Shown: in pieces, positions 1 to 64,000 of the stretch | Numbering within the stretch: the first letter of the stretch is position 1 | Layout of the letters: the number at the start of each line of letters is the position of its first letter | From: Antedon mediterranea | Lineage: Eukaryota > Echinodermata > Crinoidea > Comatulida > Antedonidae | Length of the DNA stretch: 64,000 nt | NCBI RefSeq assembly: GCF_964355755.1 | Contig: NC_092676.1 | Coordinates: 5,934,288 to 5,998,287 of the forward strand | Direction of reading: 5' to 3' | Notes under the pieces: model-generated | What the model saw: the letters and a program-made list of their open reading frames with translations, nothing else | The model's database searches: none | Told to the model about the DNA's origin: nothing | Position numbers and translations under genes: made by a program

Positions 1-3000
1 TATCCGAACGGATCCCGATAAACGAGTGCTCATAACGTTTAAAACCGTCAGAATGGACATGGCTGACTGTTCCCAGCATTCTATGACCGTAAGTAGGCCT
101 ACAAACCACACTTGACCTGACACGTATTGAATCATACACATTTAGGTGTAACAATAATTGCATTTTCTTCTTAGATTAAAGATACAACGACCAAACGCCA
201 AAGCCAGTATTGCTCGACACTTTGGGAATTCTCTTGGCTAAGCGATTCTGACGAAGTTGAAATGGAATTCACTCGTCAACTCACTAACTTTGCCCAAGTA
301 CAAGCTATGTACGGCGTCATTCCACGAACCAGAATCGCAGGTAGGCCTAGCTAAATACACCTACACGAAGAAACATGAGTGTATTGAAACAACCTTCAAG
401 ATATCCCTAATAACTGTTTGTTTTACCTTCTCCTCTTAGCTTTCAACCAATTCTTGACTGCTCCCGAAGGCATCATATCCTCTCTTGAACACAATAGAGA
501 CGAGATAATTGGGAAGAACTGTACGATCTTCATTCAGGTTGAACCAGAGAACAGTGTGGTTGTAACTTTGACAGATTTTCTAATTGGTGACGAACAAGCT
601 GAAAACACTGCAACAATAACGTGTACGGGCCAACAATTTCTAGAGGTAACATATGACAAAGCTAGCCTATCCGTTTCCAATAACGTTAACCTCGCTCAAT
701 GCTATTCTATTAAAATACTATTCTGTCTCTTTGTTTGTTTCTTTAGATAAAAGATCTTACAACAGGCAGAACGAACGTCTACTGCGGAGAGTTTGATTTA
801 TTTACGTGGACGTCGGATTTCAACCTTGTTGCAATTACCTTCCATATCACAACTTATCCTACCTACAACGTCTTCAGGGCCGTTTATAGGTCTCTACAGC
901 AGATTGAAGGTACGTTGGATCCCAATAGCTACCAGAACTACAGCCGAAAACAATTCATTGCCCAACAGCCTTTTAAAGTAACTTTGACAAAAGTGGACAC
1001 TGAACCCAAACCCGGAGCAACCATTTAATACGATGTTTATCAACTATTTTATTTTGATATATTTCAGGATGTGATAACCGTCTAACCGCACCTACCGGTA
1101 TAATTGAATCTCCACAACCGTACAATCCGAACACAAACTGCCGTAACATCGTGCACTCCGAACCTGGAAACCTAGTCACATTAACCTTCACCAATTTCGA
1201 AGTGCAGCCTTGCGAAACTGATCACGTGAAATTGATTGATTTAGGAACTCTGCGTACAGAAGTCTTCTGTGGATCTTTTGACCTTTTCTCATGGACGTCT
1301 GATACCAATGAAGTATCCGTCTACTTCGTTAGTGGTCCGAAATATATGCGAAACACTGGATTCAAAACCGAATATCGCCATGTTCAGCGACCATTAGTCA
1401 ATGGTACGTTAAACAACTCGGTAATATAATACTATTTATATTTATTTTATGCTCGGTGCTTCCTGGCATTTTCATTTTCTTTTTCTACAGAATGTTATCT
1501 TCGGAAACACGATACAACGGAGCTTGTTACGTTACCAGACTTCACAATAAAAGACGTTCAGAATGCGGAATGTATTATATACGTCTACAATACTCCAGAC
1601 AACAGGATTCAATTTACCGTTGAAGAGTTTGACGAAGTATTCAATTGTTCAGACAGTGGTATTGAAGTAAGCCTATTATTATTATTGCTAGGGCCAAAGT
1701 CTTGGTTACCACTGAACGCAACACATGAATGTAACCTTGTACGACGCGATGGATCATGTAGTTGCGTAACCCCACTAGTACTGCAATAATACTCTACAAC
1801 TTGTATAATTAAATATCTCTCTTTCTACAGCTAACTGACGTAGCGACCGAAAGGACCAACACTTACTGTACCATTTCTCACTCCTTTTCATGGACAGCAG
1901 ATACAAATGAAATAAAAATCCGTGTATTCGCCAAAAAAGACAAATTACCTCGCATGATTGCCAAATGGAAATCTGTCGCAAGAATCGGAGAACCAGGTAG
2001 GCATAACTGGTTCTAGAAAACATTTAATGGAACTCAAAAGGGTGCAAAATCGGTAATCTTTCCATTTTTTTTTCTAATTTTTATTTTATTTATTTTTTAG
2101 TTATTTCTCTTGAGGATTCTGGACACATTAAGCTCACATCGACATTCCCAACCTACCAATATCTTATTCATGTTGAACCAAATTACCGATTGATTATCAA
2201 CTATTTGCACGAACACGATGCCATACAGCATTGCAACATAGACAGCATCAAGGTAACACTTTACTACGTCGCATGAAACTGATCTCTTCTGTGATACTGT
2301 ATGTGTGCTTTCAAATGAGATCGCTCTTTTTTTATCCACAGATCACCGATTCAACCACACTCCGTTTCTTCCAAGACTGCACGTTCTTTGATGGCATCAT
2401 GTCATGGGTTTCAGACAGTAACGAGGTCATCATTGACGCCAAACAAATTGCTGGACATGACACGGTCTTATACTACACTCGAGTTCTGAAAGCACCCCCG
2501 TCTGGTAAGCATTATTTTTACTGAATATATGCTTAGGAACTCTTGCTACAACCGTAACAATTTGATTTCTTACATTTTTTTTGTTTACCCAGAATGCAAC
2601 AAGGTCATCACATCCGATACGAACTTGGAAACAAATTCTGGATTGGAAACTGCGAACTATCCAGGAATGTATCCCAATGAACTTGTATGCGATATGATTA
2701 TGCAGACGACGTCCGATAACCGTATTCAGGTTGTTTTCAAGAAATTCTGGTTGGAGATACCAAACCATATGGGATGTCACAACGACTATTTAAATGCAAG
2801 TACAAATTGTTTTAATCGGTACAGGTTCAGTAATTTCCTAAATTTATGGTCGAAATGATATTATTTCTTAAATTTCTTATAATTTCTCATTCCATTTTAG
2901 GTTTCGGACACGTCTGTTGGATTTCATTACGATCATTCTGAACGAATCTGTGGCCGCCTTGAACCTATATCTTGGACGTCGGAAGGCAACTCCTTGCTCC

Positions 3001-5539
3001 TACGACTTCAGACAGACAAAACAATCGCTCGCACTGGCTACATTGCAACATACACAATCTTGAAACGACCACAACCAGCTCCATGTACGTAAACATTACT
3101 CTTTGCAATATTCTTTCTTTTGAAATCTATATATTGTACTGTTATTTAGTTATTTTCTCTTTCAGATTGTAATAAAACATACCTAGGCCCAAATGGAGTT
3201 ATTTCATCGCCGAATTTTGTTGTAGGGTTACCTCAGTATTCCAACGACTTGCTCTGTTATTACTTTATAAAAGGCAATGTTTTTGAACGAATACTGGTAC
3301 ACTTTGTTATATTTGATGTTGAACTACAAACGCCTTGCCAACCAGATTACGTACAGGTAAATATAGATTTTTTATCCGCCTGAACTGATATTAGGCTTAG
3401 CGCCTGAGCAGATTATAATACTTTGCTTCTTTTTAGATCAAAGATGTGGCAACGAGAAAAACCAATATCATATGTGGTGAACACCCTAATTACATATGGG
3501 AATCGGAAAGCAACGAAGTCAACATAACGTTTATTACAGACGGCAGCCGTACGTTCCGTGGATTTAACGCAACGTATAAAATGGAGCACAAGCAAGGCAT
3601 ATCATGTAAGCTTTTAACGTCTTCGTCACTTCGTTGCCAAAATGGTGTTTTGAAAACACCGCCGTACTTTAATCGTGGCTATAGTAATACTTTTATGTTG
3701 CATAACGGTTATTTTCTATATTTCAGATTGTGATGATGAAACTCTTACGGACACCACCGGAACATTCCACTCACCAGACTTTCCCGCCAAATACCCAAAT
3801 GACTTGGACTGTGTTTACACGATAATCGCCGATCCGGGCCATTTCATTGAAGTGATATTCGAATTCTTTCAACTGGAAACCAGTCCACACTGTACAAATG
3901 ACTACGTTTCGCTCTCCAGTGTTGGCGAAGGAACCAGTCAGCGTTACTGCGACAAACATAACCTTCTGAAGTGGAACTCTACGACCAGCAGTGCAACTGT
4001 TACGCTGCATTCTGATCACGTGATAACGGACAACGGTTTCAAAGCTACATACAAGATCCATCAAGTGTTCCAAGCTGGTAATTTTACTCTTTCTGCTTTT
4101 TTAAACACACTATACATTATTCTTAATGAATGAATAAACTTTATGTTCATATTTTTGTTTTACAGAAACTTGTTCACCTGTACATCTAACAACCTCTAGC
4201 GGCATGATCCAAAGTCCAAATTACCCATCAAACTATGAAAATAATTTGGAATGTACATACAGAATAACAGTGAATCCATCCAGAGTTATACGAATTGAAT
4301 TTATCGAATTTGAGATTGAAGAGCCACAATCCGGATTTTGTGCAGATTACCTGCAGGTAAATACATCACACACTTAGTCTCTAAATAATGAACATAGGCC
4401 TGACTCGACTCTTCAACTCGGCAAAGTCGGCCGTAAATGTTTGACCATCTTTAGGCCCCATCGTCCATGGTCCCGACTATCTTTACCTTACCAATACTAA
4501 TTGAGTAACCTTCAACTAATTTTTAGATACCCTACGCAACTCAAAATCTGAAGCTATGCGGAAATTTGGAAAAGAATGTCTACATCACGGACAGCAATGA
4601 TGTTCTGCTTACACTAATAACGGACGGTAGTAACACACTCAAAGGATTCAAGGCAATGTACACATCTGTGGAAAACACCCCAGTAGTCACAGGTAAACAA
4701 TTCCTTCTTTCATCATATTTTCAGTCCGATTCGGACCATACTAGTCATCTCGTCTTCATACTGATTCCGTCCACTTCGAACCACATACCATGCCGCATCG
4801 GCTGAGATCAACCATATGCCTACATTTCACTTACACTTTCCTAAACAAACTTAAGCCTACATTGTAATACGGGTATTTTTATTTCTAGTTGCCCCAACAC
4901 CGTTACCGTTCTGTAGTGTGGAGACTAGCCGATTGACGGGCAGCTACGACATCATACACAGCTTAAACTTCCCAGCCTACTACCCAAATAATGTAAAATG
5001 CAGAACTATCATCGAGACCAAGAAAAACACCCGTATTATCATTACAATTCGGTTTATGGATATCGAGAACTACAAACTTTGTGATTGGGATTACTTACAG
5101 GTAAGCCTGCGTACTAATTGTTCTAGATTCAGGGCCTACTGTCTACCGTTACCGTGCAGGATTTACGCGTTGTTTCAGTTTTGCCCCAACAGAAAGATGG
5201 TAATAATATAGAGGTCACCGCAGAGGTTACTAATCTACCATCGTTGTTCTGCTAACAATTACTTGTCTGTATATTTATTTGATCTATTTTTTTCCCCAGA
5301 TATTTGATGACGTTTCCGGTCGTAGCACGGAGAAGCTTTGTGGTTCACTCGATGCTCCTTTCGTCTGGGAATCCGACGGCAATCTGGTGACGATGATATT
5401 CAAGAGTGATGACATTCTGGCCAGAACTGGCTATTACGGCACCTACCAGTCGGTAGAAATCGTGGCACCTACTCCGTTTAAAAAGCCAGGTTCAAAACCA
5501 AAGCCTGACAAAAACTCGTATATAGGTTTCGGCAGATAA
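1..5539 (+). CDS. CUB-repeat secreted protein A (3' part; 5' end outside window)
   Basis: Eighteen exons: 1-88, 175-340, 440-645, 747-909, 1068-1403, 1491-1666, 1831-1996, 2101-2252, 2342-2504, 2593-2795, 2901-3084, 3166-3356, 3437-3605, 3727-4077, 4166-4356, 4527-4692, 4889-5100 and 5300-5539 (TAA). Each CUB domain (SPNYP-YPNN-like start, C-NDYL, then CG..F.WtSDsNEV..F...GF.A.Y) is normally two exons with an internal phase-0 intron and phase-1 outer borders. Two CUBs (exons 1068-1403 and 3727-4077) have lost the internal intron. Ten CUBs are visible, the first cut by the window edge. There is no transmembrane segment, and the protein ends in a short Lys/Pro-rich tail (...NSYIGFGR). CUB domains bind proteins or glycans outside the cell, often via calcium; the ligand is unknown. 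The intron after 2795 has a GC donor. The gene is nearly identical to the 3' part of the gene at 13931-23787, so it is probably its tandem paralog. An uncollapsed haplotype is the alternative. Confidence 0.88.
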
Positions 5540-5570
5540 GTTGTTGTAGTACACCACTGAGGCAAATAAT

Positions 5571-5576
5571 AATAAA
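5571..5576 (+). promoter_or_regulatory. Polyadenylation signal of CUB gene A
   Basis: AATAAA lies 32 bases after the TAA stop at 5537-5539. The paralog has AATAAA at the equivalent place (23823-23828). Confidence 0.6.
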
Positions 5577-5639
5577 AAATTATTTAATGAATTGAATAGT
5601 TTGGTATGTCTTTTTTTTCACAATTCTCGATTTGGTTGG

Positions 5640-6050
5640 ATTCCCAATTTGACGCAACGCAAGTTATTGACCACATTCTTACATCTATCGCAAATATTAG
5701 TTTTAGACAATTTCCAAATATGTAATCTTTTAGTACAAACAAGTATGCGATGTAAAAGTTTAAAATCAAATTGCGCAACTTTTACCATATGTTTTTCATA
5801 TTTTGTCCCATACCATAGTCTTATTTAAAAACTCTGATTTTACTTGGGAGAATGGCACGGTCTTTAATTCAATTATCAACTTTCTCTATTCTTGGTTGTG
5901 CCAATACTTCCTTCCATTCAACAGGAATAGCATTTATGAGCTTGAAGTATTCTATTATCCTATTATGCTTTACTAATAACGTGGGAATTAAATCTAAGAC
6001 TTACAATTGTGTTATTGACCAAAATGTCATCAATTGTTTTATAGCCAAGC
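5640..6050 (-). mobile_element. LINE fragment, L1/Tx1-like ORF2 C-terminal region
   Basis: Read on the minus strand, 5640-5830 gives a frame with FDFKLLHRILVCTKRL followed by a C..C pair, the pattern of the region after the reverse transcriptase in L1/Tx1-type elements. Upstream (5860-6000, minus) another frame reads FKLINAIPVEWKE, also typical there. Frameshifts and stops separate the pieces, so it is dead. The family assignment is from motif memory. It occupies the place where the sister region (about 23.9-26.0 kb) still has arylsulfatase exons. Confidence 0.55.
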
Positions 6051-6054
6051 CAGA

Positions 6055-6662
6055 CTTTCTTTCTTTCTTTCTTTCTTTATTTACCCATAAATATAAATTA
6101 TAAACATTGTAATAATATACAAATAATAATAATTATATCAAGGGAAGGGCTAAAAAAAATAGTTCTAATCAAGTTCAGCCCCTAAACATTGAAGTATAAA
6201 TAGTTATATAAATAAATTAGGGCTACTTGTCTAAAATAAAATTAATATACATAAACATTTTTTTTTTTTTAATACACTTTCTCTCAAATATATACAATAT
6301 AATTCTCTTATAAAATAAATAAATATCACTATACAAACAAATAGTATGTTTTCATTTCTTTTTTGAATTTGCTTTTTGTTAGAAACCTTAAATCATCCGG
6401 GATTTCATTCCAGAGCTTTGCACCAGAATACTTGATGGAATGTTGTCCTATGTTTGTTCTATATTTTGGTACATACAACTTTTCTCTAGTCTGAGACCTT
6501 GATGAATAACGAAAATTAATATACAAAAAATATTTGGGAGTTGTATCTGGAAATTTACCATGTAAACTATCATGAACAAATAAAGTAATTAAATACTGAT
6601 GCTGCTGATAAATATTTAAAATTTTAAGTTCTTTGAATAATAATGATGTTGGTGCTAGTCTA
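6055..6662 (-). mobile_element. CR1-like LINE 3' fragment
   Basis: Minus-strand frame 6329-6662 encodes the C-terminal end of a CR1/Jockey-type ORF2 (LAPTSLLFKELKILNIY ... GAKLWNEIPDDLR ... FKKEMKTYYL). Toward lower coordinates is an AT-rich 3' UTR that ends in a (TTTC)n run at about 6055-6080, the simple-repeat tail common at the 3' end of such elements. It is 5'-truncated. Confidence 0.65.
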
Positions 6663-7267
6663 AGAAATCAGAAGAGTTTACAATATCATTTACATAAATA
6701 ATGTAAATAAATGTATACGTTTATTTTCCCACAAGGTTTCGGATTTAATTTCCTGTACATTTTGAGGATTGATTATAAAATGGTTTTAAAGGGTGCATGT
6801 ATAAAGTAAAGGTTGCGTTACACAAGGAATTTCTGAAAAGAGGTAAGTAGGCCTATAAAGTCCAGTACGGTACTATACAACTGGGAATGGAATAGTACTA
6901 TACATTTAAATATTACAGAAGACTAACAAGTAAATTGAACAACTTATATTTTGGTTTGATTTATGTCATTTATTTATAAATACAAATATGTAAAATACAA
7001 AATAAACGTTTAAAGAGAACCTAACTGGAAGATATATCTTTGTCTGGCGTTGGTTCCTAGAAAGAAAAAAAGACACAATACCAAACACAAGACAAAAACA
7101 GTGTTCTTCACTTAATGTATGTTCCCATAATGAACATGACGATTTTGTGCGTATCACTACCATATTTGGGCATAATTACAGTACAACTGAAAACCGGGAT
7201 CCTGCATAAAAAAGCTGTAGCTTCGTTTTTTTTGTAGAACTCTTTTACATAAGAACAAGTATATAGA

Positions 7268-9664
7268 ACTAAAATAAAACAAAGGTGTTGTTAATCAGCA
7301 TATAGTGATAACAAGTATTTTTTGACCTGTTTTTTTATACATTTATTTTGTTTCTTTAAAATAACCGGTTTATTACCACGATTACAAGCGAATTCTTTCC
7401 ACAATTTTGGTCCATATATGTGTATAAACTGTTGACTGCAAGTTAGTCTAGTGAAGGGAATTTCGAATTCAGTTTCTGTTCTGAGGTTATGAGTAGGCCT
7501 AATACTGTCACAGTAATTAAAACTATTTAAAATGTGATGTGGTAATTCATTGAATTTTACGTTTGCCATAAATCCTATGACGTTTACTTTGTAAATATCA
7601 TAAACGTTTAATATTTTTAGTTTCTTAAACAGTGGCTGTGAGGCTTGTCTGGGTTTAGAGACGGTGATGCATTTTACAACTCTCTTTTGGAGTTTTAGTA
7701 TTGCTTCTAACGTGCTCTTGTATGTATTTCCCCATATTAAGTTACCATACTGAAGATGAGGTAATACTAAGGTGTTATAAAGACTAATACGGACTTTATG
7801 AGGAAAGAATTCTCTTACTTTTAAAAGTATACCAGTTTCCCTAGACATTTTTTCCCAATAAACTGTATGTAATGTTTCCAGTTAAGATTTTCGTTTAAAA
7901 TTACATTTAGAAATGTCACATTTTCTTTTCTATGTTATAATACATTATTCATTTTTATTTCAAACTGGTTTTTGTCAAAGTACTTTTGGTTAGTTCTAAA
8001 AACAACGTAATTAGTTTTGCTGACATTCAGTAACAGCTTATTTGCTTTAAGCCATACGTTTATTTTTTCTAGTTCAATATTCATAGTATGGTTTAACATT
8101 GTAGGGTCATCTCCCCTTGTTATACAAGTTGTGCCGTCGGCAAAACTAATTATATCTATTTTACTACTTGCTCGACTTATATCATTGATGTAAATCAAAA
8201 ACAAAAGTGGTCCTAAAACAGCCCTGTGGCACCCCTATATTGGTGTCTTTTCAACATGATGATCTACCATTGGCATAAACATATTGTTTGCGGCCACTTA
8301 AATAGTTTCTAACCCACATTAATACGATGCCTCTTATACCATAATGCGCCAATTTGCTCAACAGAATACTGTGATCGATAATGTCAAACGCTTTTGACAA
8401 ATCCATAAAGGTAGTAAGTGCATATTCCTTTTTTTCAAATGCATTTAATATTCTATGGACCAAGTCGATCATAGCAGGGGAAGTTGAGTGTTTATTTCTA
8501 AATCCATATTGATTGTTGCTTAACACTTTAAATTTTGTAAGATAATTGTATAATTGATTATGGATAATCTTTTCAAAGACTTTCGAAAAAATGAGCAACA
8601 GCGATATGGGACGATAGTTTGAGGCCTAAAATGGCGGTCCTCTTTTTTATGTATAGGAACTACTTTGGAAATTTTTAACTTCCCTGGTATCGGTCCAGTT
8701 TGAAGTGAAAAATTAAAAGTATATGTCAGCTGCTTTAAAATATTGTATTTTACTTCCTTTACAACTTTTGCTGAAATGTCATCAAATCTGGGGGCTTTGT
8801 TTGAATCGAGAGATAACTTTTAGTACATCCTTCTCATCAACATAGTAAAAAAACATTGAGTTGCGTTGTTTGTTTGTGAGGTATTCAGAATATTTTGTCG
8901 TAGTAGACTCAATATTGTCTCGAACCTTACAACCTACATTAATAAAATAATCATTAATGTGATTTACAACATTTTCGCAGCCATGTATAGTTTCATTGTT
9001 ATGTGTAAAAGAAGATGGAACTTTAGTTTTTCCTTTATTCGGATCAATTACATCATTTATAACATTCCATGTTTTTTTAATATTACCATTTGTTCGGTTG
9101 AAAAGATTTTCATAATACATCTTTTTGGCGATTTTGTACGTGCGTGCAAAAGCTGTTTTAAATTCTTTATACGCATTTTGACAGTAGGGTGTTTTATGAA
9201 CCTTTTAAACAGTACATGCTTTATTTACTAGAACTTAGTAACCCAGAACTCATCCGGGGCTGCTTGAATTTGTCGTACTGTTTTGATGACTTTACCGTTT
9301 TTTAAAGGTGTTTGTTATATAGAAACTTAAAATTATCCAGAAAATCATTATAAGCGATTTCTGGATCAATCGCTTCATATACTCCAAGCCACTCTGCACT
9401 TAACAAATCATTATTTAGTTTCATAATATTTCTATTGTTAACTATATACGTGTCACATGAGACTGAGGTGCCTTTATTCATGTGCAGAGTGAGTTATTTG
9501 ATATACTGGTAAATGGTCGGAAATGTCCGAGATTAGTATACCAGATAGAACTTTTTCGGAAATTGTATTTGAAAATATGTTGTCAATTAGTGTTACTGAC
9601 TGATCTTGTATTCTAGTTGGTCTAGATATAGATGGATAAAACGAGTGAGACACCATTATTTCAA
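7268..9664 (-). mobile_element. CR1-like LINE, 5'-truncated and inactivated
   Basis: On the minus strand, in order: end of the endonuclease domain (about 9656-9474, SDISDHLPVY), linker (9120-8782), reverse transcriptase (8598-8251 with FMDLSKAFD; 8204-7935 with YINDIS and FADGTTC), then the C-terminal region (7848-7291, LYNTLVLPHLQYGNLIWGNT). The catalytic FADD box reads FADG, and frameshifts separate the pieces, so it cannot be active. It is inserted in what was the intron 3 region of a duplicated arylsulfatase gene. It splits a palindromic MITE whose right end remains at about 9690-9712. Confidence 0.8.
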
Positions 9665-9753
9665 TAAAATCATTTACATCACTGAATGTGTGTGATAGTG
9701 TAGACAGAGCTTAAGAGTGTATACTGATCATAAATAGTATTGGGTGATACTAC

Positions 9754-9947
9754 CTTACTTTTATCGTGCTTTTTAATTATTTTCTGCGCCTTTTTCGTAA
9801 ACAAATGAGTGGAGTATTCCTCTTGGTAATCCCATGCAATGTTTTTGTCATTCTCTCTCAGATCAAATCCATTCCACATCTTGCGCTTACCGGGGAAAAG
9901 ATAGTCACTCTCGTGGGTGTAGAAGTCTTCGGGCCCCGTAATAAATC
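9754..9947 (-). pseudogene. Orphan arylsulfatase exon 3
   Basis: This 194-bp block on the minus strand is homologous to exon 3 (26831-27024) of the complete arylsulfatase. The frame is open ([20 protein letters not shown] ... [20 protein letters not shown]), and the acceptor AG (plus strand CT at 9948-9949) and donor GT (AC at 9752-9753) are intact. I see no other sulfatase exon between 5.5 and 13.9 kb, so it is a duplicated remnant. It differs from the functional exon at about 10 of 194 positions. Homology to the intact locus continues to about 10130. Confidence 0.8.
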
Positions 9948-10239
9948 CTACAAGAAGAACACCAAAACAAGGTTATGTATGTCTACTGTACACCTATGTT
10001 TTCGACTAAGCGAATCTATTCGCACAATCAAAGATTTCTGAGTTCCGATTGGTTGTATATTTGTTTGTATCGCTAACGTAGATTCAAATGAATACGCATG
10101 CGCGTTGACGCTTCGTGGGAATGTTCGATTATTTGAACAAGCACGAATGTTAGTAGAGCAGTTCACGCCATAAAAATAGCCAAGTTGTGCACTTTATTAC
10201 CAAAGAAGCATGAAACTTGCCACAAAGTTTCTTTGATGT

Positions 10240-10700
10240 ATATAGATTCAAAATATCGGGGGGTGCCAAGTGTCCAAAGTCCGGTATGGCGGCCATCTTG
10301 ATTTCAAAATGGCCACCATAAAAACAAAAAGTGTTCATATCTTGGCAACTATAAACAGTAGAGACTTGATTCTGGTGTTAAATTGTTCACAAACCACATA
10401 TTTCTATTTGCTCTATTGAAAGGTTTCGTCCAAAAATGACCGGAAATGACGTTTCTTCCAGTTTGACCTTTGACCTCTTATATGTATATCTCAGTAACTA
10501 CTGATCATTTTCAATCGATTTTGGTGTCATATTGTTCAGAATAGAGACATTTATATTTGTAGTAATAAAAATACAATTTATAACCTTTGACATATATAAT
10601 TATGTGAAAATACTGTATGTGGTTTACACTGGTATAAATGCACCTAATTTTTTTACCGAAATAAATGACACTTCATGCAAAAATGACCAGAAATTATTAT
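10240..10700 (+). repeat. Left arm of a diverged inverted repeat
   Basis: The block contains TTTGACCTTTGACC, a 'tatctcagtaact' box, 'ttcaatcgattttggtgtca' and 'aatgcacctaatttt'. The same blocks recur in reverse complement at 13420-13645. Related sequence forms the arms of the foldback element at 41.2-47.2 kb. No coding potential. Confidence 0.6.
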
Positions 10701-11409
10701 TCTGAATTTTTTACTTTTGATGTGATAGGATAGGCGTAAAGTATGACAGAGAAACAGCAATCACTGAGCTCATCTATGCGGACTTGTTTGCTTATAAACT
10801 GTGATGTGTCAATCATTAGATAAAAGTTTTGGTCCTCTCTCCTTCATCTTTTCTTTTTTTTAAATGTATTATACCATATGGATAATTTTCTGAAATAAAA
10901 GTTGAATTGAATTGTTAGATGCCATTTGGAAATATTTTTGATGTAAAGTAGCATTCTTTCGTTGGCCTCTTTGATGTTGAGACAAGTTCGGAAAGTTCTC
11001 ATTTTCATGAGTTAAGAGAACACCTTCTTTCAAAGTACTTACTACAAACTTATCCTGTATTTGTGCAGTATACCTACTTTCATTAGTCAAAAACTCAGAT
11101 AATTCTTGTTCATTTTCGTTGCATCTAAAAAAACGTACTCCATTTTTATGGTAATGGGCCTTTGCTGTAAACCTTTCATCGGAATCCTTTTCCTCGATTT
11201 TCTCTAGTCATTGATATTTTAGCAAAATCCAAACCAAATCAATTCGTAAAAGACATCTCAATATAATTATTCAAGTAATCCTCAAATTAGTGACATGGAC
11301 CTACAATATACTGTTCTGTAAAAGACCTTTATAGGCATCCACCTGGGGACTTTCACTTTGAAGGTCTTGGTCTCCTAATCAAACAAGAAACAATGTCTGA
11401 TTTATTCAA
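10701..11409. other. Unannotated intergenic stretch
   Basis: AT-rich sequence with no recognisable coding frame. Near 10840-10915 there is AAATAAAAGTTGAATTGAATTG, which looks like a LINE 3' tail but is too short to assign. Confidence 0.4.
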
Positions 11410-12441
11410 TCAAAGTAATGGGTCCAGATAAAGACCATCCACAGGAAAAGAATGGGGTGTAAGACCATCCACAGACAAAGAAGGGGGTATAAGACTATCC
11501 ACAGACAAAGAAAGGGTATAAGACCATCTACAGACAAAGAAAGGGGTATAAGACCATCTACAGACAAAGAAAAGGGGGTGTAAGACCATCCACAGACAAA
11601 GAAGGGGGGTGTAAGACCATCCACAGGCAAAGAAGGGGATGTAAGACCATCCACAGACAAAGAAGGAGGTATAAGACCATCTACAGACAAAGAAAGGGGT
11701 GTAAGGCCATCCACAGAAAAACAAGTGGGTGTAGGACCATCCATAGACAAAGAAGAGGGTGTAAGACCATGCACAGACAAAGAAGGGTTTAGGATCATCC
11801 ACAGACAACGAAGGGGGTGTAGGACCGTCCACACACAAAGAAGGGGGTGTAAGACCATCCACTGACAAAGAAAGGGGTATAGTCCCACTTACAGACAAAA
11901 AAGGGGTATAAGACCTTCCACAGACAAAGAAGGGGGTGTAGGACCATCCACGGACAAAGAAGGGGTGTAGGACCATCCACAGACAAAGAAGGGGATGTAA
12001 GACCATCCACATACAAAGAAGGGGGTATAAGACCATCCACAGACAAAGAAGGGGTATAAGACCATCCCCAGACAGAGAAGGGGGTGTAAGACCATCCACA
12101 GACAAAGAAGGGGTGTAAGACCATCCACTAACAAAGAAAGGGGTGTAAGACAATCCACACACAAAAACAGGGGTGTAATACCATCAACAGACAAAGAAAG
12201 GGGTGTACTACCATCAACAGACAAAGAAGGGGGTATAAGACCATCCACAGGCACAGAAGGGGTATAATACCGTCCACAAACAAAGAAAGGGGTGTAAGAC
12301 CATCCACAGACAAAGAAGGGATGTAGGACCATCCACAGAAAAAGCAGGATATGTAAGACCATCCACTGACATAGAAAGGGGTATAGGACCACTTACAGAC
12401 AAAGAAGAAGGGTGTAAGACCATCCACAGGAAAAGAAGGGG
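11410..12441. repeat. Minisatellite, 29-30 bp unit, about 35 copies
   Basis: Tandem variants of a unit containing AAGACCATCCACAGACAAAG followed by AAGGGG(G)TGT. Units vary between 28 and 31 bp. All minus-strand frames are long and open because the unit lacks stop codons there. The frame rotates between units, there is no start context or splice structure, and this is best read as non-coding. Confidence 0.92.
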
Positions 12442-12845
12442 GTTGTCATATTATTTACGTTGTGATTCTCTGTGTTTAGAGAAGGATGCTTTAGACCAGG
12501 TCCGCCTTATATTATTAGCCAATCAAAATCGTATAATTTTTGGAGGGAAATTGTTATCCTCCTCTGAAGCCTAAAATTTGCATGTCCAGTATAAAAGTGG
12601 AATGTAATAGATATTAAGAAGAAGAGAGAATAAGATCAGAGTAGATAAACGGAAAGATGATAAAAAAAATATTAAGGCTTGACTGGTAGTGGTAGAAAGA
12701 TGTATTAATCGAATTACAAGGAATAAAAGTTCTAGTTGAGTTAAATTATACTTTTTGTATGAGTTATCATTCAGTGACAGCTGTGTACGTCGCGTGGAGT
12801 TATATACGCCTGAGAAAGCTCGGAACCAACTAAAATAAATTCACT
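12442..12845. other. Unique spacer splitting the minisatellite
   Basis: About 400 bp of unrelated AT-rich sequence lies between two blocks of the same minisatellite. The unit before and after it shares the rare variant 'GTGTAATACCATCAACAGAC'. No gene is visible. Confidence 0.6.
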
Positions 12846-13010
12846 ACAGGGGTGTAATACCATCAACAGACACAGAAGGGGTATAAGACCATCCACAGAC
12901 AAAGAAGGGGGTATAAGACCATCCACAGACAAAGAAAGGGATATAAGACCATCCACAGACAAAGAATGGGGTATAAGACCATCTACAGACAAAGAAGGAG
13001 AAGTAGGACC
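12846..13010. repeat. Second block of the 29-30 bp minisatellite
   Basis: About five and a half further units (ACCATCCACAGACAAAGAAG type), in the same orientation as 11410-12441. Confidence 0.9.
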
Positions 13011-13419
13011 ATATTAACCGAGGAAGCATACAAAAAGAAGATGCAATCAAAATAGGCCTACCACTTGGAAAACAATAAATTGTAGAATAACTGAGGCTTG
13101 ATTCTTGAAATAGAAATGGTTCTTTGTAAGGTCATTAATAATATATTGATATAAACACGATCATCATACTATTCATTTGACATTCAAATACAGTCTATCT
13201 CGAAAACTGAGTACATACTATAAACTTTTCGAGGTTTTACAGTTTTCCATAACATGTGTGTTATTTCCTCTGTCAAACTATTACAACTTTTAGCGAATCA
13301 GAAGGTGCCAACATCAATGAACTAATGGTACCACCAAGCACAACGTTTACCAATTTTATGTACTATATACAATTTAAGACCATTAATCATTTAATATAAT
13401 TACGCCTATTAGGTCAAAG

Positions 13420-13645
13420 TTCAAAATTAGGTGCATTTAAGACCAACAAAAAACACATACAGTATATTCACATAATTAAAAATTAATAAATAAATGTCAA
13501 AGGTCATAAATTGTATTTCCGGTCATTTTATGTGAAAATGTTTCATTACTACAAATATAAATGTATTTATTCTGAACAAAATGACACCAAAATCGATTGA
13601 AAATGACCAGTAGTTACAGATACTCGGGTTACAGCAAAAGAAGCT
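13420..13645 (-). repeat. Right arm of the diverged inverted repeat
   Basis: The reverse complement matches 10450-10680, including 'ttcaatcgattttggtgtca', 'atttatatttgtagtaat' and 'aatgcacctaatttt'. With the left arm it encloses the minisatellite, so the 10.2-13.65 kb block may be one decayed foldback element. Confidence 0.6.
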
Positions 13646-13649
13646 GTAA

Positions 13650-13866
13650 TGACGTCATAAGACTGGATGTGACGTCACATACGCGTCAATAACCTAGCTA
13701 CAAAAAAGTTTATACAGCTATACGGTACCATATTTGAGACGTCATATGACTGCATCCGGTTTGAAATTTACGGTTTTACTGGATTGTACGTTTTTACCGA
13801 AACGCCTGCATGGTTTGCAAATGAGTTTATTAACGGCATGTATGCAAATTAGGGTGGGTATTTAAT
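13650..13866 (+). promoter_or_regulatory. Putative promoter of CUB gene B
   Basis: Perfect CRE palindromes TGACGTCA at 13650-13657 and 13670-13677 start exactly 20 bp apart. A related AGACGTCAT is at 13737-13745. An octamer ATGCAAAT is at 13842-13849, followed by a TATA-like TATTTAAT at 13859-13866. These lie 65-280 bp before the initiating ATG (13931). The function is inferred from motif identity only, and the initiator is not located. Confidence 0.35.
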
Positions 13867-13930
13867 CAACGACCGCCATTTTTCCGGCAAACATCCAATT
13901 GCCTCCACCGTGGTGTTACCGTTATCCCAG

Positions 13931-16900
13931 ATGATGGGAAATTTGCAGTTACTGTCCGCTGTTATTTTTAGCGTTACGTTCTTCGTGTTTGCATTCGCTA
14001 AGCCTAAGGTTAAACATAATTAAATGACATTGCTTGCTTTAGGCGTGGTTACTTCATACTTACTTAAACTGTATTGTTTATAGTGTATTATGTATGTGCA
14101 ATTAATGACCGTAAGTTTGTATTGTTTGTTTTGTTTATTCTATAGGGCTATGATGTTGAAACCCGTCAAAATGAAGACGGCGTAGTCACCATACCTGCTA
14201 ACTGTGACCGACAACTGGAAAGCGAAACAGGATGCATTACTTCTCCGAACTGGCCTAGAAAATCCGTCGACTTTAACGAATGCCAAATCCGAGTAAAGAT
14301 ACCAGACCCGAACAAACGTATTTTATTAACATTCAATAACTTTACTCTAGAAGGAACCACATCTTGTGACGATGGAAATTACGTTGAGGTAAAGAAAAAT
14401 ACCGCAGATAAACACTTCTGCTGGAAACCGATTATCCATGTTGGCGAGTCGGTTACCTACTCTAGCGTAGGTCTTACTCTTTATACAACCAGATTAGCAA
14501 ATCGGTTACAGAGTCAGTTAACTACCAATCTCTACTGCTATTGCATTGTATACTATCAATATTTAACCTCCAATTATAGCTCTAATTCCCTATTCCCCAC
14601 TACTGATTCTGGTTTTTCAGATTCGTGACACAAAGACCAACCGACAAAATCGTTATTGCGGAACATCTTATCCTTTTACCTGGCTAACCGATTCTAATGA
14701 GTTGTCGGTCACCATGAATGCTCTCAGCAGTAAAGTCTTCAACCGATTCAATGCTACCTACATTACTTTAGAAAAGGCACCATCTAATGGTAAATATTGG
14801 CCCCTTAAATGTAATGAAACCACTATAATCTAAAATGTAATATAAAGATGATTTTATTTTCCGTCAAACGACATGCATGACACTAGCTTTAAGCTCACAA
14901 GGACACGACGGAAGGACGTAACCTCCCAGCGTATTGATGTACTACAATAAGCGGTGTCGGGACGACTAATATACAGGATAGAAATATATATGGCACCGGT
15001 TTATTTAACCAAAATCTTAGGCTCTATAAAATTAATTTATTCCACAGGTTGCAGTATTGTACTTGTAAACGAGATTGGAAGATACAGTAGTTCCACGGAG
15101 GTTCACGTTAAAACTCCGTGGTCATGTGAAGCTGTTATACTAGCACACCCTAATGAACGAGTGTTGGTGTCATTCAAGGACCTTTATATTCCAAATTGTG
15201 ACCACAAAATTGAGGTAGGAGTGTACTTTTGAATTTCAGAAACGACAGCCTTCTAAACAGACCGCTTCATTCACAACCCACAGCATAATCAAGTCAAGTC
15301 AAGTCAAGTATCATTTATTATCATTTGTTTTAGGAAAAACATAGAAATTCTGTTTGCTTTGTTGGCGGAGCACAATATCCAACGGACACAACACGAACTC
15401 AAAAACAAAAACATTACAAAAAAAAGTGTCTACATCATATTTAAGGCTCTAATAGCTCCTGGAAAGAAACTATTTGTAAATCGTGCCTTATTGGCCTTAA
15501 TAGAACGAAATCGCCGACCGCTGCGCATCAACTGGAACATACTAGAGGCCGGATGAAATTGATCATCTTTGATAGCCACTGCCTTTTTCAGAAGACGATC
15601 CGAAAATATGTTCTCCAAAGGCAGTTGTGCAGATCCAATTATACGCGATGCGGTCTTGACTATTCTATTTAGGTCACGCTTTTCATTTTCGGTAGCGCTA
15701 CCGAACCATACCGTTAAAGAATACGTTATTACACTCTCTATAACTGACCTATAGAAGGACGACATTATTTCAGAGTTTATACCAAATATTTAAGTCTACG
15801 TAGGAAGTAGATTCTTCTTTGGGCCTTTCTAATAATGTTACGTGTGTTAATATGCCACTTCAGATCATTTGAAATATAAATACCCAAGAATTTAAATTCT
15901 TCTACAAACTCAACTGATATACCATTAATAAATATTGGATATTTGACATTAAGTGATTTACGGAAGTCTACAACCATTTCTTTAGTCTTAGATACATTCA
16001 AGAACAGATTGTTTTCGTTACACCAGTCTACAACTCGTTTAACTTGGTTGCGATAATTATTTCCGTTATTTTGTAGATGCGAGATCTTCTGACTGGACGA
16101 TCTCAAGCTGTCTGCGGAAAACATGCGTTTGTGTCTTGGACGTCTGATTCAAACCAGGTTGCAATTACATTTGACCGCTCAGATTCACGAACGTCTGTCC
16201 TCTTTGAGTACGAGTTTCTTCTCCGATCCAGAAACGAAAGTATGCACCAACAATATTTTCACCGCTATGGTTCATGAGAACCGTATTGAACTTTCAACAT
16301 CCATTCAACATATCCATATATAATTTTATAATTATTTTTCTTCCAGGTTGCAGCCCATTGGTCGTTGGTCTTCCAGCGGATGGACTCCGCTTAACGTCTC
16401 CACTATTTCCGCGTCCGTATCCTAGCAACCTGGATTGTCAAATCATCCTTCATACGGATTTTAATCAAGTTATCTCTTTAAATTTCTCTGAATTTACACT
16501 CGAACCTGCAACGGAAACAAATAAGATTGACTCTTGTGTGAACGACTACTTACAGGTAAGTATTCTCCGTATAAATAACTCATTTTGATACGGATAGCCA
16601 TATGAATAACCTATTTTGATACGGCTACCCGTATGAATAACCTAGATTTGGGCTTAGCCCTAGCTAATGTACACCATGTCACGGACATCCTTTAATATTT
16701 TTTATATATTGTCTTGATTAGATCCGGGACATTGCTACTGAAAGAATCTCCAGACTCTGCGGCAGCTACCACAACTTTTCTTGGACGTCACACAGCAACG
16801 AGGTTGTCCTTACACTCAGAACCAATCATCTTCTGGATTACATCGGGTATAGCCTAATTGCGAAATCACTATTCAGACTTTCAAATCCAGGTAAGAAACA

Positions 16901-19900
16901 TAATTTCAACAGTGTACACAAAGTAGTCGTAGTCTCCATCCATAATGACGTCAATGACCACATTTGGAATTCAATTTCTTTCAGATTGCGTAACAATTAC
17001 TCAAACTGCAGATAATGGATACGTTCTGACGTCATTAAACTACCCGGATGAATACCCAATGGACGCTTCTTGTACGGTGTTCTTTCAAGAATATCCGAAC
17101 AGATACATCATATTTGACTTTGAAGATTTCGATGTAGAAGATTCCGAGGACTGCACAAATGATTATCTGGAGGTAAGTTACATACTTACTTATTATAGGC
17201 AATTTCATAGGCTTATACCATTTCCTTTTTGTGAAAACATAAATACATAATAATAATAAATTACTTTGTTTATTCCAGTTAACAAGTTCAACATCAGGAC
17301 CACTGTGTGCTAGACTTTGTGGAAAGAAAGAACCATTCTCTGTTACATCCGATTCTAATGAGGTTTCGATAACGTTTAAGACAAACTCCAATTTCCAAAA
17401 ATCTGGTTTCAAAGCTTACTGTTCGATCGTCAACCGCCCGCCAAGAACTTTTGAAAACACTGGTAATTTTGTTATTTGAATTTAGTTCCAAATTTCGTCA
17501 GCTTGTAAAAAAACGCGATTTGCCACCGATTATTATTATTTCAAACTTAGACTAATGTAGATGAATAATTATTTTCTTTACAGAATGCAGCACTATGCTT
17601 CGTGAAAAATCGGGACGAATTCAGCTCCCGACAAATCCCGATTGGCCACCGATTCGAGGTTCGGATTGTCTAATCGTCATTCACGCAGAGCCAGACGAGA
17701 GGATCCGACTAAATTTTATCGACTTCGTAGTCTCGGATTTGGATTCAGACCGGGACTTCGTGGAGGTAATTATGAAAGGCTAGGAAGGAAATCCGACCGT
17801 TGAGGCCTAGTGTTGATGTCTAGGCATATTTTCTACAAACAATTACATAATGTATATTCATATTTGTTATTTATTTACAGCTGTACGACATTTCGTTATC
17901 GGGTAAAACTAACAAGGCTACCTACTCTGGTCATTTGCATCCGTTTTCGTGGACGAGTTTCCGAAATGAGCTGGTGATATACGTACGTGATGAAAACGAA
18001 ATATCCTCTGTATCCTTCATTGCAGATTATGAAATTTTACCAAGATCCGAAGATGGTAATGTACATATTCATACATAATATAATGCTAGAATATCGTATT
18101 ATATGCAATACGTAGAGATTCCATCCGCATCTCTTACATTAAGCTATTATAATGCTTAAATTGTGTTTACTTCAAATAGGTTGTGAACTACTGTTTACGA
18201 ATCCAACTGGTATAATATCTTGGCCATTTGATGGTGAAAGCAAAGCCGAACACTGTACCGTAATTATCCGAACGGATCCCGATAAACGAGTGCTCATAAC
18301 GTTTAAAACCGTCAGAATGGACATGGCTGACTGTTCCCAGCATTCTATGACCGTAAGTAGGCCTACAAACCACACTTGACCTGACACGTATTGAATCATA
18401 CACATTTAGGTGTAACAATAATTGCATTTTCTTCTTAGATTAAAGATACAACGACCAAACGCCAAAGCCAGTATTGCTCGACACTTTGGGAATTCTCTTG
18501 GCTAAGCGATTCTGACGAAGTTGAAATGGAATTCACTCGTCAACTCACTAACTTTGCCCAAGTACAAGCTATGTACGGCGTCATTCCACGAACCAGAATC
18601 GCAGGTAGGCCTAGCTAAATACACCTACACGAAGAAACATGAGTGTATTGAAACAACCTTCAAGATATCCCTAATAACTGTTTGTTTTACCTTCTCCTCT
18701 TAGCTTTCAACCAATTCTTGACTGCTCCCGAAGGCATCATATCCTCTCTTGAACACAATAGAGACGAGATAATTGGGAAGAACTGTACGATCTTCATTCA
18801 GGTTGAACCAGAGAACAGTGTGGTTGTAACTTTGACAGATTTTCTAATTGGTGACGAACAAGCTGAAAACACTGCAACAATAACGTGTACGGGCCAACAA
18901 TTTCTAGAGGTAACATATGACAAAGCTAGCCTATCCGTTTCCAATAACGTTAACCTCGCTCAATGCTATTCTATTAAAATACTATTCTGTCTGTTTGTTT
19001 GTTTCTTTAGATAAAAGATCTTACGACAGGCAGAACGAACGTCTACTGCGGAGAGTTTGATTTATTTACGTGGACGTCGGATTTCAACCTTGTTGCAATT
19101 ACCTTCCATATCACAACTTATCCTACCTACAACGTCTTCAGGGCCGTTTATAGGTCTCTACAGCAGATTGAAGGTACGTTGGATCCCAATAGCTACCAGA
19201 ACTACAGCCGAAAACGATTCATTAATTGAACCCTTTAATACGAAGTTTATCAACTAATTTATTTTGATATATTTCAGGATGTGATAACCGCCTAACCGCA
19301 CCTACCGGTATAATTGAAACTCCACAACCGTACAATCCGAACACAAACTGCCGTAACATCGTGCACTCCGAACCTGGAAACCTAGTCACATTAACCTTCA
19401 CCAATTTCGAAGTGCAGCCTTGCGAAACTGATCACGTGAAATTGATTGATTTAGGAACTCTGCGTACAGAAGTCTACTGTGGATCTTTTGACCTTTTCTC
19501 ATGGACGTCTGACACCAATGAAGTATCCGTCTACTTCGTTAGTGGTCCGAAATATATGCGAAACACTGGATTCAAAACCGAATATCGCCATGTTCAGCGA
19601 CCATTAGTCAATGGTACGTTAAACAACTCGGTAACATAATACTATTTATATTTATTTTATGCTCGGTGCTTCCTGGCATTTTCATTTTCTATTTCTACAG
19701 AATGTTATCTTCGGAAACACGATACAACGGAGCTTGTTACGTTACCAGACTTCACAATAAAAGACGTTCAGAATGCGGAATGTATTATATACGTCTACAA
19801 TACTCCAGACAACAGGATTCAATTTACCGTTGAAGAGTTTGACGAAGTATTCAATTGTTCAGACAGTGGTATTGAAGTAAGCCTATTATTATTATTGCTA

Positions 19901-22900
19901 GGGCCAAAGTCTTGGTTACCACTGAACGCAACACATGAATGTAACCTTGTACGACGCGATGGATCATGTAGTTGCGTAACCCCACTAGTACTGCAATAAT
20001 ACTCTACAACTTGTATAATTTAATATCTCTCTTTCTACAGCTAACTGACGTAGCGACCGAAAGGACCAACACTTACTGTACCATTTCTCACTCCTTTTCA
20101 TGGACAGCAGATACAAATGAAATAAAAATCCGTGTATTCGCCAAAAAAGACAAATTACCTCGCATGATTGCCAAATGGAAATCTGTCGCAAGAATCGGAG
20201 AACCAGGTAGGCATAACTGGTTCTAGAAAACATTTAATGGAACTCAAAAGGGTGCAAAATCGGTAATCTTTCCATTTTCTTTTCTAATTTTTATTTTATT
20301 TATTTTTTAGTTATTTCTCTTGAGGATTCTGGACACATTAAGCTCACATCGACATTCCCAACCTACCAATATCTTATTCATGTTGAACCAAATTACCGAT
20401 TGATTATCAACTATTTGCACGAACACGATGCCATACAGCATTGTAACATAGACAGCATCAAGGTAATATAGTTATTTCAACACTTTACTACGTCGCATGA
20501 AACTGATCTCTTCTGTGATACTGTGTGTGTGCTTTCAAATGAGATCGCTCTTTTTTTTATCCACAGATCACCGATTCAACCACACTCCGTTTCTTCCAAG
20601 ACTGCACGTTCTTTGATGGCATCATGTCATGGGTTTCAGACAGTAACGAGGTCATCATTGACGCCAAACAAATTGCTGGACATGACACGGTCTTATACTA
20701 CACTCGAGTTCTGAAAGCACCCCCTTCTGGTAAGCATTTTTTTTTACTGAATATATGCTTAGGAACTCTTGCTACTACCGTAACAATTTGATTTCTTACA
20801 TTTTTTTTGTTTACCCAGAATGCAACAAGGTCATCACATCCGATACGAACTTGGAAACAAATTCTGGATTGGAAACTGCGAACTATCCAGGAATGTATCC
20901 CAATGAACTTGTATGCGATATGATTATGCAGACGACGTCCGATAACCGTATTCAGGTTGTTTTCAAGGAATTCTGGTTGGAGATACCAAACCATATGGGA
21001 TGTCACAACGACTATTTAAATGCAAGTACAAATTGTTTTAATCGGTACAGGTTCAGTAATTTCCTAAATTTATGGTCGAAATGATATTATTTCTTAAATT
21101 TCTTATAATTTCTCATTCCATTTTAGGTTTCGGACACGTCTGTTGGATTTCATTACGATCATTCTGAACGAATCTGTGGCCGCCTTGAACCTATTTCTTG
21201 GACGTCGGAAGGCAACTCCTTGCTCCTACGACTTCAGACAGACAAAACAATCGCTCGCACTGGCTACATTGCAACATACACAATCTTGAAACGACCACAA
21301 CCAGCTCCATGTACGTAAACATTACTCTTTGCAATATTCTTTCTTTTGAAATCTATATATTGTACTGTTATTTAGTTATTTTCTCTTTCAGATTGTAATA
21401 AAACATACCTAGGCCCAAATGGAGTTATTTCATCGCCGAATTTTGCTGTAGGGTTACCTCAGTATTCCAACGACTTGCTCTGTTATTACTTTATAAAAGG
21501 CAATGTTTTGGAACGAATACTGGTACACTTTGTTATATTTGATGTTGAACTACAAACGCCTTGCCAACCAGATTACGTACAGGTAAATATCGATTTTTTA
21601 TCCGCCTGAACTGATATTAGGCCTAGCGCCCGAGCAGATTATAATACTTTGCTTCTTTTTAGATCGAAGATGTGGCAACGAGAAAAACCAATATCATATG
21701 TGGTGAACACCCTAATTACATATGGGAATCGGAAAGCAACGAAGTCAACATAACGTTTATTACAGACGGCAGCCGTACGTTCCGTGGATTTAACGCAACG
21801 TATAAAATGGAGCACAAGCATGGCATATCATGTAAGCTTTTAACGTCTTCGTCACTTCGTTGCCAAAATGGTGTTTGGAAAACGCCGCCGTACTTTAATC
21901 GTGGCTATAGTAATACTTTTATGTTGCATAACGGTGATTTTCTATATTTCAGATTGTGATGATGAAACTCTTACGGACACCACCGGAACATTCCACTCAC
22001 CAGACTTTCCCGCCAAATACCCAAATGACTTGGACTGTGTTTACACGATAATCGCCGATCCGGGCCATTTCATTGAAGTGATATTCGAATTCTTTCAACT
22101 GGAAACCAGTCCACACTGTACAAATGACTACGTTTCGCTCTCCAATGTTGGCGAAGGAACCAGTCAGCGTTACTGCGACAAACATAACCTTCTGAAGTGG
22201 AACTCTACGACCAACAGTGCAACTGTTACGCTGCATTCTGATCACGTGATAACGGACAACGGTTTTAAAGCTACATACAAGATCCATCAAGTTTTCCAAC
22301 CTGGTAATTTCACTCCTTTTACTTCTGATTTTTTTAACCACAGTATACATTATTCTTATGAATGAATAAGCTTTTATGTTATATATTTATGTTTTACAGA
22401 AACCTGTTCACCTATACATCTAACAACTTCTAGCGGCATGTTCCAAAGTCCAAATTACCCATCAAACTATGAAAATAATTTGGAATGTACATACAGAATA
22501 ACAGTGAATCCATCCAGAGTTATACGAATTGAATTTATCGAATTTGAGATTGAAGAGCCACAATCCGGATTTTGTGCAGATTACCTGCAGGTAAATACAT
22601 CACACACTTAGTCTATAAAATAATGAACATAGGCCTGACTCGACTCTTCAACTCGGCAAAGTCGGCCGTAAATGGTTGACCATCTTTAGGCCCCATCGTC
22701 CATGGTCCCGATTATCTGTACCTTACCAATAACCTTCAACTAATTTTTAGATACCCTACGCAACTCAAAATCTGAAGCTATGCGGAAATTTGGAAAAGAA
22801 TGTCTACATCACGGACAGCAATGATGTTCTGCTTACACTAATAACGGACGGTAGTAACACACTCAAAGGATTCAAGGCAATGTACACATCTGTGACAATG

Positions 22901-23787
22901 AGTGACACCCCAGTCACAGGTAAACAATTCCTTCTTTCATCATATTTTCAGTCCGATTCGGACCATACTAGTCATCTTGTCTTCATACTGATTCCGTCCA
23001 CTTCGAACCACATACCATGCATCGGCTGAGATCAACCACATGCCCTACATTTCACTTACACTTTCCTAAACAATCTTAAGCCTACATTGTAATACGGGTA
23101 TTTTTATTTCTAGTTGCGCCAACACAGTTACCGTTCTGTAATGTGGAGGCTAGCCGATTGACGGGCAGCTACGGCATCATACACAGCTTAAACTTCCCAG
23201 CCTACTACCCAAATAATGTAAAATGCAGAACTATCATCGAGACCAAGAAAAACACCCGTATTATCATTACAATTCGGTTTATGGATATCGAGAACTACAA
23301 ACTTTGTGATTGGGATTACTTACAGGTAAGCCAACGTAATTTTTTTCTAGATTCTAGGCCTACTGCCTACCGTTACCGTGCAGGATTGATGCGTTGTTTC
23401 TTTCAGTTTTGCCAAACAGAAAGATGTCAATGTGGCTGATCACCGGGCAGGTTACTAATCTACAACCCTTGTTCTGCTAGCAATTACTTGTCTGTATATT
23501 TATTTGATCTATTTTTTTCCTAGATATTCGATGACGTTTCTGGTCGTAGCACGGAGAAGCTTTGTGGTTCACTCGATGCTCCTTTCGTCTGGGAATCCGA
23601 CAGCAATCTGATGACGTTGATATTCAAGAGTGATGACATTCTGGCCAGAACTGGCTATTACGGCACCTACCAGTCGGTAGAAATCGTGGCACCTACTCCG
23701 TTTAAAAAGCCAGGCGTAACAAAACCTAAAAACCGACCACCAGCACCGTATGGTGGTAATCAAAATAATTATGATTTCTTAGGGTAA
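13931..23787 (+). CDS. CUB-repeat secreted protein B, 15 CUB domains, complete
   Basis: Twenty-nine exons: 13931-14008, 14146-14388, 14621-14789, 15048-15214, 16077-16239, 16347-16555, 16722-16890, 16985-17172, 17279-17462, 17584-17765, 17881-18055, 18180-18352, 18439-18604, 18704-18909, 19011-19173, 19278-19613, 19701-19876, 20041-20206, 20311-20462, 20567-20729, 20819-21021, 21127-21310, 21392-21582, 21663-21831, 21953-22303, 22400-22590, 22751-22919, 23114-23325, 23524-23787. The total is 5562 nt, or 1853 aa plus stop. Exon 1 is a signal peptide (MMGNLQLLSAVIF..., cleavage after about residue 23). Fifteen CUB domains follow. Each is two exons joined at phase 0 and bordered by phase-1 introns, except CUB8 (exon 16) and CUB13 (exon 25), which are single-exon. 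Most keep the cysteines and the C-NDYL and SDSNEV signatures. There is no membrane anchor; the tail is Pro/Asn-rich and ends NYDFLG. Intron 4 holds an antisense LINE reaching the acceptor, and intron 21 uses a GC donor. The 3' end is convergent with the arylsulfatase. Likely an extracellular adhesion or recognition protein; the partner is unknown. Confidence 0.9.
15290..16076 (-). mobile_element. 5'-truncated LINE antisense in CUB B intron 4
   Basis: Minus-strand frames read RVVDWCNENNLFLNVSKTKE, FKFLGIYISNDLKW (about 16070-15785) and SFYRSVIESVITYSLTVWFG ... SGRRFRSIKANKARF (15765-15430), the C-terminal half of a fish/echinoderm-type non-LTR ORF2. The 3' end carries four copies of CAAGT (plus strand 15290-15309). 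LINE-type sequence runs right up to the splice acceptor at 16075-16076. Confidence 0.8.
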
Positions 23788-23822
23788 GTTGTTGTAGTAC
23801 ACCACTGATTGTTGAGGCAAAT

Positions 23823-23828
23823 AATAAA
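23823..23828 (+). promoter_or_regulatory. Polyadenylation signal of CUB gene B
   Basis: AATAAA 35 bases after the stop at 23785-23787, matching the site in gene A. Confidence 0.6.
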
Positions 23829-24079
23829 AAAATAATTTGATGAATTGAATAATTTGGTGTTTGGTTTGGTTTTTTTTTTTAATGGTTGGTTGGATTCCTA
23901 ATTGGACGAAACGCAAGTTTTGACCAATCGCAACAATTCCAGTTATTGTGGCATGCTTGGTTCGAAGTTAATTGAGAAACTCCCTGTCGGAACTGCCCTT
24001 CACTGGCAAATACTACCTTAAACCTTATTGGGCCTACAATAAATACCAACATAATACAAGTACAGTACTATAAAAGAAA

Positions 24080-27000
24080 TCAGGTGTTAACTTTTATTGT
24101 GCTCCAATGTGTCCATGTCTGATTATAAAACTTTGGATTGGCCCTGACGTCATTTCTGGGAAATGTTGGCGGTAAAGAATGTTTGTGATAGTATGATAGT
24201 TTCTTTAATAGCATTTCCACAATTTCTGGACGATTGAGACTAACATCCGTCGTCTCGGTTGGGTCTACTATCATATTAAACAACCAAATGCGTTTGCCTT
24301 TGTCTTCCTTCAATCGGAACGGTTTGCTAGTTTTGTATAATTCCGGCGGCAAGTACCACGACCCGTCGCCTGGTGAAAAGAAAGAAAAATCTGCCTGTAA
24401 AATATTCAATTCAATTTATCAATTACGTAAGCCTGTTCCTAGTATGGAACGCTGAACACAAAGCGTTTTGCAGTTGGTTGAAAGTACATTTTTTTTTAAA
24501 TTTTCTGTCCTAGTTGGAACATAGCTTATTGTACTTGCCTGGGAATGGGAACCTAGCTTATTGTACATTCCTGAGAATGTGAACCTAGCTTATTGTACTT
24601 GCCTGGGATTCCAGTTATAAGTTTCCACTTGCCCATTCGTATAGCAGCCCTAATGTCCGTATCAAAGTACCTCTTCCAGCGTCTGCTTTGCAGGCCTTTC
24701 TTCCGGTACGGGTGCGTACTTAAAGGATCTATGTTATGTAAGATTTCTTTTCTGGGTGACGTTTTAGTTTCACCGCTGTGGAATAGACAATAATATAACT
24801 AGGTACGAAATCATTTATATTACGCGGAAGAAAGAAAGTTTACAAACGCCCTCCCCAATCCTGCACCATGTTAATCAACTGATGAAATACTGCACAGGCT
24901 CTGTGTACGGTACCTCAATATGGGCCACATATAATTGAAACTTAAAAAAGCACTTCCCCCTTCCCCCATCTTTCACCATGATAATCAACCGATGAAACTA
25001 CAGTAAAATTGTTTCTTTTTACACTCCTCATAGTGGAACCTCATATTATTCTTATTCTTTATTGCCAACTACAAAGTGGTAGGAAACACAAAAGGGAATC
25101 CTCTTACCAAGTAGCACATAAAGATATTCCAATAAATAAAATAGGTGCTCTATGTACCTCAATATGGGCCACATGTTGTAGCCATCCAGCTTCAGCTTGC
25201 CAACTGAGCCTTGTGCAACTCCTTCGACTAACGTAGGAAACCAGTCACTAACGTGCATCAATTTCTTAACTACTGATCCTCTCACTTTGGTTGGTAGTAA
25301 AGGGCTGTGTACAAATCCAAGACCTCGAAGGCCGCCGTCCCACAACGAACCTTTACCGCCTCGCAATGGCCAGTTGTATCCACCCAGATGAGGCCTGCCT
25401 CCATTATCTAGAAATTCAATTTATTATTTCATATTTTTACCTTGTAATATGTAGGTGACCTGATTGTCAGGGACAGGATCATCTACACACTATATGACAA
25501 ATTATATTATACATTATAGGCACATTTCGTAATACAGCATATCATGTGCATCTGTATCATCGATGACAACTTGCATTGAAACTTATGTTTAGTATGCTAC
25601 TCTGTTACTGCTTCGCAATAATTAGCCATAGCACATTCTTCACACATTTTATAAATTCAAAAGAACATTGCCTAACGAACCTGTAGTGAATGCGATGACG
25701 CTATTTTCAAGAATTCCCGTATGTTTTAGCGTTTTTGTTATGTTACCGACTGCTTCGTCCATACATGTTACCATTCCCGCGTAAATTCTTCTTTTCTCGT
25801 TTTTGATATATCTATATGGCTGTAAATACTCTTTTGGTACTTGTAACGGACCATGGACGGCTTGGTAGGACACAACGAGAAACAGAGGCTGCAATGATAT
25901 TAAATATGTTGAAAAATCTTATGAAAAAATAGCAAAAACAGTAGGCGTTTATAGCTAGTAAGCCTAGATCATTTATTAAATTCTAGCCAACCTGTGCAGT
26001 TATTGTATTATTGATTATTGATTATTTAATTGTTTTAAAGGGTGCATGTAAAAACTCAAGTAAAGTTTGCGTTACACCATGTATTTCAAACGGGCAAGTA
26101 GGCCTATAAAGTGGAGAAGTTCGGGTGTAGTACAGTACGTTACTATACAACTGGGAAGGCAATAGGCAATAGTAATATTTAATACTGTAATACTGTAATA
26201 AATTTGAATATAGAAGACAGATAAGTGAATTGAACAAGTTATATTTTGGTTTGATTTATGTCATTTATTTTATCAATAAATATAAATATGTAAAATACAA
26301 AATAAGAAATAAACATTTAAAAATAACATAACTGGAAGATATATCTCTGTCTGGCGTTAGTTCCTGAAAGAAAAAAAAAACAATACCAAACACAAGACAA
26401 ACAAAAACAGTGTTTTTCACTTAAGCTCTATCTACACTATCAAACAAAAAAATTAATGTGGATTTTTTTTTTTTTTTTTTTTTTTTTATTTCATACTCAT
26501 CCAACAGCGAGTAACCCGCCAATTACAGGATGGATAACCTATTTAAAATTTCACAAGACAAACATATACACAAGATGCTCTACATAAACAAAGACTTATT
26601 ATTAAGTCTTTGGGAGTGGAGTTGTAAATTGTCATGAGAAAAAAACCCTGACATATGACAGGACTTGAACCCAGGACCCTTAGATTGGTAGCCAAGCATC
26701 ATAACCACCAAGCCACAGCTCCACATATCACTACCATATTTGGGCACATCATACATTTTTTGTCAAACCAGTTTGATGGTGTAGACAGAGCTTAAGAGAG
26801 TATACTGATCATAGTATTGGGTGATACTACCTTACTTTTATCGTGCTTTTTAATTATTTTCTGCGCCTTTTTCGTAAATAAATGAGTGGAGTATTCCCCT
26901 TGGTAATCCCATGCAATATTTTTGTCGTTCTCTCTCAGATCGAATCCTTTCCACATCTTGCGCTTACCGGGGAAAAGGTAGTCACTCTCGTGAGTGTAGA

Positions 27001-30000
27001 AGTCTTCGGCCCCCGTAAGAAATCCTACAAAAAAAACACCAAAACAAGGTTACACAAGCCTATAATTAACTTTTCGACTAGGCGAATCTAATCGCATAAT
27101 CAAAGATTTATGAATTCTGATTGGTAGTATATTTTTTCGCGTAGATTCAAATGAATACGCATGCTGACTTGATTCGTGGGAATTTTTGACTACGGTATTG
27201 GAAAAACAGGCTTACGGTTTCACTCTCTCTAGGACGCAACGCAACTGCCAAACAATTTATCACATTGGACAATTCGGATAATCCGAGCTTGTGATTGGTC
27301 AAAGTATGCGTTACGTGATGTTCTTATTGCGTTGCGTCCGAGGGATCAAGCTTTATAAACAGAGAAATTATCAATCAACACAAAATATTGATAATAATAA
27401 TTATTATAATAATAATGTTGTCTAGGGTAACTTTTGTATAGATTTTTTGTACTTTTTAATCTTCACGTTGTTTTTAATGTTGTAATTTTGTATTTTTTTG
27501 TTGGATGATTATGTTTTGCTTTGGAGACCCACTTGATAGTTTGATTTAGTTCGCTTTTGGAAATCCTGTCTCTCTCTATTGTTTGTTATTTTTTGTTATA
27601 ATTATGTGAGACGAAATAAATGAAATGAAATGAAATGAAAATATACACAATACGCATTACAATTTCACACCGTGTTGACACGAAATACATTTTGTCTCGA
27701 GACATATTTTAACACTTGCAAGATGGTTTACATATAATATAAGCTAATAGGAAACAGATCTTTAATATTCAAGGGAAGAAAAAATTAGGGAATTCCCTGA
27801 TTCTAAAATAATAAACACAAGTCAAACATTTAATTTATAATTAATAAGATTATTTATTCAAAGGAAATGAATCAAATATGATTTATTTGAATTAACTCTT
27901 TTATAAAAACGAGGTTATACTATAATACGTCACAAACAAAAACAAGGTAGACGCGCGCGTACCATTTTCATCAAAGTTTATACGCGCGTGTCAATACAGC
28001 GTGACGTAACAAATCAGGCGTACGAAACGGATTATTTTAGGTAGACTGCAGTACAGTTTATAAGTTTAATGGGACATTTGCCAATAGTAAAATACATTTG
28101 AGATCCGTGCCTCCGCTAATTGAATTTATTAATTGGATGTTTTATGCCGATTACGTCTTGCCTATGACACGTGATACAAGTATATTACACAAATTAGGAA
28201 ATACAGTAGAGGAATAGGAATAGTTAAAACAGCATGATTTCCGTTTTAGACTATAGACTCAAATAGAACGTGGAGGAATCAAAAGGCTTACATATTTAAA
28301 AGTTACATTAAAAAGGGTACATCGTCGTGACCGAACCTTAATAGGCGTTGGTCATGTTGCCAAATCATAAATCATTGCGCATACAGTTTCACAATTAAAG
28401 TGTCCCCCACGCGCGCGTCTACCTTTTTCACTGAATTGTTGTGTCCCAAAGGACATTGTGAAGTTGTAGTATAGACTCCCGTTTAGACTCCACACGTTTA
28501 GTTTAAAATTCATCTTTGTGACATTGTCAATTACATTTTACAGTACACTAAATTTATTTAATGGTGACGACTTAACTTGATTTGAAATGACTGATTGGAT
28601 CATAGCTTGTCTCAAGTACCGGAAGTCGTCCACTATATTGTACATGTAAAATGACCACAATTACTAACGCTAGTTGAATTTCGCTAGCCGAAATACAGTG
28701 ATGACAGAGCGGGAGAAAATGAAAGACTTACGTGAGCTGGAGACAAAGATGGTGGAAATTAAAGTATAACCTATATTGACAAAATTAGTAGTTATTTTAT
28801 TCTACGTATTTTGTACATGATTAAACAGTGTCCTCTTAATTTGAGTGTCCCTGAATAGGGATTATCCGTATTGTTAAAATGTATATCCCTCGTTCGTTTC
28901 AAGTGAAAGTGTCTCCTTAATAGGAGTGGGGTGTCCGAAATGTGGGGTTTCTATTGTATATTGCTATTTGATCCATGAAACACGACAAATGACGTGAATG
29001 TTAATGTTTAATATTGATTACGTCATCATGATGGTTGTTGATTGTTTGATTATGAGAAATAAATTTATGCTACGTTGTCTAACGTGAGCTCGTTGCCCCG
29101 AGAGAGGTCTAAATACACATTAGTGCGTTACAGCTAATTGGGCCTACGCAAAAATAACATGTGATTTCAACGAAGGACTTTGTTTCATTTTTATCGATGT
29201 GAATACAAATTATACGTGTAGGCCTAATACATGTATTGTTTTGTGACAGAATTAATTAAATATACTAATATAAAATGTTTCACCAAACATTGTTCAAGAT
29301 ACTTTTGGAGAGTTCAATAAACACCAAATGCGTGTGCGTTTAACGGATAAAAGGATATTTTCCTAAAGCGTTGTTCCCACTGGAACGCAACGCAACGTAA
29401 CGTAGTGACGTATCGACGAAAAGGGCTGTATTGCGTAATCACAAATGGAAACCGACGACGCAACAGTGCTGCAAAATCACAGGTTTGATTTCACGCAGAG
29501 AGGCAAACACAATTATTGGAAGGGCATTTTCTTACGTTGCGTAGATTGCGTTACGTTGCATCGCTAGTGGGAACCAAGCTTAAGCGTCGACTATTCTATA
29601 TTATGCTATTATTAACTAGACTGAAACAAAATAGCACATCCTTCTTCATGGCAATCTCATAAATGCTATACCACTGTAGTATGGTACGGTAGTGAGTGTT
29701 GATTCGTATACTACTATACTTTATAACCGATTTAAGGAACACAAATAGAGGACATTTTGTTTGGTCCCGAAGTTGTGCCCTGATTGGTGTTCTCCTTTAT
29801 TTTAAGTAAACCTCACGATTTCAGTTACTACACCTGTTAGCCGTATTCACCATTCACACTTAAAAAATCTCCTATCTAAGTGAATACAATTTAAGGAAAA
29901 TACTTAAAAATTTCAGTTTTGAGTTAAGGGGAATATTTAATATTTAAGGGAAATATCTCACTTAATTAAAAGAGTGATTGCTGAATACGTCCACAGTTAT

Positions 30001-33000
30001 CCAACGTCCGGATTACAATGCGCTTAAACGTTCCTCGTAGCCTTATGGGACACTCGGCCTGAAAAAGATAGGTAAGGTAAGGTAAGAAACGTTCCTCATT
30101 CGACCATACTAACCAAAGAAATGATGGAACCCTCTTCTTGTTGGCCAGCAATGCTTCTTGTGAAAGCCCAGGTGCCATTTCCCCACGAGGTTGGTACGGT
30201 AGCCTAATCGTTGAAGTTTTTCTCCCAGTGTTACCTCACCATAAGGTAAACAGTTGGGCTGCGCTGGACGGATGTATGAATGTTGAAGTCCTAGATGAAT
30301 CTATGAACAAATCCACATAATCTTTATGTTAAACTTACTTTTAAAAATGTTGACATGGTTCTAGGTTTCACTTGTTATGTGTTGCACCTTTGTCATGTTT
30401 TCATGTTGTTTGCACTCTAATGGGCCTTGCTCTTACGGTCATGTAATACCAGCATTCGTTGATTTTCTTGTATGTACAGTATTTGTAATGGTAAATAAAT
30501 TGAAACTGAAATGAAACTGACCTTATAAGGTAATGAATGTGAGGAATGTATAATTTGCCATTTTATAAATGGTTAAACGAATACATCGTAAATAGAGACA
30601 CGGCTAAAGTCATAAACATACGATGTCCATAACTAGGAACTTCTTCAAAGACAAGATAAGATATAAGATAAACTTTGTTGTCGGGTATATATACGTGGAA
30701 AATTGAAATATACGTATGCAACGATGTTGAATAATATTCTGCGTAAAGATAGATGACATAAGTTCTATTTTAAGAGAAAAGATGTCAACTACAGTAGACC
30801 CGCCGTACAGATGAAGATATTCTACGCAAAGACATATGAAATAAGTTCTATTTTAAGAAAAGATGTCAACTTGGCCCGCCATTACATTTGAGGTGAGTGC
30901 TCTCGACTAGTCTGTGAATTTGGAATAGGAAATTCAAAGGACCTGAGGGGAATTATGTTGTCGGAACAAATCAACAGGTTGTGTGTGTGATCGTCTCACC
31001 GTTCAAAAGTACAAGAAAATCTATTAGTATTACTACAGTTGAAAGAGATTATAGAAAGATTTGACAACATATCACAAGTGATGTATCATCCGTAGGCCTA
31101 CTGTCGTTCTTGATTGGTAAACTTAGCCTAAGTAAGTCTACTTGTTATAATAGGCCTACTTGAGTTGCGAGTACGTCTTTGCGTTGAGAGTGTACATCCT
31201 TGCGTTAAGAGTACGTATTTGGTTGCGAGTGCACATCTTTGCGTTACAAGTACGTATTTGCGTTGCGAATGTACATATTTGCGTTGCGAGTACACATCTC
31301 TGCGTTGTAAGTTCACATCTTTGTGTTGAAAGTATACATATTTGCGTTGGGAGTGTACATCTTTACGTTGCGAGTAGGTATTTGCGTTAAACGTGTACTG
31401 TATACACGTCCTAGTGGAAACCAACCTTTAAAAAATTGTTTTTATATGATTATGAACAATATTAAAAAATTAAATATGATAATAGTGAAATTATTCCATA
31501 ATTCAATGTCAAGGAATCATTTCCAAAAGATAATGGGATAATGTGTAGGGCAGACAGTTAACGAAGCAATTATTACCCAATCACAGGGGAGTAGGGTAAA
31601 GTGACACAACTGAAGGCGTTCAAATTGTAGAATTTTCAAAATAGTTTGTTTTGATTAAGTCTATAATTATGGAAGTTTACTTTTACAGAAAAAAAAAGCG
31701 TTGTTTTTGTAAGTAGCGGAATCGCAGTCGACTAAACAAATTTGCTGAATGCAGACGATTTATTTGATTTCATATTTTTTTCAATTTCAATTTGTGCAGT
31801 AATTATCACTTTTGAGGCAAACATAACGTGATGTAGTGATATACACAAGTCAAGGTTATCAAAATATATTTATATGAATAAAATAGGCTTTTTTAATTTT
31901 AAGGTTGATGATACGTACAGCTAATGTGTGTTAGTCAGTCGCTTATACCACCACTCACTTGTACAATGGCACTAATGATTACGTAATAACTTTTCCAGCA
32001 TTGTCAATAGTCACAATCATAATCAACAATGTAAATGTTCTCAATTTAAGTCATTGATATATTTCATAATGTCTTTACATTTTATATCATTTTGATCAGT
32101 TCTTTTTATATATTTTATCCATTTTAATCCTGTGGATTCTTTCTAGAGTGATTTTTTAGTTTTTTTTGAGAATTTTGAATAAAGTCATTCAATCAATATG
32201 ATTGTTAAATGACAATTCAAAATTATACATTTCCTCTATGGTTTTTTTCACATTATTTCAAAGTGATGCATATTTTTAAATAAATATTTTTTAAATACTT
32301 TGCGCATTCCGGATAACCACAATTGTTTCCTTTTCTGATAACAACACTTCTGTACACTGCATACAGTATAGATTACAGAAAAAAATACATTTAAGCCAAA
32401 ATTGTACTTCAATAACCTTGTTTGCATGTTTCCAACTCTCAAAGGATATTGTATGATACACATTTCCGACTGGCTTATCGTTGGAGGCCTTTGAGAAGAT
32501 TTGAGCCATTTTCTTTAACGTAAACAAACTATACACAGCCTCTACATAGTCCCTGCATAGTGGACAGGGCCAAGCAATGTTGTAACGTTATATATACATA
32601 ACACACATAGACCTACATATTTTACATTATAGAATCGAGGTATAAAGGCCAAATTACACAGACGACCGGTAACGGAAAGCGGAAAACCGCGTAGCTTGTC
32701 CCACATGGAATCTGTATCTATCCTGAGCGGTAAACCGCCCGTCCGCTCCGCGTTGTGTGTAAATGGTCATAAGGAATAACATAGATTCTATAATTGTATA
32801 TACGCTCGCCTGTGTAATGCTTGATTCCCACTAGAGAATCAACACAAGGACGTAACGCAACGTAAGTGAGTTAACCAATCACAAGCGATAGATTATTCGA
32901 ACTGTCGCTTGTCATTGGTCAACACCGCTTAAGTTACGTTTACGTACTTGCGTTGCGTCCTAGAACGCAACACAGCGACGTATCGACGTAAAGTGTTGTA

Positions 33001-36000
33001 TTGCGTAATCACAAGTGGGAACCGACGACGCAATAGTGTTGCAAACATCGCAGGTTGATTTCACGCAGGTGGGGCAAACACAATTATTAGAAGGGCATTT
33101 GCTAACGTTGCGTAGATTGCGTTACCTTGCGTCGCTAGTGGGAACCAAGCTTTAGATTGCAGATTCCGGGTTCAGTCAGTACTCTACTGCAGGATGTTGC
33201 TCAAGGTGGAAAGTGTCACTACATTAAGCCCATAATTAGAATGTGCCTATAAGGAGTTTAGTTCATATCCTGGTGAGCTTATTCTCTGTTTGACATATGC
33301 AGCTGTAATACGACAAAACATACCTGGGTGTATCGTTTAAGTTTATTTTATTTTATTTTATTTTATTTACAGTAGTTACAGAAGTTACAGAAGTTACAGT
33401 AGTAAAGTACTATTTCCTTTAGATTTATATACTTTCTTCCAACAGACGATATCTATTCATAAAGTAAACATAAGCAGTGGCGCGCCAGGATTTTAAAATC
33501 TGGACCAGGGCCTAAAAAATGAACATTGTGCAGATTATTATTATTACTTTTTTTTTTACCCAGGGTAAGCCCAAACAGTTAAAAAAACTGATTTCCATTG
33601 GGGCCCTGAGTTGAGTTAAAAACCATTTACATAATAGCGTTTTGAGCTGAATATACTTCTGAAGTTCAGATTTAAATAACCCTAAGAAGGATATGATGGT
33701 TCTTAACTCCTCTTCGACGCTATTCCACACACCAACTTGTGGAGAAACATTCGGTTCTCGCAAAAGGAACCTTTAACTTTCAACAATGTGGACTGCCTCG
33801 TTACACGTGACTGGGATAAGGGTGTATATATATGTTTTGTATTTTTTTTTTCGTGCATGGTCCACCAATGTTCAACCCCACCCATACGCTCCCCCTTTTT
33901 CCAAATTTGGATCCGCATGTGATAAATGACTGAACGGACGTAAGATATATTTAATAAACAAGTGATATATCCCCCAAAAAAGAGTTGAGAGAGACAGAGT
34001 AGTTAGTAAAGCTCTGTCTGCACTATCAAACTTTATGTGACAACAAAAAGTGATGTTCCCATATATGGAAACGATGATGTAATATCACTATTATATTTAG
34101 GCATATCGCTACCATATTTGGCCACCATGTCGGTCAGTTGGTCGATTGGTCTGTCGGTTGGTCGGCAAACACTAACTTGAGCACGCTACTTCAGCCATTT
34201 ATATGGCCTTGTTAATAGAGACATCTTAGTTTTAAATAGAAATATCTTAGTTTTAAATAAAGATATCTCTATTAATAGAGATATCTTAGTTTAAAACTAA
34301 GATAACTTTATTTCCGAATAAATGACGCCATACAACAGCGAATAAGCACCGGGTTTGTATAAACACAATTGTGTCTTTATGCTTAGGCCTCTGCGGTATT
34401 TCATTAATCCAATTTATAATATTTCCTTTCTATTCTGTACAACACATGCTAAAAGTTCAAGAGACGGAACGTGCCAGTTAACAAATAACTTGTATCTTTG
34501 CGAATTAATCAAATTTTGTCCGTCAATATTTTATTGTTTACTTTTTGTCAAAAGTTATATATGCGTTGCAATACTGACAGGCATTTCCATTCACTTTTGT
34601 AGGTTATTTATATAGAGACTGTATTTCAGTAAGTTATAACACCTATACATATGGATATCTGGATATCGATCCGGATACCTTTTAAATTTGAAATTAATCT
34701 TGCAATCGTCGATAATTGAGAAATTAATATATAAAGTTCAGATAAACACAATAGAATAAGATTATTGATGCGGGTAATAAGCGGTACTTTGCATGTTTTC
34801 ACCCTTCAGGCTCACCAGACTAGGGACCATGGTTTCCGAAACTGTCACCGTCAAATCTTCAAATGAATCTGTTGAATCAGAGAGTTAAATTATCCGATAT
34901 TGTCTTCAGATCTAGATGACCAATGAACGTTGCGCTATACACACTTTCAGAAAATGGATACATTAATATAAATAATAAAACACTTATGAATCATATTTTT
35001 GTTATCTCCAGTGACGAATTTAAATATTTCTAACTCTAAAATAACTGAATTTAATGACGTATTTATAGTTTCTATAAATACGTAATTGTATCAGTGTATA
35101 TTTTCTAATAACACATAAATAGGTATTAGCGTCAGTTGAGCCTATCAGATAAACAAGTTTGATGAGCATGGTACCTTACGGTGGGCCTACATCTTTTCTA
35201 CTAAAGCTCTATCTACACTATCAAACTAGTTTGTGATGTGCCCAAAAATGGTAGTGATATGCTCAAATATGGTAGTGATATGACATCATCATGTCCATAT
35301 ATGGGCACATCACATTTGTTTGTCACATAAAGTTTGATAATGTAAACAGTGCTTTAAATACAGGAAGGAGAATGCCCAACTTGACGATATACTGATGCAC
35401 TCAATTTTAGACCATGGGTTTTGCTACATGCTGGGTTCCGTGTTTTGCAAGCGATTCATACCCAGAGGCTCACTATATTTTAAGATGAAACACACACTTA
35501 TGACAGCCCAAGAATCTAATATTAGAACGTATAGAAATTCAATTTATTAAAAGTTGATTTTCGAGTATAAATGGAATTCCGATGTATTTATATTATGTTT
35601 ATATAGACTTTGATCAATTTATTTTCGAGGACGTTTCTACAAAGCCTACTAAACAAATTGTCATATATGGTTGATAACAAGATGATTATATAAATATGTT
35701 TAAAGAAAAAACAAAAATGATTATCCTTTTTAATTTTATAATAGTGAATATGAAATACTAATTGTTTAGATTGATAACGATTATAAATTTTCTTACGCTA
35801 TCGAGTGACAATGTCACAAAACCTATTATTAAAGATGTATATTCCTCTTTTGTTGTTGAATATGCCATTTTAATGTCACATAATAGTTATCCACTTTGAC
35901 CAAAAATTTGATACAAACACAATTTATTTACCTGAAAAAAACTGTAGTTTAAAGAAGATGGTCAAATGGCTGCCAGTAAATGGATTTTTGGTTGAATTTA

Positions 36001-37419
36001 ATCATTTATTATGTTATTTTATACGTGAAAACATTACTTCTTTTTTTTTCGTTTTTTTTTCTACGGAAGTGATTAACTTTATTAAAACTACGAAATAACC
36101 TATTCAAAATCTGATTAAATTAATCTTCATTTTTCATGTTTTTGTGGGACAATACATCTTTAACCTCATTATGTTCAGTAAACAAATTACATTTTGGCAA
36201 CAAATCAAAATAATATAATAATTGTGTCAACGACTACTTTTAATGTTTCGCTTTCGTCACTCTTACTTTGTATGACGTCTAACGCACGTATTCCTTTGTT
36301 AAAAATTAGAACTATGTTCTCTCACGAGAAATAAATGGGTTTTTTACAGAATACGAAGCAGACGTGAAAATTCCAGGACAACTACTGTATTTACCATCTT
36401 TATTGAGAATGCTTTGATTGTTATTATTTTTTTTAGCAAACGCAAAGGAACCATTTTGGACTACTGAATGTCAATATAGAACACGAATTTGTTACTAATT
36501 CACTACCTTATTAACCATAATATATTACCAGACAGGTATGAACGACAAACAACTCATTGTCTTATAAACACAGTACTTTGACTGATAAAATCTATTGAAC
36601 TTATACAGACGTGTATATTTTTAGAAATCTATCGTACTTTCACTTTAAGATAAAAAGTTCTTAAATAGTTTATTTGACATGCCAACGATTGTTTTTCATT
36701 ACCTGTTGTTTAAAATTCTGTTACAAAACAAAGTTCAAATAAAGATTATTACTTATTATTGTAAGATCTCCACTTTGTTTAGACCACAGAATAATTTTTA
36801 AAACAAAAGAACTCCTCTTTTACCATGATTAAGGAGATACTTTGGGTCCCGGATGTGTCCCCTTAATAGAGGCTCTACTGTATTACATTTTAATAATGAT
36901 ATTTATGTAGAAAATCAACATTGATTTGTTTCCGTAATAGGCCTGTAATTTGTTTACAAAAAATTAAATAAAGTCACTCTATATAGCCATGTACAACAAT
37001 AATTTTATATTAAAAGCAATAAAGGGTACTGTCGTAGGTGTCCAATGTAAGATTTCAGAATTCGATGAGATTCAGACCCGTAACCTTTTATTCGAGGCCG
37101 GCGTTTACCTACTCGACAATTTACCATTATTAGAATGTAAACGTAAAGTAAATATATTAAATAATACACCTACCGAATATTTCCCTGTCATGAGCTGCGC
37201 TCTGGTTGGTGAGCATATAGGTTGCACGTAATAGTTATTTAACCGGACACCAGACAACGCTAGTCTGTCCATATGCGGTGTTCGTATGTGCGATCCATGA
37301 TAGCCTATATCGCTGTATCCATAGTCATCAGCAATAAATAGAATTATATGCGGACGTTTTAAACAATGACAAAATATGAAAAACTGAATGAAAGTTAAAA
37401 AGTATCGTATGAGACGCAT
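24080..37419 (-). CDS. Arylsulfatase (ARSB/I/J type), seven exons
   Basis: Exons in transcript order: 37419-37174, 30300-30114, 27024-26831, 25888-25681, 25407-25158, 24775-24603, 24369-24080. The total is 1548 nt, or 515 aa plus stop, close to arylsulfatase B. The protein starts with a signal peptide (residues 1 to about 19), then [20 protein letters not shown] with metal-binding Asp pair. [11 protein letters not shown] follows (Cys69 is the formylglycine precursor in C-x-P-x-R), then [67 protein letters not shown] and [13 protein letters not shown]. All landmarks of a catalytically competent sulfatase are present. It should hydrolyse sulfate esters on glycans or other substrates in lysosome or extracellular space; the substrate is not predictable. 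Intron 1 is 6.9 kb. The intron after exon 6 has a GC donor. The lone exon at 9754-9947 is its duplicated relic. Confidence 0.9.
24522..24610 (-). repeat. 32-bp tandem repeat containing the exon 6 splice donor of the sulfatase
   Basis: Three units start at 24522, 24554 and 24586 on the plus strand (TAGCTTATTGTAC...). On the minus strand the exon-proximal unit carries the used donor CCAG|GCAAGTACAATAAGC (GC at 24602-24601). The farthest unit repeats it exactly (24538-24537), and the middle one reads CAGGAATGT. Confidence 0.85.
26423..26794. mobile_element. Palindromic MITE ('GCTCTATCTACACTATCAAAC' family) split by a SINE
   Basis: The left end is AAGCTCTATCTACACTATC and the right end GTTTGATGGTGTAGACAGAG. 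Other members are near 34009, 35204, 39045 and 56382, and a remnant is at 9690-9712. This copy lies in intron 3 of the arylsulfatase, and the homologous intron of the relic locus carries the same MITE. Confidence 0.75.
26462..26724 (-). mobile_element. tRNA-derived SINE
   Basis: The minus strand starts GTGGAGCTGTGGCTTGGTGG with an A-box-like head, then GGGTTCAAGTCC (B box). It ends in a long poly-A seen as poly-T at 26463-26487 on the plus strand. It is inserted inside the MITE at 26423-26794. It is not a functional tRNA gene, since no acceptor stem closes. Confidence 0.7.
27226..27356. mobile_element. MITE with GACGCAACGCA inner repeats (diverged copy)
   Basis: Ends contain GGACGCAACGCAAC and, inverted, GCGTTGCGTCC, with CTTGTGATTGGTCAA in the middle. 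This is the hallmark of the family seen intact at 60260-60445 and 62038-62227. It lies in sulfatase intron 2. Confidence 0.6.
27410..27645 (+). mobile_element. Probable LINE 3' end
   Basis: A T-rich 3' UTR-like stretch ends in GAAATAAATGAAATGAAATG, a pentanucleotide (TGAAA)n tail typical of CR1/L2-type 3' ends. No coding part is visible. Confidence 0.45.
27944..28425. repeat. 482-bp block bounded by 17-bp perfect inverted repeats
   Basis: AAGGTAGACGCGCGCGT at 27944-27960 is the exact reverse complement of 28409-28425. Such CG-rich ends stand out in this AT-rich intron and may be the termini of a small DNA element. No target duplication was confirmed. Confidence 0.5.
28426..29363. other. Sulfatase intron 2, no feature seen
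   Basis: AT-rich sequence without recognisable coding frames or clear repeats. Confidence 0.4.
29364..29583. mobile_element. TTAA-flanked MITE, subtype B
   Basis: The left end is GTTCCCACTGGAACGCAACG and the right end CGCTAGTGGGAACCAAGCTTAA. The interior TATTGCGTAATCACAA ... CACAATTATTGGAAGGGCAT is shared with 32961-33154 and 57310-57523. Confidence 0.7.
30330..30520 (+). mobile_element. Probable LINE 3' end
   Basis: The sequence ends GTAAATAAATTGAAACTGAAATGAAACTGA, a degenerate tail like those of LINE 3' ends. It lies just upstream (in gene sense) of sulfatase exon 2. The assignment is weak. Confidence 0.3.
30521..31159. other. Sulfatase intron 1, local direct duplication only
   Basis: A roughly 70-bp motif with 'CATAAGTTCTATTTTAAGA(GA)AAAGATGTCAACT' occurs twice (about 30740-30800 and 30825-30880). 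Nothing else is recognisable. Confidence 0.45.
31160..31400. repeat. Degenerate 19-21 bp tandem repeat, about 12 units
   Basis: Units of the form TTTGCGTTGCGAGTACACATC. They are diverged and open on both strands, but there is no protein-coding evidence. It lies in sulfatase intron 1. Confidence 0.8.
31401..32816. other. Sulfatase intron 1, no gene seen
   Basis: AT-rich. A plus-strand tail-like AATAAAGTCATTCAATCAATATG near 32178 resembles a LINE 3' end. A minus-strand open stretch at 32248-32536 is not recognised and has no signal of coding. Confidence 0.35.
32817..33154. mobile_element. Two abutting MITEs of the GACGCAACGCA family
   Basis: One member of subtype A (about 32817-32963, with CACAAGCGATAGATTATTCG) joins a subtype B member (about 32961-33154). 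The right end is CGCTAGTGGGAACCAAGCTT. Confidence 0.65.
33500..33790 (-). mobile_element. Possible LINE C-terminal remnant
   Basis: The minus-strand frame reads [18 protein letters not shown] ... [11 protein letters not shown], resembling the 'WNSLP...FK..L' end of non-LTR ORF2. It is followed by TTATT-rich simple sequence. Weak evidence. Confidence 0.3.
34009..34128. mobile_element. MITE of the GCTCTATCTACACTATC family, left half only
   Basis: Starts AAAGCTCTGTCTGCACTATC and contains the characteristic 'TATCGCTACCATATTTGG'. No right end is found; it is truncated. Confidence 0.6.
34212..34312. repeat. AT-rich palindrome cluster
   Basis: AAGATATCTCTATTAATAGAGATATCTT at 34260-34287 is a perfect 28-bp palindrome. 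It is flanked by direct and inverted copies of TATCTTAGTTTTAAATA. Confidence 0.8.
35204..35355. mobile_element. Complete palindromic MITE (GCTCTATCTACACTATC family)
   Basis: The left end is AAAGCTCTATCTACACTATC and the right end TAATGTAAACAGTGCTTT. The interior repeats 'GGTAGTGATATG'. It lies in sulfatase intron 1. Confidence 0.7.
35829..36163. mobile_element. TTAA-flanked MITE ('TTAAAGATGTATTGTCCC' family)
   Basis: The left end is TTAAAGATGTATATTCC and the right end GGGACAATACATCTTTAA. It shares interior 'CCAAAAATCCA/TGGATTTTTGG' sequence with 49351-49690. It is in sulfatase intron 1. Confidence 0.7.
36164..37173. other. Sulfatase intron 1, 5' part, nothing recognised
   Basis: AT-rich intronic sequence. 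A plus-strand open stretch at 36989-37231 partly overlaps sulfatase exon 1 antisense and is not credible as a gene. Confidence 0.4.
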
Positions 37420-38435
37420 GGCCTTGTTGTAATCTCACGGGTAGCCACTGCTTAATCCTTCAATCATACTCGATCGCTCTCATGCGTCTAAATTCTAAAC
37501 GTGCCTCGATATTGCTTTGTACATCTCCAAAGTACTTAAAGTAACTTTTTCCTCTACCGGGACAATGTGGGCGTAAGTTGGGTTCAGATTTGAGGGCGAC
37601 ATTTCAATTTAATTCAATTCATTTCGTCAAACAGTGACTCTAAAAGTGTCTTACTTGTTACGAATAACAAATACAAACAACAAAATGATACAATCACATG
37701 ATAAAATATAATACAGATAAAAAATACAAAATACATACACTACCTACATTAATATAGTCCCGTATGGTTCCTAATTGTACGCAATGCAATTCCAAAGGCA
37801 CAACGCAAGTGAGTTGATCTCAATCACGTTCGACGATTCATCGTGTCGTGATTGGTCAATTACATACGTTGCGCTTATTTCCTTGCGCATTGATTCCTGA
37901 TAAGGACCGAGCTTTAGTGTTACTTATGTTCAGCCCACCACCAACTTTATTATTTGCTTGATCTATTAGTATTTTGCTTAAACAAAATTAGTTTGATTAG
38001 GCTTACGCAGAACTAATGTGCATGCTATCGCAAAATATAAAAAAAAACTTTATAATATTATTGTGCAGTTACGTAATGCCTAATTATTTAATGTTCTCGA
38101 AATAAATTCGTCGTTAAAAAATATCAAAACATTATGCATGTACTATAATCGTTACAATAGCTCACGTGATTGATTTTATATGAATAGACAGCAAGTATTA
38201 CTCAAGAATTAGATGCGTTGAATTTCTCTCGTAAAATACATGCGAAAATAATAGTACACAGGTAAACCCCACACCCCTCTTTTGGGATATCCCAATACAG
38301 GGGAGCCATCTATATTAAGGAAGGGAGACTTTTCTGTGGAACGAACGAAGAGAAATTATATGTTTAAACAGTACAGCAAATCCCTATGTGGACACCATAA
38401 AAGGACACTTTGATAGGAGCCCTATGTATATAATA
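37420..38435. other. Intergenic between sulfatase and PAN/FReD genes
   Basis: Contains a diverged MITE of the GACGCAACGCA family at about 37763-37916 (CACAACGCAAGTGAGTTGAT ... TCGTGATTGGTCAATTAC ... CCGAGCTTTA). It should hold the sulfatase promoter upstream of 37419, but no clear core element is seen. Confidence 0.5.
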
Positions 38436-40702
38436 CTAATTGCGATATTTAAGTTCGATCTGTTTAATATTCTGAATTGATCCCCATTTTAAAGCAGCAG
38501 CATGTGGGGCATTTAGGTTCGTTAAAGAGCAGTCAATACATCTCACCACTCCTGACTTGAACCACCAACCAGTTCCGGCTGAATACTCACTACAGCTAAT
38601 ACCATCAACCACTTCTTCTTCATTATTATCAGACGACGAGTTATCAGAAGAGGAGAACATTTTTTCGTCGACAATCTCGTCATTAAATGTCTCATCGTCA
38701 ATGCACAGAAGGTCGTCATTCAAATCGCGCGTACTGAACGGTTGGTTGTCATTGTAACTCAGACTATCACCTGCATTCCCTTCAATATGCGTGAATCTAG
38801 CCCTGTACCTGATGTTGAAAAGGTAAGGATTATTGACTAAAAAGGGATCAATTAACTTTGTTGGTGACTTCTTAGGCCTAGTCTAAAGGAAAGATAGTCT
38901 ACATAGTACACTACCAAACTTGATCAAACTCGGACTTTGGACAGAAAGGCTTTGATAGTATAGGCCTAGAATGCAGTTTGGAAAACTTCGGTGAATTGAA
39001 GAAAACTATATAACGTTAAGCCTAGTATCTGTACTAGAAAACATTAAGGCTTATTTACACTATCAAACTTTATGTAACAACAAAATGTGAAGTGCCCATA
39101 TGGACATGATGATGTTATATCACTACCATATTTGCACATACTGCTACCATTTTGGGCACATCACATTTTTTTGTCAACCTAGTTTGATAGTGTAGACAGA
39201 GCTTTAGTTTGCAAACTTGAACAAACTTATGGTTTAGCAAAAAAGATTTTCCAAAGTGTAGATCATTTTACAAACTTCGACAAAATGCAGAAGTTATTAT
39301 GCCGTGCACCTACTGGACCAACTGGTCTGCTGAAATTTATAAGCCAAAAATATCTTATCTAACTTATGATTAATAATTATAATATACAAAGTAGGTATGT
39401 TGCTTGATAGCTAAAAGACCTTATGAATTACCGGCTGTTTTCAACGATTCCAAACGAATATGTTGCATAATACTCATTTCCAGAGTAGTCAGTTATTTCA
39501 ACACGCAGTACTCCATTTGCCGATCCTTCACTTAGTTGGTAAATATTTTCCAATCCAAGCCAGTATTCATCATCAACCGAACCGAAGCCATTGACATATT
39601 CATCCCAAGTGTTATTGAATGGACAAGAACCATCGGAACGCCTCTGAATGACTGTCCATCCTCCGTCGTCGGTGTCCATGTCACAGATGACGTCAACTGG
39701 TGCAATGGACGTTAGATCAATCTGAAGGACTCCGCTCAGGTCATGACCTGCGTCTTGGTATTGCTGGCAGCTGACTGCTATGCCACTGAAGCTACTAGCT
39801 ATGGAATCGATAGAACATGAATATAAAAAATACGTTATCCATAATCATCATAATAATAATAATCATGATCACAATCAATCTCGATTATTTAAGCTGCTAT
39901 TAATGATTTTGAACTTACATAAAGTACACTTAGGCCCTGTAAATCCATCCATGCAAGTACACCATTGAAAAGAGGACCCGGGACAAGATCGGTCTTGTAG
40001 GTTATAACTACCTGTGACATCGTAGCAGCATTCAGAAAAATTGCCAGCAGAGGGCTAGAGTAAAAAATCAATTTCATTAATAGATTTTATATTCAATTTT
40101 ATTTCAATTCACTTCAATGTTTGTCTTTTTAATGTATTTTATATGTATAATTATGTATTGCCAAAGGAAATTCAAATTTCCAGAGAGACCAATGGTGTCT
40201 TGAATCTTTCTACTTACTGACAAAAAAGATGCAGTACACAGATAATAGTGCAAAAACAATAATGCGAAACTATCAGATAAAATATCTAATTATCTGGTAA
40301 CAAACGTTTACTCGAATTCTACTCGAAAGAGTCACGAGATTGTATTTTGACGGAATATAAAATTATTTTTTTTCAACCTACCTCACATGAATCCGTGTCA
40401 ACGGTTGTGACGTAAACGTATTGCTGATCGTCCGATAAAGATTCTGAGCTTTCAAATTCAGAATTTATTTCACACATCGAAAGTCTTTCTGCATAATTCA
40501 ACGACTTACAGTCATACCGACGAGTGCAAAGTGCCAAACACTCTGCCAACGAATATGTTTCATCTACCGCATCAATAACCTGGTTTTCCAGACGTTTACC
40601 ATTCTGTTTTATCATAAGAGTAAATGCCGAACAATCGTCTGATCGTACATAACTCGTATGGAGTGCAAACAATGCCAATAAAATTGCAGCTTTTTCGAAC
40701 AT
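38436..40702 (-). CDS. Secreted PAN/Apple - EGF-like - fibrinogen-related protein
   Basis: Exons: 40702-40382, 40054-39919, 39798-39432, 38808-38436. The total is 1197 nt, or 398 aa plus stop, with phases 0, 1 and 2 all matching. Residues 1 to about 21 are a signal peptide (MFEKAAILLALFALHTSYVRS). About 23-107 is a PAN/Apple-type domain (AECLALCTRRYDCKSLNY, MCEIN). About 108-152 is a short Cys-rich EGF-like piece (CTCMDGFTGPKC). From about 160 to the end is a fibrinogen-related domain: SCQQYQDAGHDLSGV, CDMDTDDGGWTVIQRRSDG, FGSVDDEYWLGLENIY, then CSEYSAGTGWWF and CSLTNLN. An acidic Ser/Asp/Glu/Asn-rich insert at about 304-345 sits where FReDs usually have the DRDND...NCA calcium loop. FReDs bind glycans or act in immunity and matrix; the ligand is unknown here. 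The N-terminal module resembles the one in the gene at 48946-57910. Confidence 0.87.
39045..39206. mobile_element. Palindromic MITE in intron 3 of the PAN/FReD gene
   Basis: The left end is AAGGCTTATTTACACTATCAAAC and the right end GTTTGATAGTGTAGACAGAG. Same family as 26423, 35204 and 56382. Confidence 0.7.
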
Positions 40703-41227
40703 TGTTGCTCACGGTCTAAGAATGGACGTGAAATGATCTTTTTGAGCTACAGACGAAATGTTTAATATTCGAATTTTCTAATTAGGCCAATAAACACATA
40801 ATGGTGTAATACGTTATGTAAATTGACTTTGTAAGTGTATTCCTTGACCAACATCAAAGGTGAAAAATCGAATATCGATTCCTTTAATGGGTTTATTAAA
40901 ACGTTACGTCTTAGGTGTTATTTTGTAGAGGGCGCATTATTCAGCTGTTTGCTTATGGCCCAGGAGAAGTCAGTCTCTAGGAAACGTGACGTAAATTTAT
41001 TCGGTGAAGATAAGTTTTTTCACCCAATTCTGCAGCTGTCACTAGATAGAGTCTAACAGACTATCGCAAGTCACCTAGATACATGTCTGACTGTATTACA
41101 CTTTTTAAGTAAGTTCATATCTACAGAACATAATAACGTGATATTATGTATCCAGGGTACCCAATGCACCGGAAAGCAGAATACCGGGTTTATCGTATCG
41201 CTTGCCCAATCAGTCCGTAGTACTTTC
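40703..41227. other. 5' flank of the PAN/FReD gene
   Basis: Contains the presumed promoter on the minus strand. No TATA box or coding sequence could be assigned with confidence. Confidence 0.35.
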
Positions 41228-42689
41228 CCGGGCGCGATTTTTTTTTTCGTACATAAGTTGGGAACCCCCTCATGAAACGTCACAAAATAAACATGAATAA
41301 TTCATCAGTTAAATTTGTTGTTCCGTGTGCACACAAGCGTATAGCAACAAGAAGTGATTGCACAACTGCGATACGATACTTTCTACAGTAGGCCTAGGAT
41401 TCTAAGTCAATTCACGTGATTGCCTTCGCGCACTCTTCTTCACACAAAATGTGTCGAGTCGAGGCTAATCGACAGCTAGGCAAGACATTAAACTAAGTAG
41501 TAATTCATTGGACATAGCCCAAAGAAAGCTTAGACCCACAAGAATAAAGAATGTGTATAATTTGTGTACTGTATTTTTTTTAATTCTGCTATTTTATTAT
41601 CAAACAATGCATGTACTCAAAGGAACTTTAAAAATGCGCGTATATGAACACATGAAATGGGAAGATTAGACCCACGAGAATAAAAAATGTATTTTTGTGT
41701 AATGTTTATTGTTTAATTTTGCTGACTTATTACTCGGATTGTGTCATACCTATAACACACACACACAGCTCTACTAGAATAGACATATGTTTAGAGAGAC
41801 TAATAATTAGGCCTTAGGTCTAATAGTATTAATAGAAACTATAATTTTAACACGTAATTCTTTAGTAATAAATTATATTAAAAACACTATCATAAACTAA
41901 AGGCTGATTATTTCGACAATCCACACAAAACGCCGCTATTCTTCTATGAAATCGCACACCGCAACAACAGCGCGGAGATATAGACAAGTTCTATTTCCTC
42001 TGAAATATGGTGTAAGAAGCATTTTTGGGTAGAAGCTGGGATCCACTTGATTTAGGATATTTCGACCTCGCTGATTACGAATATGGCGGATCCCAAGCAA
42101 AATTCGGCCATCTAAGCCCTTAATTTGCATAATTAAAAATGGCGGCCATTTTTTATAATTACCTTATATCTCGAGAACCACTAGTCACAGGTAATTAATT
42201 TTGGTGTCAAAATGTTTTAGATATATGTTTTTATATTCACTTTAATGACACATTTTCTCAAAAAATGGATGCAAGTCTTATTTCTGACATTTTGACCTTT
42301 GAACTTGATTTATCATATCTCAGTAACCAATAATCGGAGAGACACGAAATAGGGCTCAAATTGTTCAGAAACTATACATTCATATTTATTATAATAAAAT
42401 GTTTTTACAAAAAATGGCCGATTCTACAACTATTGACCTTTGAACTATTAGTCAAATATAATAATATAACTCTGAAAATGTTGGTCTTATGACATTTTTT
42501 TTTCTTTTTAAATTGTTTAAAACATGTGTGTTTCTATCCAGTCTAATGGCACATTTTGTAGAAGAATGGCCGATAGTATGGTTATTGACCTTTGAACTAC
42601 AGCATAGGCCTACTGTATAATAAATATAATATAATTGCATAACTATGAAATTATTTATACACAATAATAATTAGTAAAATTATAAAATT

Positions 42690-43195
42690 CACTGCCATCA
42701 AATATGATGTATTATGATTTATATAGATTTTTAAAAAGATGAACACGCAAGTTACATTTGGAAATTACCTGCCATCATTATGATGGAGTATGATTATAGA
42801 TTTTTAAAGATGTGAACATGTCAGCAACATTTGGAAATTACCTGCCATCAATATGATGGATTATGATTATAGATTTAAAAAAGAATTTGAACACGTCAGC
42901 TACATTTGGAAATTTGGAAATTACCTGCTATCAATATGATGGATTATGATTGTATAGGTTTGAAAGAAAATGTGAACACGTAAGCTACATTTGAAAATTA
43001 CCTGCCATCATATTGATGGCTTATGATTATAGATTTTTAAAGATGTGAACACGTAAGCTACATTTGAAAATTACCTGCCATCAATATGATGGATTATGAT
43101 TATAGATTTAAAAAAGAATTTGAACACGTCAGCTACATTTGGAAATTTGGAAATTACCTGCCATCAATATGATGGATTATGATTGTATAGGTTTG
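42690..43195. repeat. Subterminal tandem repeats, left arm
   Basis: About six to seven units of roughly 70-80 bp. Each contains ACCTGCCATCAATATGATGG followed by ATTATGATTATAGATTT and a 'GTGAACACGTCAGCTACATTTGG' block. Each unit carries the small palindrome CCATCAATATGATGG. Confidence 0.8.
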
Positions 43196-43282
43196 AAAGA
43201 AAATTTGAACGCGTAGCTACATTTTGGAATGAACATGTTAAGGGCATCAGTTTTGATCATTCATGCAAAGGTTTCCGTCATC

Positions 43283-43283
43283 T

Positions 43284-43329
<46 letters not shown>

Positions 43330-44120
43330 GTAACATTTATTTCTCTTCTTGTCATTCATAGAAAATAAAAATTAACAGTAAATATGATTAAAATAAAAGG
43401 GGCAGCATTCCTAAAAAGCGAAGCTTGTATAAGGCAGCCCATAGAAACTGAAAAAAAAAAAAAACAGGACAACACGGGAACCGGAAACAGGACAAAAACA
43501 GTAATGAAGACTTTTAGTTTCAGGGTACCGAAAAGACTAAATATCAAAACTACAATGAGTGAAAGGATAATTAAACATAACTAGATAAGAGGTGCCGTTT
43601 CAATTCAAAAGAAAAACTCTTCTTAGACAAAGCACTTTTTATATTAACTGGTACGTTATCCCAGTGTTTAGGACCAGTGAACTTAATGCTATGTTTAAAA
43701 GAAGTAGTTTTTAAAAAAGGAATACGTATTTGATTATTTGCGCTCCGAGTACTGTGGTTATGAAAATTAAGATTGAAACTAAATAAATCATCAAAGTGTG
43801 ATGGCAGGATCGAGTTTAGCCATGAATAGAGGAAAACACTGTTGAAGATGGTTAATAGCCTGAATTTTAAGAAGACCAAATGAAGAAAATAAAGGATTGG
43901 AATGGGATAAAGGAGGAGCATTTGCTATGTATCTTACGGTTTTCTTTTGGATCAATAACAGTTTGTTTAAGTAGGACGGGTATGTATTACCCCAAATAAT
44001 ATTACAGTAAGTGAGGTAAGGGAGGATTAGTGAACAGTAAAGAATCTGGAGTATGTTTTGAGGGATGAAAGACGATAATCTATATATGAACCAGAACTTT
44101 TAGATATTTTGTTTTCGACT
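43283..44120 (-). mobile_element. 5'-truncated CR1-like LINE inside the foldback left arm
   Basis: The minus strand encodes CSLILPYLTYCNIIWGNTYP (about 44040-43950) and HNHSTRSANNQIRIPF ... GPKHWDNVPVNIKSAL (43790-43600), the ORF2 C-terminus. The 3' end is a (TTGA)n tail, seen as about ten TCAA units at 43288-43327. The right arm shows the uninterrupted site: AACGCT joined directly to AAAGATGACGG at about 45486-45496. Confidence 0.8.
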
Positions 44121-44515
44121 TTAGCGTTGTTACAGCAGCATAAAGCTGTACATGGTAGTTTTGACTTCTTGCACCTACATCTATATGGTTATGCATCGTG
44201 TCTTGCATCCACAATAAATCATCTCTAACGAAGCAGTAGGAATAGCTTCATTTTTCAGAAGCACTGGTTGAAGTTTACCATTAGATAGCTCCCAACCAAA
44301 ATCTGTTGGTAATAGCAAATGCTGGATTGGCGATACAGCTTTTTTCCATACGAGTGATTGGAAGTGTGCTCTTTTTATATGCTGGTGCACTGCATCGCTT
44401 GTTGGAGGTATGCCTCTGGTTTTTTTTTTTAACATGGCATGCCTAACTTAAAACTGTCGATAAAGGACACCACCAGACAAAGATGAACCAAAACACAGCC
44501 AGCCAAATTGCTGGT

Positions 44516-45483
44516 CGAACTTTTTGGCATTACAAGAAAATAAAGCAGATCTGGCACGATTTCTATCAGAGGAGTTGATTCGTCAAGCTCCTATAGACAA
44601 AGAAATTGTCACAGCTGGTGGATTTATGGAAGAATCAGTTGTTAAATCATCAAAAGTCTACACGAATACGTTGTCTCTGGTACCAGATCATGGAGAAGCG
44701 GACACGCGACTTGTCATGCTGCCAATGTCCGATACGACACAGTTGTAGTTGCTTAGGGATACAGACGTACTGTGATTCTAGTGTCTCACTACCAAAGCAT
44801 GGTATCCAAATGGATGATGACAGGGACATCCAAAAAAAGAAAGTATCTATAAAAGACATTTTTCAAGCCTTGCCGGATGGTTCTGCAAAAGCACTGATTC
44901 CATTCCACACTATTAGTGGATGCGATACTACCTCATATCCAGGGAAGAGTTAAATTACATTAATACATACATACAGTAATTTAACTCTTCCCTGCTCATA
45001 TCTAAGTGGTCACTCAAAGGCATCGGCATGGGAAGTATTAAAAACAAATTATGAACTAATTAAAGACATGGGAGAAAACCTATCAGTGACCAAGTTATTA
45101 TGAAATCGGAAAGATTCATTTGCTACGTTTACGGTGTTGGGTCAAGTTAAAAGTACCAATGAAGTTAGGCATGCCATGTTTAAAAAAAACCAAAACCAGA
45201 GGCATTACCTCCAACAAGCGATGCAGTGCACCAACATATAAAAAGAGTACACTTCCAAGCACTCGTATGGAAAAAAGCTGTATCGCCAATCCAGCATTTG
45301 CCATCACCAACAGATTTTGGTTGGGACCTATCTAATGGTAAACTTCAACCAGTGCTTCTGAAAATTGAAGCTATTACTCCTTCGTTAGAGATGATTTATA
45401 GTGGACGCAAGACACGATGCATAACCAATAGATGTAGGTGCGAGAAGTCAAAACTACCATGTACAGCTTTATGCCACTGTTAA
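44516..45483 (+). pseudogene. Element-encoded protein with ADTR, GCDTTS and C-terminal CXC motif, frameshifted
   Basis: Readable pieces in order: NKADLARFLSEELIRQAPID, HGEADTRLVML, KALIPFHTISGCDTTSY, GHSKASAW, STNEVRHAMF, LPPTSDAVHQHIKRVHFQ, SPTDFGWDLSNGKLQPVLL and RCRCEKSKLPCTALCHC. The last is a tesmin/TSO1-like CXC cluster. Similar uncharacterised proteins are known to me as multicopy genes in cnidarians and echinoderms, and the EADTR/DTDV region resembles PIN/FEN-like nuclease folds (inference). At least three frameshifts and a 55-bp insertion break it here, and the N-terminus is missing. Its C-terminal part is also present inverted at 44125-44435, as part of the left arm. Confidence 0.7.
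44940..44994. mobile_element. 55-bp hAT-like micro-MITE with 8-bp target duplication
   Basis: Perfect 19-bp terminal inverted repeats CAGGGAAGAGTTAAATTAC (44940-44958) and its reverse complement (44976-44994) enclose a 17-bp loop. They are flanked by CTCATATC at 44932-44939 and again at 44995-45002. The CAGGG start and 8-bp duplication fit hAT. Without the insert the host frame reads straight through the expected GCDTTSY-LSGHSKASAW region. Confidence 0.88.
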
Positions 45484-45589
45484 CAACGCTAAAGATGACG
45501 GAAACCTTTGCATGAATGATCAAAACTGATGCCCTTAACATGTTCATTCCAAATGTAGCTTACGTGTTCACATTTTCTTTCAAACCTAT

Positions 45590-46260
45590 ACAATCATAAT
45601 CCATCATATTGATGGCAGGTAATTTCCAAATTTCCAAATGTAGCTGACGTGTTCAAATTCTTTTTTAAATCTATAATCATAATCCATCATATTGATGGCA
45701 GGTAATTTTCAAATGTAGCTTACGTGTTCACATTTTCTTTTAAATCTATACAATTATAATCAATCATATTGATGGCAGGTAATTTTCAAATTTCCAAATG
45801 TAGCTGACGGGTTACAATTCTTTTTTAAATCTATAATCATAATCCATCATATTGATGGCAGATAATTTTCAAATGTAGCTTACGTGTTCACATTTTCTTT
45901 TAAATCTATACAATTATAATCCATCATATTGATGGCAGGTAATTTTCAAATTTCCAAATGTAGCTGACGTGTTACAATTCTTTTTTAAATCTATAATCAT
46001 AATCCATCATATCGATGGCAGGTAATTTTCAAATGTAGCTTACGTGTTCAAATTCTTTTTTAAATCTATAATCATAATCCATCATATTGATGGCTGGTAA
46101 TTTCCAAATGTAGCTGACATGTTCACATTTAAAAAAATCTATAATCATACTCGATCATATTGATGGCAGGTAATTTCAAATTTCAAATTTCAACAAATGT
46201 AACTTGCGTGTTCAATTTTTTTTTTTAATCTATATAAATCATAATACATCATATTTGATG
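45590..46260. repeat. Subterminal tandem repeats, right arm
   Basis: About eight units, inverted relative to 42690-43195, with CCATCATATTGATGGCAGG and 'CAAATGTAGCTTACGTGTTCA'. Confidence 0.8.
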
Positions 46261-47156
46261 GCAGTGAATTTTATAATTTTACTAATTATTATTGTGTATA
46301 AATAATTTCATAGTTATGCAATTATATTATATTTAGTATACAGTAGGCCTATGCTGTAGTTTAAAGGTCAATAACCATACTATCGGCCATTCTTCTACAA
46401 AATGTGCCATTAGACTGGATAGAAACACACATGTTTTAAACAATTTCAAAAGAAAAAAAATGTCATAAGACCAACATTTTCAGAGTTATATTATTATAAT
46501 TGACTAATAGTTCAAAGGTCAATAGTTGTAGAATCGGCCATTTTTTGTAAAAACATTTCATTATAATAAATATGAATGTATAGTTTCTGAACAATTTGAG
46601 CCCTATTTCGTGTCTCTCCGATTATTGGTTACTGAGATACGATAAATCAAGGTCAAAGGTCAAAATGTCAGAAATAAGACTTGCATCCATTTTTTGAGAA
46701 AATGTTTCATTAAAGTGAATATAAAAACATATATTTTAAACATTTTGACACCAAAATTAATTATCTGTGACTAGTGGTTCTCGAGATATAGGGTAATTAT
46801 AAAAAATGGCCGCCATTTTTAATTATGCAAATTAAGGGCTTAGATGGCCGAATTTCGCTTGGGATCCGCCATATTCGTAATCAGCGAGGTCGAAATATCC
46901 TAAATCAAGTGGATCCCAGCTTCTACCCAAAAATGCTTCTTGATTCGTTTTCTAGGCCGTTTTTTGAGAAATGGAACCTGTCTAATAGGCCTAGAATCGT
47001 ACCGCACTTGTGTAATCACTTCTTGTTGCTGCTATACGCTTGGGTGCGCGCACACGGAACAAGAACATTTAACTGATGAATTATTCATGTTGATTTTGTG
47101 ACGTTTCATGAGGGGGGTCCCCAACTTATGTACGAAAAAAAAAATCGCTTCCCGGG

Positions 47157-48353
47157 CGATACGTTTGTAACAAATGTTCATTGGCTTACTCATTCGTTTG
47201 ATTCACTTTCCCACTTGCCCGTTTCTACGAAAAAGACCAGATAGACCTACAGTAGAACACTCTCTTAAGGAAACACATGTAAAAAGGGTCTTTCACACCT
47301 GTTCCGGCACGGTTCCGTTCCGGCGCCGGCAAATCCAATCGAACGTCAATGATTCGTTTTTAGGATGCGCATGCGTATTCGAGTTTCTGTCTGTCATACT
47401 CCCTTCTTTGACGAATTCTAGTTCCTTTGATTTTTCGTTTCAGCGAAATTTATTAGTTCGAATTATTTCAATTTTTTGCGAAGCGAAATATTGCTCAACC
47501 AATCGGAGCTCAGGAAATGAACTATGACGCTTTCATGAGCACTCATGCGAATCGAAATGCTCAGCAACCACGCGAGGAACACATGAACGTCGCAGCTACT
47601 CGTTCATGTAGTGGAAAGATATTAGGCGATTTTTTTCTCTTCAAAACGTTGGATTCGCGCGAATAAAATTCACCTAGTTGAAAATTGGCTTAAGAGGGGA
47701 TACTTTCCCGAGAAACAAAGGAATGGAAATATATGTCTTAGCGGCCTATCCTTATTCAGCGGGGTCCCGAAAGTGCCACCTCAAATACATGTATTGATTT
47801 TCGAATCGTTTGTTTACAATGAGCCACACCAAAGCCATAACAAATAAATAATAACGCAGATTACAATGTAATTATTATTACACTAAGTATTACACTAATT
47901 ATTCAAATACAGTAAGTTTATACAGAATTCTTAAAATACATTCACTTTCACAGAATAAATTTACTTATACATTTCTTTCACAAATTACATTGAAATATGC
48001 AATATTATTATTTAAAATAATATGTCCAAAAACAATAATTTAATAATTATTTTAAACAGGATTATGTTTTAACGCCTTCATGCAACCGTTTATTTAATTT
48101 TGTTAATTGTTGGGTTTGAAGTTGTTGTTGTTTACAGACTGAAATACATAAAACACAAGACAAAACATCGACAATTACAAATATTTTCTGAATTTTGGAT
48201 CGAAATAAAGATAAACTAGAGGGTACTCCGAGAGTACAAACCTCCGCCTACTGTAAAATTCCCCAACATAAAATGCCCCCTGAATATTTTTTTTTTTACA
48301 TTTTTTTGTATTAGTTCTAAGTGTAAATATGTTAACTGCACACTACAAAGTTG
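47157..48353. other. Intergenic, nothing recognised
   Basis: AT-rich, with no coding frame or tandem repeat of note. Around 48215-48245 a 'CCGAGAGTACAAACCTCCGCC' motif may belong to the composite repeat that ends in CTTGGCGGAGGTAAC at 48822. Confidence 0.4.
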
Positions 48354-48822
48354 TGGATGAGAGTGTGGTGTAATGGTTATGTATCCAGCCTCTCACAGTT
48401 GAGATCGCTGGTTCAAGTCCCACTGAGGGTTTTTTTTTTTTTTTTATTATTTTTTTTTTTTTATTTTTTTTTTTTTTTGTGGACATTGATTTTTTACCCT
48501 GACCCTTCAAAATTTAACCACAATTATATGATGTGTCATTGATCATTGTGGCTAAGTTTGGTGAGAATCGGATCAAAACTGTGGTCTCTAGGCGGTAAAA
48601 TAGTTTTTTGTTAGTTGTGACCTTGACCTATGACCTTTCCCCTTCAAATTCAAACTCGTCCGAGCTTTTTGGGCATAGATCATTGTGTCCAAATTTGGTT
48701 AGAATCGGATAAAAACTGTGGCCTCCAGGCTGTTCACAGACACACACACAAACACACAAACACACAAACACACACACAAACATACAGGGGTGAAAACATA
48801 ACCTCCTTGGCGGAGGTAACAA
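48354..48822 (+). mobile_element. tRNA-derived SINE or composite retroposon
   Basis: The head GTGGTGTAATGGTTATGTAT resembles an A box and GGTTCAAGTCCC is a B box. It is followed by a long T-rich tract. Then comes a body with TGACCTTGACCTATGACC and GTTAGAATCGGATAAAAACTG, and a (CA)n-rich end at 48740-48785. Confidence 0.6.
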
Positions 48823-48945
48823 TGAAAGAAATTATCAATAGTGGCGTCAAAAGCAATACATGAATACATCAATTTATACTTAGCCTAAACCATTTAGTTG
48901 ACATTAACTTGACCTTTTTTTTAGGGAATTTATCAATTCATTTAT

Positions 48946-51274
48946 TCAGTTGCCAGATCTGTCATTGCCTTGTCGGACAACGGTTACCGTTGCAGGATGT
49001 CCTTTTTTTCCATTGAGTTCAGGCGTTACGGTAATTTCAACCGTCTCCGCAAGAGACTCGGACATTTCACACATTCCTATATGCGGATCATTTATTTGGA
49101 TAACACCGGGAAAAGGTAAACCATCATCGGAACATGAAATTCTAAATAAATCGGCAGTACCTGACGTAAGGTTCCAAGTGGCAACGCCGAAAGAAAAGCC
49201 GTCATCTAACATACCTTGGAATTGAGAAATGTCTGTAATCTCAAAAAGAACAACCATGGCTGGAACTGTGGAAATTATAAATAAAACAATATCATGTTTA
49301 TATCCTAGAAAAGCATAGATATAGAAAGTAAGATATGAATTAAAATATACTTAAAGGTGTATTGTCCCCCAAAAACATGAAAAATGAAGATTAATTAAAT
49401 CAGACTTTGAATAGGTTATTTTGTAGTTTTAATAAAGTTAATCACTTCCGTAGAAAAAAAAATAAAAAAAATTATATTTTCACTTATAAAATAACAAAAT
49501 AAACGGTTAAATTCAACCAAAAATCCATTGGCTGCCAGCCAATTTGACTATTTTTTGCTTTTAATTACATTTTCAGGTAAATACATTTTTTTCGATCTAA
49601 TTTTTGGTCAAAATGGATAAATATTATGTGACATTAAAATTTTATATTCAACAAAAAAATAATTTTTTAAGGGGGACAATACATCTTTAATAATGATCAC
49701 CTATCAGCCTATCACCCGATTCTGCAACTGTCACTAGATAGATGTTAACTGACTATTGAAAGTCATCTAGATACGAGTCTAGGTGTATAAAGTAAGTCTA
49801 CTTTTAATACATGTTATGAAAAATTTTAGATTTTACTAACGTTTGGTAATCTTTTAAAGTAAAAAAAAAACACACGTTTTACTTACTTGTCGAAATAGAT
49901 ATGACAGCAGATCCCAGTGGTGTATTATTGTAATTCAGCTCTACGCTCAAATCAACATTGGTCCCAGCCTCCAAACCAAAGCAACTTACAATCTTTGTCA
50001 TGTTAGACTGCACTGTCCCAGACGTTGACGGAGTTCCTTCAGAACATGTCACGGTATATGAAACAATCTGGGTTGCGTCTGACGACATTTTGGCGACTAC
50101 AATCGTAGTATTTGTCGCATTATTTTCAATCAATGTTATGTTCACAAGATTGTCTGCAATTAAAAAATAAGTATTTGAAGAAAAGCCGGTAGACATACAT
50201 ACCAATACTCAATTACACAAACAACGTCCGGCGTAATCCAACAAAAATTAACATTATAAAAAAGGTGCATAATATAACTTACATGGCGAAGTAGTTAAGC
50301 CTGATGAAGTCGTTTGGCCTGATGAATTTGTTAAACCAGATGAAGTCGTTTCATTCAATGAATTGTCAGTGGTCAATTCGTCTGCTGATGAGGGGTAGTC
50401 GGTTCCGGCATCTCTCCTATTCCCAACAACAGTTACCACAACTGTGACAGGATGTCCTTCTTTTCCATTCAGTTCAGGCGTTACGGTAATTTCAACTTTC
50501 TCCGATAGAGACTCGGACATTTCGCACATTCCTATATGCGGATCATTTATTTGGATAACACCGGGAAAAGGTAAACCATCATCGGAACATGAAATCCTGA
50601 ATAAATCGGCAGTACCTGACGTAAGGTTCCAAGTGGCAACGCCGAAAGAAAAGCCGTCATCTAACATACCTTGAAATTGAGACATGTCTGTAATCTCAAA
50701 AAGAAAAACCATGGCTGGAACTGTGGAAATTATAAATAAAACAATATCATGTTTATATTCTAGAAAAGCATAGATATAGAAAGTAAGATATGAATTAAAA
50801 TATACTTAATAATGATCACCTATCAGCCTATCACCCGATTCTGCAACTGTTACTAGATAGATGTTAACTGACTATTGAAAGTCATCTAGATACGAGTCTA
50901 GGTGTATAAAGTAAGTCTACTTTTAATACATGTTATGAAAGATTTTAGATTTTACTAACGTTTGCTAATCTGTTAAAAAGTAAAAAAAAAACACACGTTT
51001 TACTTACTTGTCGAAATAGATATGACAGCAGATCCCAGTGGTGTATTATTGTAATTCAGCTCTACGCTCAAATCAACATTGGTCCCAGCCTCCAAACCAA
51101 AGCAACTTACAATCTTTGTCATGTTAGACTGCACTGTCCCAGACGTTGACGGAGTTCCTTCAGAACATGTCACGGTATATGAAACAATCTGGGTTGCGTC
51201 TGACGACATTTTGGCGACTACAATCGTAGTATTTGTCGCATTATTTTCAATCAATGTTATGTTCACAAGATTGT
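48946..51274 (-). repeat. Intragenic tandem duplication of exons 8-9 as exons 10-11
   Basis: Exons 8 (51274-51008) and 10 (50153-49887) encode identical peptides, 1121 bp apart. Exons 9 (50720-50283) and 11 (49265-48946) are nearly identical over their shared part, 1455 bp apart. The difference is the MITE at 49351-49690. Introns match as well. Confidence 0.9.
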
Positions 51275-54200
51275 CTGCAATTAAAAAATAAGTATTTGAA
51301 GAAAAGCCGGTAGACATACATACCAATACTCAATTACACAAACAACGTCCGGCGTAATCAAACAAAAATTAACATTATAAAAAAGGTGCATAATATAACT
51401 TACATGGCGAAGTTGTTAAGCCTGATGAAGTTGTATGGCCTGATGAATTTGTTAAACCAGATGAAGTCGTTTCATTCAATGAATTGTCAGTGGTCAATTC
51501 GTTTGCTGAGGAGGGGTAGTCGGATCCGGCATCTCTCCTATTTCCAACAACAGGTACCACAATTGTGGCAGGATGTCCTTCTTTTCCATTCAGTTCAGGC
51601 GTTACGGTAATTTCAACCGTCTCCGCTAGAGACTGGGACATTTCACACATTCCTATGTGCGGATCATTAATTTGGATAACACCGGGAAAAGGTGTACCAT
51701 CAGAACATGAAATCTTGAACAAATCGGCAGTACCTGACTGGTTCCAAGTCGCAACGCCGAAAGAAAAGCCGTTATCTAACATACTTTGAAATTGAGAGAG
51801 GTCTGTCATCTCAAAAAGCACGACCATTTCTGGAGCTGGAAAAATTAAAACCCGAAATTGATCCAAAAAATGTATACAGTATTACTTTGTTATTGACATA
51901 ATGACATTGTGTCCTTCTCAACGAAACGTATTCGTACGTGGATCCCGAACAGTTTTGCATTGATCCCAATCAATGTTAATCATACTATAAGAAACTTTGT
52001 GCTAGAATCCTTTCAACTCGTTTCCCGAAACATACCTAAACATATTCTGTATTTTGATTCCTGTACATTATTCTAAATCTAAACATCGTTTTTTTTTTTA
52101 TTTCGTGCCCTCAATTCGTATTACTTATAACATGAGTAGGCCTACATGTCTCTGTGCATTTAAAGTATCAGCATTTGGTATTTTATTAAGTTATATGAAA
52201 GTTAACTTTTACTCACAAGTTGAAATAGATATTGAAGAAAACCCAACTGATAGATTACCGGTACCATGTACGAATCTTACACTTAAGTCAACGGTGTTTC
52301 CGGCCTCCAAACCATCACAGAATACATCTTTCGTCATGTTAGCCTCCATCATACCAGACGGAGACGGATTGCCTTCAGAACATTCCACGTTATAAGGAAC
52401 ACTCTGAGTTGTGTCTGACGTCAATTTGGCGACTACAGTCGACGTGTTTGTTCCAGTAGTATCTTCAACCAATGTTACGTTAACAAGCTTACCTATAATA
52501 AAAATGTATATTTAAAAGGGCCTGTCCAATTTAAAACAGACCCACTTAGTAGGCTAGTGGTGAACATTAGTATAAGGGTGTAGGCCTACTTGATTTGTCG
52601 TGGTATTCATGGGTCACCGTAGAATTGTATATCATTACAAAGCTTTCGCATCGGGATAAAAGGATAAGTTATTTAATAACAAAATATTAATCTGCGCATG
52701 CGTATAAGCCCAGTATAATCCGTTCCGTTCTCATTGAGACAATTGGTCGATTTAACGTTCGGTACGATAGAGGAGCAATCTTTATGACGTCACTTTGAAA
52801 ATTTCCAACAGTAAAAACTGGTCGATCAGTACGAAGCGAATGCACGCGGAACAGTACCGTATGTAATTCCAGACAGCAAAGCAACTTTCGACACTCTAAA
52901 AAACGCTGGCAACGTGGATTAAATTCAATGATTGGCTATTAGTTACGATTCATCCCCGACAAATCAAAGTTGAGAACCCTGGTTAATCTATGCCAATTTG
53001 ATTGCGCGACGCATTGAGAAGCCTTTCTGAAATGTAGCGATATTGAGGAAAATTCTGCATCGACAGGGATGTACATATGATTGCAGAACAATCGCGAGAT
53101 TATGGCTGTCGCCGCACTCGCTTGCCTTACAGCCGTCGCCGTAAATTGATGTGATGTCACAGGTGCATCGCAAAAAAAAATCAACATTTATATTTTTTTA
53201 CAATTTATTTACAAAGTGTGTTTACTAGAAAAGTTCGCGATTTGCCAAACCTTGCCAGAAAACTCATGAAGTAAATTTTGCGATGCACCTGTGACGTCAC
53301 AGCAATTTATGGCGACGGCTGTACGGCGAGCGCGTGCGGCGATATCCTTAATCTCGCGATGGTTCTGAAATCATATGTACATCCCTAATACGTTGTTAAA
53401 ATATGGTCCTCGGTCAAGTTGTCCATTAAGGGAAGTCGGGATTTAATACCGTCTGACGCCTGGACCCAGGACAGCTATGTGATGCTTAGACTTACATTTC
53501 CGTTTGTGTTTACAGTAGGTGTTAATGTTTAGACTTACTTGTTGACAAAACCATCAAGCTGGGTATTGCTTGTTTGGAGTAGTGGACAGCAACTACATTC
53601 ACTACCACTTGAACACCTGGGCCTACATCCGAACACTTTACACTGCCAGACCCGTCAAGCGTGTTCACTACAATTGAGGCTGGTTCTCCAACTGAACAGC
53701 TGACGTTGAACGCCGAAACTGAACCAGACATGATCTTCCATTTCACAAATACATATAAAAACGAAGAATTTTGACTTGTGAATTCAACCTGGTCCGGATC
53801 TGCAATTGGTAACAAAAGCCAAGTTTAGGTCTAAACGCTATTTATGTTTACACGTCTCATTGGAGTTAAATTTTGGTTTATCTGAGTGTTGCGTTGAGAC
53901 GCAGAACTTAAACTTTATCTCCTTTAAAACATGCTTGGCTGTTACAATCTTAGTTATATCGGATGTACCTTTGAAACCTATACCAAAGTTGAAAGATTTC
54001 TCTTCTATTTACTGTGGTTAACTCTCCTGTGCAGCGCGATGGATAGCAAGGGCAATGATATACTTAAGGGAGCATGCCAACATTATTATACTGCAGTTAC
54101 TGCAGTACCTAAATTTGTTACTTTGATTTTAGTTTGTTTCAATTGTACAAGTTTATGAGTAACTTTAGCTTGTTAAATAATTGCATAAATAGATTGAAGA

Positions 54201-57200
54201 GTTAATTAATTATAGTTTCTGTCTGTTAGAAAAGTTACTTAAAGATGTATTGTCCCTTTGACTAATTAAAAAAAATATTTAAAAAAAAAAGATTTCGAAA
54301 AAAAAGTGGGTCATTTTGAAGTATCATAATAGTTATTAACTTTCATCAAAAATTAGTCGGAAAAAATCATTTAACTGAAATACAGACCTTTTTTGACTTC
54401 CAGTCAAAGTTTTCGATCAAAACATATCTCATAATGCAACGCGCTTGTTTGGCTACTCTGTATGCATAATCATAAAACTTCCTCAAGATCTGTGTGAGAA
54501 CACCTTCTCACCGTGACGAGTTGTAAACAATCCTAATTAGCATCATGCATAATGCATACTCGTGGTTTGAAATCTTTGTTTACTTTCGCACATGAAGATT
54601 TTCCAGACGAAATGTAATCAAATTAATTTACCTGTTAATTACGTAAACTTGTTGTTTTTGGCTTGAATTTTCGACTTAAATTGAATAACTTTAATATTAC
54701 TTTGATATGGCCAATTTAAATTTTGAATATTTTGACTTTCATTTTTTTGTGTTTCAAGGGACAATACCGTACATCTTTAAACATTTATTTATACATACTT
54801 GATATCATGATGATGTGTGCTGGCTCGCCATCCACCGAATTGGTCTGAGAATTTATGGTGAGGCCAACTTTAGTACCAGGCTCAACTTGGTTACACATTG
54901 CCGACCCATGTGACGCATTCTGGCTTAGCATAATCAGCGATCCATGCGAGCACTCGGCAACAAACTCGTCTGCAGTTTCACCAGGCGGGAGAGACCAGAC
55001 GGCCACTACCGCAGTGGTGTTGGTAAAGTGTTCTTCAAAGATAACAGGACTTGTTTCTTAATTGAAATAAATGTTGCATAACATGTTAATGACGTTTCTG
55101 ATTTATTTTTAACCAAAATCAAATACAGTACACTGTAAAAAAAAGTGTTTAGATCTTAAACATGTATTTTGTACCCACTTTTCCCACACATTTAACCTTA
55201 AACATGTTTAGATGTGAAACATGTTTAGGTTCTAATAACATTCTAAACATTGTAGTCTGTATCCAACACATCAGTGACGTGTGATTGTGGAGCAATATAA
55301 AGACACGTTTAGATTTTAAACGTGTTTAATTTGCAATGTGTGGAGCGCATGTGTGGAGCTTTTTCCGCCACAAAAAATCGTAGGCACGCAACGCTAAACA
55401 CGTACCTAAACATGTTGACATTTAGAAATTGAACATAATAGTGACATATTGACTGCTGAACGAGTGGAGGAAAACAACATGTAGCTATAAACACGTTTAG
55501 GTTTTAAACACGCTAAACATGTACTGTAACTACGTGTTTAAAAGCTAAATGTGTGGATAAAGTGGGTACGTTTGGGTTTAAGATCTAAACACTATTTTTA
55601 CAGTGTATAACATAAAGCTTTAAAGGGTAGCTCCGAGTTTATCATTTCTACTGTGTAATAAAATATTAACATGTGTGGTGGATTAGATTTGTCTCTTTCT
55701 AAACTTAATAATTCCTGAATGGATGACAATATATCCGTATTAACATTGACATTTTTAAAATAATTTGATTTGAAATTTCACTCTTGATATTAAAGTTATT
55801 TTCTGACAACGCAAAAGGAGAACGGATGTTTTGAAATAAGCCTCTTTGAACCAGTGGTGCTACAGGACACTGTATTACAGAATCTTGAAAAATTAAAATG
55901 TAGATACAATACGGAGAAACGACTTACTTGATGATATAGTTAGCGAAGCATTAGCGGCTGGAATGTCCAGGTAGGATACAGACACGGTAACGGTTAAATA
56001 GCCTCCAGGTGAAACTTCGTCACAAGACACCACCACATCATTCGAGAAGTCCACAGTCTCATTTAATACAGACGGTTCGCCTTCAGAGCAATCGACGATT
56101 ATCTTGTCAGCCATACCGGCTGTCAGGTAAACACGTACGTATACTGACGAGCTGGTAGATGCATAATTCTCGATGTCAATCTGAGCTGTGGTAAAAGAAT
56201 AGAAATACAGCAAAAATGTTACAAAAGGTAAGATACATTCGTATGTCATTAATACAGTTTTTAAAGGATTATACGGAAGTTAGCCTAATTCATTCACTAA
56301 AGGGGGTTCTGCTTAATATTCGTAAAAGAACAATTTTTACACACATGGCGTGTCAAACCTTTATTCGATTTTTTTTTAAATATCCTGTCTACACAATATC
56401 AAACTAGTTTGACAAAAAATGTGTGATGTGCCCAAACATGGTAGTGATATAACATCGTGTCCATGGGCACATCATGTTTTTTTCTCACATAAAGTTTGAT
56501 AGTGTAGACAGAGCATTCCTTTCAATACGCTTTTGTTAACCCATCATATATATGGAAACTTGTAGCTCTTCATATTGTACGATACTTTATGTACTTACTA
56601 TAGCAATATTTGTCCTTATTCTTTACTGTAGAGCTGTCAAGACAACACTCTTGATTCTAAAAGAAAAATAAGTTCGTGTTTTCAGCAATGGTTATGAATT
56701 CAAGAGACATTCGTCGGCCATTGTTGAATTTACTAGTTCCTGTTGTGAAACTTCGACGTCTAGGAAAGGATGTTAGAATGAGAGTGGGTTCGAGGTGAGG
56801 AATTTATTGAGAACAACCAAGGATGAAACGACCTAAGCAGCCCAAACCAGAAGCAAAAATAATGATTATTTTCCATCTTGATTGATCAATTATTGACATA
56901 TTTCGTTGATTTGACAAAGAACTTCAGTTGTACTGCAGTTTTGTTTCACAGCCTAACCCGAAAATGTCTCTAGATTTTCACATGTTGATTGGAATAATGC
57001 ACTATAAAGATTTATCCCACTTCAATGACGCAGACAAAATGCAAGACGTGCATTTACCACCTATCACACCAGCAACAGTTCGGACGATCCATTGCGTCGT
57101 GATTGATCAAATTTTGCGGCGCGCTTACGTTTCCTTGCGTTACGTCTAATTCTTGGTTCCCACTAGAGACGCAACGCAAGGACGTAAGCGCAATCCAAGT

Positions 57201-57910
57201 GATTTGACCAATAACAGGCGATGGATTATTCGGACACATCGCTTATAATTGGTAAACTCGCTCGCGTGGCGTCTACGTCCTTGCGATTTGTCTCTTGTGG
57301 GAACCAAGCTTAAAGCGTGGTTCACACTAGAACGCAACGCAGTGACGTATTGACGCAAAGTGCTGTATTGCGTAATCACAAATGGGAACCTACGACGCGA
57401 TAGTGCTGCAAACATCGCAGGTTTGATTTTACGCAGGCAGGGGCAAACACAATTATTAGAAGGGCATTTTCTTACTTTGCGTAGATTGCGTTACGTTGCG
57501 TCGCTAGTGGGAACCAAGCTTAAGTGGGAAATAAGCTTAAGCCTAAATTATTTATAAATAAACATAAACAGCCTTACCGTGCACACGTCATCATCGTGCC
57601 CGTCTACGTAAATGTAATCGCCGTTTTCCTGAAAATCTTCCGGACTGGATTCATGTTTAGTTGCGTTATTTAGTTCACACATTTTGTGAACATGATCATA
57701 ATTAAACGATTTGCATTCTGTTTTAACACAGAAACGAAAACATTCCATTCGGGATCTGACGGACAGTGTTTCGTAAACGTTACCAACCAATATTTTGTTT
57801 GATTCCATCTTCATATTACTCCAATTGACGTAATCATATTGCGCGTGGATGGGACGATACACAACTACAAACCCGACGAGCCAAAAGAAAGTTACGAATT
57901 TTGAAATCAT
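48946..57910 (-). CDS. Secreted PAN/Apple protein with nine two-cysteine beta-type repeats
   Basis: Exons: 57910-57578, 56656-56599, 56185-55928, 55056-54799, 53799-53539, 52492-52217, 51835-51404, 51274-51008, 50720-50283, 50153-49887, 49265-48946. The total is 3168 nt, or 1055 aa plus stop. Residues 1-23 are a signal peptide; 24-111 a PAN/Apple domain (MECFRFCVKTECKSFNY, MCELNN); 112-130 a short Cys exon (NQECCLDSSTVKNKDKYCY). Each of exons 3-11 is one phase-1 module of about 85-105 aa with C-S-x-G-x-P and a second Cys (C..[VL]..G), plus alternating hydrophobic strands like an Fn3/Ig-type sandwich. I do not recognise this repeat as a named family. Exons 7 and 9 end in Thr/Ser-rich mucin-like linkers (TTSSGLT). 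Exons 8-9 and 10-11 are a recent internal duplication. The TGA stop overlaps an AATAAA (48946-48941). Introns carry several MITEs. Probably an extracellular adhesion protein. Confidence 0.85.
49351..49690. mobile_element. TTAA-specific MITE with visible empty site
   Basis: Ends are TTAAAGGTGTATTGTCCCCC and GGGGGACAATACATCTTTAA. The duplicated intron has the empty site TATACTTAATAATG at 50802-50814, with one TTAA (50806-50809). The insertion therefore duplicated TTAA, the signature of piggyBac-type transposition. Confidence 0.88.
53064..53386. mobile_element. Palindromic MITE with about 110-bp arms
   Basis: Left arm AGGGATGTACATATGATT ... GTCACAGGTGCATCGCAAAA is repeated inverted as TTTTGCGATGCACCTGTGAC ... 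ATCATATGTACATCCCT. The arms are a little diverged. It lies in intron 5 of the PAN/repeat gene. Confidence 0.78.
54239..54780. mobile_element. TTAA-flanked MITE, long version
   Basis: Ends are TTAAAGATGTATTGTCCC and GACAATACCGTACATCTTTAA. The interior (CATGCATAATGCATACTCG and others) matches 58297-58985 in the opposite orientation. It is in intron 4 of the PAN/repeat gene. Confidence 0.78.
55131..55605. mobile_element. MITE with CACTGTAAAAA ends and iterated AAACATGTTTAG boxes
   Basis: The left end CACTGTAAAAAAAAGTGTTT continues AGATCTTAAAC, and the right end is its inverted counterpart ending TTTTTACAGTG. Inside are many variants of AAACATGTTTAG and AAACACGTTTAG. It lies in intron 3 of the PAN/repeat gene. 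Confidence 0.75.
56382..56515. mobile_element. Palindromic MITE (GCTCTATCTACACTATC family)
   Basis: The left end is ATCCTGTCTACACAATATC and the right end GTTTGATAGTGTAGACAGAG. It is in intron 2 of the PAN/repeat gene. Confidence 0.7.
57151..57523. mobile_element. Two abutting TTAA MITEs of the GACGCAACGCA family
   Basis: A subtype A copy (about 57151-57312, AGAGACGCAACGCAAGGACG) is joined through CCAAGCTTAAAGCGTGGTTC to a subtype B copy (about 57310-57523, ending GTGGGAACCAAGCTTAA). It is in intron 1 of the PAN/repeat gene. Confidence 0.75.
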
Positions 57911-58296
57911 TTTGACGAAACGATGATGTCGTTACATATGAAGTTGTTATCTTTACTGTCTGTTACCAATAATCGTCAGTTTTTAATTTCGTAACAAATT
58001 AATTAATTTTCTATTTCGCTGAATTACTTTACACCCACTACCAGCCTGGGGATTATTGGAAACAATGTTAGTAAAAACTATGTAAATATAGGTTACAACA
58101 AAAGAAACAAAACACTATTCGAGAGTGTACACAACGTAAAAGAATAATTATCAAAATAATCGAAGTCTGTAAATATTATATATTTATTACTTTGGTAACT
58201 GTTGACATGGCAGTATAAATACAGTAGTTCTGTAAACTGATACAATTCGAATTGTAAGTCTTTGCGTAGGCTATGCATGTTTACGAGATGCCGATG
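57911..58296. other. 5' flank of the PAN/repeat gene
   Basis: AT-rich, presumed minus-strand promoter region. No motif can be assigned with confidence. Confidence 0.35.
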
Positions 58297-58985
58297 TTAA
58301 AGATGTATTGTCCCTTGAAACACACAAAAAATGAAGGTCAAAATATACTAAATTTTAATTGGCCATATCAAAGTAATATTAAAGTTATTCACTTTAAGTC
58401 GAAAATTCGAGACAAAAACAACAATTTTACGTAATTAATAGCTAAATTAATTTGAAATTACATTTCGTCTGGAAATGAAAAGTAAACAAAGATTTTAAAC
58501 CATGAGTATACATTATGCATGATGCTAATTAGGATTGTTTACAACTTGTCACTGTTGAGAGGGTGCACTGTTTTCACACAGATCGCGAGGAAGTGTTATG
58601 ATTATGCATACAGAGTAGCCAAATATGCGCATTGCACTATGAAATATGTTTTGATCGAAAGCTTTGACTAGAAGTCAAAGTTATTTTTTTAACCAAAAAA
58701 CGTCTGTATTTCAGTTAAATAAATTTTTTTTCGACTATTTTTTGGTGAAAGTTTTTTTTTTTTATCTTATGTGGGTTCATCCCACTTTTATTTCCATACA
58801 ACTGTTCTCTTTACATATATTTTTCACTATACACTATACATATCATTATATTTACAATTACAAAAAAAAGTTGGAAAAAGATGAAAGTTAATAACTATTA
58901 TAATACTTCAAAATGACCCACTTTTTTTCGAAATCTTTTTATTTTTATTTTTTTGGAATTTGACAAAGGGACAATACATCTTTAA
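58297..58985. mobile_element. TTAA-flanked MITE, longest copy
   Basis: Ends are TTAAAGATGTATTGTCCC and GGGACAATACATCTTTAA. The interior matches 54239-54780 inverted, plus an extra T-rich insertion at about 58755-58885. The minisatellite at 58987 begins immediately at its right end. Confidence 0.78.
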
Positions 58986-58986
58986 C

Positions 58987-60110
58987 GAATCGATGTGGAC
59001 AAACCAGATCCATTGCGGATGCCGAGGTACATTTACGTTGTTAACCAGTCAATGTGAATAAACCAGATCCACTGCGGATGCAGAGGTACATTTACGTTGT
59101 TATCCAGTCGATGTGGATAAACCAGATCCACTGCGGATGCCGAGGTACATTTACGTTGTTATCCAGTCGATGTGGATAAACCAGATCCACTGCGGATGCC
59201 GAGGTACATTTACGTTGTTATCCAGTCGATGTAGATAACCAGATCCACTGCGGATGCCGAGGTATATTTACGTTGTTATCCAGTCGATGTGGATAAACCA
59301 GATCCACTGCGGATGCCGAGGTACATTTACGTTGTTATCCAGTCAATGTGAATAAACCAGATCCACTGCGGGTGCCGAGGTATATTTACGTTGTTAACCT
59401 GTCGATAGGGATAAATCAGATCCACTGCAGACGCCGAGGTACATTTACGTTGTTAAACCGTCGATGCGGATTTAAACCAGATTCACTGCGGATGCCGAGG
59501 TACATTTACGTTGTTAACCGTTCCATAGGGATAAACCAGATCCACAGCGGATGCCGATGTACATTTACGTTGTTAACCAGTCGATGTGGATAAACCAGAT
59601 CCACTGCGGATGCCGAGGTACATTTACGTTGTTAAACAGTCGATGTGGATTTAAACCAGATTCACTGCAGACGCCGAGGTACATTTACGTTGTTAAACAG
59701 TCGATGTGGATTTATACCAGATCCACTGCGGATGCCGAGGTACATTTACGTTGTTAAACAGTCGATGTGGATTTAAACCAGATCCACGCGGATTCCGAGG
59801 TACATTTACGTTGTTAACCAGTCGATGTGGATTTAAACCAGATTCACTGCGGATGCCGAGGTACATTTACGTTGTTAACCGTTCCATAGGGATAAACCAG
59901 ATCCACAGCGGATGCCGATGTACATTTACGTTGTTAACCAGTCGATGTGGATAAACCAGATCCACTGCGGGTGCCGAGGTATATTTACGTTGTTAACCAT
60001 AAATTGGGTAAACAAGATTCACTGCGGATGCCGAGGTACATTTACGTTATCAACCAGTCAATGCGGTTACCGGTAAATCAAATCCGCTGCGGATGCTGTG
60101 GTGCATTTAC
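58987..60110. repeat. Minisatellite, 59-62 bp unit, about 19 copies
   Basis: The unit contains CAGTCGATGTGGATAAACC, AGATCCACTGCGGATGCCGAGG and TACATTTACGTTGTTA. Some units carry TTTAAACC. Open plus-strand frames arise from the repeat and shift with unit length. Confidence 0.93.
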
Positions 60111-60259
60111 ATTAATCTACCCCTATTATTAGGGGACACATTTTTTACCCTCAAATGGTTCTATTTTTTTAATCCATTCGCTGCATCAACACTAAACATT
60201 AGAGAATGTTATATAAACATGCATAAACACACACAATGGTCATGTGCCCACTAATCAAT

Positions 60260-60445
60260 GTTAAGCGTGGTTCCCACTAGCGACGCAACGCAAGGACGTA
60301 ACGCAACGCAAGTGAATTGACCAATCACAAGCGATGGCTTATTCGCTTGTGATTGCTAACTGTCTATAACTTCGCTTGTCATTGGTTAAAACGCTTGCGT
60401 TGCGTTTACATTCTTGCGTTACGTTCTAGTGGGAACCAAGCTTAA
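60260..60445. mobile_element. TTAA MITE of the GACGCAACGCA family, intact
   Basis: TTAAGCGTGGTTCCCACTAG at the left and GTGGGAACCAAGCTTAA at the right. The interior CAATCACAAGCGATGGCTTATTC is nearly the exact reverse complement of 62038-62227. Confidence 0.82.
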
Positions 60446-60811
60446 AGCTTATTCGAAAAGTCGCGTGTAATTGGTCTTCGTCGTCCTTGTCAGGTTTATT
60501 GCTGGGAACAAAGCTTAAGCAGTAGCACTTAAAGCAAAGTGCAACTAAGTACGTCACTGTATTGTTGTGATTCAATATTTCAACTCAATTTCAACCAGTC
60601 TTTCATTGTTCTTTATTGTGTACAATGTCCTTAATTCGTGCGGAACGCATACCACACCTACACCCAGTACTAAAACACTATTGCATTCTAGCATAACGTC
60701 TCTATCATTATTATAATAGTTCTAGTCGCTTGATAATCCCTTCGGGTTGATAGGCATAGGCTCACCAGTTGGGATTCTAGCGTAGCCATATTAACAACAA
60801 TTTCTTACAAA
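60446..60811. other. 5' flank of the NXPE gene
   Basis: Presumed promoter and 5' UTR. No TATA box stands out, and no other coding sequence is seen. Confidence 0.35.
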
Positions 60812-63632
60812 ATGAAAGAAGTGAAGGCACTCGTTACTATTTGCCTGATGATTATGGTTTTAATGTTGTTTTATTTGAATTCAAACACGGTGGTAAGTTT
60901 CATTCAATGATTTTATTTATATATATATTTTTTTTCTATTTAAAAAAAAATTAAAGATATATTGTCCCCCAAAAGTAATGAAAAATAAAGATGGATCTCC
61001 ACAAAGATTTATAAAATTAGACTTTTAATGGATCATTTACAGTTTCTATTAAGTTACACACTTGAAATAAAATGATTTCACGTATAAAAAGACAAAATAA
61101 TCAGTTCAATTTAACCAAAAACTGTCTGACAATTTGACTGTTTTTCATTAGATTAGGCCTACAGTTTTTTCAGGTAAATAATTTTTTTTAGCGATCCAAT
61201 CTTTGGTCAAAGTGAATAACTATTATGGGACATTAAAATGGCATATTCAACAACAAAAATTACAACAAAAAAAAATTAATGGGGGACAATATATCTAAGT
61301 AGGGCCTAATTGTAATACATACATTACATAGGTATTTAGGTGAAAACGGAAAGTCTGTGATCAATGGAGAGCCCTAACACACAAGTAATGGAATATTAAG
61401 TCGAGCCTTATGCTTTTATGTAAAAGTGGTGAATGAAAACGGTGCTATCGCGTAGGCCTACTTGTAGACTTGCTCTAAGTCTGTATTTATTGTCTTTTTT
61501 TATGTCATTCCACACGTCGTCGTTTTGATTTTTGTCTGAGTATCCAAACTCAAGTAATACACGTATGAAACGCCATAAGTGCAAAAATATTTATATTTTT
61601 ACTAATATTAAGACAACACTCCGTCTGGAGCCAAGACTAGCCTACTTGATAAACGCATATAGCATGTATAAATGTTTAAAAACAATGTTAATACGAGTAA
61701 TGTACACACATTGTAATAAGAAAATATTGTTAATTAACTTTTTTTAAATTAAAAAGCTATTTATATGGATAAAACGAAATAGATACATACTGTAAATAAA
61801 ATAATGTTACGGTCCAGTGAACACATCTAGCTCGTGTGCACTTTAAAGAACCTAGTACATCGTTCGAGACGAGTAGGGGGTTACCCCGGTGTACTAGTAC
61901 ATCACAGCCACCGATCACCAACTGGGCCCTCTGGGAGACCAGTCTGTGACTGAAGAGGTTACCCGGTATAAATATATATTTCAATCAATCAATGAAAAGG
62001 AGAACACAACTAGCATGTATGAATGATTAAAGACGTAAAGCTTGGTTCCCACTAGAACGCAACGCAAGGACGTAAACGCAACGCAAGCGTTTTAACCAAT
62101 GACAAGCGAAGTTATAGACAGTTTAGCAATCACAAGCGAATAAGCCATCGCTTGTGATTGGTCAATTCACTTGCGTTGCGTTACGTCCTTGCGTTGCGTC
62201 GCTAGTGGCCCGGGAACCACGCTTAACAAACTCAATGTTAATTTTAAGGTTAATTAACTATTACAAAATAAAAGCTAAACTGTGTTTGTAGGCCTATATA
62301 AACATTTAAACACAATGTTAATAGATACATTTAAATATATGTAAAGAGTTGTACTACATGACATATTAAGAAAAACATACTGTGTAAATTAAAGTGGGAC
62401 GAACCCAAGACAAAGACAAATACCGTTCCTGCTCTCAGTCATTCATCCAAACAAAATGTCGCGACAAGTTCACTAAAAATGTCTTCAATACGTATCTGCC
62501 GAATCGGTTTGTAAGTGAACGAATGGACTGGTATGTGAAACTGACTGTATTATTAAGTTTATCCTATTCTTTATCACTGTGCTCAAGTAGTATACCAAAT
62601 ACGATCCCGTTTAACACTGTTCTCAACTATAGTCATTTTGGTATACTTGAGCACAGTGATAAAGAATAGGATAAACTTAACAATATACAACAAATAGCAT
62701 TAATGTACGACTCCAGTTTAACACTGTTCTCAACTATAGTCATTTTGGTATACTTGAAAATGAATATATTTTTCAAATTTTATTATTAATTATATTTCCT
62801 TATTAATTACATTATTATTATTACAAATTATTGGCCTATTTCCTAAAATTACTTATTGTTGAATAAATACATTGTATTTTCAGAAAGTTGCAGACAGTAA
62901 AAACAGGTTCGACGCGAGAAACTATTATTTTGCAACTAGTCTTAATAATGATAGTAGTGAGTCTACATATAGAATTCATATACCAACGTATGATTCCTTA
63001 GCCAATCAGATTCCCATTGAAATCCCACAATTCAACAGCAATGGAGTAGGTTCAATGGGATATACCGACTCTAGTAAAAGTACCTTCCATTTAAAAGACG
63101 ATAAGGATATCCACGTCGGTGATTTGTTTAGTATTATCATCGAATCACGTGACAAAAACGGACGACATCGTGTTCTTGGCGGCGACTTTTGGTACGCGAC
63201 GATCAAAATCGGATACTGCTCCACGGCGGGAAAGATTTTAGACTTTAAAAATGGTACATACGAAGTGGTTTTCTTTGCTGCTTGTCCGGGTAGAGTAGAT
63301 GTAAGTATCATATTGGTCCATACCGTAGAGTCGGTCCACTTCTATAAAAACACGATCTGGCCTATGGAGGATCGAAAACTATGGAACGCTACATATAAAT
63401 TAGGAGATAAAGAAGAATATGGAATATGTCGGATGCATAACATCGGAGTGTGGGAGAACCAATGCGAGTATCCTCATCCGACAGCGTTGGGTGGTACTCT
63501 GATGCTGTGTGATGCGCCACCAACTCTACCATGCTCATCTTTACTTGGTATACGGTCAAAAGGTGATGAAAAAGAATTATTGGCCAAGGAATACACATCA
63601 CTATTGAAACGCTACAAAGATCTGTTCAAAGT
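60812..63632 (+). CDS. NXPE-family protein (5' part; continues beyond window)
   Basis: Exon 1 is 60812-60892 (27 codons, phase 0). Exon 2 is 62884-63632 (749 nt, leaving phase 2), with a GTAAGT donor at 63633. Exon 1 encodes a short cytoplasmic start and one hydrophobic stretch (VTICLMIMVLMLFYL), a type II signal anchor. Exon 2 carries the NXPE region: HVGDLFSIIIESRDKNG, GGDFWYATIKIG, NGTYEVVFFAACPGRVDVSI, LVHTVESVHF, and a Cys-rich end with CEYPHPTALGG and PPTLPCSSLLG. The C-terminal part lies outside. NXPE proteins are Golgi or secreted; family members have been linked to sialic-acid modification of mucins, so a glycan-related role is plausible but inferred. The stop read directly after GTG at 63631 is intronic. 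Intron 1 holds MITEs and a hairpin. Confidence 0.82.
60951..61300. mobile_element. TTAA MITE, slightly degraded right end
   Basis: Starts TTAAAGATATATTGTCCCCC and ends GGGGGACAATATATCTAAG. Same family as 49351-49690. It lies in intron 1 of the NXPE gene. Confidence 0.72.
61800..61995 (+). mobile_element. Possible retroelement 3' end
   Basis: A relatively GC-rich block (ACCCCGGTGTACTAGTACATCACAGCC) runs into TTTCAATCAATCAATG, resembling a LINE/SINE 3' tail. No coding part is visible. Confidence 0.35.
62038..62227. mobile_element. TTAA MITE of the GACGCAACGCA family, inverted copy
   Basis: Starts AAAGCTTGGTTCCCACTAG and ends GGGAACCACGCTTAA. It is the reverse complement of 60260-60445 with a few changes (a CCCG insertion near the right end). 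NXPE intron 1. Confidence 0.82.
62553..62680. repeat. Long perfect-type hairpin
   Basis: TTAAGTTTATCCTATTCTTTATCACTG... at 62553-62598 pairs with 62636-62680 over about 45 bp, with one small bulge and a 37-bp loop. The loop-proximal 40 bp (TTTAACACTGTTCTCAACTA...) is repeated directly at about 62717-62757. Confidence 0.85.
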
Positions 63633-64000
63633 GTAAGTTTAATTAAATTGTATTAATCAGATCTTTATTTGAAGTAAGATGCGTTTCAAACCATACTCAT
63701 TATTGATTCAGGCTTCATCTTCTAAAGCCAGCGAGTCGCCCAATGACAAGCCACTGTTCAATCCATCGCTTGTGATTGGGCAAATAATTTGCGTTACGTC
63801 CTTGCGTTGCGTCGCTATTCATTTATTCATTCAGGCTTATCGCCTGACTTTATTTACTTTAGGCCTTTGGCCCCTAGTAATTAACAAAACAATAATTACA
63901 TTGAAAAATAAAGCAATTTATGGTCACAAGATAAATGAATTAATTAATTTCGTTCTCTAAGCAAAACATATATCTTAACTTATAAGCATGATAAATATAT
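63633..64000. other. NXPE intron 2 (start), with MITE fragment
   Basis: At about 63735-63821 there is a partial GACGCAACGCA-family MITE (CCATCGCTTGTGATTGGGCA ... GTCCTTGCGTTGCGTCGCTA). No further NXPE exon is visible before the window ends. Confidence 0.5.

Follow-up and report, generated by a model that had tools for sequence, protein, structure and literature searches.

Our structural and genomic comparisons suggest that the foldback element in this 64,000-nucleotide stretch of Antedon mediterranea DNA (the window) is probably a non-autonomous derivative, which formed once from a 7.16-kb Academ-like transposon and was then amplified in trans by its parent's enzyme. This judgement concerns the reading as a whole, and mostly its anatomy and single-founder origin. 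Between 41228 and 47156 the window holds three nested insertions, with an older element (X) outermost, the foldback inside X, and a LINE fragment inside the foldback. Their features are given here in window positions, with coordinates on the parent element (E) carrying the prefix E:

41228 to 41980, no strand: left part of element X, the older host, outside the foldback (matches to uninterrupted X copies)
41978 to 41980, no strand: left target duplication (TSD), ATA (flank comparison; uninterrupted X has one ATA here)
41981 to 46984, no strand: whole foldback element, 5,004 bp here, 5'-TAGACAAG...CCTGTCTA-3' (termini and flanks, and the J1 family)
41981 to 44449, minus strand: left arm, E7160 to E5657, with the parent 3' terminus (3T), TIR, subterminal repeats, LINE and antisense coding 3' end
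42685 to 43229, no strand: subterminal tandem repeats of the left arm (inverted-repeat analysis of the window)
43286 to 44118, minus strand: 833-bp 3' fragment of a LINE, (TCAA)n-tailed, inserted in the left arm (also in C4 and C7 copies)
44132 to 44447, minus strand: antisense copy of the C-terminal CXC-coding end (inverted-repeat segments I7, I22 and I23; C7:5978453-5978716 minus, 2 TAG)
44438 to 44459, plus strand: founder junction J1, CATGCCTAACTT followed directly by AAAACTGTCG, where antisense E5657 meets sense E4953
44450 to 45161, plus strand: single-copy loop, 712 nt, parent coding sequence from E4953 on, with part of the nuclease domain and a broken frame
44940 to 44994, no strand: hAT-like mini-element, CAGGGAAGAG...CTCTTCCCTG, 55 bp, with the 8-bp duplication CTCATATC, absent from the parent
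45162 to 46984, plus strand: right arm, with the sense coding 3' end, subterminal repeats, TIR and then the parent 5' terminus (5T); its inner boundary (45162) was read from the sequence
45184 to 45483, plus strand: sense C-terminal CXC-coding end, a 99-codon open stretch (weak Pfam TCR match, E=0.12; genome matches)
45547 to 46181, no strand: right-arm subterminal tandem repeats, a 51-nt core occurring 8 times
46985 to 46987, no strand: right TSD, ATA (flank comparison; the unoccupied site in X has just one ATA)
46988 to 47156, no strand: right part of element X, outside the foldback (matches to uninterrupted X copies)

X is an ordinary TIR element of ~0.9 kb, with an uninterrupted copy at C1:32993094-32994007 and further copies elsewhere. 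In the uninterrupted X the empty site reads GCGCGGAG-ATA-GGCCTAG (the stretch as a whole reads GCGCGGAGATAGGCCTAG), and its single ATA fixes both the ends of the foldback and its 3-bp target duplication. X is the older of the two, and the foldback inserted into it. A sequence-only reading had described near-identical inverted arms of ~2 kb with subterminal repeats, ending at 41228 and 47156. The arms and their repeats are real, being long, inverted and 91-100% complementary (segments I1, 508 nt at 96%; I2, 242 nt at 98%; I7, 176 nt at 95%; I18, 63 nt at 100%; and I22/I23, 53 nt at 94%), but the outer ~0.75 kb is X, and arms extending to 41228 and 47156 were accordingly rejected in favor of ends at 41981 and 46984 flanked by ATA on both sides. 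That the left arm is the longer of the two is due only to the LINE fragment, without which the arms measure ~1.64 kb (left) and ~1.82 kb (right). In structure, with a short loop between long inverted arms that carry internal repeats, this is a foldback or extended-TIR element. A Pfam scan of the coding fragments in the window gave nothing above cut-off.

Querying the genome with the coding 3' end and with the gene middle recovered two long open frames, at C8:1303743 (1,547 aa) and C8:16441255 (1,213 aa). The first lies in the intact gene between similar arms for which a search had been proposed, namely E (7,160 bp, C8:1302562-1309722), whose 1,547-aa ORF at E1384-6024 sits in single copy and with one 3' end between ordinary TIRs (E44-569 with E6604-7127, 93%, ~0.6 kb, the homology running slightly further inward). 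The subterminal repeats of E are found on the 3' side of the gene only. A near-twin at C8:16436260-16443370 is 98.6% identical, with 1,213 aa as its longest frame, and the parent copies have 3-bp TSDs (A1, TCT/TCT; A2, TAC/TAC). The full 5' part of E occurs at just two genomic places, plus a fragment on C4, whereas the genome holds 95 copies of the 5' terminus and 106 of the 3' terminus.

Mapped on E, the window foldback runs inverted from E7160 to E5657, crosses J1, and continues forward from E4953 through the coding end, repeats and TIR to finish on the 5' terminus of E. It has lost ~70% of the coding sequence, counted from the gene's start, and holds no complete transposase gene, only coding parts from E4953 onward, and is unable to encode transposase. 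In exchange ~1.5 kb of the parent's end (coding 3' end, subterminal repeats and TIR) is doubled head to head, and an inverted repeat of ~0.6 kb in the parent has become one of ~1.6-1.8 kb around a ~0.7-kb loop. The earlier suggestion that the inverted repeats had been enlarged by capture of coding sequence was thus essentially right, as the arms reach into the coding 3' end. Its other suggestion, a rearranged autonomous element, holds for the ancestry but not for the window copy, which is non-autonomous and keeps parts of the gene's last third only, with shifted frames.

Searching the genome for other copies, exact termini and target duplications, as had been recommended, gave the ends and ATA pair described above and a J1 22-mer at 70 places on contigs C1-C11, with 67/70 exact over 22 bp and none for the control pattern. 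The same arrangement and the same junction at all of these places put the doubled coding end, already recognized as lying head to head in the window, far beyond chance. Moreover, the E5657/E4953 junction is common to every mapped foldback with an intact center (two fetched copies, C7:8881283 and C6:16850318, have lost the center including J1), and the mapped foldbacks have a ~55-bp gap at E5497/5490, which in six copies was read as the hAT-like mini-element with its 8-bp duplication. One junction at 70 places and a common gap, confirmed in six, together show one founder event followed by amplification through transposition. The inverted arrangement might otherwise be put down to misassembly, for which long palindromes are known to be prone, or to a single local rearrangement; however, this is refuted to near certainty by 70 dispersed copies that all have this junction, by perfect, matching 3-bp TSDs of their own in 15 of the 18 fetched foldback copies with both ends, and by the empty site for the window copy. 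Nor does the gene always lie outside the inverted repeats in other copies, since the coding end is found inside them there as well.

Dispersed copies with TSDs show that the foldback moves as a unit. In 55 of the 70 J1 copies both termini are present and in one polarity, the antisense arm carrying 3T and the sense arm 5T, and these copies measure 3.66-5.67 kb, with one group of exactly 4,179 bp. Copies at separate sites reach 99.6-99.8% identity, and the window copy, C4:9297527 and C7:26297198 have an identical LINE at an identical position, which shows that the LINE was carried along by later transposition and, combined with the 99.8%-identical copies, that transposition continued after the foldback had formed. 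In the one copy of minority polarity (C11:6509724-6514437) the termini are swapped relative to the interior with ATA on both sides, which suggests occasional inversion via the arms. A 3T-to-3T copy (C4:11191423-11195298) looks secondary, as it has no matching TSD and one of its flanks is common to its neighbor. Whether the arms of a given copy evolve in concert was also considered, and the idea was set aside: there is no strong homogenization, an arm's best partner being its own mate in just 5/32 copies for the coding end and 4/21 for the TIR.

With respect to the coding remnants, these look like neutrally drifting passengers. The sense copy is open for ~100 codons in most foldback copies, and conservation is higher in the sense arm (98.4%) than in the antisense arm (96.9%), as might be expected had the coding 3' end been retained for a small CXC-domain protein, such as a KP-like repressor. 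We regard this as very improbable. The excess conservation of the sense arm extends to the non-coding TIR (98.0% vs 96.5%), the synonymous fraction of variants is neutral in both arms (0.23 against a neutral 0.22 in sense and 0.20 against 0.21 in antisense, over 32-33 copies), and several foldback copies have frameshifts in their coding remnants.

As to how the founder arose, the most likely origin, in which we place moderate confidence, is a gap repair that was aborted and involved an inverted template switch. Following excision or a break, repair synthesis would have entered E from its 3' end and halted at E5657, then resumed on the other strand from E4953 and copied back outward through the repeats and TIR, and closure would have come when this copied TIR annealed with the TIR synthesized from the 5' flank. 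Such a course would have removed the middle of the gene and extended the arms from ~0.6 to ~1.6 kb. Gap repair closed by TIR annealing puts 3T at the end of the antisense arm and 5T at the end of the sense arm without an extra step, and so fits the 55 copies against one. Template switching often leaves a little microhomology, with a median of 2 bp (PMC8277862). J1 itself is without microhomology and hence does not favor templated switching, which is why our confidence in the origin step is only moderate; simple end joining would explain J1 equally well. We also observed that the 5' and 3' TIRs of the parent are too alike to show where the return to the 5' terminus took place.

Two other routes could lead to a similar structure. 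A broken 3' end at E4953 could have folded onto its own strand, primed synthesis at E5657 and so duplicated its 3' part; the product would then have been closed on the 5' terminus, and recombination between the arms would later have inverted the interior. Such hairpin synthesis yields the exact J1 geometry, an inverted copy with a ~0.7-kb loop, and interior flips seem possible given the swapped termini of the C11 copy, but it predicts 5T on the antisense arm, the polarity seen in 1 copy against 55, and therefore needs an extra early flip; J1 also offers no priming microhomology. For these reasons we consider it unlikely. Slightly less probable still is a pair of head-to-head parents (or a dimer), in which a deletion joined E5657 to E4953 and one of the two 3' ends was later exchanged for 5T. 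A blunt J1 suits deletion by end joining, and the 3T-to-3T copy on C4, where mismatched flanks make a terminal exchange evident, could be taken as a relic of this arrangement were it not for its secondary appearance; in addition, the founder itself would have had to undergo terminal exchange. Whichever step produced J1, we infer that the foldback depends on its parent for movement and is mobilized in trans by the E protein. The transposase would bind the TIRs and the subterminal repeats, now present at both ends, excise the element and insert it with 3-bp duplications, and the coding sequence of the arms would be a passenger in this process.

The parent is Academ-like, and within this group probably AcademX. 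The E protein and five relatives from the same genome (for relatives of the parent gene, C-terminal parts were used) have the ordered motifs IIDG..., (F/V)xDxY, EEADT, DTD and GxD, with acidic residues invariant across the six (D100, D143, E240/E241, D264/D266 and D323) in FEN/XPG nuclease order, and by motif the protein is thus XPG/FEN-like. Its best PDB profile match is human Exonuclease 1, weak (E=0.036) and collinear at two motifs, and its central region matches DUF6589 below cut-off (E=0.009-0.02). For the parent protein and its relatives Pfam gave only sub-threshold matches, the transposase domain reaching no more than this DUF6589 match, and the label is accordingly 'Academ-like, probably AcademX'. 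AcademX elements encode a nuclease and have TSDs of 3 or 4 bp (PMC10045372), and Academ elements in bivalves have a mean length of 5.6 kb (PMC10294476); E is similar in its large nuclease-bearing protein, in its length, which falls in the Academ range, and in its 3-bp TSDs, a size found in the foldbacks (15/18), in A1 (TCT), in A2 (TAC) and at the window (ATA). Membership of the P superfamily, to which Galileo belongs, was rejected on the 3-bp TSDs and on the lack of any P-element or THAP Pfam match in the 1,480 of 1,547 aa of the parent protein that were scanned. To our knowledge no Academ foldback derivative has been published.

Galileo is nonetheless the direct precedent for this structure. 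In Drosophila willistoni the last piece of its ORF (69 bp in a near-complete copy, >500 bp in copy 147) is recruited into the TIR and reverse-repeated at the opposite end, its TIRs of 1.6-4.7 kb are foldback-like with tandem repeats and other TEs, and its structures have been explained by recombination, template switching and gap repair (PMC4168063). Similar to Galileo, the Antedon foldback has an ORF end inside its TIRs, reversed at the other end. However, Galileo is a P-superfamily element with a different transposase and structures that vary per copy, whereas the Antedon foldback has one fixed junction in at least 70 copies and an intact surviving parent. The FB element of Drosophila (Foldback, FB4) is likewise a TIR element with long, internally repetitive and rearrangement-prone arms (PMC8277862). 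Here the likeness is structural; the arms of the Antedon foldback come from the 3' end of a known parent, coding sequence included. Internal-deletion derivatives of the Ac/Ds and P types are made by abortive gap repair. Like the Antedon foldback they are non-autonomous, retain the parent termini around an internal deletion and are presumably moved in trans, but the deletion in the foldback holds an inverted 3' end, and its inverted repeats are about threefold longer than the parent's. For P elements, gap repair is cited in PMC8277862.

The Antedon foldback is therefore of the same structural kind as Galileo in a different superfamily, and what sets it apart is a single traceable founder, a high copy number and a surviving parent. 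The recruitment of an ORF end into TIRs was in 2014 termed unique to Galileo (PMC4168063), and it is now seen outside that lineage as well, in what is probably an Academ element. The record of foldback origin is unusually complete, with parent, junction, founder polarity, TSDs, empty site and later cargo all readable. It is also a clear case of a non-autonomous foldback (at least 70 copies) more numerous than its parent (two full-length copies). We can tentatively speculate that the 3' repeat array on both ends makes the foldback a better substrate than the parent, so that one gap-repair accident overran the family, although the 70-to-2 ratio alone is insufficient for this, as derivatives deleted down to the TIRs fall outside the count. 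If true, the foldback would be a self-made parasite of a DNA transposon. With subterminal repeats now at both of its ends, it offers a testable case for why some defective transposons come to outnumber their parents.

The following features lie within the foldback, a non-autonomous derivative of a 7.16-kb Academ-like parent transposon, and in the sequence around it:

3654-4133 and 21844-22365: near-identical CUB-like coding stretches
11431-12443 and 12849-12998: minisatellite array, 30-bp unit
43286-44118: LINE 3' fragment with a (TCAA)n tail, inside the foldback left arm
44940-44994: hAT-like mini-element, 55 bp, with ends CAGGGAAGAG...CTCTTCCCTG and an 8-bp duplication CTCATATC
48946-49350, 50254-50805 and 51375-51881: near-identical coding stretches of a second repeated family
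58982-60063: minisatellite, 59-bp unit, about 18 copies, higher-order period 361 bp

The two sets of coding stretches suggest tandemly duplicated host genes within the window. Read on the minus strand, the 30-bp minisatellite yields open frames that are long but spurious. That strand also carries another LINE-like C-terminal ORF, at 7291-7881 (196 aa), similar to the left-arm LINE fragment.

Across the foldback family, we found that copies resemble one another more closely in their sense than in their antisense arms, both at the coding end (98.4% vs 96.9%) and in the TIR (98.0% vs 96.5%), and this higher family-wide likeness is accompanied by no signal of protein selection. The hAT-like mini-element, strikingly small for a mobile element, was read in six foldback copies, while the remaining mapped copies show a gap of about 55 bp matching it; the parent lacks it.

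Several copies are rearranged or clustered. At C11:6509724-6514437 the termini are swapped relative to the copy's own interior with the TSD ATA intact, probably through inversion via the arms. Two adjacent foldbacks at C4:11191000-11200500 point to recombination between copies: one of them ends in a 3' terminus on either side, lacks a matching TSD and has a flank in common with its neighbour. The five near-equal copies within 0.62 Mb at C9:17137681-17761562 probably arose by local segmental duplication.

Finally, the LINE 3' fragment occupies the identical position in three foldbacks, namely the window copy and those at C4:9297527 (L025) and C7:26297198 (L032), and is thus cargo, multiplied by the DNA transposon that carries it.
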